Source of the DNA: Bryum argenteum
Lineage: Eukaryota; Streptophyta; Bryopsida; Bryales; Bryaceae
Direction: 5' to 3'
DNA: 64,000 bases
Assembly (NCBI GenBank): GCA_037043015.1
Contig: CM073330.1
Span: 2,815,263 to 2,879,262 of the forward strand
The first letter of the stretch is position 1. Each line of letters starts with the position of its first letter. The position numbers were made by a program, and so were the translations under genes. This document shows positions 1 through 64,000 of this stretch, one piece after another. The notes under the pieces were generated by a model. It ran no database searches. It had not been told where the DNA came from and was given only the letters and a program-made list of their open reading frames with translations.

Positions 1-104
1 CTGTGCGTCTTCGGCGGCACCATGCTGGTCGGAATCAACGGCTGCTCGCCTTCCTTCCATTCCAACTCCGGCCCCGCTCCCGCTCCATCAATACCACCCG
101 CCAT
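1..104 (-). CDS. Possible 5' exon of a gene running off the left edge (partial)
   Basis: On the minus strand an ATG at 104 opens a frame of 34 codons that stays open to the window edge. It begins MAGGIDGAGAGPELEWKEG and is followed by a proline-rich stretch. An in-frame TGA lies 24 nt upstream, so this ATG would be the first in frame. The stretch is GC-rich compared with the DNA to its right, as expected for a first exon. No domain is recognisable in so short a piece, and the function is unknown. It could also be a chance open frame. Confidence 0.35.
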   Translation of the reverse strand, partial: MAGGIDGAGAGPELEWKEGEQPLIPTSMVPPKTH

Positions 105-1285
105 CGAAATCTCCAACACCTCCAATCACAGAAAGCTGCAAAACCTCCCAAATCCAGACCCCAGTATCGTAGATCCACCGCCGAATGAGGAGGCTTCGAC
201 AGACAGAGCAACTTGCACTTCCGAAAGCCCGAAAGCAAGCTTTATACTGCACCGATCTAGCACTTTTCATAAGCAAACGTCGATGAATGTGTGTAGCATT
301 TTTTCACACAAACAGTGATCGGACAACTTGCAGCCACCACCACCCTGCTGACAATATTGGGTTTTTGCATTCGTGGTTTGTAATCTAGGGTGTTCGTGGA
401 TTGTGAGGTCCAGGGGTAATCAGGTTGTGTCAGTGAGTTTTTACTTACTGACCGCGTGAGCACATGCCTTTGGCATTCAAAAGCATATCCTTGGTTAGTT
501 TAATTATACAGTATAATATTATTGTACTAGTTAATTGGAAAATTGTTGATGTTTTTACTGTGACTGATTGTCTGTCTTGGTGCAGGAAGATAAGGTGCCA
601 CCTTAGGTGCAGCTCATGCTGTCCTTCCACATCACTGAATAAGTCCCCTCTGCCACCTCGATTTTCTTTCTCACCAACTTTAGTAGTCTGTTCGCCACAT
701 CACCCTCGCCACGTAGATCGTCTTTGAAGCAATTTTTTAGCAACGTCCTTACATTCATAATCTTTGAAAGTGCCACACACAATCGATACAATGTACGCTT
801 TCTTGCCTTGAAAAAGTCAAATCACTACACTATTGACACTTTTTGAGAATAAATGTGGAAGAAACTTAGAATTGGGAAACTAAGATAAGTTGGATGATGA
901 GAATATAAAAAAAATTTGATCTTCATTGAAATTTATTATATGTAACCCAAAACTTTTCATCAAGTCATGAATGTGCCTCGCTGATCTCCTCACCTCTGTA
1001 TCCACACTTACATCGTTCTTATATCAAATATCAATCAAAATGAACAAATAGGCTTCTTTGTTTGGTTTTAGGCTAGTTCAGTTGTTTTCTTCTCTTAGGG
1101 TTTTGTAACACAAATCGTGACAATCCTATAAACCATGTTTACAATACAAGACTATCGTCTTGTTTGTAGTATGTATTTTTTAGGAAAACAACTACAGTGT
1201 ATGGTTGCCGACTACATCTAGATATAGGTCGAAAAAACACTATAATCACACCATGCTTAAGTTATCCTCCTACAATTCTTTGAGT
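105..1285. other. Intergenic or upstream region, no gene seen
   Basis: This AT-rich stretch contains only short frames without recognisable domains. If the minus-strand exon at 1-104 is real, the first few hundred bases are its promoter and 5' leader. I see no clear TATA box or conserved element. Confidence 0.4.
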
Positions 1286-1391
1286 TACTCCCTCCGTCCA
1301 TTTATAATTGTCCAGTAGGTTCTCTCAATTCTACCTTACGAGGTAGATTTGAGAGAACCTACTCGACAATTGTAATGGGACGGAGGGAGTA
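1286..1391. mobile_element. Stowaway-like MITE (about 105 bp)
   Basis: The copy begins TACTCCCTCCGTCC and ends GGACGGAGGGAGTA, giving terminal inverted repeats that match the Stowaway-type CTCCCTCCGT terminus. TA lies at both ends as the expected target duplication of Tc1/mariner-type MITEs. The inverted repeats continue inward (TAATTGTCCAGTAGGTTCTC against its complement), so almost the whole element can fold into one hairpin. Related copies lie at 1837-1921 and 57330-57442. Confidence 0.8.
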
Positions 1392-1836
1392 TAATTTTTG
1401 AAATGTAGGTGCGAACATTAGCGCATGGACTCTAAATGTAGCAATGTGCTCGATGCCGTCCAAAATTGAACATTGAGGTGTGAGGAGCTAGCCGCCCAGG
1501 AGGCGAGCTAGATTTTGGGCATGAATAACAATTAATTAAACTAATTTTGAGAGAAAAAAAATCAGCGGTGCATGATGAGTCAATTGCAACGCCACCTAAG
1601 GTGGCAGGATCAGAAACCAGATGGGCTTTCAACGGTCAACGCCCGTTTGCAGGAACACCCACCTGCTATTGCTGTTTTCTATATTTATCCCACCATGAAA
1701 GGAATTTTATTGATTGGGGAGTACGAGACAAACAAAATTTGATGCTTTCACACAAAATGTGTGATCCCAAACCTTGCTTTTCAGTAATTTTGTTGCGTTC
1801 AATTAGTGTACACTTGCAAATAAAAGTGTAACTTTA

Positions 1837-1921
1837 TACTCCCCAAAGATTCTCTCAAATCTACCTTGGGAGGGAGATTTCATTGAACCTACTGGACAAT
1901 CATAATGGGACAGGGGGAGTA
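1837..1921. mobile_element. Truncated Stowaway-like MITE
   Basis: The right part matches the MITE at 1286-1391 (GGACAATCATAATGGGACA, then GGGGGAGTA), and the left end retains TACTCCCC. The left arm has lost its middle, leaving about 85 bp. TA borders are kept at both ends. Confidence 0.65.
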
Positions 1922-2116
1922 TTAGACTAATCTCACATAACTAAAGCTTTTGTGTTATTCATTTTTTGAATCTTGGTCCTTGAGCTTGGGTTAAAGTATA
2001 AAGCTCACATATCTACATAGTACACAATCGTATGCAGGGATGATCATGATAATATGTGTAACCTACATCTACAACACCAAATTTTATAGATAGATTGGGA
2101 AAGATGGAGTTTTTTA

Positions 2117-2357
2117 TTAAACCTTAAACGTCAGACCCAGCCCGAGGGGTTGGGTTTTTTTTTAGAGAATCTTGCTCATAACTTACACTCCATTATACCA
2201 AATGGAATTTTTAGAACTCCAAACAGAGCATCTTAAAGAGATCTATACTTTCTTAGAATAGAACTCAAGCAAATTAAAAATAGAATAATGCTAAAAATGG
2301 AGTTTAAAAGAGATTTTGGGTGTGGTATCAGGAAAGCATATGACGTTTAAGGGTTAA
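2117..2357. mobile_element. MITE with TTAA ends, subfamily 1 (241 bp)
   Basis: The left end TTAAACCTTAAACGTCA and the complement of the right end, TTAACCCTTAAACGTCA, are inverted repeats of 17 bp with one mismatch. TTAA at both borders fits either a TTAA target duplication (piggyBac- or Kolobok-like) or a longer TIR. The interior has no coding capacity. The termini resemble those of the elements at 2477, 3299, 7907, 33499 and 53750, while the interior differs from them. Confidence 0.75.
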
Positions 2358-2476
2358 TCTGCATAGTGCATATATTATACAAACAAGCTGAAATCCTGTT
2401 CTTGTATAAATTATGGTGCACATTCATTTTTTCTGGTGGATTTCTCCTACTTATAATCTCATAGTCAAGTATCATG

Positions 2477-2846
2477 TTAACCCTTAAACGCCCTTGGGGT
2501 CCGAAACGGGCAGCCCAACATTGGATCATAGCATCTTTTGGAATTGGGCATCATGAATAGTGCACTTTTTGAACTTGGGCATCATGAATGGATCAATCAA
2601 TGATGAGCTTGCAACCTCCTACAAGGTTATGTACAACCCCAACCTACCTACCACAATCCTTTCAAAGCACAAAATCATTCATACAAATTGTGATTTGAAT
2701 TGTGAAATTTCACTTTTTGAATGCATGAGAAGAAGGTGACCAGTTTGACATCAAAATATAAGTGAAATGTTGAGTACAGTGAGAGCTATAGGGAAGATTA
2801 TGTTGGAATCATGCCCCTCGGGCTTGCTGGGGCGTTTAAGGGTTAA
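2477..2846. mobile_element. MITE with TTAA ends, subfamily 2, copy A (370 bp)
   Basis: The ends are TTAACCCTTAAACGCCC and GGGGCGTTTAAGGGTTAA, near-perfect inverted repeats. The interior carries the phrases AATAGTGCACTTTTTGAAC and TTTGACATCAAAATATAAG, which recur in the copies at 3299-3668, 33499-33869 (inverted) and 62800-63062 (end-truncated). There is no ORF of note. It lies about 120 bp from the element at 2117-2357. Confidence 0.85.
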
Positions 2847-3298
2847 ATAGACAAGGTAAACCAAACACTAAAGTGCATTCATTGACAAATAATGAAAACA
2901 AACCGGGTATTAACCAAAAGCACCGTGGTTGAGACTAAAGGTGTGAAAGCAAAAGAGGGAGGAGCTTTCTATGGTTTTCTTTACAAATTTGAAAAGTTTA
3001 TCTAAGTTTTGGGAGTAGGGGTTTTGAAGAAGTCTGTGAAAGTGATGAGGAATTATGAAACATTATTCTTCGGGTGTTGTTGGGATGGGTTAAATCCATC
3101 TCGTTCACTGAAACTTGGAAATGAGGTCAAGTACCGCCACATGCTATTCCCGGTCTGGACCAAGCTTCCCTCCATTCAAGGTGAGCCACAACCCTTCATC
3201 CGGAAGCTGGCCGCCCAAACTCCCTTTTCATCTCAACTCCCCTTTAGGACAGACCCATTTCACAAAGGAGCATCTTCACCCTGTTTCTTGGCAATTCC

Positions 3299-3668
3299 TT
3301 AACCCTTGAACGCCCATGGGGTCTAAAACGGGCAGCCCAAAATTGGATCACAACATCTTTTGGACCTGGGCATCATGAATAGTGCACTTTTTGAACTTGG
3401 GCACACTGAAAGAACCAATCAATGACGAGCTTGCAACCTCCTACAAGGTTATGTACAACCCCAACCTACCTACCACAATCCTTTCAAACCATAAAATCAT
3501 ACATACAAATTGTGATTTGAATTGTAAAATTTCACTTTTTGAATGCATCATAAGACGATGACCAGTTTGACATCAAAATATAAGTGAAAAGTTTATTACA
3601 GTGAGAGTTACAGAGAAGATTCTGTTGGAATCAAGCCCCTCGGGCTTGCTTGGGCGTTTAAGGGTTAA
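3299..3668. mobile_element. MITE with TTAA ends, subfamily 2, copy B (370 bp)
   Basis: This is a full copy in the same orientation as copy A, with ends TTAACCCTTGAACGCCC and GGGCGTTTAAGGGTTAA. The interior is collinear with copy A, with scattered substitutions. Confidence 0.85.
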
Positions 3669-4903
3669 ACCGAATGCAGGCATGTTTGCTATGACTAGAC
3701 CCTGCTCAACATAATTCAAATTCTACTTTACTAATCATCCTAAAAAAGAGACTTACCAGCTCAACATAATTCAAATCCACCTTTTAGGGTTGCTTCACAC
3801 GATGGTTGAAGGTCGAGAGGTTGTCGATTTCAGCCAGGAACACATAGTTTCAGCCTTTCGAGCCTTCACACTAGAATCCAAAGTGGTCACTCGTCATCCC
3901 TCTCCAAATGCTCTACATGGCAGCACTTTTTGACCAAGGCAACTAAACCCTCTCGACGTTTGTTTGGGTCCTGCATTTTTACACGACCCAAAGTATACTC
4001 GGAGAGGCCAACAAATGTTGTTCATACAAAATTCAAAGGCTCCGGTTATTACCATGTAAGGCTCACATGGAAATTGGCCCTCGCCTTCAACGAATATGTT
4101 TGTATCCCACACCTTCTTTATAATTTTGTTTAATCACTAGTGAAAAGGTGGTCGGAGTAAAACCACTAAGTTATTTTAATTATTCAAGAAGAGCATATTG
4201 TTGTTCTTCACTGTAAGTTCTAATAATACTTACTAGTCGAACCTACAAAATTTCTCAAAATCACTTAAACTAGTTTCATTCTATAGAAATTCACAAACCA
4301 CAAGGCTTATATTACAGTCCATTAAACCTGAAATCATTCCTAATTTTTGCATGCATGCGGATTCAATTTTATTGTCAAAATCAAAATGGGAGGGGGAATG
4401 TTTTGAATTTCGATTTGCATGGGGAATGTCTTTGAATGATAATGAGAATGGTTAGGAAATAGAGGGACAAAAGCAGAATATAAATCAAGGGGGCCGCGGC
4501 GCAATGGAAACTGCCGGTACAGGGCAAGACATTCACTCCCTTTGCTCAGGACAAGGCTCCTCCTCCCTTTTGGGGTTTAAAATACTATTATCTGATTATT
4601 ATGGGGCCCTTTTACCCCCCTAGGTCCCTACCTTTTATGGACCCCACATCCCTTGGTTTTTAAAAAGATTCCTATTTTCTCTTTGGTCCGGACCTTGTCA
4701 GCCTGCTGCTGTCAATTGGACCCCACTTTTCATTCTGCACGATTGGAACTTGATTTTTGCCTCTTCTACAATTTGCCTTTTTTCTTACTACAGTAGAGAC
4801 AGCTGTGAATGATTACAAGGGGGTTTATTTACCATGAATCACTAAAATGAGGAGATTTGTAAATAAGAATCTTTAGAGAGATTTTATCTTTGTAAAAAGA
4901 GGT
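3669..4903. other. Spacer, no gene recognised
   Basis: AT-rich spacer. The minus-strand frame at 3894-4112 has no recognisable domain and no intron or start context that supports it. A short GC-rich patch at 4490-4560 has no assigned role. Confidence 0.4.
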
Positions 4904-5122
4904 GAATAGGTAGATTGGTGTTAGATTTTTATAAGATTTGAAAATGCTACAAGTTTTTACTCCTGGTAAAGAAACTTTACCATGAGTATTGACTCCAATA
5001 CTCTGGAAGGATCCACATCTTGACGGATGTAGAGGGTAAAAATATTGACCAACAGTACTTAAAAACTTATAACATGTTTATATAAATTAGTGTATCTAAC
5101 ACTAATCTACCTATTTAGTGTA
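4904..5122. mobile_element. Terminal-inverted-repeat element, copy 1 (about 219 bp, left end worn)
   Basis: The left end AATAGGTAGATTGGTGTTAG and the right end CTAACACTAATCTACCTATT are inverted repeats. The interior (TTATAAGATTTGAAAATGCT and AACATGTTTATATAAATTAG) matches the copy at 5434-5661. The left terminal bases present in copy 2 are missing here. Confidence 0.7.
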
Positions 5123-5433
5123 TCATTGATCAAAGGTGAGGAGACATTGGAGTGACTTTAGCTAGGTCTGTGTTGAAAGGGAGAAAATTTAAGGTATATC
5201 TCACTCTAACAAATATCCAATTCAACTTCTGACTTGTGTTGTGGACTAACCGCGATTCTCTTATTACAATTGCAACATGGTGTCACCATTGACCTTGCAA
5301 AAAAAAGGATCAAAATAAAACTAGTAAAAACGCAACCTTCTCCAAGTAGCTTCCTACTTACATTCATAATTCTAATCTCATAAGCTGATGAATACATAAA
5401 ACATGTCAAAGAATCAAACGAAGTAATAAAAAC

Positions 5434-5661
5434 ACTACACTAAATAGGTAGATTAGTGTTAGATTTTTATAAGATTTGAAAATGCTGTAAGTTTTTACTT
5501 TTGCTGGTAAAAAAAAAATACCAAGAGTATTGATTCCAATACTGTGGAAGGATCCCCATCTTGACGAATGTTGAGGGTAAAAATATTGACAAACAGTAAA
5601 AACTTATAACATGTTTATATAAATTAGTGTATCTAACACTAATCTACCTATTTAGTGTAGT
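5434..5661. mobile_element. Terminal-inverted-repeat element, copy 2 (228 bp)
   Basis: The inverted repeats start ACTACACTAAATAGGTAGAT at the left and mirror this at the right, extending through GTGTTAGAT, about 29 bp in all. A C just outside the left end would give a CACTA start, but the right side lacks the matching G, so assignment to CACTA is only a possibility. Copy 1 lies 310 bp upstream in the same orientation. Confidence 0.7.
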
Positions 5662-7906
5662 TATTTGTAAGAGCTATTGACTTCAACTCAAAATTCCTCT
5701 TTTATATATATACTTTGATTAGAGCCACCAATATATCCTAGAAAATATTACGCCTCTACCAACATAATTGCTAGTTCAAAGACACAAAGCAGAATATGAT
5801 GAAGAAATCCATTAACGCCAAAGAAGGGGGGAAAGAAAAAGTGAAAGGGCAATGGTAAGCTTGGGGTACCACTTTTTGGACACACTAATTAGGTTATTTT
5901 TATTGAAAGCCTCCAAAGTTTGTCTAATTTAGTCATTTTAATCAAGTAAAAAGACCCTGAAATAGAAAATAAAATATCATGCACCTCACTGAAATCAAAG
6001 TATATATGCCTATAGATTTTCTTTTAGATTTTTTATTTTTTTTGGATCCATTCATAGATGAGGGAAAACGTGTTGAATTTGGGGATTTGCAGGCATTATA
6101 GTGCACAATGAATTAGTTTTTTTATTATTAAATAAATTATTTTGTATTCTATACAAGAAGATGTAGGTCATATTCAAAAATTATATTAAAATAAAAATGG
6201 TTGATATTCCATTTGCTTGATTCTATGGATTTTAGGTTATTGGGACATGACTTACTTTTTCAACTAAAAAATCAAATAAAATTACTTCAAAATATTTTTT
6301 TTAATTTTTAATTTTTTTTCTTGATACATTATAAGTATAGACAACTAAAACCACATCTAATGATGTCTTATTGTATTACAGTTTAAAAATGGATATGTTT
6401 GTCACACCAGCATAGAGTGCAATTGTTCATGGGACAACCTTTTTGGGTACCCCAACCAGATTATCACCCGAAAGGAAGATCCTCCATGAATGACCATAGA
6501 GGAGTAAGAAGAGCCAAAATATGACTACCACCGCCGGGAATGATACTTTACTTTACTCGGAGGCAATGGCCTCATTTTCAAATTGAGGTTCCCGACTCCC
6601 GAGGCAGCTAGTCTGTCTGACTGCAGCGTGATGATGGCATTGCATTGCTCTTTCACGAGGATCACTGGATTCTTTTGAGGAAATTTGTTTTTAGGAAGGG
6701 TTTGTTTTGTGGGCCATGATGATGATGTTCCAAAACATCCTCTGCCATCAATTTGATTTATTTTTGAAAATCTACAAACATCCTCTCTTTGTCAGTTGTT
6801 CTGTCCCTTTGCCTCCTCGCAGGCTGTCCGCTGGTTTCGTATTTCCGGCCAAGTGCATGCACCTTCCTTCCGCTTTTCCACTGTTCTTTTTTCCCCTTGA
6901 ACCAATCACTTTCCAACTTGGTTATTGTGTTCAATCTTTACATTGTAGTCATTTGCTGTTTTTATTTTTTGAAGATCTCTTTTTGGGTTGATTAGAATAT
7001 GAAAAGTCACCAGTACAAAGCCCAAGGCGCCAAGTCTTGTGGAGAGGGAGATCTACTGCAACTTTGAAATGTGTGAGCTGTAAAAATCTAGCTCACTATC
7101 AGCAAACTAGAAGTTTAATTGTCAATCCGAAGAAGCCCAATATTTTGCTTGAGCTTGAAGGTCTTCAACTGATTGGAGTTTGGTAGGAAGCTGTTGCTCA
7201 TTTTCTTTAATAATTTTTGTCGCAAGTCCATCTTACAATTGAGCAAGAATCTCCTCTACCAAACGCTTTGCTTCATCTACATCATCTCCTCATTCGGACC
7301 CTTGGGCATGTAACGTGAAGTTGAACATCTAGTTTACGGATTTTGAAAGGTGTGGGATTGAAAGCCCATGTTCATAGAGAAGGGGGCAACAAAATATCTT
7401 AATCACCACGATTGAATCCGTATGCAATGGAGTGTGGCTACTATCCGTCACTCCTCTATTAGTTTTGCAATCAATCCTCGTGAAAGCTACTAATCTCCTC
7501 AAGTACTCTTTTGAGAGAAAAGATGGAGGTGGTGTTGGATGTCATGCCGGTTCCCTATCCTTAATCGAGCAAAAAAAATCACGTTGGTTCTAGATTGATA
7601 ATTTGCTTGCTTCTCGACATCTTTTTTTTTTTACGTTTATATCGTTGGAGCTCTCCCCATGCGCCGATTCCTACTTAGGTGGTTGTTTTCCAAGTGTGGA
7701 AAATGACAACTCCCAAATCAATAATTCTTAATCCAAGAACATGCTTGCAATACTGACACTAAATATATCAAAGAAGAGGTGAGCGAAGAACATGCCATGA
7801 GGTTTTCTGAATCTGCCAAAGAGGAAACTGCTTTCCGTTCTCCAACGTCATCTGGGGGTCAATTGTTTCTATATATCATAGTATTAGATCCTCTCTTAAG
7901 GCACCT
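5662..7906. other. Spacer, no gene recognised
   Basis: Very AT-rich from 5.7 to 6.4 kb, then mixed. The plus-strand frames around 6707-6995 are cysteine- and leucine-rich but have no domain, and they overlap each other in two frames. I see no supported gene. Confidence 0.4.
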
Positions 7907-8456
7907 TTAACCCCTAAGAGCCCAATCAACCATTTTATGGTCAATCCCGAATTTTGAGGAGCTGTACCTGGCTAAAAAAGATTATTTTTGGAACTTTTTT
8001 TTACCATTCCAAAAGTTTGGTAAGTTAGGGACCACATCCAATTTACGGAACCCTATTTGGATTCATAGATTGTTCGCTATAAGCCTTCAAACACAAACAA
8101 GGCAAAGTTTTCTTAGTGTAAGAAAAATTACTATTTTGGGAAACTAATAAGGTTCCTCACAGGTTACTTGTGGCCTCTCTCCATGTTATCATATAATATT
8201 TGATTTTAGCCAATCATAGCAATTTTCAATTACTAATAATATAAATTACATTTTATATTGATTTTCAAAGTTTTACTATCTTTAATGAATTATGAAACAA
8301 ATATTACTTATTTAAGGAAATTTGACCGTATAGATCTAATTTAGGGTTTAAGGTCTTCATACTATCTTTGGATCGCTACTACACAAGGGTTACCGAATCC
8401 ATATTTTATAACACATCTAAGTTTTTCTTGAAACCCCTCGGGCTTTTAGGGGTTAA
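7907..8456. mobile_element. TTAA-ended element, subfamily 3 (550 bp)
   Basis: The left end TTAACCCCTAAGAGCCC and the complement of the right end, TTAACCCCTAAAAGCCC, differ at one of 17 positions. It is larger than the relatives at 2117, 2477 and 3299, with an AT-rich non-coding interior. The shared TTAACCC start and TTAA borders suggest the same mobilising enzyme. Confidence 0.7.
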
Positions 8457-9415
8457 GTTACTCTCGGGCACCACCAAATGGGTAGTGGCCGCTCATACTC
8501 ATGGTTCAAGACTAGTTACATATTAGATCCCTACCCTTGCACCAAAGTTTATCATGGTCTTCGTAAATGCGTCTCCCCAATTTGTGCATTGTTCGTGAAG
8601 GAGTAGTATTAGCTGAAGGATGCGACAAGCTAGAATTGCGAATATAGTCCCGTCAACAACCAAGGATACACAAAGCTATAAATGCGATAAGCTCCACACT
8701 CAAAAAAAAGGGTGACATTGAGTTCTTAATTACAATTTTGTCCAAAAATGTCTCTTTCCACCAAGCTTGGTACCCTTCTTCATATCACTTTTTCTACATA
8801 AAAATATACTAACTACCTTCCATTGTTTATTATTTACACACTTTAATTGTTCTTTACTTAACTTGTGATGTAGAAAATTGAAGACGTGAAAGCAAAAGCT
8901 CATTTGTCTGAAACTGACAAAGGTGCATTATTATTTCTTGGTCACTTCCATAGATGCCACGTCACTTTATATGACTGCCACCTGGCATGGCTTGAGAAGC
9001 CCAGTTGTAAATCAATTACCTATATAGCTTGCAGTCTGCCATTCTGGGTGCTGACTCGTCACTCCATGTCATATCCTCCGTCCTCACTTCTTTTATTTTA
9101 AAAAAACTAGGTTATTGAGAGTGTCGGAAAATAAGGTACATTAGCTTTTTGTGGCACATGAGTATCATGCTTGGTCAATGTCCTATAAAAAGTTTTATGG
9201 ATGGGATTGGACAATTTAAATGTGTCCAAATCAATGAAAGAAACGTTATTGATTTTGAAGAAGAAGACCCGTATGGGGTTGGCGTGAATATAGTGTCCGT
9301 TCAACCTACCCTTGATGATATGTCCATAGGATTATCGATTTGGACTTGTCATGGGTTTGTACTTTGAAGAGCTTGGCATATCCTCCTTTGACAATTCTCC
9401 AAGAGAAACAATCAC
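8457..9415. other. Left flank of the 14-kb element, no gene seen
   Basis: AT-rich spacer with short overlapping frames on both strands (8886-9367) and no recognisable domain. It ends at the putative insertion point of the large element. Confidence 0.4.
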
Positions 9416-9420
9416 ACAAA

Positions 9421-9449
9421 ACGGGTATTTAACTAATTCTGGACAATTT
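9421..9449 (+). repeat. Left terminal inverted repeat of the 14-kb element
   Basis: Begins ACGGGTATTTAACTAATT and continues with a TGGACAA stretch. It pairs with 23479-23507 on the other strand with 3 mismatches in 29. A degenerate copy of the internal palindrome begins 17 bp further in (9466-9484). Confidence 0.85.
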
Positions 9450-11229
9450 GACAGTCCAGAAATCAATCGGCTTCCATCCGACACACCTCGAAGGAGCAAA
9501 ACAAGGCAAGGTAGAGAATGAGAATGATTGACATTATTAGCAAGTCGGAGAAAATATAGATGAATACACTCTTAGAGTTAGGAAACAAATCCGTTTCATT
9601 AAAAGAATAAGCGAATATTCCAAACGAAGCTCGTCCCACTAGCATGTGGTATCGGTAGCCTTGACCATCGCACTAACTTCGTATCAATAAATATTACAAC
9701 ACCCTATACAATATACAGCAACACTAGGTATCGAAGCAGACAGAAGTTTAACATAGGTGAACTACAGCGGTGTCGGCTCGCAGCCGATAAGTAGCAACGC
9801 GACTCCATCATCGACTTCCTCCTTTCTGGCACTCCATATTCAACAATCCAGGATATTAATCCCGGGCAAATCTCGATTTGAAGACCGACAGCGATAAGTC
9901 GACGAGTGCGAGTGCTGACCGGCTCATCGCAGGTTGTGCTGCACCGGCTGATCGCGTGAAGTGTCGGCTCGCAGCCGATAGGCATGCAGACTAAGTAAAA
10001 CCTAGGAACACTGCGATCCGAGAGAGAGAACACCGTCTTTGGGAATGAGCAACTTCATAAATGAAGTTGACCGGGTCTATTAGAAAGACTCATATATTGA
10101 CTAAATGATTCGAACCGGTATAAGGGGTAGATGAACGGAAGAATATCTCGTAGCTACATTGGGAATAGTAGTACTTGAAGACGTCAAATCACCTCGAAAA
10201 GGATAAGGCATGTAGCGGCGCAAAGATCCGCGCCAACCTTAATGCTAGTGGAGAAACATCAACGAGAGAGAAGGCGGTCGGGCTGCACACCTCACGGGAA
10301 CAACGCTTGCAATAGAGAGTCTTCAAGAGCTTGTAACACCACGGAAAATTCATAGGACGATCACAAAATTCTCTACCATAAACAAAGGATAGCCTGTCGA
10401 TGACGCTTGAAGGTAGAATGTAAGATAGGAGAGGCCTCAAGTCACGCATCGGCATCGTACACCGTAGACCAACATGGAAGCGCTCCAACAACATGGCAAA
10501 TAACCCGTTACACCTGGCCGCTTGATTATATTACGGTGAGCATTCCAACGATCCGTCGGAATATTAGGGCTGATGTAGCAAAGCAATCCAGATACGGATA
10601 GAATGATACATTTCTTGGAGGTAGAAGTACCAAAGAATGTCATAATCCAAACGGCAAATCACCCCAACAATACAAGCCTGAAAATAAGTCGAACGATGAT
10701 TAGAAACGCAAAAGACAAAGAATAGAATGATAAGGCGGGCGTATCGGCCGCGAAATGACAAGAAGACAAAACCAAAATAAACATAGAAGTGTCGGCTGGC
10801 AGCTGATATAAGAAGAAAACAAACAAGAGAGTCCATGAGTAAAGACGACAAGCAGACAATGACAAGAAGAAGCCATGGATCCTAAAGCAAAAAGGAAAAC
10901 AAAAGAAAATACCATACATAAGAACCGATACCAAGAAAGGGAATATGATAGAAAACTCTCCACGTTAAGATTAAGAGAGTCTTAAAAAATTAAACATCCT
11001 CGAAATATACAGTTAAGAAAAAGTCTCGAGTGGAACCCTAGAAAATTTACAGAACTAGAAGAAAATCTAAGTGATCTACAAATTCTAGCTCGCTAGATCA
11101 TCGAATTGGATGACTGAAAAATCTATACACCCATGCAAAGGACATGTATTCATATGGTAATCTATGTAGGGTAACAAGAGGTGTATCGGCCGGCAGCCGA
11201 CAACTGGAGCATCTTGAACTTGCTCCACC

Positions 11230-11946
11230 ATCTTTAATAACTCGAACGCCAAGGTCGAGAAGTAATCAATCCATGATCACTCCCTCCTACCAAAATCAAG
11301 CGTCTGTCTTTTGCTCGTGCATAGCTGTTTCCCGGGAGCATACGGCGCTTCCCTAACCTTGCGTGCTCAAAGATAAACTTAGGAACATTTTTCTCGAGAA
11401 TTATAGAGGTCGAATAACGAGAGGCCGCAATCCTCCGAAAGTAAGGTGGCCACTCACATTCTCGCTCCGAGGTCAAAAATGCAGTGTGAGGTGGAACGCA
11501 TTGTAAGGATTGTTCAAAACGTTCTTGTAGGGGAGTCGTCGATGAGAAGCATGTTCTCGGGATTAGCACCACGAGCCCCGAGGTCGGGACTCATTTCCGG
11601 GAGATGATCAATGGACTTAATAAAGAAGGGCCGGTCGGGATTATCGGGCTCCGGTAGCAACTCCGGAAGCAATATCCCCGATCAAACTCCAAGATGTTCC
11701 TAGGGAGCCTTGGAAAAACAGGCGAATAAATTCGATCCTCGGAGTAAGGTTCTTCTTAGTGACCGAGGACCCGAGAAAACAAATTTGCCGGTCTGCATCG
11801 ACGCAAAATCGAAGCATTGATCAAGGCGGTCTTGCCCTTGCCTCTCCTCCTTCCGCCACCGGACGATCCCCACCGAAATGATCCTACGAGGAACGTAGTG
11901 AATGAGAGTGCCATTCACGTCGAATGAATAAAATATTTTCGACGGG
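11230..11946 (-). pseudogene. FCP1/NIF-like HAD phosphatase region, frameshifted
   Basis: In the upstream part of the minus-strand reading a frame contains SFDVNGTLIHYVPRR, which resembles HAD motif I (DxxGTL). About 300 nt further on a second frame reads FFIKSIDHLPEMSPDLG and then ENMLLIDDSPTRTF, the motif III pattern (LLIDDSP) typical of FCP1/NIF-type HAD phosphatases. A shifted frame continues NNPYNAFHLTLHF, as in that family. At least two frame changes or unrecognised introns are needed to join these parts, so a working product is unlikely. Family members dephosphorylate proteins such as the RNA polymerase II tail; whether this one ever did is unknown. It may be the 3' part of the minus-strand gene to its right or a separate captured host gene. 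Confidence 0.55.
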
Positions 11947-12532
11947 CTACCTGCCCTCCAGATACGAGAGGAGTCGATATGGAGGTGCCCTGCCGCGATC
12001 CATGAGACGCGGAGTCCACGAACTCCTCATTCTCGATTCACCGACTGCAAGAGATTAGGGCATTTGTACAATAAGCAAAAGAGCGTGAAGAATTAAACAA
12101 CAAAGTGAGACACGAGCGTCTGAGAGGTGGCAGTGGATACAAATAACATCAATCACCATGACAGAAGGGAGAATAATAGTGCAAAGAAAGGACATAATGA
12201 CTTGTCGGCTGGCAGCCGATAAGCCGAAAAACACTGTTGAGAGAAATCGACATCGGAGACAAGGAATACAGGCGGAAACGTGAAACGATAATAGGAGTCG
12301 GTTTGGCGGCCGTCTGATGTCTGAGGAAGGAACTGGCCGAGCACGTTGCAACCAGGAGATTCTAATACCAAATCCATTCTAGAACCTAAAATGCTTATGC
12401 AATGGTGAGAAGAGACTATATACAAGAAACGCCGTCGTCTAGGACAAACCTTCATGTAATTGTTGTTGCTGCGGGGAAGCATGATCCGCCGCAGGTGGAG
12501 ACAAAGCCTCGTTCGGGGCGTCGATGGCGAAC

Positions 12533-15500
12533 TCATAGTCGTCTCACGAGGGCCGCCTCGTTTGGGGCGCTGATGTCATCTGCGTCGTCCTCCCGGAGAG
12601 CCTCCTCATTTGTTGCGCTGATGTCGTTTGCGTCGTCCTCCCGGGAGGGCCGCGAATCAACAAAGAACTTCCCTTCGTGTATAGTACGCCCGCAATGCCG
12701 AGTGAGCCCTCTGAACTTCCCTACATGGAGGAGCGGGAGATGTCGGCCCCGGCCGATAAGGGCGAGCGGATCGAAGGAGGACTCGAGGGGCACGACGGCA
12801 GAGGAACTGCTCCACGACGATAACCTCTTCTGCGGGGCGTTTTGCAAATCAACATGCATCGTGGTCGCAGCACATGCGAGCGGACTCTTTTGTAGTATCA
12901 GGAGGCGGAGCTGACACGGTGACAATGTGTCGGCCGGCAGCCGATACAGGAGAAGAGATAAGTGTGGCAGTCGATTCAGGTGGAGCCGTCGGCGTGGTTG
13001 CAGGTGTGAGTGACAAAGGAGTAAGGTCAATCTCATCCAGCACTTCCTGAATCCTAACACCAGAGGCGGGACGTCGTCCAGGGTTGGCAGGCTCGCGAGA
13101 CGAGACTGAGGGACCAGCGTCGGTCTCCATATCCTCGGAAGACGACGGTGGAAGCTCGACCCTATCCAAATTTATTCCCTTCGCACGTTGGACTGCCAAC
13201 TTGACATGGTCCTGACTTCTGACGAACTCGATCACGGACCTCCTATTTCTCTGCAAGACCATGAACAAGAGTAAGAGACAGAAGGGAACCAAACAAGTAC
13301 TGGTAAACGAATAAGGTGAAATAGACATATATTAGAAGGTGTCGGTGGCGGCCGATACAAAAGCAAAGGAGAGGATGCCTTACCAATCAAGCTCGGTGAC
13401 GTTTCCGCCACCCCGCACGTTGATAACGGTGACCTTCTTCGCGGTGAGAGTTGGCTTCAAGAACTTCTCGAGCGTGTCATGGTCGACACCGCGAGAACCC
13501 CTGTTCCAATCGACAAAGACTTTCGGAGAGATGCCTGGAACCAATCGACCGGCTTGGCGATTCCAAAGATACTTCCCGAAAGTAGTCCAACGATCATCAT
13601 CCCCGCGTACCTTTGGGTGCGTCATGTTGAGCGTAACAAGCGGGGACGATTTCGTCACCGTCTTCTTGAACCCTCCCGAAGACACGGCTTGTAATAGACC
13701 GTCGGACATACCACTCCGTATCTTCGGTTGTCCAGACAAAGACAAAGAAGATCCCGTTGCTTCGCGCTCGTTATGAATAACATCGGGATTGAATCACGAG
13801 AGGGCCGAGTCGGAGTGACGTCGTCACCGTCCCATTGTGAGGTCCTCATCCGTGAGTGGGACCTTCGACCGTTCAGCGAGCACGAAGCTCCGACCTCACC
13901 GGTTGGAACCGAGACTCCGCCATAATCGTACCCGAAGTAGACGATTAGGAGTGGGTCCTTTGCAATGCCGGCATGGCCAATAACAGTGCGTCGATCTCGT
14001 GCAAGACGCGTCGCAAATCGTGTCCGCGAATTTGCACTCGAAATGCGCCTTCTCGTAATCGACTTCCTCCGTCCTAACCTCGACCGAGAGAATACGTTTG
14101 CGAATGGTGCTGAAAATGGGCGGCGCCACACCGTTCTTCGACTTGTCAGTCGTCGGATTCATTGCGCTGGCGCGTCCATTAAGCCATTCATTTCCATCCG
14201 TGAATTTCTTCAGGTCTGTCCAGATGTTGCGAACGACACTCGGGGTGAAATGATGTTCCTTCGCCAACTTGTCCCAGTCTGAATCTAGGTATGGCGACCA
14301 GTTCGCATCCTTGCAGGGAAGCGGATGCCTATTGAGCTGATACATAAGCTCGTTCATAATTACCCGGTCGAGCTTCTTGTCGCGGCACCAATCCGGCAGT
14401 GTGAGTCTGTCCTTCGTCCTGCTGTTGGCCTTGATGCAGACACGATTTGCGATCACCTCCGCTGCAAGCTCTTCAAAGTCGCAGTCACGAAGACCGAGTG
14501 TGGGGACAAGGTCAGTCTTCGTAATGTTCGAGATTGGCGTCCGCTTGATCAGTCCCGGCTCCTTGCCGTCGTCGCCAATGAGTTCACCTGCTTCCCAGGC
14601 ATTGAAGACCTCAATCCAAGTATTCCAGGCCTTGTCACCCACGAATACTAAGGGGAGCTTTGTGGACACCTTCTCGTTCACGAAGTGCGCCATGACTTGC
14701 GCCTTCGCAGCCTGATGAACAACCATAAAGCATTAGTTGTATGAAGGCAAGAAGAAGAGCTGTCGGCTGGCAGCCGATAGCTCTAGATTAAAGAAATGTG
14801 TCGGCTGCCGGCCGATAGATAAAGCAGAGGGTAACCATACCTCGAAGGCCGGCGACGGCTTCCCGCCTCCCTTGTGTGGCTCGGGGCTCCCGAGACGCTT
14901 CCATGCCGCCCTCCCGAGTTCCGCGCACGATCGGAAGTTCTCTTTGGCGACCTTCTCTGCGATATTGAGATTGAGGGCGTTCGACACCCTCACAAGATCG
15001 ATGGGGTCCCTTGAGAACACAGGGATGATCTCGAATTCGAGAAGCTCTTTCTTGGCCTCCGATCCTCGGTACTTTCGTCCGCCAACTCGCGGCAGTCACA
15101 CCGTATCATGACCACCGATGATATACCGATTAACGGAAGGGTGTTGCCACCAAGGGACTTTCGGGCGGTGTCGGGTGCATGTCGTTTAGCTTCCACATAT
15201 CCAACTCCCCGGCATGGAATCCATCACGCCCATCATCCCGTGATCGGTTTCAAGTGGTTCCCGTTTAAGCGGGATACCATGGATCTCAGGCTTCTTCCGG
15301 ATCGCCCCGTAGCCCTTGTAGATGGCCTTCACCTGCGAAGAACATAACAAATGAACAATCATGAATCAGAGATGATCAGAGGATGTATCGGCTGCCAGCC
15401 GATACACAGAGCAAAACCTCATAAGAGCAGGTGAGAAAATCAAAATACCTGTCCCAGATGATCTTTCGCGATGCGTCTGTACTTGACCTCGTCCGGAGCG

Positions 15501-15928
15501 ATGTGTAGCTTCTCGCTAGGAATGACCCCCGGCAGCCTCCGCTTCTTGTAGGGGAAGAGGTGACCAAGACCAGTCTCCAATGCCTTGTAAATTGCGTCGA
15601 TCTCGACGTCCTTCATCTTGGATGTCATTTGGTTGCCCTTAGTCAGGGCCTCGTCTAAGGTATACTCGATGGCATCCTTAGTCGATTTTGCCCATCTCTT
15701 GGGCTTGCTGGGATCTTGTGACCCCTGGACGTCTTCATCGCCGTCATCGCCAAGATCGACCATCTCTGCTGCAGGTCGCTTCTTCTTTGAAGGAGTGGGC
15801 TTCCTCTTCGACGACGACGGAGCCTCAGCCGCTGCAGCATTGATGGCGATGTTAGTAGCCAACCTTGCGTAATCGATAGCGGACCACGCGTCCATGAACT
15901 CCTCGATGGTAGCAGTAGCGCAGCCCAT
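12533..15928 (-). pseudogene. Multi-exon gene of unknown function, left arm of the 14-kb element
   Basis: Reading the minus strand, a coding exon starts at or upstream of 15928 (MGCATATIEEFMDAWSAID), carries a lysine-rich, nuclear-localisation-like stretch, and ends at 15450 before GT. The next exon starts at 15331 after CAG, but its frame breaks within about 150 nt. A third exon runs to 14842, an intron spans 14714-14841, and a long exon from 14713 reads to about 13,990 before frameshifting. Further coding blocks lie at 13745-13382 and about 13253-12960. The long exon has no domain I recognise; it contains an AWNTWIEVFNAWEAGE stretch and a tryptophan- and lysine-rich middle. The last block, 12840-12533, has an acidic repeated motif. 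Introns contain the palindrome. It may be a DNA-binding or accessory protein of the element; that is inference from location only. Confidence 0.6.
12543..12650 (-). repeat. Short in-frame tandem duplication (about 48 bp, 2 units plus part)
   Basis: On the minus strand the frame repeats an acidic unit, REDDANDISATNEEAL followed by REDDADDISAPNEAAL. On the plus strand this shows as repeated GCGCTGATGTC and CGTCGTCCTCCCGG phrases. In-frame expansion suggests the stretch was once coding. Confidence 0.7.
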
Positions 15929-16670
15929 TGAAGGTCATGCCCGCTTATTCGCCGCTCACCACAAACCGCCTCGGTGCATTGTCTCCACGGCATTGATACG
16001 GCGATGTAGTCGGTCGGGGCGGAGGCATCTCTCGGGCCGGTAGGCTTATGAGAATGTCGACGTGCTCCACATTCTCCGAATTTCGAGCACATCACCGTAC
16101 CCAGGGATCATATTACCCTCAGAGAGGTGCGAGCAAGCAATCTCGATTCGCCGGGTCGGGGGAGGACTCTCCAAAGATAGTCCCCATCACGGATGACCGG
16201 ATTAACGGCCCATACCGCACGCGGGACGATGTCTCCATGCTTGACATCCGTGTGTGCAAGTTCCACACCAAGCAGCTCTAGCTAGGGTGGTGGTTTTTCG
16301 CAGAATGAACACATGAGGGTATATTAGTAAACGCCAAGAACGTGTACATTATCAGATATCAAGAACGAATATCTTATCGGCTGCCAGCCGATAACAACCA
16401 TGGTGTCGGCTGCCAGCCGATAGCGACAATGCACAAATATTCAGCGCGACACTCGCAATAGTTACGATGATAGCTAGTCTAATGACCTACAGCAAATAGC
16501 ATGCTATCGGCTGCCAGCCGACAGAATAGAAGCTATCGTCACGTCGGCCGATACACAAGGCAGTGTAAGGCGCTAAGGCAGAGGAGCTACTAACGACCCG
16601 CGAGTACACTAAGCATTACAAGAGAACATGCTACAGCAAATGGGCTATCGGTGCCAAATTAATACACACA
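15929..16670. other. Upstream part of the left-arm gene with a palindrome cluster
   Basis: Minus-strand reading from 16281 gives open but interrupted frames (for example ELLGVELAHTDVKHGDIVPR) that may be a worn first exon. Three complete palindromes lie within 150 bp at 16375, 16404 and 16504, with a half-site near 16541. This is the likely divergent control region between the two arms, but no TATA box or start is defined. Confidence 0.4.
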
Positions 16671-17820
16671 AAGACAAGCGTTCTAAGTTAATGCATCACC
16701 GAAATATCGGTGACAAAAACACACACAAAAAGAGAACTCGACGAAAAAGATGCAAATGAAACGACGCCAATCGAAACGGCGCATCTACAAAACGTCGCGG
16801 AAGAGCTAAATCGGCTTACCTCTTCGACGACGCCATCGGAGATGTATCGGTGGCGTGTGCTCGATGTCGGGCGCCGGTGCGTAAGGAGTGCTCCGCTCTC
16901 CCGCAGCCGCTTACCGTGCGTGTGTGGTGTGTCGGCCTTTGCCTCGCCTCCCGCATGAAAGTCATCATTGGACCTTAAAAATATCGGCCGTTGCTAAAAA
17001 CCCTAAACCCTAAAACTCGAATACTATCGGTACCGCCAAAGACAAAAACGGCTAAGGCAAGAAAGCATGCAAGCAGAGAGAGAGAGGACAGAAGACAAAA
17101 AGAAAGCATGAAAGTAGAGAGGAGGGAAGACAAAAAGAAAGGAGAGATGAGAGAGCAAGTAGCAAATGAGAGGAGAGAAGCAAGTGCAAATGAGAGAGGA
17201 GAGAAAGTGTGGAGAGAGCACAAGTGAGAGGAGAGCGCAAAAGTGAGAGAGGAGAGAAATTACAAATGAGAGCAAATGAGGGAGGGTGAACGGTTTACCC
17301 CTCCGCAATTTTCGCAATGATGGCTATCACCGCCCGCCGATTTGCGCCTTGCCCGCTTTCAATCGGCTTGCCCGCTCTCGCATCCGCTTGCCCGCCCGCC
17401 AAAAATTTACTCGCTCGCGCCGCCAAAACGTCAATTTAAATTTTTTCATCCGTTTCATCATGCTTTTCATCCCGCCTATCAATTAGCCCTCCAAAAATTC
17501 AAAATCATTTGAAATTTGAGTTTGAAATCTTCTTGATTTGAGCGCCACCCACGCTCTGTCATTTCGATGGCTATCCATTCCCAATCAAGTTTCTCACATT
17601 TTATTTCATTTCTCGTGTTTCGACGCCTGAGCGATTTGCTTTCTTTGTTTTTGTAGTTTTCCCGGCCGAGAAATAGTCAAGAATTGCGTCATTGTGTTCC
17701 CGTGTTCGCGCTTCTTTTCTATATAGAGAGCGGTAGATAGCGACCTTTTATTACTTCAATTTGCACGATTTAATAGCTAGAGGCTCAATACCCTGGTATT
17801 AGACGCCACCGACATAGTGA
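16671..17820. other. Central non-coding region of the 14-kb element
   Basis: It contains two telomere-type CCCTAAA units (16996-17015), then a strongly purine-rich strand (17061-17285) made of GAGAGA, GGAGAGAA and AAATGAGAG phrases, then pyrimidine- and CpG-rich DNA. Frames on the minus strand here are low-complexity serine/leucine and not credible genes. Confidence 0.55.
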
Positions 17821-17943
17821 ATGTCGCCACCGACCGATCGATTCCTTAGGACTCGGTCGGATCTCCTTATATCGGCCGCCACCGATATAGAACTATCACG
17901 CGTGTCCGTCATTGTCCTGTCTCCCGGGAGCTTGGATCAAGGT

Positions 17944-18222
17944 GTCGGCCGGCCGATACCTCGGTGGTTGTTTCTACTGCACTTTGTCTTATTATTTCCT
18001 ACGTCTCCTCAACCTTTTAGATTCGCAATTGTGTGGCCGGCGGGAAGATACCTCGCCGGTGGTTGTGTCTCTGCGCAATGTCTCATTATTTCCTACGCCT
18101 CCTCAACCTTTTAGATTCGCAATTGTGTCGGGCGGCGGCCGATACCTCCGGTGGTTGTGTCTCATCATCGCAATGTTTTCATTACTTCCTACGTCTCCTC
18201 AACCTATTAGATTCGCAATTGT
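17944..18222 (+). repeat. Three tandem units of about 93 bp, each opening with a palindrome variant
   Basis: Each unit begins with a TCGGCCGG-type palindrome remnant, continues with a GGTGGTTGT phrase, then TTCCTACG and CTCCTCAACC, and ends TTAGATTCGCAATTGTG. A fourth palindrome starts at 18222. Units begin near 17944, 18036 and 18129. The palindromes have decayed differently in each unit. Confidence 0.8.
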
Positions 18223-18466
18223 GTCGGCCGGCGGGCACCGATAGATCAATGAAGAGATCATGCTCCATCATCTTTGATACCGAACCGATTGATGACTTTT
18301 CTCAAGAACGGGCGGTTCCGCGAGATGGCGTATAGAAAAGGGCGCAGTTGTCGCTCTGTCATTCGCAAAATTTTATTATCTTTGTCTCGCTTCCATCAAC
18401 CGAATTATCTCGCGAAAGCCATTTCTTTTAGACGTCCATGTTATTGATGTCGCTCCAAATATTGAG

Positions 18467-21400
18467 ATGATCATTCCGTTTCCCACTCCTAGCGTTAAGT
18501 TTCTTAGTCAGTGTCCTGGTAACAACATTACATGGGACGTGAATGACGTGAGACCCTTCGTTAATAACCTCGATGAATCATCCGAGCCTATCGGCTGCCA
18601 GCCGACACCGGGCCCATTAGATGAGAAGCCCATAAATCAGTTCCTCACTCTCTCTGTTAACATGGAGGTTGCTCTATTGCATGTTGGCGGGACCGGTCAT
18701 CACTGTGTCGAAGTGGGCGTCATCGTTGAGTGCTCGCCTAAGGGCACCTGGGAGGGTTTCCGCGTCCCGCATAGCTTCTTTGCGGTTTGTCAAGCTCACT
18801 CTCACAGAAGGACTTTGTTGGTCTTGTAGCTTCATCGTGAGAATCCTTCTCTCACTCTGCTTGGCGAGTGCCTTGGGTACGAAATCCTTTGGAGCGGTTA
18901 CAAACTTCGTCCCCTCGACGCTACGCCGCCGAATGGCAACTCTATCGGCCGGCACCGATACACCCCATGCCGAGGAGTGTCAAGGTTGAACCAACCAAAT
19001 GATGACGGTGTCAAGGACTCACCTCTCTGATCGGGCGGTAGTTCGTAACCCGCATCATTCAACCGGTCTCTCTCATTTTGAGGGCAGCGACGACTGTGGG
19101 TCCGGGACGAATCCGCCAACCCGCGTCGATGTCCTCTCCTCTCAAGGGAATGAATCTGCTAATGATCTTCATGCTACGCCGTTTGACAACGGAATTTTCT
19201 CGACCCTCTTCGATAGTTACGCGCCGATAGCGCCACAACTTTCGCCCCTCTGTCGACACTGAACATTTGCGACCGGAACCTCAAGCGGTCCTGGATCGGC
19301 CCGACTAGAGGAACAAGTGCTGCGACTTACTGAACGAGGATCTTACCTTTTTTGGGCAGGCGATCATTCAAGTCTGTCTTCCGGATGAAGCCTGCGATGA
19401 GGATCTTCTTGGCGATACAGATGTCGGAGTAATGTTCATATCAGAGCACGATACCCTACAGCTCACGACAATGAGATGGCCTCTTTCACGGACTCGACTT
19501 GAAGGCGGTCAACTCCTGTCAGACATTGTCATGCTCTGCTCTGAGGCCGCTCAGAATTCCACCTTCGATCATCCGGGACTTCAGGGCGTGCCTCGGAATC
19601 CCTGAGTCCGTTCGTCGTAGACTCTTGTCAAAGGAGCGAGGCCCTGGGTCTAGGCTTAAGTCGAAGACCTCGGATGATGAAATTCGCAAGGTTAGTTCAC
19701 AAACATCTTTGCAAGAGTAGGTCTTTGTCGGACGTTTCCGTGGGAGTCTACTCGAATCCTTCGTCGTAAGTACTATGCTTGCTCTTTTGAAATTAGAAGA
19801 GAGACAGCGTATGCCGTTCAAAGTCAACTTCATGTCCATGAACCGGGGGCGGGAAATTCATCACGCTTGAGAATGTTGAGGTCTCGAGAATGCTTGGTAT
19901 ATCATTCACGGTGTCTCCGGATCGCCTTACCACGTCTACAAGGTCAGCAAAGAATGGGTGGATCGGTGAGCGGATCGCATGGCAATTCTGAGTCGTTCGT
20001 CCACGCCCGCATACGATTCGAGGCGAGCAACCTGCGCAGAAGATTATTGACGAGAATGCGGACCAGATGCCTAACGAGTTCAGGCTTGTTGGGAATAAGC
20101 GAGTTGACAACCTGAAGGTTGTTCCATCTGCGCTCAACTGGGACACCATGCGCGAGCAAGTGAATCAAGTAAGTCCCAATCATTCTTATTTCCTCTTCGT
20201 CCTCGATGTCGGCTGCCGGCCGATACACTAGGTTGCTATGTTTTGGTTGTTTCCAATTAGACCTTTCAGCTTTACCTTCTTCTGTCGATTCCTTCGTGCC
20301 TTATCTAGTCAATGCTCTGCTACTTGTCGGCTGCCAGCCGAAACTCCGTTAGCGATTAGTTCCTGCTTATGTCAGTGCACTCATGTCGGCTGCCGGCCGA
20401 TAGGAGGCGTCGACCTGGATGTTAACGACCTACCTTATCTCCTCCTTCCAGGTGAATGTCAAATGCCACCATAAGCCGGTCTCTCAGTCCACCATCAGTC
20501 AGCTTCGGAAGAACCACTTCAAGAATGTCGAGGTTAAAGTCATGGGGGAGCAGCTTCTCGAAGTGTCACGAGTGTGACTTCCTTGTGGAGTGCATATCCA
20601 AGTACCCAAGGGGTGTGATGAATGGCAGGGCATTAGTCGATGACCGGAATCGCCATCTCAATTATCAGCGTGTCTGCCGCCATATATATGGTGGCTGGAG
20701 TTCCCAGTCCTGCGAGAACCCCTCTGAGTTTCTATGTATAATCCATGACAAAATGGATACCACGAAGACGGCCATTCCTGCACGCGAGGGATTACAAAAG
20801 CCACCGCCGGCCTTGGGACAGACCGGGTTTATTCTGCGGCATGTTGACACACGGCCACGGTGATGGTGCGTACGCACACTACTCCACTGCGCTCTGGCCG
20901 GGTGATTCCAACTTCACCATCTCTTCTTTGTGTCGTGTACTGCGAGCGCTTGAGAAGCCACCGGTACGTGAATCCCGGGAGCTCTTTCCCACACCTCCAC
21001 AGAACAGCTTCTTCCAAGCTTTGCTACATGGAAAGTCTAGGTGTTTCGCATCGATCCCACCCGCCACCGGGACTCAATTCGGTCCTTCACAACCTGGACG
21101 TCCGCTCGTTCCGCTTCCGCGTAAGCTATTCCTGCAACTTGATAATTCCGCGAATGACAATAAGAACAGATTTGTGATGGCCTTCTGCTCTTTGCTGACC
21201 GCTCGGCGCATTTTTAAGGAGGTCACTGTTGGGTTCCTCATTGTTGGCCACACTCACGAGGATATTGATGCCCATTTCGATTACCTTTCCAAGCTCATCA
21301 AGCGGAAGAACACGCGTCGTTCTAGGCGAACTCATGAAGGCCTTTATGGACTCGCGAGAAGACGATCGCCTTCATTCCCGAATTGATCAAGAGGTTGCGG

Positions 21401-22400
21401 ATTTCAAATCCTACGTCAAGGACTTTCATCACGACGGTGTCAACAAAATTGTTGGACTTGGTGATATGCATCTTTTCAAGTTCTGGGTCGAAGAGGACGG
21501 TGACGATCGCGGCTGGCCTGTCATGAGGTATAAGCGGAAATCCACTGATTCTTCATGGCTCCCACCCGTCCCCCCACAAAGATGTGGACTTCGACGAGCA
21601 AGGAAGACCTAGAATTCCATCTGGCGACCCACGTCCTGTTCCATTTAAGCCGTTATGGGGCGTCACGGAGGTGAACCCCAACAAGTTGAACTCTGTGAAG
21701 GAGCAAGCTCGTGCCTCGGAGTGCAATGACAAACAGGGTTTCATCAAGCACGGTATATCTAAGTTCATTGAGTTACGAAGTCCGGTATGGCGCGTAATGA
21801 GACGTTGCATGAGAGAGATGGTGGACTTTGTTGGTTCTTGGGAGCGAATCAACCGAGAGATCAATTCACCATTACCGTCTACCCCGACGTTCTTGTAGAA
21901 GGATTTTGGCCTATTTCAGACTGGACTCGTGATCATTCTCGTTCCTCCCAAGATTCTGGATCTAGCTCCTCTTTCTCACAGGACATTACGCCTGAGGATG
22001 ATGCAGATGCTTATCCTTACTGTGGTCCTGCTAAAGACCGACCGAGGCTCAACTTTAATCCATTCCGTGATGTTCTTCTTGGCGACTTCGTCTTATGTCG
22101 CCCAAATGACGACCATTTCCTTCCTTCCTGGCTGGGCGGGGCGTGTCCTTGAGTGTGTTGATCTAACGCCTGGTCCTACCTATGGCAATTTCAAGATCGA
22201 ATGGTGGACCCCTATGCGAGCTAAGAAGGAAGGAAAATCGATCATCGCTAGGGAGTGCTGGACTCGCCGCTGGCATAAGGAGCCTTGTCTTCCTCAGATT
22301 GTGAATGTCAACATTGTTTTGTTCTCTCATAGGATGTCGTCACATGCAAGGAAAGGTCCACCACTACACATATCATTCCCGAAAGCAGGCTGCGCAATGT
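18467..22400 (+). pseudogene. DUF7869-like gene, frameshifted; candidate transposase
   Basis: The recognised part starts in an exon ending near 20168 (VPSALNWDTMREQVNQ, then GTAAGT). An intron to 20451 holds three palindromes. The next exon carries the family signature: KCHECDFLVECISKYP, SEFLCIIHDKMDTTKTAIP, GMLTHGHGDGAYAHYS, LDNSANDNKNRF and FLIVGHTHEDIDAHF (near 21150-21290). A C-terminal part with WLGG and IEWWTPMRAKK (22120-22230) resembles the chromatin- or DNA-reading tails often found in such repeated proteins. Frame changes are needed near 20560, around 20830 (between two overlapping frames), near 21350, near 21570 and near 22130. The conserved acidic residues in the TKT, LDN and HEDID blocks are compatible with a metal-binding nuclease fold, but that is inference. 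The upstream part (18467-20100) has open stretches with no recognised domain. Confidence 0.7.
20169..20451 (+). other. Intron of the DUF7869-like gene carrying three palindromes
   Basis: The donor AAGTAAGTC follows NQ codons and the acceptor CTCCTTCCAG precedes GTGAATGTC, which continues the protein. Palindromes lie at 20207, 20325 and 20384, so over a fifth of the intron is palindrome. Confidence 0.65.
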
Positions 22401-23228
22401 CTAACCTTGAGGCCACTGAGTCGTTCTCTAAGATGTTCATCAAACATTTGTATCGGCTTCCGGCCGACACGCTTCATGCGACCCTCCTCGCATCCTCCCA
22501 CTCTATGACGGACCTGCTCTGCACTTGTCGGCTGCCGCCGATACGATCTCATATGCTTCCCACTAGCAACTCCGACCTCCTATCGGCCGCCGACGACACC
22601 ACGCTCTACCCGCCGGTTCTTATCCGACTCACCTCACTACTCGCGATTAGTGTCTATAATCCGTGCATACCGTTGTGTTTTCGCCGTCGCCATACTCATC
22701 ATTATCAATATGCTACACCATTCCTTTACTCTTGTTTTCGGTCTTCCCTATCCATGACATTGATTGGAGTATATTCATCGTTTCACGATTGTAGCGTTTA
22801 TTGGTTGCTTTGTTGTACTTTCTCCTTCTCTATAGTTTATCGTTTTTCTACCGGCGGCCGATATGTGACTTAGCTACCTATGGCTTTCCGATACACTATA
22901 TCCTACTCTCTTTTAATGTAGCGATCATTGTATTGTACACTTTTAATGTACTCCGCTTTTCTCGGCTGGCGGCCGATATTGGACTTTTCTGTTCATGGCA
23001 TTGTATCCATGTATCCCTCTGAATCATATTGATCTGTGTATGAATGAGTGTGCAACCTTTTGGATTCCTTTTCTAAGCTGAGTTCTGATATTGTTACTAC
23101 TACTTCGTCATATTCCTTGGGCTTCTATCGGCGGCCGTCCGATCTGTAATTTCAGCTAATGTGGGTTGGGGACGGGAACTGTAGTCTACGGTCTAAGGTT
23201 CGGGGTTTAGGGTCTAGGGTTCAGGGTC

Positions 23229-23291
23229 TTTAGGGTTTAGGGTTTAGGGTTTAGGGTTTAGGGTTTAGGGTTTAGGGTTTGGGGTTTAGGG
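23229..23291 (+). repeat. Interstitial plant-type telomeric repeats (TTTAGGG, about 8 to 9 units)
   Basis: A nearly perfect array of TTTAGGG with one TTTGGGG unit, preceded from about 23195 by degenerate units (GGTCTAGGGTTCAGGG). It lies inside the 14-kb element, about 220 bp from its right end and close to the last palindrome. Confidence 0.9.
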
Positions 23292-23478
23292 TTCAAGGTT
23301 TAGTGGTTTTAGTTGTATTGGCCTTCGGCCGATATAATTTAGATAGTTTTTTGTTTTACATGCACTTTTCAATATATAATGCTTGATTTTCAATATATCT
23401 TGCTTGGTTTTCTATTATTTATTAATCTGCTATACATTTTGATACTTATGTTTTTAGTGAAAATATCCATAAGTTCGG

Positions 23479-23507
23479 AATTTGTCCATAATTAGTTAAA
23501 TATCCGT
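23479..23507 (-). repeat. Right terminal inverted repeat of the 14-kb element
   Basis: Read on the minus strand it begins ACGGATATTTAACTAATT and continues with TGGACAA, mirroring the left end. About 140 bp of AT-rich DNA separates it from the last palindrome (23318-23337). Confidence 0.85.
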
Positions 23508-23513
23508 TACAAA

Positions 23514-23862
23514 TGTGATAGCTTGAAAACTAATTTGGTATCTTGAACCAAGAATATTCGTATTATTTTAAAGTCAACTTTGCTATTGAAAGAGTTTTCT
23601 ATGGTACCCAAGGTTAACCTCGAGATTGGTAGAAGATAATTAATTTTCTATTCACCCAAGTTATTGGGAAATTGATTTTGGAGTTGAGATCTGAAGTCTT
23701 TGCTACCAATGTAGAGTGAAATGATTTTGCAAACATGGTCGCTTTTGGTAAAGAAGAAGAGACTCCAACCTATTTTAGGCTTGCATGAATAAAGTGTTCG
23801 TACGACCTATCCATGGAAGTATGCCTGGAAGTTATCATATTGGGACTACTAACCTCGTTGAG
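23514..23862. other. Right flank of the 14-kb element, no gene seen
   Basis: AT-rich single-copy-looking DNA between the element and the SINE. No ORF of note. Confidence 0.4.
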
Positions 23863-24225
23863 GGTGATCACTATGCTAGTCTACCTAGGTACTAGTGCCT
23901 TCAAGATACCTCCAAAGGGTTTTGAGGTACCCCTAATACAAGGCCAAAAGGAACCACATCATAATTGAGTGGACTATGGTGATGAGCACCATGTGAGCAC
24001 GGGGAATCTAACTCACAACGAGTGTCTTTTTCTTTTTTTTTTTTTTTTTTTTTTTCTTAGCGATACTTCGAATAGTTTTTGCAACAAAGACTAATTAATT
24101 TTGGAAGAAACGCATCTCTTCATAGCCAACTCAACAAAGTCTCGCCAACAAAAAAAAAACCCTGTCAACAACCCCCTGAATGTGGGGTCATGATCCCTAA
24201 ATACCAAGCCAAAGCTTGTGTTGCA
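23863..24225 (-). mobile_element. tRNA-derived SINE-like copy, interrupted
   Basis: Read on the minus strand it begins with an A-box-like GCTTTGGCTTGGTATTTAGG, then after an inserted segment a B-box-like GAGTTAGATTCCCCG, then a tail region shared with the copy at 40396-40635 (CAAAACCCTTTGGAGGTATC, GGCACTAGTACCTAGGTAG). The insert (about 24021-24168) separates A and B boxes. Confidence 0.65.
24021..24168 (-). mobile_element. Poly(A)-tailed insertion nested in the SINE
   Basis: Read on the minus strand the segment starts near GTTGGCGAGACTTTG and ends in TCGCTAAG followed by a run of more than 20 A (the T tract at about 24030-24057 on the plus strand). An A-tailed end in the same orientation as the host SINE suggests retroposition. 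The source RNA is not recognised. Confidence 0.5.
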
Positions 24226-24570
24226 TTATAGTTTTGAATACACTCACTTCACTGTGGCAAAAATGAGTCAATTCCTAAAAGCAAATAGCATAGCGACTAG
24301 ATCTCTACATTTCTCCCTTTAAAACTTAGATTTCCCATTTACTTCTTCTCATTGCACTCCTTGGAAACTTTCCAAGGTCACCCATCGTGACAACATGCAT
24401 AGGTACAACAAACATGAGCCATAGAATCAAGTAAGAAAAAAAAAAGTGACGATGAGCCAACAACACAACAATGAGAGCTAAGAAGGTAAGAAGGAGGGCC
24501 ACCATGCTTCTTAGAGAGAGTACATACAAACATTTGAAGGTGCCACGCCACGGGTCTCTTTATTTCTCCC

Positions 24571-24812
24571 CTACGAGCGTGGCTCGGATGCCAGGCTCGG
24601 TGGGGATCAATTTTCTGGCCCTTCCCGTTTCCCCCATTTGGGGCCATTTTTTGAATTTTTTTTTTGCAAAATTTGGGGCCTGGGGCCCTAAAATTACCCT
24701 TGGAAGCCCCCTTTGTGTTCAAATGGGGCCTAAACAAATTAAAAAATAGGGGCAGATTTTACCCCACCCTCCCCACCCCCACCCGAGCCTGGCATCCAAG
24801 CCACGCTCGTAG
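24571..24812. mobile_element. MITE-like element with about 29-bp terminal inverted repeats (242 bp)
   Basis: The left end CTACGAGCGTGGCTCGGATG and the mirrored right end CTACGAGCGTGGCTTGGATG continue together through CCAGGCTCG, then G/C-rich runs. There is one mismatch in 29. The interior has repeated GGGGCC and long T runs, with no coding frame. No convincing target duplication is visible, so the superfamily is open. Confidence 0.8.
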
Positions 24813-25450
24813 AGGATATTTAGACACTCCCCCACGCCACAAGCAGTTGATGATGGCTTCCACTTTTGGAGTACAATGCTCTCTGCCTGCATGCAATGGA
24901 GGCTGGGCAGCTGCCGAGTGATTGACGGAAAGAAGCGGAAACTAGTGCATGTGAATTCTGCTGCTACTGCGCCATCGATATCTCGAGTATAATACACGCC
25001 ATGCCTGCTAAGGAATATTGCAGCACCTGCGATCGCAACACCTGACGCTCCTCCGTGCATTTCCTTTTTTTATCAATTTACCAACTCAGTTGCAATATTA
25101 TAATAATATTTCCTGACGTCCACAGTGGTAAAATCTCCACCAAGCACGAGCTTGCCCGTGCACAGCGTAAGGTAGCTCGCACAATAATGGCTCAACCGGA
25201 AGAACATGATAGTTTTTGAGAGTTGGTTTTCAATATTCTAGATTGCACTATTGTTTTATAAGCCCACTTACGGTCTACTCGTTCCCTCTACTCTGATCAC
25301 ATATGCACGAGTATTAACATTCTAGATTGCACTATTGTCTAATGAGTCTACTTGGGGTTACTCGTTCCCTCTCTACTGAGATCACGAGTGTTCGTGCTGA
25401 CCATGGGAAAGGAAACAACGGACTGCAAAGACAACTTATGACACGATTAT
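24813..25450. other. Spacer between two MITE-like elements
   Basis: No gene recognised. A repeated phrase ATTCTAGATTGCACTATTGT occurs twice (25236 and 25319), each followed by a CTACTCGTTCCCTCT-type phrase, an imperfect duplication of about 80 bp. Confidence 0.5.
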
Positions 25451-25731
25451 GGTAGGCAGTCCTAAAAGCGCCACAGGACCCAAAAGCGATCTGTCCTCAT
25501 TTGTAGATTATGAAGATACAGATGTACCTCATTTGTATATAACGCAATTGGGTCAAATCTTACTTAGCACTTTGGAATTTTGTATAAAATTCACAAATGC
25601 AAATTACATGTTGCAAATTTTTGCAATCCTTCTGAAAACCTATTTCGAATGTGGTCATAATTTTATTTTGAATTTACTAGTGCTAAAAATAGGTCAGATC
25701 TCTTAAGGTGGCGCTTTTAGGACACTCTACC
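25451..25731. mobile_element. MITE-like element, 24-bp terminal inverted repeats (281 bp)
   Basis: The left end GGTAGGCAGTCCTAAAAGCG and the mirrored right end GGTAGAGTGTCCTAAAAGCG both continue with CCAC; 3 mismatches in 24. TTA lies 1 bp outside the left end and directly outside the right end, close to the 3-bp duplications of PIF/Harbinger-type MITEs. The interior is AT-rich and non-coding. Confidence 0.7.
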
Positions 25732-28030
25732 TTAAGTTTGAATGGCAGGTCAAAGTGCAACGGAGTTGAACAAGTCATGCTCTGTCAACATTTACAAAGA
25801 AAGCGAAACACGTAAACAGAGTGCGTGCTTCGTGGAAATGAGGGCGGAGTGCGTGGTTCCACGGCTCAGAAACGATTGAATCGAGGAATCCCGTGCTAGC
25901 TAGCCGCACTGCAGCAAAGCAGACTTGCACTGCAGAGGTGACGGAAGGAAGGACATGGAGAGTAGCCTTCAATGGTGAAGGCAGATTCCTTCCCACCACC
26001 GGACACGCACATCACGCTCATCCATGTATCCTACTGTACATACTACTGTTGCTAGTACCACAATAGAGTGAATGGAGGTGAAAACTCACAACAATGGTAC
26101 AATAAGAGTTGTGATCGGATTGTGTGAGTATGGGCGACGCCGGAAACCACTCGATCATGCCTACCACACAACAAGGTCCTTTCTCTTGCGATTGATTCCT
26201 TCCCTGCAGGAGCAATTGTTCTGCTTCCACTTGTTGTTGTGAACGGATCTCATGAAGAATGTTTCGGTTTTTTACCTCGCACAACGTTCGTTTTGTTTTG
26301 TTGCTTGGGACATGCTCATGTCTCACAAGCTCATTAGGAAGTGGACAAGGAAGTGAGTTTTGGAAGAATATGTAGGAGATGTATATATCTTAAACAATTT
26401 GATTGTGTATCTAAAATCAAACTGTTTAAAATTTACGCCGTAGATACGTTGAAATTTGAAAATAGGAGCTATGGTGTAACTCCTTGTGAGGTTTTGATCT
26501 TAGGTGTTTTTTAGCATCTTACCTCATGAAGAAACTCACTTAGTTTTCAACATAATCATTTGCCAAGAAGATGCAAATGACCTAGGGTAAAGTATCTCAA
26601 ACTTGCCACTTGCGTTCGGGCGTTGTATGCTAAAAGGCATAAGAGCATGTTGGCCCATCAGATTCACACTATAGTAGAGTGGTTTAAGATGGGAGCACGT
26701 CCTATACTAGAGCTCAAGTAATCTTCACTTACAGGTCCTCTTAGTTTTCAACATAATCAAAAATGAAAGTCATCGTTAATTATATTCTTGTTATATATGA
26801 TTCTTGTTACCTTACTCATGGTTTATCCTTTCCTAAAGTAAGCTTTTCGATTTTTACTGTTTTACACATTCCAAGTCGAAGTTAAGATAAACAATCCATG
26901 CACCTCCTTAAACCGCCCACTCTAGATTCTTGCCTACTTACGAGATTTCATGTAGAAGGATGAAAACCCAAATGCACATGAAGCATGTGAACTGTTTTAG
27001 GTAAATAATGCGGTACATGTCACTTCTAATTTATTTATTTTTACTTTTATAAGTGTTTTAAAAAAAGTACAAAAATATGAAAACTTCTTTCATTTCTTCA
27101 GTTGAAAAATATTGACTTACATATTCCAAGTTTCCAACTATAGTGTAGTCCTTAAATGCACGGTTTTAAAATTGTCTACCTCACTCAAACAAACATGGAA
27201 TCTTCCAAATTATGATTTCTTTTTTCAAAAAGCAACTTGTGGAATTACACTAAAGGTTAACTTACATGATGCCCATACAAGTGCCTCTGAAAGAGGTCGA
27301 CCTGCCTAGTTCCAGCATCCAAGGAAGTGCCTCCTTTTGCCTTTTATTTGGTCTGGCCAATTTTATGTACTCCCAAATTGATGATGTGTCAGAAGGCCTT
27401 TTGTAATTTGGTGAAAAAACAAAAATGTCCTCACTAATTCTGACTGATACTAAATCATGTATGTTTGATGTCTGAGCTTTTCGTTGCTTTTATCGATTAT
27501 TGATGGTAAGGCCCTCTTTTAACGTGTGGAATCTTCATTATTGAAGATATTTTCATGTACTTTTGTGGCTTTTTGAAGATATTTACTCATTCCACAACAT
27601 GGGAATTTTTTGTTTTATCGGCTTTGAGTTATTATGATCTCACAAAAGTCGTTGATTCAAACCTCAAATTCAATGTACTAAATACAAGATAGGTAGTGGG
27701 TTGTACGGTTACATACTTATGATCACACTAAAGACTAAAAAACTTTCACCTCGTAAATATGAAAAAGGGCGGTTGTAAGAGTATTGGGTAATTAAGAGAC
27801 CTTTTGTCTCTAAGGTCTTGAGTATTTGTTTCATATGGTAAGAAAATAAAGTGATTCAGAGGAGAATGTGACTACCCAAGAATGCTTGATACAAAGTTGA
27901 AAAGATCATTACTGTTCCCCTCTAAAAGCTCCAACCCCTGCATGTAATATTTCCTTCCAACATCCACAAAGATCAGGGACAAGTATTACAGAACAACAAA
28001 TATAGTATCTCCACAATGACTAACAAATAA
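25732..28030. other. Spacer, no gene recognised
   Basis: Only short frames. The minus-strand frame at 26018-26326 has no domain I recognise. A small imperfect hairpin lies near 26390-26430. Confidence 0.4.
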
Positions 28031-28540
28031 CAAAAGAGATTTCAAAGGGGCTTCTTTCTTGTCGTCCGAAATCGAGGCTTGCAACGAAGGAACAATCCAA
28101 CATTGAGGGGAGTGAATACGGTAAACATCAATCCAACACATACAAATGTCAAATACCACCATCAAGAAAGCCAAACAAACAACAATAACATAAGAGATTT
28201 CAAAGAGGCTTCTTTCCTATAGTCCAAAATTGAGGCTTGCAACGAAGGAACAATCCAACATTGAGGGGAGTGAATAAAACATCAATCCAACACATACAAA
28301 TGTCAAATACCACCATCAAGAAAGCCAAACAAACAACAATAACATAATAGATTTCAAAGAGGCTTCTTTTCTATAGTCCATACAAAATTGACAATAACAT
28401 AAGAGATTTCAAAGAGGCTTCTTTCCTATAGTCCATACAAAATTGAGGCTTGCAACGAAGCAACAATCCAACATCGAGGGGAGTGAATACACAAACAAAT
28501 GTCAAATACAACATCAAGAAAGCCAAACAAGCAACAAATT
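28031..28540. repeat. Tandem repeat, units of about 155 bp plus shorter fragments
   Basis: The phrase GAGATTTCAAAGAGGCTTCT recurs near 28036, 28194, 28348 (slightly altered) and 28403, each time followed by GAGGCTTGCAACGAAG and CAATCCAACA phrases except in the third, which breaks off after about 55 bp. The first two units are about 155-158 bp. Confidence 0.8.
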
Positions 28541-29270
28541 AACAATTGTTAGCACACAAACAAAAATCTGCATGAATCAAATGACAATGCAACACATGAA
28601 AAAAGGGTACATACAGTAGCAAGCTAGATGCTACGGGCTCAAACATTGAGGAGGGAGAGTGATGAGGTGACAACATGCCTACAGACTCATTGGTACGGTA
28701 ACATCATCGAGGCATCAATCTCCCACTTTGTCTCCATGTGCCGAACCACATGCTTATCTCTCCATCTCCTCAGTGAGCTGGTATCGAGTAATTGGATTGT
28801 CATCACGATACAGTGAGTGTGACAGTAGCACTTTTTAACTTTTTGCAGTAGTCTCGATTTGTGCTACCACGAGATCCCTTCGTGACATGGAACACATCGG
28901 GAATCGCTACCAACACATGTTCATGTTTCCTACACATATTTAATCTCCTTATCCATATCGCAGTGTATTTCAATACGAGAACAAATTAAGGTCGCTTGTG
29001 CTGTACCTTGTACACAAGTTGGACTTGATCTGGTCATTGTTGAGACAATTGTCACCTTCGCTTCGGTTCAGGATTTGATACACTGTCCACTCTAGCTAGA
29101 AGTGAGTATACTGACTCACAAGAATTAGCCAACTAAAAGAGTTGGTGTGAGTCCGCAGTGTAACTAAACGCTTCGACATTTAACCCTCCTGCAAAACTCG
29201 GAACGAGCATAGCAGCATTGAGAAAGTAGCTTCAGAAATTTCAGAAAGATAACCCTTTCTTTATGAAGTA
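28541..29270. other. Spacer downstream of WDR12, no gene recognised
   Basis: Non-coding. The plus-strand frame at 28628-28816 shows no domain. Confidence 0.35.
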
Positions 29271-29384
29271 TGGTTTAGAGTTGCACCCTTCATCTGGGGA
29301 TAAAGCTTGGTCTAGAGTTGCACCCTTCATCTGGGGATAAAGCTTGGTTTAGAGTTGCACCCTTCATCTGGGGATAAAGCTCGA
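29271..29384. repeat. Three tandem copies of a 37-bp unit
   Basis: The unit starts GGTTTAGAGTTGCACCCTTC and ends ATCTGGGGATAAAGCTT. The three copies differ at only a few positions, so the expansion is recent. Confidence 0.9.
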
Positions 29385-29654
29385 ATGCAGTACAACACCC
29401 ACTTGCATTTATCGATACATATAGTGTCATGTAGCAAACACCACAGTACCTTCTAGGCCTGATGAAATCTACTACCGATGTAATACAGAAGAATGTTATT
29501 GAAGAGGTCATGTTCCCTGCACTGAATGAAGTTCGATTTCACAGTCCACGATACAAATATTGGACACACAAGCTGGAGCCAGAGTAAAATAAGTAAGCAT
29601 CGATTGTATTGAAATGAGCCAGATGAGTACAATTACAGGCACGTCACTAAACTA

Positions 29655-32600
29655 TTAAAAAGAGAGGTTCAATTTGGAGAAGATGTGAAGCTGCGAGTCT
29701 GCGCCTCCACTGACAATGCTGTCTTCCTTCCACCAGTCCGCACTTAACACCTGCACGAGACCATGTAAGTGGTCAGAATCTTCCACACGAACTCAAGGTA
29801 CATAGGAACACGTAAAGAAGATACTACTTACTTTGTCTTTGTGTTGGCTCAATGTAAGCAACGGAATAGTCGCCCTTGTGTCCCAAAGCTTCACAGTCCC
29901 ATCATACGAAGCTGTCAAGATGTGGAAACTTGACTTCGGATGCCTGCCATACAAATACGTAGATTAGATCAAGCTCAAAAGAGAGGACTCAAGTGTTCGT
30001 ATATGAATATTCAAACACTTACCACTTGCAAGCAGATATCCAACTCGTGTGCGATGACAGTTGCAAGATAGGTGCAATAGTTCCTGTTCAAATATAGAGA
30101 CGTTAGTATTAAATGATTAAGCCCTAGAGATCCAAGATACCCGAAATAGCTTTGGGGCTCCCACAGGAGAAGAAATTCAGCCAACTTTGTGTAGAAGAAT
30201 CAACGGTTCAAGTATAAATTCAATAACCTTTAAGATTCTACACTTGGATCTTCTAGATAATGCTTAGATGGGGTATTTTTAGGGCTTTTTTTTACTGTAA
30301 TTTAGGCCATTTTGCATCAGACACTTGGATGAGTTCTCCTATATGCTAAAATGTCGAACCTGGAAGTCGAGGATCCCATATTCGGAGCACATGATCTGCC
30401 CCTCCAGCTGCCAACAATTCGTTGCCCTGACTTCTTACACTCAGGCAATGCAAAGCTTTGCTGCACGTCTGTGCCATTCACCAGATGTCAGATTCAAAAC
30501 ACAACACATCGCACCTCATTGAATGGATGGATTTTCTGAAGCAACATACCAGTGTCTGTGTATTAGCAGCTGTTTCTACATCCCACGTTCGTAAAGAGTG
30601 ATCCCATGAAACAGAATAGATCGTGTCCCGTTCCGCCCAATCGAGACCTGTAACAGCTTGGGTGTGCCCGTGAAACGTTGTACTTGCTTCGACCTGCACT
30701 TTGATGAAAATTATCATTAGGAGCTGAGAAAAGCAACGAACAAAGCATCAAAGTGATGCAAAATATCTTACCTCCTTTTCAGATGAATTTACTGCACCAG
30801 TCTCCGATCGCCGTTTCTTCGTCTCCTCGCCCTCTACTTCGTCTCCTAAGCTCCACAACTTGATGGATGTGTCCCATGATCCAGAACAGATCTATTCACA
30901 ACCATAGAAGTGAACTATGAACAACAGAAGTGAAAAAAGAAACTAGTATTAAAAAGGTGGTGTATGAGATTTAGTACCTGATCGCCGGAGGGACTAGCTG
31001 CAACAGATTGCACTGATGATGTATGACCTCTCAGTCGCTTCAGAGCTTTTAGAGTTACTGTCTTCGAAGTCGCTTCATTCAGAGGAACCTGCAATTTCAA
31101 ACACTTGTTTAATGGGTAGAATGCAAAACTCTCGCCGGTACAAGAGCATGATAAAAATGTTTTTCTTTTCTAAAAAAGAACGAGGAGCTCGAGCAATGTC
31201 ACTAGAACATAAGCACACCATCAAACACTGTATTGTGGGGCTCATATGGAACCCAAGGCTGAACAGAAAATCAACCCCGAGCAACGATGAGCACAACCGG
31301 AAGTGCACACAGAATGCATGACCAGAACAGTCACACATTCGATGTACATTACCAGACGTTAATGTGCCAGGATTGTAACGGTCTTTGCCATAAAATTGTC
31401 GACATTGACCTGACATAATCCTGGAACACTATATTTAGAGCAATATGGAACCCATATGGAACCCAAGGTCAAACGGAAAATCAACCCCGAGCAACGATGG
31501 GCACAACCGGAAACGCGCATAGATTGCGTAACCAGAACAGTCACGCAATCATAGAACGTAACCAGACATCAGTCTTCCAGAGTTGTAACGGTCTTTGCCA
31601 TGAACTAAGTTTCCAAAGGCGACATTGACCTGACATAACTCTGGAATACACAATGAACTAAGATTTATAACCCTGCAGAGCTTATATAGAACCCATATGG
31701 AACCCAAGGTCAAACGGAACATCAACCCCGAGCAACGATGGGCACAACCGGAAACACGCATAGATTGTATAACCAGAACAGTCACACAATCGTAGAACGT
31801 AACCAGACATCAATCTTCCAGAGTTGTAACGGTCTTTGCCATGAAATCAAAAACTAGGTTTCCGAAGGCGACATTGACCTGACATAACCCTGAAATTCAA
31901 ATAAAACCAAGCTATGTTTCTTGATAAGCAAGTCTATAGAGCCCATATGGAACCCAAGGTCAAACGAGACTCAACCCCGGGCAACGATGGGCACGACTGG
32001 AAACACGCACGGATAGCATGACCAGAACAGTCACACAATCGTAGAACATAACCAGACATTAATCTACCAGAGTTGTAACGGTCTTTGCCATAACTAAGTT
32101 TCCAACGGCGACATTGACCTGACATAACTCTGCTATTCAACTAAAGAATGAATGAAGCAATTGTTATTACCCACCTGCCAGAAGCGTAGAGAGTGGTCTT
32201 TCGAGGCTGTAACGAGCTGCAATTGCTTGGCGCTGGATCCTGGTATGAGGTATCACCGATTAGAACATTGAAATTAAATGACGGTGTGTATACGTTGCTG
32301 TGAAGAGGCAATGTATCGAACCTGGTGCTGGTATGGGAGCAAGTGACGTTATTACATCAGTATGACCTTGTAGAAGGAACACACATTCCCCTGCAGCATT
32401 CCAGATCCTTCCATGATTATCATATGACCCGGTTGCGATGAATCTGAAAAGTAAACGTAAGAGAGTGATCAGTCGCACTGGCAAGCAAACATACAGATGA
32501 TTGAAATAAGAAACTAAATTGAATCAATGTAAGAAACGACGACCTTACCTTGAATTGAAACCACTTACAGCGCTCACCCATTCGTCATGAGCACGGGGCT

Positions 32601-33177
32601 GCTGAGGCTCCGGTGGTAGAACAACAGGAATGTACTCGATAGTCAAAGTTGTTTCCTGCAAATTCAGTGCTTCAGGTTACAATCCTACCTTTCATAGATA
32701 TGAAGAATGAGAGACCAGGATCTCTGAGGTACCATATAGCAAGGTCCATGTGATGCAATCATCGAGGAAGGTAGTTCATTCACTAAATGCACAAGGTCAT
32801 CGATGCGTTGGTAATATTAGAGATTAGCAGGCAATCTTACAGCAGTGATTCCTTTCGTGAGAAGAAACTGCTCGATGGACGTTCTAAGAAGCTCCCCATC
32901 GATCAGAAAGTCGAACGGCTGTGGCTTTTCTGCAATCGAAATGAACACAGTCAACTGCCAATAAGTTCGGAAGGTATTGGTAACTGAGGCAGTAAGCTTA
33001 AAACAAGAGAAGGAAGGTATTGGAACCTGAGGCAAGGAGAGTGTTGACGACTTCGGAAAGACCGTATCGGCCAAGCTTGGCGGGGACAGCAAAGGCGGTG
33101 TTCACCACTCGAAGCGCAGGCGGCAACTTCGTGACGAACTTCACCTGCACCTGCCTCTCCACCACTTCCTCTGCCAT
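29655..33177 (-). CDS. WDR12: Ribosome biogenesis protein WDR12 homologue (YTM1 family)
   Basis: WDR12 joins PES and BOP1 in the nucleolar complex that matures the large ribosomal subunit. Twelve exons join in frame to 428 aa, the usual size: 33177-33027, 32929-32841, 32655-32549, 32443-32322, 32239-32175, 31088-30978, 30891-30772, 30693-30550, 30468-30360, 30083-30023, 29943-29832 and 29750-29655. The N-terminus (MAEEVVERQVQVKFVTKL, then LGRYGLSEVVNTLL) is the NLE domain that in this family binds the Midasin ATPase. From about residue 95 WD40 repeats follow (DNHGRIWNAAG, KDHSLRFWQ, WDTSIKLWSLG, WDHSLRTWDVE, ADHVLRIWDPR, YDGTVKLWDTR). The basic insertion ETKKRR between repeats may be a nuclear signal. 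All junctions are GT-AG. The fifth intron is large and filled with a tandem repeat. Confidence 0.95.
31240..32132. repeat. Four tandem copies of a 190-250 bp unit inside a WDR12 intron
   Basis: Each unit opens with CATATGGAACCCAAGG, continues with a GAGCAACGATG(G/A)GCAC phrase, then TTGTAACGGTCTTTGCCAT (31373, 31583, 31822 and 32071), and ends GACATTGACCTGACATAA. The units are separated by 20-50 bp of less conserved DNA. They occupy most of the 1.09-kb intron between the exons ending at 32175 and starting at 31088. Confidence 0.9.
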
Positions 33178-33194
33178 GGCGCCCCCTGAAACCA

Positions 33195-33385
33195 AAACCC
33201 ACATTAGGGTTTATGTAGGGTTTAAGGAAAACCTCAGAAACGACGTAAGCCACATTAAATCTCCGCCACATTCAGCAAAAAAAGGCGAGCAAGAAGTACC
33301 TGTGAAGGTGAAGCTTGGAGACAGCGGAAGTTGGAAAATCTGCGGTTTATGAAGAGCGTGACCTTAAACCCTAAACCCTAATTCT
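33195..33385 (-). promoter_or_regulatory. 5' leader/promoter region of WDR12 with telo-box motifs
   Basis: AAACCCTAAACCCTAA lies at 33366-33381, and TTAGGGTTTA and TAGGGTTTA phrases lie at about 33207-33228. Telo-boxes (AAACCCTAA) are established promoter elements of plant ribosomal-protein and ribosome-biogenesis genes, which fits this gene. The transcription start is not defined. Confidence 0.6.
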
Positions 33386-33498
33386 TCTATGCAGCAGCAA
33401 CAGCGTCGTCTTCAATTTTTCTTTCCCGGGCAGCTGCCCTGCCCGAGTCATTTTGATATAGGACCTATTTCAAGGCGATCTTGAATGGTGTGTTTGTT

Positions 33499-33869
33499 TT
33501 AACCCTTAAAACGCCCAAGGTGACCCGAGGGGTCACCTTCCAACAGAATCTTCTCTGTAGCTCTCACTGTACTCAAATTTTCACTTATATTTTGATGTCA
33601 AACTGGTCACCTTCCTGTGATGCATTCAAAAAGTGAAATTTTACAATTCAAATCACAATTTGTATGAGTGATTTTGTGCTTTGAAAGGATTGTGGTAGCG
33701 AGGTTGGGGTTGTACATAACCTTGTAGGAGGTTGCAAGCTCATCATTGATTGGTCCATTCATGATGCCCTTGTTCAAAAAGTGCACTATTCATGATGCCC
33801 AAGTCCAAAAGATGTTGTGATCCAATTTTGGGCTGCCCGTTTTGTACCCCATGGGCGTTTAAGGGTTAA
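33499..33869. mobile_element. MITE with TTAA ends, subfamily 2, copy C (371 bp, inverted)
   Basis: Ends TTAACCCTTAAAACGCCC and GGGCGTTTAAGGGTTAA. The interior is the reverse complement of copies A and B. It lies about 120 bp upstream of the WDR12 telo-box and so within its likely promoter region. Confidence 0.85.
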
Positions 33870-35428
33870 GAGGTTATGTCCCAAGATTGTTATATCAATG
33901 GTGGGATAATTAATCATATTGGGTGAACCTTTTGTTAGTTTTTACCTAAGCATGTTCAACCCTAAAGTTTTGAATAATGTGAATTTGATTGTGTGACTTT
34001 TGAGCAACCTACTCAAAAGCGCTTAAATTAATCAATATTTTCCAAAAAAAATATCTTGTCCGTGAATAATGAAGAAAAATATCATGGGGCAAAAATTTCA
34101 TGAGAATATAATTTATATGTGAGTTGATATCATCCTTTACGATTTTAGACTGTGAATTGCACACTTCCATCAAGGGTGAGGGCCAATACTCTAAGCCATG
34201 TGAGAAATAGGCGAGATGAAGAGGAAGTCGTCCATTCTTGGATTTCAATAATAATACTAGTTCGCCCTAGCAGCGCTGCCACACTCATACAAATAATTTT
34301 CAGTATTTTTGGGGCCATAAATACTTCAAAATTCAATATCTTAAGATTAATTTGACCCAATTCTTGATCCGACTTTTACCTGCACCTTTACGTAAAAATA
34401 TGCTCCCAACGACACATCATGATCATTCAACCGGCGGTGCCGCCTGAGACCATGATGTCACTAACAAAACAAACTATTTGCCTTAGATAATAGATTTCTT
34501 GAGTTAAATTATAATTTAGATCATATTTGTTTTTTTGATTTTAGGAAAATGTTTCAAAGGTGGAGATAAGCTTATTCTAATTAGTGGTAAGCTTGTGCAC
34601 CAAAGATGCTATTTTCGTAACTTTTGAAATTAATTATGATTTTTTTTGTGATTTATTTCTTGTGTACTCCTTTTGTCTTGTATTATGTGATTTGTAAGGT
34701 TCTCTCAATCTATCCTTAGAGTTAAATCGAAGAGAACCTATGAATCAAAAAAATTGGGTCAGAAGAAAGAATCCTTCAAGAAAAAAGTCTACACATAACA
34801 CCATTGGTAAGTGACTATTATTATACCTAACTACCATAATCCTTTAAATAGATAGATAGAAACTCCGGTCCTTTCTAAGGGGCCCGCGTGAATGAAGTAT
34901 CCGTTCGTAATGCTAATAATCCGATGGCCACTGGACAAGGGGAAATTCCATAATCCTTTACTACAAAGATGATTGATTCTCAGTCGACTCTGCACTGAAA
35001 TGAGACACCTGTAGGTTCATTACACAAGTTTTTCGCAAGTGGACTGAAAATAAAAAATTCTTAAAGTTTAACCCCGAAAATTTCTTGAGTTCATGGGAGC
35101 TCTAAAACCCAAAAGTGCGATTTTCTACCACCTTGTTGAAAGTAAGGTATGGTCAATTAATCTACTGTTTTTTTTGTACTTTCAACAGTAGGATACTAAA
35201 CCTACCTACTATAAGTAGCCCTACATGAAGTTATTATTGGTGGACCTTCACCATGTGTAAGAATATGGTGTTCAAAGTTGGTACAAGACTTTTAGGGCAT
35301 TGTTTACCCCTATACAACAAGATACATTTTACAAAGGAGTAATAGCCCATAACTCAACCCTTTGCACTCAAATCTATACCTTATCTTCAGTACATCTTTG
35401 ATTTTGTCAAGGTTTCTACCACTTAAAC
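33870..35428. other. Spacer with repeat fragments
   Basis: No gene. A worn Stowaway-like hairpin may lie at about 34665-34745 (TACTCC start, then GGTTCTCTCAA and its complement GAGAACC). A dispersed repeat occurs at 34849-34949. Confidence 0.4.
34849..34949. repeat. Dispersed repeat starting with GATA units, copy 1
   Basis: TAGATAGATAGA, then CGGTCCTTTCTAAGGGGCC, then GTGAATGAAGT and TTCGTAATGCTAAT. The same order is seen at 40261-40371 and 51951-52022, with a GGCCACYGGACAAGGGGAAA tail in copies 1 and 2. Confidence 0.8.
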
Positions 35429-35766
35429 TACCGTAGCCTACTAGCAGCAAGTCGATTTTTTTTGGAAATTACACTTGGAGGCTGCCGAAACAATGAGATA
35501 TTACAATATAAGAATTCCGAAATATTCAAAATAAAGGAGCAGCCACCCGTCTTTAAATGAAGGAGCAGCCACTAGTCTTTAATGCATACTGTACAAAGCG
35601 CCCATGAAAAATGAATAGTATTCTGGATGAAAATTGAACTTATGAATATTTATTTTCCAAAAAAATCGATTTAAAAAAAATTCATTTTGGAGGTATCGAA
35701 CATCCTTTTTTCAAAATAATTAAATATTCGACGGAGCATGGTCGAAGCTGCTAGTAGGCTACGGTA
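35429..35766. mobile_element. MITE-like element with 3-bp duplication (338 bp)
   Basis: The left end TACCGTAGCCTACTAGCAGC is mirrored at the right end, and both continue with a TCGA within a few bases. AAC directly flanks both sides (35426-35428 and 35767-35769). The interior is AT-rich and non-coding. The 3-bp duplication fits PIF/Harbinger- or CACTA-type elements. Confidence 0.75.
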
Positions 35767-37253
35767 AACTCTCATTGGATTCAATCCCAAAAAATAAAGT
35801 CAAAATCCAATCCTGGATGAAGGAGATATAGCCCTTCAAAAGTCATCCATTTACTCCCTTTTTTCGAGATAGAAACCTCGTAGCAAAACCAATACCAATA
35901 ATTTGGATCAAAAATCTTCCAACTAAAAAGTTGTTAGGCTTTATCTTAAGATTATAAATTTATAAAATAATAATTCATGAAACCATCTTCTTGATTTCCC
36001 ATAATTGCCTCACAATGATAAAACATGCCCCATGTTCGAAAACTCAAAGACAAGAGTTGCCTTCACTAAAATGCATGCCATTTATTCATACTTCATTATA
36101 TAGGTCTGCAATTTTTACCACACAAACTAGACTTGATTTGCGACCCAACTTTAGTGATTTCATCCAAAACGGACTCTGATGAAGAAGTCATGGCTCTTTA
36201 AAGTTGGTGTTGGTGTTGTCATCCAAAATGTTGTCTGTTGACATTCGGCCCACTTAAGGATTAAGGAGACATAGACTAATTTTTGCAGAGGAATTAATGA
36301 TTTTTACCCCAAACATTCTCCTCATTTTTTTTTAATGTAGATAACTAAGTTGACCATGCCCATGAAAAATTTTAGATGCTATACAACTTTTAGAACCTTC
36401 ATGCAATTTATTTTGTAGAAGAAGGTATGAAATCATCGAGTCATGAAGGTATGAAAACATGAATAACGTCACATATATTTAGTTTTAGAAAAATCAAAAC
36501 AATAAGGAGGTGCATTTATATGTTTGTGAATTTTAGAAAAACTAAATTGAAAAATTTGTGAATCTCCAATTTTCAGATTTTTCGAAAGAAAGAAAGGTAA
36601 CAGTATGCATAATCAATGTTCTGATTGCCGGACAAGTTTCATGTAAATCCATTGTTTCCTGGACACACATATTTATCACATAGAGCATAGAGCGCAAGGA
36701 TGTGCCCACGTATAATCGCTCTTTATAAACTTGCTACGACTGTGAGTTTCGGCATAGTCTACCATGTTTTTCTACTTAATTGAATTCATTGCTTCTTAAA
36801 TGATGAGCTATTTGACAGATGTAAAGCAGATCCAATTACATTCCAAGTTAGTCAAAATCAAATGCACAATCATTTGATGGGCAAAATAAGAGAACATACC
36901 GCTATGCTTGTGGAATCTGTTTTATAGATAAACTTGGAGCACAGCATCAATTACAGATCTTCGACATAGGAGGACGGATGGAACAAAGAATGATGCTTTC
37001 AAGTAGAACAAATGATCAGGCTAGCACACTCAACAAAAGCAAAAGCTTCTTGCTAGTCGAGCAAGCTCAGGTATGAACCACAACAGGTCTCCACCACTCT
37101 CTAATATGCATCTTCATCATTCGTGATCGAAAAAAGAAGCCTACATTGACCTAATGGATGGAAGGGGGGGTTGCAAAATGTTCAAAACTGCTCAATAGGT
37201 CAAAAGCGATGTCATTGATAGATTATTGTGGCTCCAAAAGGGGATATATTCGG
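35767..37253. other. Spacer downstream of SAM50, no gene recognised
   Basis: AT-rich without credible frames. The last few hundred bases are the likely 3' UTR and terminator region of SAM50. Confidence 0.4.
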
Positions 37254-39934
37254 TCATTGGGGTGAATTTAAGCTGATCTGCACGCCTCGCTTGACACGAT
37301 CACTGTCCTGATGGCGCAACAGGTAGCAGTAGTTCACCTGCACGCAGAAAATTAGAAAGAATCGATTCAGCACACTTGAAGGTATTATGTACCTCCTGCA
37401 AAGTTTACCCTAGTGAGCCGTTGTTGGTACTGTGCCAGGTTTAAGCTAATAGGACAAAAATGACAAAGAGCTCGTAACAGGGGGAAGATATGAGAAAGAA
37501 GCTCTAAGTGGTGGTAGTGGAGCCAAACTAGTTACCTCAAGACGGAACAATTTGGTGGGGATGACAATGCCAGCGCCCGTGGAGACGCGGAAGCCATTGA
37601 GGAAGCTCTTGAGCGACCAAGAGCTGAAATTCTCGGGGCCCGTCAAAGGGAGCAGGTTGCCAGCGCAAACAAACGAGTGAGCATGAATGCCGTACTCCTT
37701 GAAAAACCGCATGGGCAAATCAAAGGAAAAATCCGCGAATGCCGAAACTGCTAAATCGCCACCTAATGTGTCCTTCTTTACAACTGCTGCCGCCACTTCA
37801 CCATCCTCCTTAACCTCCGTTTGTGCAGACGGTCTGCGAAGCTCACTGGGACCAACACCTCTAGTGCGAAAACCCAACAGCGCAGACGGACCCTTCAATT
37901 CCCCAAGTAACGATGAATGGCCTCCCATGTAAAACCGGTCACTGATCGGAGTCGGTCTCGTCTTCCACCCTGGCCCCCATGGTAGTATCACACCCCCTGC
38001 CACTCCTACATTCAGAGCTGCATTCGCAAATCCCAACGGAATTGCCAACCTCGCCTCCACCTCCTGCATGTGCACGAGACCATGAATCTCCACATTTACG
38101 AAAGGAAATAAGCGCTGATAGGGAAAGGGAAGTTAATAAGCACCTGGCGCGCAAAACGGAGAAGCCTGCTATCAGGTCCAAGCCCGGCAATCTGAGTTGT
38201 AGAGATGAAAGCAAGGCCCCGTCTTGGTCGAAAGGCAGAGTCTCGATCATCGCGTTTGTAGGTGTACTTGACTGCTGACAGAAGACTATGACCAAGTTGT
38301 CTCCGGACTGATTTGGAGGCACAACGTGATGGATCCTTGAGGTCACGCCAGGTGAGGTTGTAGGAGATGTCGTGCTGATGGTCGCCAATCAAGCCTACTG
38401 AAAACCCTGATAGACGTTCTCTGTAGGAGGAGTACCGTTGCCAGTCTTGTGTTAGAAGGGTGACCCGGGTTGACAATGAGGCCGGCAGTCCCTTGAACCT
38501 TGGATAGGTCACACCTGCACTCAGCTCCGAGGTTGTGTCTAAGCCATAGCAGCCTGTTGCATCCAGAGTCTCGGCATAGCCTCCCAGATTCTTGTACTTG
38601 ATCGTCCCTTCCAGCGTCCATGCTTTTGTCTACACGCGACATCATATACCTTCAGACTTGCAACACGATCTCAAACCCAACGATACAGACAATACTTACT
38701 GTGGAGAGTAATAAGATCATCTAAAACAGAAACGTAAGAAAGAAGGGGAATTAAGACACTAAAACCCTTAATCCTATCAACTGCTGTAAAACTGGATGGT
38801 TCCAACTTTCTGAAACAGTAAACAGTCCTGAAACAAACGCTGGCGACAGGTGACCTAATCAGGAAAGCTTCATTAGGTACTGCAACACCTTGATTATTAA
38901 CACAAACAGTGACATTAAGGCATACCCGTGGTGCTCGCCTCCGAGTGATCGACCGCTTACCTCGGGTTTGGAGAACACTCCGAGGTCACCAGCAAAAGGC
39001 CGCTTCACTTCCTCTACTTCCACAATGACGTTAGCCTGATCAAAGAAACAAACGAACAGTGCATTAGCAAGCGTGAACCTACATTTACGAATGATGCATG
39101 ACTCTCACGAAATCATGAAGAATGTCAAATTCTAACATCTTTATTCTAAACGTGCAATCTAACCTTAAAGAACACCGCAAGGCTCCGCTTGGAAGCTCAG
39201 CTAGAAAATCGAAACCAACTACTTGTATGAGAGCAACAGAGGATTTTATAATAGCTAGGAGTCAAAGCTAACAGTTGTCTTTCAAAGCTACTGGATATCA
39301 TTGTGTTTAAAACTGCACACCGCAAGGTCTGGTCAACTCTACTTCTCAGATCTATGCGAAAGCTCCTGCTACCAAATAACCAGAATTCACACCTCAAAGT
39401 GCATCACTCGAGGAAATTTTGACATAGCACTCTTAGATGTTCATCAAAACCTAATACTGATTCTACTGTTCTACTCCACTAATAAGAGAGGAGAGAAGGA
39501 CTGTAGAGGAATTTAACAAGGATCAATTCTTCATTTGAGCTCGAGGACCTGATCTATGACAAAGAGAAAAAAAGAAGTACCGTGCCAGGAAGCTCCTCAG
39601 GGCCAGCATCCAAGGTGATGACACATTTATCGAAAATGCCGAGAGCTCTAAGGCGCGAATTCGCACGAACAGACTCTTGAAGAAGCTCCTGCATAGTGGA
39701 GATTTCCCGAAGCTCCTTCAGCTGAGCCTCGATCACACTATCCTTCGTCTTCACATTTCCTTTGATCTCAATGTCGTGGACCCGGACTTGCACCGGCTCG
39801 GTTGCCAGTTTCTCCGTCATGCTCTTGACCAAGTTCATGCTCTCCTCTTCGGAGTGGCTACTGGCATCTTCCTCCTCCTCCTCATCCTCTAATTCTTCAA
39901 TCACGGGATCGTCCTCCTCCTTATCCCGATCCAT
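37254..39934 (-). CDS. SAM50: SAM50/TOB55 outer-membrane beta-barrel insertase
   Basis: SAM50 is the core of the sorting and assembly machinery that inserts beta-barrel proteins into the mitochondrial outer membrane. Five exons join in frame to 508 aa: 39934-39581, 39035-38961, 38629-38144, 38063-37536 and 37337-37254. The N-terminus is strongly acidic (residues 1-40), as in plant SAM50. A single POTRA domain follows (VRVHDIEIKGNVKTKDSVIE to PEELPGT). The rest is the Bac_surface_Ag barrel with family motifs: TYPRFKGL, SSYRERLSGFSVGLI, SKSVRRQLGHSLLSAVKYTY, GFRTRGVGPSE, GGDLAVSAFADFSFDLP and a final strand ending VQISLNSPQ. The alternative, plastid OEP80, is less likely because of the single POTRA and acidic start. 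Confidence 0.93.
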
Positions 39935-40139
39935 TGCTAGGGTTACAACGTTCCCCGAGCCCTATTCTCCTCAAAATGCGCTCAGCAATGAAACATCCTT
40001 CGATTCGAATTTTCGCAATGGAATTCACTGACTGTCCCCGAGCAAGGGACGATGGCTCAACGGGCAGCCGGTTGATCGCTTTTCTTGAGCTCTGGCTATG
40101 GCGTCGGAGCCTTCGTCTCTCTCCTTGTTTCGAATGCAA

Positions 40140-40260
40140 ACCTGCCCTAACCTGGGATATACCCGGAGGTTATCAGCCTTAGTGAAACATAACTTACCCG
40201 GCTGCGGTACCCGTTTCGATTCTAGTGTGCCCAGGTATCAGCTCGTAAAGAACTTGCCCC
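40140..40260 (-). promoter_or_regulatory. Probable upstream region of SAM50
   Basis: The sequence before the ATG at 39934 is GC-rich to about 40150 and then changes to repeat-derived DNA at 40261. No TATA box is obvious; a CTAGGGTT phrase lies just upstream of the start codon at about 39938. The start site is inferred only from composition. Confidence 0.3.
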
Positions 40261-40371
40261 TAGATAGATAGATAGATAGATAGAAATTCCAGTCCTTTCT
40301 AAGGGGCCGGCGTGAATGAAGTGTGCGTTCGTAATGCTAATATCCCGATGGCCACCGGACAAGGGGAAATT
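40261..40371. repeat. Dispersed repeat starting with GATA units, copy 2
   Basis: Six GATA units, then the CCAGTCCTTTCTAAGGGGCC phrase and the rest of the dispersed repeat. It lies directly next to the SINE at 40396, so the two may be parts of one larger retroposon. Confidence 0.8.
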
Positions 40372-40395
40372 AGACCAATATTACTTCCCCCTCTC

Positions 40396-40635
40396 GAGGG
40401 TGGACACTATAACTATGCTAATTTCTAGCCTAGTTACTAGTGCCTTGAAGATACTTGACATAGTATCCCCCAAAGGGCTTTGAGGTACCCATACAACAAG
40501 GTCCAAGGACCTCCCACAATAGTTGAGTGGACTATAGTGGTGAGCACCACGCCGGCATGGGGAATAGAACCCACGACCTCCTCATTGGGGGCCCAAGGCC
40601 TAACCACCAAGCCAAGGCTTGTGGTGCCTGAACTT
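40396..40635 (-). mobile_element. tRNA-derived SINE-like copy
   Basis: On the minus strand an A-box-like TGGCTTGGTGGTTAGG is followed about 35 nt on by a B-box-like GTGGGTTCTATTCCCC, the internal promoter layout of tRNA-derived SINEs. The downstream part matches the interrupted copy at 23863-24225. No target duplication was identified. Confidence 0.7.
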
Positions 40636-40639
40636 GCCC

Positions 40640-41960
40640 CTATCATAAAAGAATATTGCTTCAACATGATGCTCAAAGGGCCAATTTGAATTGATTGAAG
40701 GACCTCATGCTCAATTCTTCCTAAAGTGATACCAAATTTGACAAAGCTTTTATGATATTGTAGAATAAGACCTTCGTAAATTTAGAGTTACCACGATTGA
40801 AATTTGGTGTTAACCCCTAAATGCCTCCAATGTTGAAAAATGACATTTTAGATGAAAGGCAAAAACCTTAGAAGAGCCTTAAATTCTTCATCCGGAGTTT
40901 GTTTTCAATGAAATTGCATGGGTTGGGTCCAAAAATTAAGTCTATTACATAGGGTGAAAATTGCAGACATGTACCATGAAGTAACAATTGATAGCATGCA
41001 TTTTAGTGAGAGGGAGCTTCTACTTTTTTTTTGTTTTCAAACATTAAACATGTTTTACTATTGCAAGCCAATTATGTGGAATCAAGATTTGTTTTTTATG
41101 AAAATATTTGAATATTCATGATCTAAGGATGAATTCCAACAATTTTGTAGTTGGAAGGTTTTTTATTTAAATACTTTTGGTATTAGATTTGCAATGATGT
41201 TCTTACGATGGAAAAAGTGAAAAAATTGATGAATTTTGAAAGGAGATATATGTCCTTAATCCATTGCTGGATCTCAACTTTATTTCTTGAGAGAGATTCC
41301 ATGTGAAGTCTAGTTTTAGTGGTAGAAATCTTGATCTAACTAAAGGATTTTGAAGATAAGATATGGATTTGGGTGCAAGGGGTGTAGTTTTGGAGTTTAA
41401 GAAAACTAAGAGCAACCACCACCTGGTTTTAGAAGTTCATAACAACAAGCATAGGGGTTTTTCAATCTTCGAGGCTCAAAATAAGTGCCTTCATGTCATT
41501 AGAAAAATTTGAGCTTAGTTGGTAACTAACGGAGGTCGATGAAATGTACATATTATTCACATTTATTTTATTCCACCAATAGATTGTTGCTAAAATTTCA
41601 AATCAGAAGTGTTTGATAGGTACAATATGTGGTGAATAGATTAGCAACCAAAAAAAAAAAAAAAAAATTAGAAGCTCAACTTGCACAACAAAGTAACAAA
41701 AGCTTGACCTTGCAATACTACAGTGATGGTTAAGAACAATTGAGAAAGTGCCTAAGAGTACACACTTTTTTGAGATTTTTTATTTTATTTTATTTTATTT
41801 TATTTTTATTTTTTTATAGTTTCCAACTTGCAAAGAGTTATTTATAATTTGCATCACAAAATTAAGATCAAAATTGTAAGCATTGCATGTGGTAGTACAC
41901 AAACACTATGACGGGGTTAAAAGCATCTTCAAAGAGGATCCGGATACAAGGAGTATGATA
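40640..41960. other. Spacer, no gene recognised
   Basis: AT-rich. A TTAACCCCTAAATGCC phrase at 40810 looks like one end of a TTAA-type MITE without a partner. A (TTTTA)n microsatellite lies at about 41776-41816 and an A run at 41648-41668. Confidence 0.4.
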
Positions 41961-43279
41961 CCCTGGTGAGGACAGCGGGTAAGAGCGGGTATCACTTCGT
42001 CTCTCTCGAATTTTTAGGGCTTGGTTTCATCGGGGAAAGGCTGGGGTCACTTGCAGTGAGGCTCTGGGGTTTGAGCTTCGGTCCGGAGAGCGAGCAGTTA
42101 AGTGTATTCGTGCTGCCAGGATGTAAGGTAAATTTTCGATCACTTAGCCTTTTCACCTCTTTATTCTCTTAACTTCCTGATGCATTTTTCTTGCTCTTAA
42201 GAAAGTTTTCGATCGCAAGGTATTCCATGTTTTCCGCTTGTGCGTGGTTTTCTACGTCTCGTCGTTCTCATCGCTCCTTATTTCTCAACAGTGCGTCCTT
42301 CGTGTCTCTAATCACAATCTGTTCTATTTTCTTTGTCTGTGTACATTCCAACAAACCGTTTACTTCTCGGACGCAATTTCTGTGCTTCTTCCATCGCATA
42401 ATAGTTAGGAATAACAAGTTAGCTACTTTGTACAAGGAGGTATGGACTGGAAACTGAATTTCATGTCTTGAATTCTGTACTAGGTTTGCGAGCTTTCTAA
42501 TCTATCGAACTTGTGCGGTTGTTGAGATTTCTGCCTACGGTTTGTTGGACTTTAGTTACTTTCAGTTGGTTAGAGACGGCTATTTCGTTTTTTGCATAAT
42601 CTAAGCTCGACGGAAGCACAATGTGTATGTGTTGCAAGCATGCGTCGAGAAAGCTGTTAACACAATGTGTTAACATAATTAATTTCTCCTAAGCAAGTTT
42701 CTAATCTTTTGATTCTTTTTGCGTATGTTTACTTAATTGGCAATCTTTCTTGAAGCTGTAGACTCGCACTTTCATAGTGATTTTGTCAATGCTTTGGGTG
42801 AAATTTATACTTGGTAAAGTTATGAATTCTGGACTTCGAAACTGATATGTTTGTGTTCTTGTCATTAATTAGAGGATCTAAGTCTGGTAAAGTTTTGATG
42901 CATGGACTTTGGTAGTTTGTTGAAGTAGAATTTTATGGTTTATCTCAGATGGAAGAGTTGATCGAAATATAGGTGGGATTCTTGGGATAGGCATTCATAG
43001 AATTACTGAAAACATTCGGGTGGCGTTGATCCATAGCCCACTGCATGTGTCATCTTCAGGTATAGCTAATATGGTTATGGTGCATTGCTCTCATAATTTT
43101 TCCACTAACAGAAAATATATGCTCGTTTGGTCTGTCACTATTATGAGTTTTGTGTATAAATTTGTGTGATAGTACAATATTAATTATTACAATTGTTAAG
43201 TGCAGATTTATAGCTAGGGCTTGGATCGCAGCATACAGGGCTCCGTGTTTACTCAGTCGTGAACCTTGATATCGGCTAG
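41961..43279 (+). promoter_or_regulatory. Probable promoter and 5' leader of the trihelix-like gene
   Basis: Composition changes to gene-like at about 41,960. The segment from about 42,130 to 43,200 is T-rich with GT- and AG-type junction candidates, so a long leader intron is plausible. No reading frame in it is credible. Confidence 0.35.
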
Positions 43280-44215
43280 ATGGCTTCGTTGGTAGAGGCA
43301 GACACGGTGGTGTTGAGGAGCAGGAAGGGGAAGAATTTCGTGGCTGAAGAAGAGGAGCAGCTATGCCGGAGCTTTCTTCACGTTTCGCAAGATCCAACAG
43401 CAAGAAACGGCCAGCGATTGACGGCATTCTGGGAACGTGTACGAGAGCACTATAATGCCAATAGACCCGTGGGTGGAGGAGAGCGACCTGCAAGGTCGCT
43501 GGAAACGAAGTGGGGAGTCATAAAGCACGATGTCGCGAAGTTCATAGGCAACTACAAAGTTGCAGTCGCGCTTTGTCAATCGGGGACGTCATCACACGAC
43601 GTGTTGCAGAAAGCGTTAGAGCTTTACAAGTCCAAGCACCCGAAGAACCAGAGCTTCGTGTTCATTCACTGCTGGTTCCTTCTCAAGGACATCCCCCATT
43701 GGGCCGAGCCACTTGACGAGGGGAAGAGGACGACGCCACTGAAGAGACTCGTTGACCAAGACTCTTCTTGTCAACGAGAAATTGTACCAGATGCACCTAC
43801 GTTGAATATCGGCGAATCCAGTTTCAAGCGGCCCCAAGGATCGAAAACCTCCAAGGAGGAGCAGAGAGCGATGAAACTCAAGGAAAGTGCACTCTGGGCT
43901 CAAGCCAAGGCTACTGCGGACATGGCAGCGGCTACTTACAAGAAAGCCAAAATCATGGAAGAGCAGAGCATCATGAACTTGTTCACGTTACCAGACGAAA
44001 GCTTGGTGTGCGAAGAAGCGAGAGAATACGTGAAGCTACGTAGGATCGAGGAGCTTCAGAAGCTGAAAGACCGACTTAATTCTCAGGCCTCAGCAGCTCC
44101 CATGACTTCCAGCCTAATACCTACCTCACCGATCTCGCAGGAATTGCAGGCTCAACCTTCCGCGACGCAGGTATCCAGTATCGCTGACACAAGCTTCACC
44201 AGGATTATCATATGA
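43280..44215 (+). CDS. Trihelix/Myb-SANT-like protein with NAM-associated-type C-terminus
   Basis: A single exon of 311 aa starting MASLVEADTVVLRSRKGKNF. Residues about 20-130 (FVAEEEEQLCRSFLHVSQDP, then NRPVGGGERPARSLETKWG and the HCWFLLKDIPHW stretch) form the Myb/SANT-like DNA-binding module found in plant proteins related to the accessory protein of PIF/Harbinger transposons. The C-terminal half (SKEEQRAMKLKESALWAQAK and a helical, lysine- and glutamate-rich region) matches the NAM-associated C-terminal domain pattern. It would act in the nucleus on DNA. No transposase partner or TIRs lie next to it, so it is either domesticated or a relic of such an element. It is intact and has no frameshift. 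Confidence 0.85.
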   Translation: MASLVEADTVVLRSRKGKNFVAEEEEQLCRSFLHVSQDPTARNGQRLTAFWERVREHYNANRPVGGGERPARSLETKWGVIKHDVAKFIGNYKVAVALCQSGTSSHDVLQKALELYKSKHPKNQSFVFIHCWFLLKDIPHWAEPLDEGKRTTPLKRLVDQDSSCQREIVPDAPTLNIGESSFKRPQGSKTSKEEQRAMKLKESALWAQAKATADMAAATYKKAKIMEEQSIMNLFTLPDESLVCEEAREYVKLRRIEELQKLKDRLNSQASAAPMTSSLIPTSPISQELQAQPSATQVSSIADTSFTRIII

Positions 44216-44659
44216 CGATGAAAATCAGTAGCTACTTGCTTTCTCCACCCCCCCCCCCCCGCTTCCTCGATGAGGTCCATTCCTCAGGTTGTCATGTACA
44301 GGTTATCGATTTCATAGCATCCCATATATAAATCTTCCAGCAAAAGTGATGTACTCTCTCAGTTCTCCTCTGAGGAGCTCAGGAACTTGCAGGGACGATG
44401 ATGAGAGACTGCCCTCAGCGTCACTCAATAGCTTAAGGCTAGAACCAGTTAGTCAATTTTGAGGATGCCGCCCCTGCTCAGAGCTTTTCTGACGCCCCTC
44501 TGTTTTCCACTTCCTTGAATTTTCATTGAAATATTACGCTTTGTAACTTTTCTTACCCGCCTCGAAGTTAATCTCTTCACAGTAAATTGCGAAAAAGGAA
44601 GCGTGCACGATGCAGAGTACTTCGTCAATTCGCATGACGTAATACAGTCCCACCTCGAC
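44216..44659. terminator. Likely 3' end of the trihelix-like gene
   Basis: Contains a C10-11 run at about 44250-44260 and AATAAA-like AT-rich phrases (ATATATAAATC at 44322-44332). The polyadenylation site is not defined. Confidence 0.3.
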
Positions 44660-45050
44660 AGAAACACCGACACGTGAATTCACCGAAAAACCTGCTCACA
44701 CGTGTCCCCCTCTAGAGACTTCAGTGCTACCCGAGGCTTAACCTGCACTAAACCCCAGCTGGAATCCCAGGGAGGCTGCAACTATTCTCCGCTTGAATCT
44801 TTCAGCGATCAAGGTCTTATCTAGGGACAGGCGCATCCGCGATCTCAGTAAACACCATCGCCCTTTTTGAACTTAAAACTTTCACTATTACCTTTTCGCC
44901 AGCGAGGCACATTACTGGAACCGACATCTACAGCCGTCGTAGATTTAGCGAGCTTTTAAGTGTTTTATAACATTGTGGGAATGTCGAGGAAGTAGGTAAC
45001 CGAGATTATATATACGCCATCGCTGGGAAGTCGGGACACACGTGTCAGAT
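44660..45050 (+). promoter_or_regulatory. Promoter of the lipid phosphate phosphatase gene with three G-box motifs
   Basis: CACGTG cores lie in GACACGTGAA (about 44671), CACACGTGTCC (about 44699) and ACACACGTGTCAG (about 45038), matching G-box/ABRE sequences. A TATA-like TTATATATA lies at about 45005. The spacing suggests a start near 45035. Abscisic-acid or light control is a plausible inference, not shown. Confidence 0.55.
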
Positions 45051-45267
45051 GACCCAGGTGTCCGTTCTGAGCGGCAGTAGGCTTGCTCAGAGTGAGTGTG
45101 CATCTACAACTGAATCTTCAGAATCTACAGGTACGGTACATCCTATGGAGAGAAGGAGCGCAGCGACCATCCGCCTTTTGCTGCGTCTCTCCATTATATT
45201 TTCCTATCAAAGTGCGTCAATGCCGTTGCTCCCACTGGCAAATGTTGTGAGCTCGTCAGTGAAGTGA
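45049..45267 (+). CDS. Upstream ORF in the phosphatase leader (72 aa)
   Basis: If transcription starts near 45035, the first ATG is at 45049 and opens 72 codons (MTQVSVLSGSRLAQSECA, then a hydrophobic end) stopping at 45267, before a candidate leader donor at 45287 (ATGGTAAGTC) and acceptor near 45767. It resembles no domain. It may be a translation-limiting uORF or a chance frame. Confidence 0.3.
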   Translation: MTQVSVLSGSRLAQSECASTTESSESTGTVHPMERRSAATIRLLLRLSIIFSYQSASMPLLPLANVVSSSVK

Positions 45268-45835
45268 GAGCTCGGTGTGTTTCATGGTAAGTCTCCTGCC
45301 GTTGTTTGTGGATGGTGCCAGCCTGCGTGGCTTGACCTAAAGGATTAGTGAAGCTGCTTTTTCTTGCGTGAGCTGCATTTGAAATGGTGTCTTCGTAGTT
45401 TGTACTCTTCGTACAGGGATGGTACTATGAGCTGGTACTGACCGCCTTCATCGAGTGCACTTGTACGGGCGTCGTCTTGTCTCTGAATAGCTACATGTGG
45501 ATTTAAGTAGATTTTGGTGTTATAAGAGGAGTAGGACCGTCTGCGTGATCTTAGGGGTTCAGGGGGTCCGTTGTGATGAGAGGAGTACTTCGTGATTTCA
45601 TTGCAAAAGAGATTTTTCGTGCACCATAATCGTTTCGGTAGCAAATGAAGGTCTTCCGACACCGCGAGGGTATTGAACTAGTTTTGAATTAGTCAGCGAT
45701 TTTATATATCGAGTTTTTTTTTTTTTTTTTTTTCTTGACTTTTTCCTGCGATTGGTCTCTGTGACAGATTGGGTGTAGCGATCACACCGAAGATTGGGTC
45801 TAGCTCTCAATCACCTTCACTTGGAGTTCATCAAC

Positions 45836-48800
45836 ATGAGTCAATACGGTATGTGGCTTATTTCAAATCACTGGTTTACTGTGTCAATAGATCAGAGAAC
45901 TAAGTATGCATGGTCGGTACAGCCGTTTTCGCGGTCACCAACACATAGGACCGTTGTGAATCCACGAAGTCTGAGTTACAGAAGGTATATGTATGTGATA
46001 TATACACACAGTTAAAATTGTGAAGGTCCTTACTTTTCTGAATCACTCACAAGGTTGTTTGAATCCTCACTTTCTTGACTCTTTTCATTGGAAGAATCTG
46101 TTCTTTTTATCGTTGAATCCTGGCCGGCTTGTTCTCTCGTTCCTTTTGTTCTATATTTTGCTAAGTCACCAAAAGTTGGTCCTGTGTCTAGAGTTTCAAT
46201 CTATTTCCACTGTGTGTACCTTTTTCTCCGACTACTCAGCGCAGATGACTACTGTTTGTCTTGAATGAGGTTTTATATGTGTTCTTAAAAAAAATTCTGG
46301 TCATGACTTGATGTTCACCTAAGTCGTGGCATTGCTCACATTCTAACAGCATTTTACGATACAATAAGAGATGCACATGTATAACATCTACATCTCGCTG
46401 CTCAGTTTTTTAAATGACAAGGCTGTTGTTTTCGTGCTTGGGGCTAACTGAGAGTTTGGGATGTTGTGTGTGCAGGCAGGCGAAATGGATGGGACGACGA
46501 TGTGGGCAGGGAACCGGTTGAGCGGCCGGTGCACAAAGTGCGGCTGGTGCAGCTCATTAAGCACCACTTGCGCGACTGGCTGGGGATTGCCGCCTTGATA
46601 GCATTGGAGATTACGGTGTTCCTTGCCATTCCTCCTTTTCATCGGTTTGTGGACGAGACCATGATGCAGAATTACAAGTACCCCACTGGCCCAGACACCG
46701 TTCCCACCTGGTCTATTGGTGTAAGCCACCACTTTCTTTTCCCTTTGCAGTCTTTTCCGAGTTTGCCAGACTCCTACATCGAGCTTCCCTCTGCACATGG
46801 TTTAGTGTTGAGACAATATAGTGTTCTTCAAGTAATGCCAAATATACTACAGTACATGGTACTCGGCAAGTATGATGGATACTGTTTTGTAGAGAATTCA
46901 AATTATCAAGTATACTCGATAACAAGAAAGTTTTGGATATTGCAGATTGTGGCTGTGCTGATTCCGTTCTTGTTCTTCCTCGCCTACTATATTCGGAGGA
47001 GAAGCATTCGTGACTTTCACAATGCTTTCCTTGGTGAGTGCGATGCGATTTGCTTGTTTCATTTCTGAGTTGTATGCAATCATTAAGAAAGATTACAATG
47101 TGACTCAACTAAGAAGTAGAAACTTGTCATCCAATTTCCAACGTTTTCAAAGGTCCTCTTGGCGCCTGGGTTGAAGTTTAGTACAATGTCAATATGAGCA
47201 CTCTGTTAGTCCCACCGTTTTCTATGCAGTCGATTGACATTTTCAGGTGTGGGTACATTATATTACTATGTGCAGGCCTTGCAACGGCAATCACTTTGAC
47301 TGCTCTCTTCACGGACTCTGTGAAGAATATGGTCGGCATGCCTCGACCCGATTTCTTCGATCGCTGTTTCCCGGATGGCATTGCGGTAAGATACTTTTCC
47401 TCTATGGCATCAGCAATAACAACTTTAGAGTAGTTGTGTCCATCCTATCTACTCTAAATTGCTGAAACAATTGGCTGGCTGACCCTAATATCATCTGCCT
47501 CCAAATTGTAGTCCTCGAGCTGTGAGTTGGCCTAAATATATTTGTGCACGTATTGAGTTCTCACTTTTCCTGATTATCAGTTATTTATAGGAAGTTCGAA
47601 GTGAAAGTTCATATGGGTATAGGTTGACCATAATTGTGTGTTTCAAGGAATTTGAAATTTTAAGATCAAAGAACAGGTATTCTTGCGCAGTCCCTTTTTA
47701 CGAGTCGGGAACATTGTGATGTGCTGCAGGTTTACTCCAATGATTCTCGCAGACAAGCCATCTGTCACCCGACTAACATGACGGAGTACAAAGATGGATT
47801 CAAAAGTTTTCCAAGTGGTCATGTTTCATGTACGCACCCCGTACCTTCGTTTAAGGACAGAAATTATCCTTACAGTTCTCCTCACTCTTTGACAAGAGTC
47901 TGTATAAGGAATATGATTGTTCAGATTTATATCATGTTGAACTACATTCGATGCTCCTGAATCATTTGAGCAGAGTAACATCAGATTACCTATCTGCTCT
48001 TGGATTTTCAATGTTTGACCGGTCGAAGATTCGAAGTAGTCGAATCAAAATCTCAATTTTTAAAATGGACATCTACCATGTAAATACCCATCAGTATAAA
48101 ACTTCGATGTCACTGGTGATGCGGATTGTGGCTTTGCTTTGAACTTCATCCATGTAGCTCAGTAGCAGTGGAAGGAACCTTCTATTTAGGTGCCGTGTAT
48201 GTGATCTCATTGTTTATTGCAGCAGAACGAGCTTACTATCTAGGATCGAATTGATGAATAGTGTGCTTTTGAACTTCATTTCAGGGTGCTTCGCCGGACT
48301 TGGGTACCTGTCCCTCTACTTGGCGGGAAAGCTGAGCCTGTTCGACAGGAGGGGCTATACTTCCCGAGTGTTCTTTGTGTTGGTCCCTCATTTGGCGTCA
48401 GTGCTGATTGCCATTTCTCGAGTTAACGATTACCAACATCGCTGGGTGGATATTATCGGTGCTGCTGTCATTGGTAAGAACTATGAATGTTTGCACAGTC
48501 CGCTTGTGAATGTATATGTTGGCGATTCGAATATTAATCTATTGATCATTGTATATCAATTCCGTGGAAAAGACATCATTCCGCAAGCCGAAGGTTGGCT
48601 TTTTGGTAGTATGATGAAATATTGACCGTGGTTTTGTTTGGTGGACTACAGGATATCCCATGGCTTATTTCTGTTACAGACAACACTACCCTAGTGTCTT
48701 CGCCGGGTCGTGGGGTAAGAGCTCCCCCTTATCCTCACCTCTTTCGTTGCTTTGAATGATTACACCCATCAGGAACAGACACTAGAAGGATTCGTCGCAG

Positions 48801-49305
48801 AATCCCCAGTCTGGTCACCATAATCGTATGAATCAAAAAGACTCAACATGGGCAACAACAGTAATTTTATCGAATGTGGCAACACTATCACTAATTCTGC
48901 TGATTGTGGCAGAAATTTCATGCCAAAAAAATAGTCACCTAAGTCCAGCTGGATTTTAGAAAGAGGCAGTGTGGATTGTAAATGTTCAAATCTTTCATCA
49001 TATCAGTTCTTAGGCCATCTATATGAACATGCTTCTCATTTCTTTATGTTCTAATCAACAGACGTGTCTATATTTGCATCTTATAGTTCATTCCGTTCAA
49101 TTTAAGATATCATGTTCATATGTTGACAAAAGTGATGTTGGGATGAGCAGCGGGATACCCATACGAGTACGAGCCACAAGGCATATTCAGCCACGGATTA
49201 CACGGGCCTCGAGCCATTCCAACAACATCGGCGCCTCAAAACGATCTGGAAATGGGAGCACGAGACAAGACACGAGGACCGGGAGTGGCCACGGAAATGG
49301 CGTAA
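45836..49305 (+). CDS. LPP: Lipid phosphate phosphatase (PAP2 family, LPP-like)
   Basis: LPPs are membrane enzymes that dephosphorylate phosphatidic acid and related lipid phosphates. Eight exons join to 320 aa: 45836-45848, 46476-46720, 46946-47033, 47276-47385, 47730-47829, 48285-48473, 48652-48714 and 49151-49305. The first exon is only 13 nt (MSQYG junction), which explains why the first long frame lacks its own ATG. All three catalytic motifs are complete: KNMVGMPRP (residues 132-140), PSGH (180-183) and [12 protein letters not shown] (230-241). Hydrophobic stretches at about 40-60, 87-107, 116-128, 186-205, 214-229 and 241-250 fit the six membrane helices of the family. The C-terminus is short and hydrophilic. 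Length is as in plant LPPs. Confidence 0.93.
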
Positions 49306-50625
49306 TCGGTTGGCACACCCCATTTCACACCTTTATTGTGACGACACAACACAGCACTTCGGGTGTTGGTGGATTCCCCCACTCTTTCTCATTGTTCATG
49401 TATGATAAGAAATAGTAACCTTCGGTTCGTCTTTTTTCAGCGCTTGTGTGTACAGGCACATTAGTTTACTAGGCAATCTCGTTTCTTTATAATTTGTGAA
49501 ATATTTTGTGGCAATTGGTTTACTGAAAGGTAGCCTTTGTGCTGACGAACCTTATCAATGGTGAAGGTGGACTGGGATTCGAAGTCCTTGGTCTTCGAGT
49601 TTTTCGCTTTTAGGTGACTTAACTGATCGTTTATCTCACCGCTTGATTTTCTGATGGTCAGGAAAGAATGGAAACAGTAGTTTGGTGTTTCGTATGGATG
49701 AGTTCGAATCTCAAAAGTTGAATAAGACGAAGGTGTAGCCAACTGTTGTTAGAATGTTGTGTAATTTGAGAACTTCCAGGATATTTCGATTCAGAGCCTA
49801 AAATCATGCCATAACCTTCCAAACTAATCAACATCGTAGTTGTGTTTGTGGTGCCTGGAATGGATCAATACTTCTGGGGGGTTAAACATATTCTTTTATC
49901 ACACAGAACATTCATTCATACCGTTCAACCCAGAGCTACATAATAGCTTAGAAGTTCGATGCTCTATGTGCTGGCTGAGAACGAACTCTAGAAGTTGAGC
50001 TTCCAGTTTCAGAAACTCACAAAAAATTGTAGGAGAGTCCGAAGTTTTATGATCTACTTGAGTTGGTAACTTACCTTTCAAATACAAACACTCTCCACTG
50101 CAAATATCTTCGTCTAAAATTTGAGCCATTATTGAGCAGTCCACTCTTTGTTCAATGTATGTTCAAGTCCACATTTTGTCATTTAAATTTGAGCAATATT
50201 AACCCCCAAAGGAGAGTGATCTCAAAGTGCCAAAAACCACTAAAGGTGTCCTCTTGTGATAGAACATGAAAGTTTTCAATTTCTGATAAGTTTTGATGAA
50301 ACCCTAGGATACATAGTAGCTAATTTAGTCACTTGTAAATGTACACCAAGTCTTTGATTCGGACCCCTCACCCTTCATGAGTTCATAGTGTTCAAAGTTT
50401 AAAATAAATAAAATAAACAAATCCTTTTGTTGCAATAGGGATTGAGGCTCTTCGTAATTGTATTCTCAAGTGAGTTAGGTACAAGTCTACATAATTTTTA
50501 CCTTGATAGGACTTGTAAAACGTAGAAAAAAAGCTTGCTTTCTCACATGGAGATATGCTTAGTTCAGATACATAAGCTATTAAAACAAGTATGCGAAGAA
50601 TCAATAAAATGGAAATCCACGCAAT
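49306..50625. other. 3' flank of LPP and spacer
   Basis: No gene recognised. Frames at 49461-50604 are short and have no domain. Confidence 0.4.
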
Positions 50626-50733
50626 GATATCATGCCTTGGTTCATCTTCTACCTAAGAGCTGCTATCATGCCTTGGTTCATCTTCTACGTAAGCGCTGAT
50701 ATCACGCCTTGGTTCATCTTCTACCCAAGAGCA
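50626..50733. repeat. Three tandem copies of a 36-bp unit
   Basis: Each unit contains ATCATGCCTTGGTTCATCTT (third copy ATCACG) and ends near AAGAGC or AAGCGC. Confidence 0.85.
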
Positions 50734-53700
50734 TCGCATGTGAGACTCTCCGAGTGGCCCGTAAAACCGCATCTGCACGGAGGATCTTAGTTTTCACGCC
50801 CCAACATGACCACCAAGACGCACATCATTTTCCTTTCTCCCGCGAACTAGCTCCCAGTCTCGTCAAATTCACCTCACTTGTCATGAGTTCTCGCTCTCCC
50901 TGCAATAGGAAGACAACAAACCCTTGTCTGTCATGTTCCGCCTATTGCGCGTGATAATCGTCACTTTCTTAAACAACTCTCTCGCACATGAAATCGTCGC
51001 TTTCTTGGACAACTCTCTCGCTCGTTGAAGTGAAGTGAAGTTCAAGAAGTCGTGGCTTGCGAAGTTCATTTGCGGGCATAGCGTTGAGGAAAATTCTCGT
51101 AAACCACTACGACCACGCTGAGGCTCACGAGAAAACTCACGCCAATTGTGCTTTGCAAGGTGGCTCGGAGGGGGGGGATGCTCTAAGCATGTTTTTGAGC
51201 CTTCAAAACCGAAAACTGCATATTTTGACAATATTGTTTACATTTATATCCAACCGTCAAATTTCTGAAATAACTACATGTACAAACACCATGTCAAATT
51301 TTAACCGTTGGATCTTTACCATTCATGAAATCATCACGTTCAAAGTCAAATTTTTTTTCCCAAGGCTTTTCTTGTAAAATTGGTAGACATTTCCACAAGT
51401 CCTTACTTTAGCAACCCACTTGCATGGTTTGGTTTTACGTTCATGGCATTTTCCACTTTATTTCAAACCATGCAAGCATGCTTCCACATGTGCACATCAT
51501 AAGACTCATGACAGATTCACCCAAAAAAAAAAAAAATTTAAAATCAATTTACGACTACCACCCTACGATAAATTCATTCAATCCACGGTCTCATGTTAGA
51601 AAAGTTCAAGCATCTCATGCGTCTGATTTTATGCTCGCGCTAGCCAAATGAAAATCGGACACATCCTTAGCTTGTTGTTGGGGAATGATGATAAATGATG
51701 TTGTGACAATTTTAATATTCCCCTGCCTGCATGCATGCAGGCTGCTAAATTAGCCTTTGCAGGTTGGGCAGCAATCCCGAGGAATATGGGGCAAAAAACA
51801 AAATTTGAAAAAAAAATGACAGAAATTTCATGCACCTCTAGAATCTGGCTTCATGTAATTTGGTGCATGAAACTAGAGATGTATGATTTGATTTTAGCCT
51901 CCACGCACCACCTTTTGTTGTACGCAGAAAAATTGATATATTTTATATTTTTATAGAAACTCCGGTCCTTTCTAGGGAGCCGGCGTGAATGAAGTGTCCG
52001 TTCGTAATGCTAATATCCCGAGAGAAAGTTGATCACTAAAGGTATGTTCCCTTCTTGGCCTTAGAGGTGGTGTTAGAAGGTGGTCTTATCTATGCGCATG
52101 TAAAAGAGTGCTACCAGCGTTTGTCGGAGTCTCCATCAGTCATTGGGATTTTTTCTTTAGAATTCCTGAAATTTTTGATTGACGACCGTTTTTGATGAAT
52201 TTGAATTCAGAAATGGGTCCTGATGCTCCAAATTTGTTTGATCGCCTATTCCTAGGCATTTTAGACCTAGAAATTGAAAAATTAGGGCGCTCTTTAGCCC
52301 TCCCCCTCCCTTGCTCGTGAGAACCGCTCGTAGCACTGATTTACAGTGATCCATCTTATCTCCTTAAAATAGTGTGTGTTCCTACCTACATTCTTTAGTA
52401 ATTACCAATCTTACATGGATGCCCACATGGCAAACTTGAAAACATGGAAGACGAAAAAATATTAGCTAATATTTGAGAGGACAAATAATAATTCAGCATT
52501 GTTAAGAAAGCACCACAATTAGAAGTATTTCCAAGTTCTGAACATTTAAGAATGGTCTTAGTTAATGGGGCCTTTGAGGAGCCATTATATAACTGAGACT
52601 ATTATTCAAGACACTTTTCCAAGCCTCATTGATGACACCTCCCTAAAAATAAAGGAGACTTCTCCCAAAATCATGAAGGTGTTAAGTTTTGATGTACTCT
52701 TAGCAAAGGCCATGTGGAAAGTGGCCTTAAGACATACATCATTGGAACGAGAATAATATATTTAACCTCCTTAAAATTCCTTAAAAGGCATGATGGGTTT
52801 TTGTTGTTTCGAGCAGCCTAGATGAACGATCTAACTTTAATTTCTTGGGCAAGGCTCCCTTGTCTTTGCACACGCATTACACAATTACAAGAAACAATAA
52901 GGGATGCCTTTAGAGACTATTTACACTCATCATTTACCCTCATTAGAAAAGTATCATAACCATTTCTATAGTAAAATTATGCCACATCTCTATTCACTAG
53001 CAAACAAAAAGGCTCGCTCTCGCTCTCATGGCAGCTCGATACATGATGCATGGATGTTCCAAGTCCCGCCAGTGGGAACAGGCCATGTACGAGACGATCA
53101 TGCCGACGACGTCCAATGGAGACCGACCCACCAGGGCTCCGCTTATAAATGTTGGTACTCACCCATAAAAATTGACACTCATAAATGACCCCAGGATAGT
53201 CAAGGACTTAGATAGATAGTTCCTCCCTCCCCCCCCACCCAACAAAACAAAACAAATTGGGAGTCAACAATTCGAGCTATCCCCATGAACGCGAATTGAT
53301 GGAATGGGTCCATTTACACGGTCAAATGGACGGTAGCCGCTTTTTTGTCATGATGCCAACTCACACTTCAATTGCTAGCTAACACTTCTTTCTTTTTCGG
53401 GGCCGCAAAACTATTGACCCTCCGAAAAAGTGGGTGTAAGGTGGCCATACTTGGTTACCCACCTGCCTTGGTGAGATTGGTCTTGTGCGCTAACTACTTC
53501 ATTGAAATTCGTGTATTTTTTGAGTTGCGAAAATAATTCGCTTCTGAGCGTATCATAGTCTCCCAGCAGCTTGGAACGCCTTTCTTGATGCCCTATAACC
53601 TGCCCTTTTTCGGTGTAATGAAGAAGAATGATTCAATTTTTGGCGTATTTTTTGAAGAATTTAATTCTAGGTGATAGTATCTAAGGTGGGGCCATGGATT

Positions 53701-53749
53701 TGTAGGGCCAAGAGAGGCCATTTTTGGCTGTCAAGGCCCTCATTCCTCA
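50734..53749. other. Spacer, no gene recognised
   Basis: A short duplication (TCGT, then ACTTTCTT and CAACTCTCTCGC) lies at about 50958-51030. Copy 3 of the GATA-associated dispersed repeat lies at 51951-52022. Candidate frames (50881-51231, 52904-53188) have no domain. Confidence 0.4.
51951..52022. repeat. Dispersed repeat, copy 3 (truncated)
   Basis: TAGAAACTCCGGTCCTTTCT, then the GCCGGCGTGAATGAAGTGTC phrase and TTCGTAATGCTAATATCCCG. The GATA start and the tail seen in the other copies are missing. Confidence 0.75.
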
Positions 53750-54016
53750 TTAACCCCTAAATTTCCTTGTTGCAAAACGGTCCAAGTTACAAAATCTGAC
53801 CTTCCTTTAGACTAAGCTCAATAAATCTCAATCTAAGCATTATTTAAAGGATTCAACCGTAAGATCTCAAAGTTCACTTGACATTCTTCTCACAGACCAA
53901 ATTTGAACCGTTCATTCTTCCTCATTGTGAGATTATAATGGTCAAAGTTGGGTGAGTTTTATTTCTACGGAAACCTCTAAAACCCGTTTCGGGTTTTAAG
54001 GAAAGTTAGGGGTTAA
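53750..54016. mobile_element. TTAA-ended MITE, subfamily 4 (267 bp)
   Basis: The left end TTAACCCCTAAATTTCCTT and the mirrored right end TTAACCCCTAACTTTCCTT form inverted repeats, with TTAA at both borders. It shares the outermost TTAACCC with the other subfamilies. Confidence 0.75.
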
Positions 54017-55377
54017 TATTTGAACGTTTACTGCCCTAACATGGCCCCAAGGAGCAAGAAAAGAACCCCACCATTGGAGCTCTCTTTTGTTTCACTTGGA
54101 GCCATGTGAGAGGCTCCCAAATGCTAATAGAAAAAGAATATGGTCTAAGAGGAGAACAATAGAATGTTGTTGGCCCCCACTCCTAGTGTGGGGCTAATGA
54201 GGCTGACCTTAACTCTTAAACCGATGAGAGAGCTCTATTTGGTGACCTCAACCTCCAATATTAGGCCTTGACCTCATGCCTGCAACACTCTGAGAGAAAC
54301 AAATTAAAAGTTAGAAACTCCATGTTTTCAAGTTAAATAAGTATAGAATCCGCGCCTCTATTGGAGAGTCGCTTTACACTATGGACCATGAGGATTGACC
54401 ATGGCCTTCTAAAATTTGTGATTGGAGAGTAAAGTGCTCTTGGTCCCATTTGGCTTTATACCATCTTGACAAAAGGAGAATGACCACTAACTTAGGGATC
54501 CCTATATTTAGCTTAAACTTCTCCTAGTCCAAATCCACTTTACACCACAAGAGTGACCAAGCCACTCAAAAATCCATTTCTGATTCATCATGTACACAAC
54601 TCTTATCCAAGAGCCATGGCCATAAAAATGATCTTAATTTTCTTGGTCATGGCTCTTGGTCCATAATATAAAGGGACCCTACATGAACCCAATGGACCCA
54701 AAATACCATAAAGATCCCAAAATTGAAAAAGTACCCAAATCCCCAAACTCTACCTACACACCCCCCCCCCGCAACCTTTCTACCGCACCCAAGTTTTAAA
54801 ACCAATACTTTTCGCAACTTTGTTTTTAGCATTTTTCTAAGAGTGTTATAGATGCTTATAACCACCACCAAAATCACCAAAAAAACAAGAGTTGTTTAAA
54901 ACCAATATTTTGTTTTGTTTTTCCATTGTATTTTCGTAACAGTGTTCAAGATGCTTAGAGCCACCATTGCAAAAACCAAGAACAAAAACAACCTCCACTT
55001 GTAAGTCATGCAAGCCACCTACTCTTATAAACCGACCTAAAAAGACGGACCCCCTTGCTCCAAATTCCCAACTCCATCCCCACCTGGCAACTGAAAGCCG
55101 TCAGTCTGACTTATTGACCGACCCCTAACAAACAAACAAACAATCAAATACCCACACTATTTTCTTTAAAAAAAAACTAAAAAAAATAAAATAAAAACCT
55201 TGTGCCATAAACCTTAACTCTGTCTCCCTCTCACAGCATTCTCTCTCTGGAACTTCATCTCTCTCGCACCACTCTGACCAGAGGCTCATGGCGATGGCGA
55301 GCTACTAGTAAAGAGAGGAAGAGAACAAGGCAAGGGAGTTGTGTTTTGAAGGGGGAGAGTGTTGTTGCTATATAGCG
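54017..55377 (+). promoter_or_regulatory. Upstream region of the AP2 gene
   Basis: AT-rich until about 55,200, then a CT-rich leader (CTCTGTCTCCCTCTCACAGC at about 55218) typical of plant 5' UTRs, then a GA-rich stretch directly before the ATG at 55378. No firm TATA box is seen. A poly-C run lies at about 54759-54770. Confidence 0.45.
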
Positions 55378-58300
55378 ATGGAGGTGGTGTCGAAATTGAG
55401 CAAGCGGGCTACTGTGCGGCAGTACCCTCCGAGGACGTCGTCGTCGAAGAAACGGAAGGCTTGTGATGCTGGATTGAGTAGTAGTAGTCATAGTAGTAGC
55501 CACCATCTTCACGGTCCTTCCAAACGAAGCTCCTCATTCCGCGGCGTCACAAGGTCTCTTCGCACTAGCTTTTTGTTTAGCAATGAGCGATGCCTGGTGT
55601 GGTGAAGGATCATTCCCAATTAGATAGAATGAGGTTCATCGATTGTTCAGACAGAGTGAGGTTCATCGATTGTTCAGATAGAATGAGTGCCATGCTTGGA
55701 TTCGGAAACGGAGCTAGCGGTTGCTGTTGTTTAGGAATGAGCGACTAGATAGAATGAGTGCCGAAGAGGTCACAGAGACGGAGATGATTGTTGCTGTTTT
55801 GAGAAGAAGAAGAAGACTCTCATGCTGTTGCATTTTTCGCAAGGAGGTTCATTGCCTAGGTAGATAGATAGATAGATAGATAGAACGAGTTCTGCCATGT
55901 TCTGATTCGAGGCGGAAGAGGACGTTGCTTTGAAGCATTTGGATTCGGGAAGGGAGCATGCGATTTCTGTTGCTGTTGTTTAGGAATGAAACGACCGGGT
56001 GTCAGTCGAGTCCCAGTTTCTGCTTCGGGAAGAGAGCTTTGCTTCTGGACCCACCATAGAGAATGAGCGACCTGCTGAGGAGGTTCAATCCATAAAAAAC
56101 AGAACAGAGTAATAACTCTGGAAGAAGCTAACTACTGTTGCTTAGAAAAACCGAGCGACTTGGTCTTCGAACCACGTAGCTAGTCCATCGATCACTTGCA
56201 ATTCACCGACCTGGTGTTTAATATCTGAAACATTCTTCGGAGCTTCTCAGAACGAGTGCCATAGCTAGCTGAAATGGTGGGTAGATTTTTATTAAAATCA
56301 ATCGGTGGGGTTGCTGCAGACATCGATGGACGGGAAGGTACGAAGCTCATTTATGGGACAAAAGCTGCTGGAATGATAAACAACGCAAGAAAGGACGTCA
56401 AGGTGACCTCATTCTCTCTCTCTCTCTCTCCCGATTTCCAGGCAGGGGAAAGAAAACTGTGACAATGGGGGGTTAGTAGTTGGGTGACATTTGAAAATGC
56501 AAAAAAAACGTGGTGGGTGGCATCTAATAAGCGTGTCTGGTGGTTGCAACGATCATGGCTGGCGGACGATCGATCAAGCAGTTTATCTAGGTGAGAAGTC
56601 ATTAATATCTTCTACCTCTCCTTTTGCCAATTCTCTTTTGCTACGGTACTAGTCAGATCGATCGAGCGCGCGGCACTGAATGATAGAGAAATTGTGCAGG
56701 TGCGTATGATGATGAAGCTTCGGCAGCGCAAGCTTACGATCTGGCCGCGCTCAAGTACTGGGGTCCTGGAACTGTCATCAACTTCAAGGTATTAACTATA
56801 CCCCGCCGGCGATTCATCCGACACTTTTGTATTGAAATTCTTATACCCCGGCGATTCATTCGGCACTTTTGTATTGAAATTCTTGGGGCATCATCCTGAT
56901 TATTAGTGATCGTGTTTGGTGATTACGAGCAGTTGGATAATTACGAGCAGCAGCTTGCGGAGATGGAGAACATCTCACGCGATGAGTATCTCGCCACGCT
57001 ACGCAGGTCAGCCTTACTAATTCTGCACCTACACTAATTCAACTCTAACTAAAAAGACAATTAGTCAGTGACAGATGATAAAATCTATGACAGATTTGAT
57101 AAGATTACGAACTCCACAGGACAAAAGAGAATTCTAAAGAATGATTGGTTTAAAAGTGAGAATCCTGAAATTTTGGGTGTTTGAACCGTGAAAATTCCTC
57201 ACCCTAGAACTCCATTCTAGTACTAACTGACCCTAAAGAAAGGAGTAAAATAACGAAATATTGTTGCTTTTACCATAGAGATTGCAAAAAATTAGGTGGA
57301 AGATAATAGTTTTTTCTTAAGCTACCTAATACTCCCTCTGTCCCATTATAATTGTCCAGTGGGTTCTCTCAAATCTATCTCGAGAGGGAGATCTCATTGA
57401 ACCTACACCTACAGGGCAATTATAAAGGGACTGAAGGGAATACTATTTATAAACCACACTAATTAGGAACGAAACTAGTCAAGCCATAGGGAGAAGACTG
57501 AGGTGGTTCAGTTTCTGGATTCGTGCAGGAAGAGCAGTGGCTTTTCAAGGGGGGTTTCCAAGTATCGAGGTGTTGCCAGGTATCTTTTTTAGAAATTTTC
57601 AATTTTGACTTGATCAAAGTAATAAAAGTTAAGACGTGGGTGGGTCTGAATATTTTTAATTAGAGTAAATGTATAAAATAGTGTTTTATTCTTTTATTAG
57701 GAACTTGGAAAGGGTTGAGTCAAATCATAGGAAGTGGGAAGATCCCAGATATTCCAGTCAACGTAGTGATTTTTCTACAGTAGATTCTAAGTTCTAGATC
57801 CCAGATTTTGTTGTAAAAGTCAAGTCTCTCAGTAGTGACTGCCATTGAGCTTGTGGGTATCAAATGCCATTGAGCTAGGAGGGCTAGGAGGGCTTGTGGT
57901 ATCTGGTGAAGAAGTCCACTAGTCAAGAAATTAAGGAGAAATCTCAAATGTGAGGCTCTCGAAATGGGTTTGGTTGAAAATGAGGTATAAACTAGCCCTA
58001 AGAGAGGATTGCTCTAACCCTTTTTTTGTGCAGGCACCATCATAATGGTCGGTGGGAAGCTCGAATTGGGCGTGTGGATGGAAACAAGTACCTCTACCTT
58101 GGCACCTTTGGTATGTTCATGTATAAGTTGTCCAAAAATCGTATATGAATTGTAGGTAAAAACATTGATCAAGTTTGAATAGTAAAAGTTAGCTAAGGAA
58201 AGAAACAATAAGGATAGGATGTCTTTTGTGACCTTGATAGCATAACTGCACCTCTAGTGAAACAATGTAGTATTCTCACGAGTACTTACTTCAAGAATGT

Positions 58301-59379
58301 CTTATTTCACCAAGCTTGATGGAGAGCTCGGTGGAAATACCACTCTTCTTCTTCTTCACTCCTCTACGTTCAATGAACTCTTTATTGATTCTACCTTTTT
58401 TTCTTAAAAAAACAATATGGATGATACAAGCTACGTAAGGTTTGGGTGACCCCAATAGTACATCTAATGAACTCTTCATTTGACTCCACCTATGGCAAAA
58501 AAGCACTAATGATAGCATGGGTACTCGCAACCGTCCACTAAAATGTCTCTATTCACACCCATCTCGAAAATGTGCTTCTCTTCTTCACGGTAGGATATTC
58601 CACAATTATTACTTACACAACCGTATTACCAAACTTGCTTTGAAGTTTGTACAAAGAATTCATCTTCGTATGTTCGATGATGTTTCTTAGGCACTCAAGA
58701 AGAAGCTGCTCGTGCTTACGACATGGCCGCAATTGAGTACCGCGGTGCAGCTGCAGTCACTAATTTCGATTTGACGAGCTACAGCAAGTGAGTGCCATAC
58801 ATTCATAAAATATCATTTCTTTGATTAAATTCAAGTACTACTTTTGAGTTGTTGCCGAATTTAAAATTTGGGTACCCACTTAAGGTTTTTGCGCTTTTCT
58901 TTTTGGAGGTTGTATTATGGGGAGCAAGCTTATCAATTGGCTTTTGTGTGTTGAACAGAGACTTACAACGGCAATCAAGGTGCGCTCGCGACGGAGGGTC
59001 GAGCAACGAGCTAGGTCGGGTGGGTAGTACCAATTTTGAGCAAAAGTGCGAGTCGCGTGAGAGCGCGGAGGAGGAGGGGAGGTTTGTGGCGGAGGAGTTT
59101 TCGAGTGGCTCGAGTGACGTCACCTCGTTCAATACGATGGGGGAGGCGAAGGAGGAAGTATACGATTGGTCCCCCCTCTTCGAGATCCCGCTCGTCGTCG
59201 AGTATTCGGAGTGTGAATCGCATCGGTTAGAGACCAACGATACAGCCTCGTATTTGTTATGGAATGGCTTCATGAACGAGTCTATTGATCACGATCCGTT
59301 CCTTACAAATGTACTACATGAGCCGACCGAGGACGAGTTGCATACAAATGTACTAGTGTCGTTGTCAAGCATATCATGA
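55378..59379 (+). CDS. WRI1: WRINKLED1-like AP2/ERF transcription factor (two AP2 domains)
   Basis: The double-AP2 proteins of this branch control genes of glycolysis and fatty-acid synthesis. Nine exons join to 358 aa: 55378-55553, 56320-56402, 56582-56590, 56700-56788, 56933-57006, 57529-57579, 58034-58110, 58691-58787 and 58959-59379. The first AP2 domain begins FRGVTR (residues 54-59), continues [18 protein letters not shown], then [20 protein letters not shown] and ends [12 protein letters not shown] linker ([20 protein letters not shown]) leads to the second AP2 domain: [20 protein letters not shown] and [20 protein letters not shown]. The 9-nt third exon encodes VYL, the micro-exon known from WRI1 genes. 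The N-terminus is serine- and histidine-rich with a basic KKRK stretch. The C-terminus is acidic and probably activating. An orthologous AP2 of the same clade is the main alternative. Confidence 0.92.
55614..55690. repeat. Tandem duplication in the first intron of the AP2 gene
   Basis: GAGGTTCATCGATTGTTCAG occurs twice about 34 bp apart, flanked by ATAGAATGAG phrases that recur further on (55680 and 55755). Confidence 0.75.
55861..55884. repeat. GATA microsatellite in the first intron of the AP2 gene
   Basis: Uninterrupted (TAGA)n of about six units. Similar GATA runs open two copies of the dispersed repeat elsewhere in the window. Confidence 0.85.
56798..56884. repeat. Tandem duplication in an AP2 gene intron
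   Basis: ATACCCC, then GGCGATTCAT, then CACTTTTGTATTGAAATTCTT occurs twice with a small length change (about 45 and 42 bp). It lies between the exons ending 56788 and starting 56933. Confidence 0.8.
57330..57442. mobile_element. Stowaway-like MITE in an AP2 gene intron
   Basis: Begins TACTCCCTCTGTCCCATTAT and carries the TTGTCCAGTGGGTTCTCTCA and GAACCTAC phrases of the copies at 1286 and 1837. The right end is worn (GGGACTGAAGGGAATA). It lies in the intron between exons 5 and 6. Confidence 0.75.
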
Positions 59380-61786
59380 TGATGACATTTGTGGGACCGG
59401 GTGGGTAATTTGGTATGGTATGGCAAAGGTACACCTTTTTCTTTTTCTTTTTTTTTTTCCCTTTTTTTAGCGGGGATAAAAGTATTGAATTTAACCACAA
59501 AACGCAGGTTTTGTTTTTGTGCCTTTGAAATTGCACATGCAATGTGGAAAGATATAAACATCAATAGAGGATGCGCAAAAGCCAAAAAATCATTTGGCTG
59601 TTGCTAGCAAGAAGCCATTTTGAGTGTTGTAAATATACAACAAATACATGAGAAACATTGTCACTCTTTGATTAATTGGAAACATTCGAGGATAATTGCC
59701 TCAACAAGATATCAAGGGTGTGCTCCCATTTAGCATCATGTTAATCCTTTCATTTTCCTGCATATGTATTTTTTGCAACAAGAGTTTTGTCTATCATTTA
59801 GTGTGTGTGCTTAAATAGTGTTTTTTTAAAATTGGAATAGTTGTTGTTCAATAGTTTATTTATTAGAGGGAGTATGGATATTGCAAGTTGATATGGTGTT
59901 GTGTTGTGTTGTGCCTTACTTAGAGTTGCATTTTAGTGCTCTATTTCATATGAGTTTTACTAGTATCATTTGTACTTGTTATTATTTAGTGTTATAGGTT
60001 TGTGTTGGAATTTATGTGAAAAGAATGAGGCTTAGGAAGCTCAATGTGAACAGAGCGTCAATTTCACCCCTACTTCTATATTCTATGATCATATGGAAAT
60101 ATGTTCATGATGCGACAAAAAAGGGCTTTTAGGTACAACCACTCTAATTGGGACCACTATTATTCATCTTCTATTAAGAGTCTAGGTCCCTTTCTTTCTC
60201 TTTTCTTTCTTTCTTTTTCCTTTTTTCTTTTTCTTTTTGTTCTTTTTTGGGAAAGGAAGATGCTATATCACTACACAAGAGTTCTTAATTAGTTATGCGT
60301 GGAGACGAGTGTAATTTTCGGTTAATAACACTAGCACTTTTGAGATGAGTGTTCTCTTTGGGCCGCCATTGCAATCAATATCCCTCGTCTTTTTTTCAAG
60401 CCACCAATTTCACCACTTCCAATAGATTTCCACTATGGGGTGTACTTGTGGTGTATACCGTCTCATATTTTAATTTTCCCAATCGACTCTTTTCGCATGC
60501 AATCACAAGAATGTGATTTCCATTCCCCGGTGGTTGTTAGACGTCCCGAATTAATAATGCGCGTGACGTAGCCCAACAAAACTTGTTTGTCACGAGCAAG
60601 TGGGTGAAATAATAAAGCTGGAGTTTCAACCGCTGGCATGCAGTGATGGTAACTGATATCACAAAAAAAGATTTTTTTTTTTTTTTAAAAAAAAAAACCC
60701 TGAAACCCACTTTTTGGCATCACATGCCTACTATGACAAATAGTACCCCTGCCATACATGTACAGAAAAAAAATTAAATGCGAAAAAAACACAATACCCA
60801 CCGAAGTCTTCTAGTCACTCATTGAAATTTTACGATCCCTTTGTCATCAATATTTTTTTCGCCACCGGGATATTGAGGTGACCCTCCTACGGTACATCAC
60901 ACGTATTAAATGGTCAAAAAACTTATGATTTTTGATGTAGGAAAAAAGTGCAATATACATGGATATTGTCCGGAAAAGTAATGTAGGAAATAGTGCATTT
61001 TTTGAACTTATGTGCATTTTTGAATAGAATGCACTTTTTGAATACGTTGAGAAAAGTGCTTTATTTGGATATTGTACATAAAACTTGTGATATCACGGTG
61101 ACTGTATTTTGTGGAATATTCTTGTTTTTGTACTTTGGAATATTTTTGAATATCCGGAATACAAGTGTCAGTTTGTAAAGGACAAAATTTGGATTTTAAG
61201 TACATGGGTATTGAGGTATAAGTACATGTATATAAAATTTGAAGTTTGCTCTATAGGAAAAAAAAAGTTCAATGCTTTACATGTAAGTAGTGAGGTTGTT
61301 GATGTCATGCTTACCATAGTGCAAAGAATAGTATGTACAATTTTGAGAAAGATACTTTTCTTTCAATTTTTTTACTTTATTTTACTTTTTTAACTTTCGA
61401 TGTTTTTGATTAAATTTGTTTGTAAAGGAAAAAAGAGTTCTCAAGTTTTGCCCATGTGTGTTGTAAAAGAAATAAGAAAGTTTTCAAGTACATAAGTTTC
61501 AAGGAATACATATGTATTTAAATGTTGAAGTACAAGTGATGTTCTTGTATGAGTATGGTATCCTTGGTTGGTGTTGATCTTATGAAATCATTGTACAAGA
61601 TTTTGAGGTGTTGCTTTTGGGTAGGGTACGACCAATTTTCGGGCACCAAAGACATTCAAAATACTTGGAACAATGAAATGTGTGGCTTACGTTTTTTGAG
61701 TAGTTTTCAAGCATCATATAATTGACAGAGATTTCATATTTGTTTGATTTTTTTTCAGCACTTGCTAAGGTGCAACTTCATACGAT
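59380..61786. other. 3' flank of the AP2 gene and AT-rich spacer
   Basis: No gene recognised. It contains T- and TTC-rich tracts (59435-59467 and 60190-60245) and short repeated GTGCATTTTTTGAA phrases near 60990-61040. Confidence 0.4.
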
Positions 61787-61906
61787 ATAAAACTCAAATG
61801 AGAGCCCAACTAAAGTTGAATGGACACAAAACAAACTTTATTCACATAAAACTCAATGAGAGCCTAACTAAAGTTGAATTGACCCGAAACAAGCTTTATT
61901 CACCTC
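61787..61906. repeat. Tandem duplication of about 60-65 bp
   Basis: ATAAAACTCAAATGAGAGCC, then CAACTAAAGTTGAATGGAC, then AACTTTATTCAC occurs twice with scattered differences. Confidence 0.85.
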
Positions 61907-62750
61907 AATGGATTAGAGTATGCCCAACCTGCTATGTGGGCCGGAGAGTGGAGCCTTGCTTGGAGTGGGAGGAACCCCAACATACATACTATCCTTGTAA
62001 CTTCGTGAAGAGGGTTGAGGTCTCCTAAATTTCTAGGATACCATAACTTCAAGTTATGGTGTGTCTTCATTCACAATTTAGCGTCCCAATTTACCAATGG
62101 AAGAGTGTCATGTATCTTGATTTGGGGTGAGGTTGTGACGCCCACACGAGCGGCACTTGCAATCTCATGCAACCAAGGGACCCGGCTTGAAGCACACGGT
62201 TGGGCATGCTCTTATGGCAGCTCTATGGAGACACCCCAAAAATTGTAGCAGGATGTCCTTTTGACACCCAAAATTTTGGACACGATGTCCTTTTAACACC
62301 CAAAAGTCTAAAACATCCTGTATGTTCTTTACCTTGGGTGTCAAGGTTTATGCCCTTCTCGAAAGCATCATAATAATGAATCTGCCTATCCCAATCAGCT
62401 TGCTTTACACTTGCATCGTCAGAGTCCTTTTGAGAGAGAATGGAAGAAGCATTGTAAAGCACTACTGCATCCTGCTGTCTGTGAATGCAGAACCTGAGAC
62501 AATCCCCAATCTCAACTGAACTGACAATTGTGTTCTAGAATGAGCCTGCCTGCACAGAATGAGAATGAATGATATGATAACATCACAGACAACACCCAGA
62601 AAAGAGAGAAGCACTTTGGCAATTGATGAAGCTGCACTGGGTGACTACTCATGAATGCATGTCCATGTGCACCTCCGACCTCATCCTGTTATTCATGTTC
62701 ATCACCTGACCTGCCTACCCCTGCTCTTTACTCGCGTCAGGGCATCAATC

Positions 62751-62799
62751 ATGAGTTTACTCTGTTATCAGAGTTTACTCTGTTATCAGAGTTTACTCT
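62751..62799. repeat. Three tandem copies of a 19-bp unit
   Basis: AGAGTTTACTCTGTTATC repeated, last copy ending in TAGGG. It directly precedes the truncated MITE copy. Confidence 0.85.
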
Positions 62800-63062
62800 A
62801 GGGCTCTCACTGTACTCAACTTTTTACTTACATTTTGATGTCAAACGGGTCATGATGTAGTTGAAAAAGTGAAATTTTATGATACAAATTACAATTTTGT
62901 ATGAGTGATTCTGTGGTTTGAAAGAAGTGTGGTAGGTAGGTTGGGGTTGTACATAACCTTGTTAGTGGGGGGTTGCAAGCTCATCATTGATTGGTTCATT
63001 CATCATGCCCAAGTCCAAAAGACGTTGTGATTCAATTTTGGGCTAGACCCCATGGATGCTTT
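62800..63062. mobile_element. MITE with TTAA ends, subfamily 2, copy D (ends lost)
   Basis: Collinear with copy C (GCTCTCACTGTACTCAACTT, TTTTGATGTCAAACGGGTC, then GGTTGCAAGCTCATCATTGA and GACCCCATGGATG). Both terminal repeats are missing, and part of the middle is deleted. Confidence 0.8.
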
Positions 63063-64000
63063 GCGTTGAAGAAGAAGAAGGAAAAAAAGAAAAAGACCAA
63101 CCTAAAGGTCCTGTGCTCTAGAATTTTAGCTACGTACTTCTCGTTGAATTTATATGTACTTACATACTAATTATTGTACTTGTAAATATCTATCATCATA
63201 ACATTCTAACTACTTTAGAAGTACCTTTTTCTGCTTAGTTTTTTCACAATTCAAGTTATCTACTAATTTAATAACCAAATAATGTTGTCATATCCCAAAG
63301 CCAAGCCCTTGGTGCTTGATCTCAAAGAATCTTTAACTTCGAACCACTACTCAACTTTTTTGATGTCATTTTTTTCATTTCCATGAGATGCAACTTACAA
63401 AGCCACTATTTGTATTTATACCAAATAATTCATGGTTACCGTAGTACGGGGGCATATTCCTTACTTTGTCAAGCATATTACATAGTTTGGGACTTTTTAA
63501 TTTTAGAAATGATTTGAATATGGACGTTTGTAAGCACTAAAAGGTGTTTTTTTGTACATATTTGAAATTTGAAAGTAAAAGAATATTCTTGTACTCTAGA
63601 AACCATGATACCTATGTTGACATTGGAAAAATCTAAGATTTAGTGTTGTACTTGGAAGCACAAGATGGATATGTTTTGGAATATCAAAGAACATAAAAGA
63701 TATCTTTGTTTTGGTGGGCTACAAAGTCGCTTGGTGCTTATTGTTTCTACAAGGAAAATACTTTCACCGTATGTTTTGACAAACTTTGTGACACCATGCT
63801 CTAAAAAAAATTGCTTTTAAGAATACTATTGAACTAAGCATAAAGTGGAGGATACAGAGTGTCCTTCAAGACATGACAAAAGGTAGGGCTTCAAAGGTAA
63901 CATGGTTAGACTTCATTAAGTTGACACGGGGTCCTAGCCTATAATTGAAAGCAAGAGTAGCAAGCTATTGTACAATAGCTTCACCCCTGATGTCGATAAG
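63063..64000. other. Spacer to the window end, nothing recognised
   Basis: AT-rich with a short A/G-rich tract at 63065-63096. No credible frame on either strand. Confidence 0.4.

Follow-up and report, generated by a model that had tools for sequence, protein, structure and literature searches.

A decayed mobile element of the moss Bryum argenteum with a DUF7869 protein, accessory genes and dispersed palindromes

In a stretch of 64,000 nucleotides of the Bryum argenteum genome (G000:C10:2815263-2879262, referred to as the window), a CpG-rich block is closed by inverted repeats, contains two gene regions that point away from each other, and is studded with short palindromes. The question that this locus raises is whether the block is a transposon, which of its genes would move it, how it relates to the known superfamilies, and what the palindromes may do. 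We have addressed it by comparing the block with its copies across the genome (258.8 Mb in 25 contigs), and the features that have been located are collected in Table 1.

Table 1. Features of the element, in window coordinates; the exons of both arms have been mapped by tblastn with the exons of a divergent copy (L039).
Feature	Position	Strand	Basis
Whole element, decayed copy	9420..23508		homology of many copies starts and stops here
Left target-site duplication ACAA	9416..9419		perfect 4 bp
Right target-site duplication ACAA	23509..23512		perfect 4 bp
Left terminal inverted repeat	9420..9449	+	30 nt, 90% complementary to right end; pattern match
Right terminal inverted repeat	23479..23508	-	complementarity to left end; pattern match
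NIF-like degenerate phosphatase domain b	10112..10616	-	tblastn, 4 pieces in 3 frames (broken); PF03031 in L039
NIF-like degenerate phosphatase domain a, remnant	11491..11847	-	tblastn, 2 pieces in 2 frames; PF03031 in L039
Short conserved leftward exon	13134..13274	-	tblastn 55% over 47 aa
Conserved leftward exon, uncharacterised protein	13284..14714	-	tblastn 45% over 507 aa
Conserved exon with motif WYIIGGQHT	14802..15332	-	tblastn 63% over 178 aa; 35 homologues
Outermost recognised leftward exon	15446..16278	-	tblastn 40% over 251 aa, plus a further piece in a different frame
Divergent intergenic centre with palindromes and half sites	16279..18298		between the recognised exons of both arms
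Putative transposase, N-terminal exon	18299..18916	+	tblastn 55% over 206 aa
Putative transposase, middle exon	19291..20195	+	tblastn; two frames in window copy
Putative transposase, C-terminal exon with predicted DUF7869 catalytic domain	20452..22417	+	PF25273, E 3.9e-34
17 palindromes, 18-19 bp	9771..22543		starts 9771, 9962, 11184, 12203, 12741, 12928, 14761, 14799, 15386, 16375, 16404, 16505, 18589, 20207, 20384, 22451, 22526
18th palindrome, 2-bp spacer	17943		none beyond the element in the window
Telomere-type (TTTAGGG)n array, near right end	23203..23309	+	found in all 13 copies examined

Limits, copies and target sites of the element

The whole element measures 14,089 bp, and its termini, AACGG...CCGTT, are the outer ends of inverted repeats, which the earlier note had given as 29 bp with 26 matching positions; the repeats stand, with their extent corrected to 30 nt and 27 of 30 complementary positions. 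A 27-bp end pattern occurs at two places in the window, namely the two termini, where 0.00 occurrences are expected by chance. The direct repeat outside the ends is likewise real, with its length corrected: ACAAA, as it had been described, is one base too long, because its last A already belongs to the left inverted repeat, which starts with it, and the duplication is 4 bp in all of the copies that we have examined.

The search for the same ends elsewhere, proposed in that note as a check, has returned 410 related ends (209 forward and 201 reverse, with up to three mismatches), while the reversed control has returned 0. The best 40 of 116 candidates scored in the left-end search comprise the window itself, 30 matches at 93-96% and nine at 88-89%, with 39 of the 40 starting within the first five query bases; the right-end search has given at least 50 matches from 40 scored of 262 candidates. 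Among the 84 ends without mismatches, out of the 410, there are 30 facing pairs with a median length of 14.2 kb: 15 of the pairs span 12-15 kb, 14 exceed 15 kb and are taken to hold nested insertions, and one, at 8.8 kb by end-to-end distance, is a shortened copy, of the kind that the note had suggested looking for.

Thirteen full copies have been examined: the window copy, 10 close copies that were picked because their two listed ends lie some 14 kb from each other, plus two divergent copies. All of them end in AACGGGTATTTAACTAATT / AATTAGTTAAATATCCGTT and are flanked by a perfect 4-bp duplication, the sequence of which differs every time (ACAA, CCTT, ATGT, TCAA, ATTA, CATT, ATAC, TAGT, ATTT, TAAT, ATAA, TTAC and TCAT); the 11 close copies, that of the window included, are 93.0-97.5% identical in pairs. 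An empty site with a single target sequence has been found for one copy, C4:18772975-18787078, which lies within a host repeat that has many paralogues without the insertion: at least 40 empty sites match across the junction over 200 bp at 99-100%. Four joined pairs of 100-bp flanks were used in this search, and the best 40 of 2,477 candidates were scored, all of the 40 that are listed coming from the flanks of this copy. The block is a mobile element: its ends are defined, its stagger is 4 bp, and an empty site is clear for at least one copy. Its first reading, as a complete transposon with terminal inverted repeats, a duplicated target and gene arms that diverge, is fully borne out; we infer that it moves by cut-and-paste rather than by copy-out.

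The two gene arms

The exon matches to the divergent copy confirm two gene regions that point outward, and in the window copy the genes of both arms are broken. The rightward gene would encode a protein of about 1,000-1,100 aa, as estimated from its exons, and its C-terminal exon is recovered from the window as five tblastn pieces in three frames, i.e. with broken frames. DUF7869 (PF25273) is the sole Pfam family above the cut-off in the pieces of this protein. The predicted model of the domain (pLDDT 90) has an RNase-H/DDE arrangement, with structural matches to Mos1 and integrases at middling Z; the third acidic position is E in 81 of 89 sequences (E253), next to the almost invariant D254 and D256. 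DUF7869 is predicted on this model to be a DDE/D (RNase-H-like) nuclease, and we infer that the protein which carries it is a DDE transposase catalysing transposition; the occurrence of the domain in mobile elements makes this role likely, and would explain its abundance in the host genome, where a first look has given 1,806 candidates, 150 of which have been scored.

Relatives of the protein that carry an organism name come from Ceratodon purpureus, Physcomitrium patens, Riccia sorocarpa and the sponge Ephydatia muelleri, and the domain has been found in none of 14 control genomes. Prokaryotic relatives have been sought with one exact peptide pattern, an insensitive probe, which has given two loci among eight pattern matches in prokaryote contigs; both loci are short contigs of metagenome-assembled genomes (MAGs) labelled Bacteroidetes, and the one that has been inspected looks eukaryotic. 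In the open-licence literature, we have found no paper that names DUF7869, and the matches listed there for the peptide strings GHTHED, HTHEDID and THEDIDQ look unrelated by title.

The leftward arm contains a series of conserved exons. The exon with the motif WYIIGGQHT (hereafter the GGQHT exon) has two stops in the window copy, and the exon that follows it has 13 homologous proteins elsewhere. A likeness of the GGQHT exon to ParB, noticed by eye, is not adopted here: nothing relevant has come from NCBIfam, from a profile search of the PDB or from Pfam, where 30 aligned members have given two chance rows (E 0.07 and 0.24), and no ParB structure is among the structural matches listed for its model, which, with a pLDDT of 60, is too poor for judging the fold. 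Further along the arm are two NIF-like domains, detected by PF03031 in L039, where they score 28.8 and 26.2 bits and the cut-off is 21.8. The catalytic motif of the NIF/FCP phosphatases is DxDx(T/V); it is absent from domain a in three copies, which have DINGT (L039), NVNGT (L031) and DVNGT (L038) at its position, i.e. D/N-x-N-G-T, and from domain b in the two copies read, L039 and L038, which have CVSGL. The domains are probably not active phosphatases, because the catalytic aspartate motif is altered.

The constraint on both arms has been estimated by the Nei-Gojobori method between the two subfamilies, on single-frame blocks from chosen copies and with the 47-aa exon left out. In 9 of 17 comparisons dS can be estimated, at 1.75 to 3.0. 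In the leftward arm, dN/dS is then 0.15 (outermost exon), 0.09 (GGQHT exon), 0.19-0.20 (the exon after it), 0.18 (NIF-like domain a) and 0.12-0.14 (domain b), and the N-terminus of the transposase has 0.18-0.21; in the other eight dS is saturated, with a dN of 0.11-0.15 for the middle and C-terminal exons of the transposase. All of the coding blocks tested are under purifying selection, the ratios being rough, and the accessory genes have clearly been retained for long together with the transposase.

Relation to known transposon groups

The element had been assigned to no recognised superfamily, which holds in part: its putative transposase belongs to a named Pfam family, although one without an assigned function, and features of the Sola superfamily agree with it, Sola being compared by description only. 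Among the known superfamilies Sola is, by description, the nearest, and we consider it an evenly balanced question whether the element is a Sola member, DUF7869 being then the Sola transposase and the accessory genes and palindromes alone unusual. The accessible part of the review PMC10741241 describes Sola elements with 4-bp duplications, a DDD transposase, terminal inverted repeats of 11-1124 bp and sizes that for the most part range over 2-9 kb but in some exceed 15 kb, reported in the moss Physcomitrella patens and also in bacteria. The duplication length, the predicted DDE/D type and fold of the putative transposase, and a size and repeat length within these ranges all agree, as does the occurrence of DUF7869 proteins in Physcomitrium, Ceratodon, Riccia and a sponge, given that Sola is reported from a moss (PMC10741241). 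Against membership, the third acidic residue is mostly E rather than D, though the two aspartates alongside it are almost invariant, and the prokaryote genomes have given only the two MAG contigs with the insensitive pattern, where Sola is reported in bacteria. Unlike Sola as described in that part of PMC10741241, the element has accessory genes and dispersed palindromes, and such genes or palindromes have no mention for Sola, Ginger or IS481EU in the accessible parts of PMC10741241 and PMC10045372. Neither membership in Sola nor the status of a new superfamily is established by this comparison by description; membership would contest the claim of a new superfamily only, and is compatible with the mechanism that we propose below.

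Other groups fit less well. A 4-bp duplication is shared with Ginger1 and some IS481EU families, of which it is characteristic according to the accessible part of PMC10045372. Ginger has been rejected since the Gypsy-type integrase core has no Pfam match in the pieces of the putative transposase, where DUF7869 alone is above the cut-off; IS481EU has been rejected on its termini, given as TGT...ACA for the Histomonas families in the same part of PMC10045372, and not AACGG...CCGTT as here; piggyBac has been rejected since TTAA occurs in none of the 13 duplications.

Palindromes and the proposed mechanism

The motif T[AG]TCGGC-N(3-8)-GCCGA[TC]A has 17 full sites in the window, every one of them within the element, and 53 of the 57 half sites are also inside it; the outermost palindromes lie about 350 bp and about 970 bp from the element ends. 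The count is 18, 17 or 15 depending on the spacer allowed, the last figure corresponding to a strict 5-bp spacer, for which 0.00 sites are expected by chance. The divergent copy L039/L040 has 46 palindromes, with runs at 28-29-bp spacing in its divergent centre; 41 of the 46 fall outside the conserved coding blocks, and these blocks account for 43.5% of its length (binomial P 1.8e-6, treating the sites as independent).

The form TATCGGCYGSCRGCCGATA occurs 538 times in the genome, and its control 0 times. The first 50 occurrences listed, all in C1:0.9-5.33 Mb, form five clusters, with 31 sites in one copy, and 48 of them have a GGQHT exon copy (counted at 60% identity or more) no further than 12 kb away, where the random mean is 1.3; one of the six exon copies in this region has no listed palindrome nearby. 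In 11 close copies each site is kept in 1 to 10, which suggests that inserted copies lose palindromes like other sequence. The many near-identical palindromes of the two subfamilies point to selection on active lineages, because the silent sites between the subfamilies are saturated or nearly so.

We regard as highly probable the explanation that the locus is a decayed autonomous cut-and-paste transposon with a DUF7869 transposase, an accessory leftward arm and an element protein that binds the palindromes. The transposase would recognise the ends (AACGGRTATTTAACTAATT...), excise the element and join it to a target whose strands are cut 4 bp apart, which would account for the 4-bp duplication. 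One or more accessory proteins, with the conserved protein of unknown fold and the two degenerate phosphatase-like domains, would come from the leftward arm, and a protein of this arm would bind the palindromes and regulate or protect the element, so that it stays expressed or escapes silencing, in the manner of VANC in VANDAL elements. Considered separately, the chances that the palindromes are binding sites of an element protein are about equal either way, and an anti-silencing role of that protein is a tentative suggestion, more doubtful than the binding itself.

VANDALs are Mutator-like elements. The accessible part of PMC5735166 places the VANC target motif in tandem repeats in the introns and upstream noncoding DNA of VANDAL elements, and the moss element is similar in having a short element-specific motif in noncoding DNA together with accessory genes; it is unlike VANDAL in that the motif is a 19-bp palindrome, and the likeness is one of motif placement rather than of proteins compared with VANC. 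The stronger claim, namely a separate eukaryotic superfamily that has expanded in bryophytes, whose transposase is a DUF7869 protein of the DDE type and whose second arm and dozens of 19-bp palindromes form a self-recognition or anti-silencing system independent of Arabidopsis VANC, we consider improbable at present.

The base composition has a bearing on silencing. The block is CpG-rich, as had been noted, with an observed/expected ratio of 1.09 inside and 0.66 in the flanks, and of 0.83-1.01 in eight half-copies of four other elements. The singleton transition rates of the 11 copies, outside palindromes, are 0.0100 at CG, 0.0176 at CHG, 0.0058 at CHH and 0.0045 at A/T; a control repeat (14 copies, 370 bp) has too few CpG sites for a useful comparison. 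A methylation-like decay at CHG is likely on these rates. We have therefore rejected a reading of anti-silencing from the base composition: CpG is high, but the mutation spectrum fits CHG decay, and the CHG excess looks as if silenced copies were methylated, which argues against complete protection.

In CACTA elements, subterminal repeats serve as recognition sites of the transposase. The palindromes could similarly be sites of the transposase itself, being element-specific and present in both subfamilies; we find this unlikely, in view of their spread across the whole element, introns and divergent centre included, rather than at the ends. Action in RNA, through hairpins with an effect on splicing or as a source of small RNAs, is less likely still. 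Many palindromes are intronic, and among the homologous proteins derived from exons the translated palindrome, usually close to the C-terminus, is present in 13 of 35 and in 5 of 13 (totals of 16 and 7, with shuffle means of 0.06 and 0.01, for a pattern picked after first sight of the data; it is found in 4 of 103 DUF7869 proteins, with a shuffle mean of 0.15). Palindrome arrays are also present in the intergenic centre, however, and at the inner pair T commonly faces G on one strand and C faces A on the other, which fits variation of a DNA site as well as it fits pairing in RNA. An integrated virus or virus-like element, which the large size and the several genes might suggest, is scarcely credible, given the inverted repeats and the 4-bp duplication with its empty site, the lack of a viral domain in 19 ORF pieces searched with Pfam, and the lack of a relative among 12 matches to one exact peptide pattern in IMG/VR.

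DUF7869, a Pfam domain of unknown function, is now placed within demonstrably mobile elements with clean ends, and the palindromes associated with the element in two subfamilies with saturated silent sites provide a concrete, testable case for how a plant transposon may mark itself. Together with the conserved accessory genes, they hint that a transposon can mark and control itself by a route so far unstudied; if it is true that an element protein binds them and relieves silencing, sequence-specific anti-silencing would have a second example, apparently unrelated to the first.

Relatives of the element's coding regions across the genome

The DUF7869 domain, carried by the predicted transposase gene of the element, is hugely expanded in the B. 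argenteum genome, where our search returned 1,806 first-look candidates; among the 150 of these that were scored, several uninterrupted DUF7869 frames of about 1,000-1,100 aa occur, and the element's own domain is outscored by the matches listed genome-wide, which seem to belong to groups other than that of the window element. The GGQHT exon of the leftward arm has more than 40 weak relatives (32-38%) elsewhere in the genome, many inside long open frames, and these may be parts of other elements.

Telomere-type arrays and mutations among the copies

Telomere-type arrays are located near the right end in all 13 element copies examined, including those of the divergent subfamily. In the alignment of 11 copies (L017-L036 and the window copy), singleton mutations are about three times commoner at CHG than at CHH cytosines, transitions and transversions alike, and singleton transitions at CG occur at 1.7 times the CHH frequency.

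Other features of the window

Three sites in the window carry a discrete repeat of 370 bp, probably a young non-autonomous element, for which the genome as a whole has 2,511 candidate copies. The 40 copies scored are 96-98% identical, the query itself aside, and the CpG observed/expected ratio of the repeat is 0.24-0.41. Outside the element, the window holds a sole open frame of at least 250 aa.

Coordinates of the features
Feature	Location	Remark
370-bp repeat	window 2477-2847	
370-bp repeat	window 3299-3669	
370-bp repeat	window 33498-33870	
Open frame	window 43280-44215	311 aa
(TTTAGGG)n array	window 23203-23309	few hundred bp inward of element's right end
GGQHT-exon relative (example)	C5:10217931-10218245	
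GGQHT-exon relative (example)	C6:690830-691108	

The palindrome coding form in other mosses

In the Ceratodon and Physcomitrium proteins P0006, P0008 and P0011, the translated form of the palindrome occurs with a different core (VGCPPT, VGGPPT, VGGPPI, IGGPPT), as if, judging by these protein sequences, the motif had diverged by lineage.
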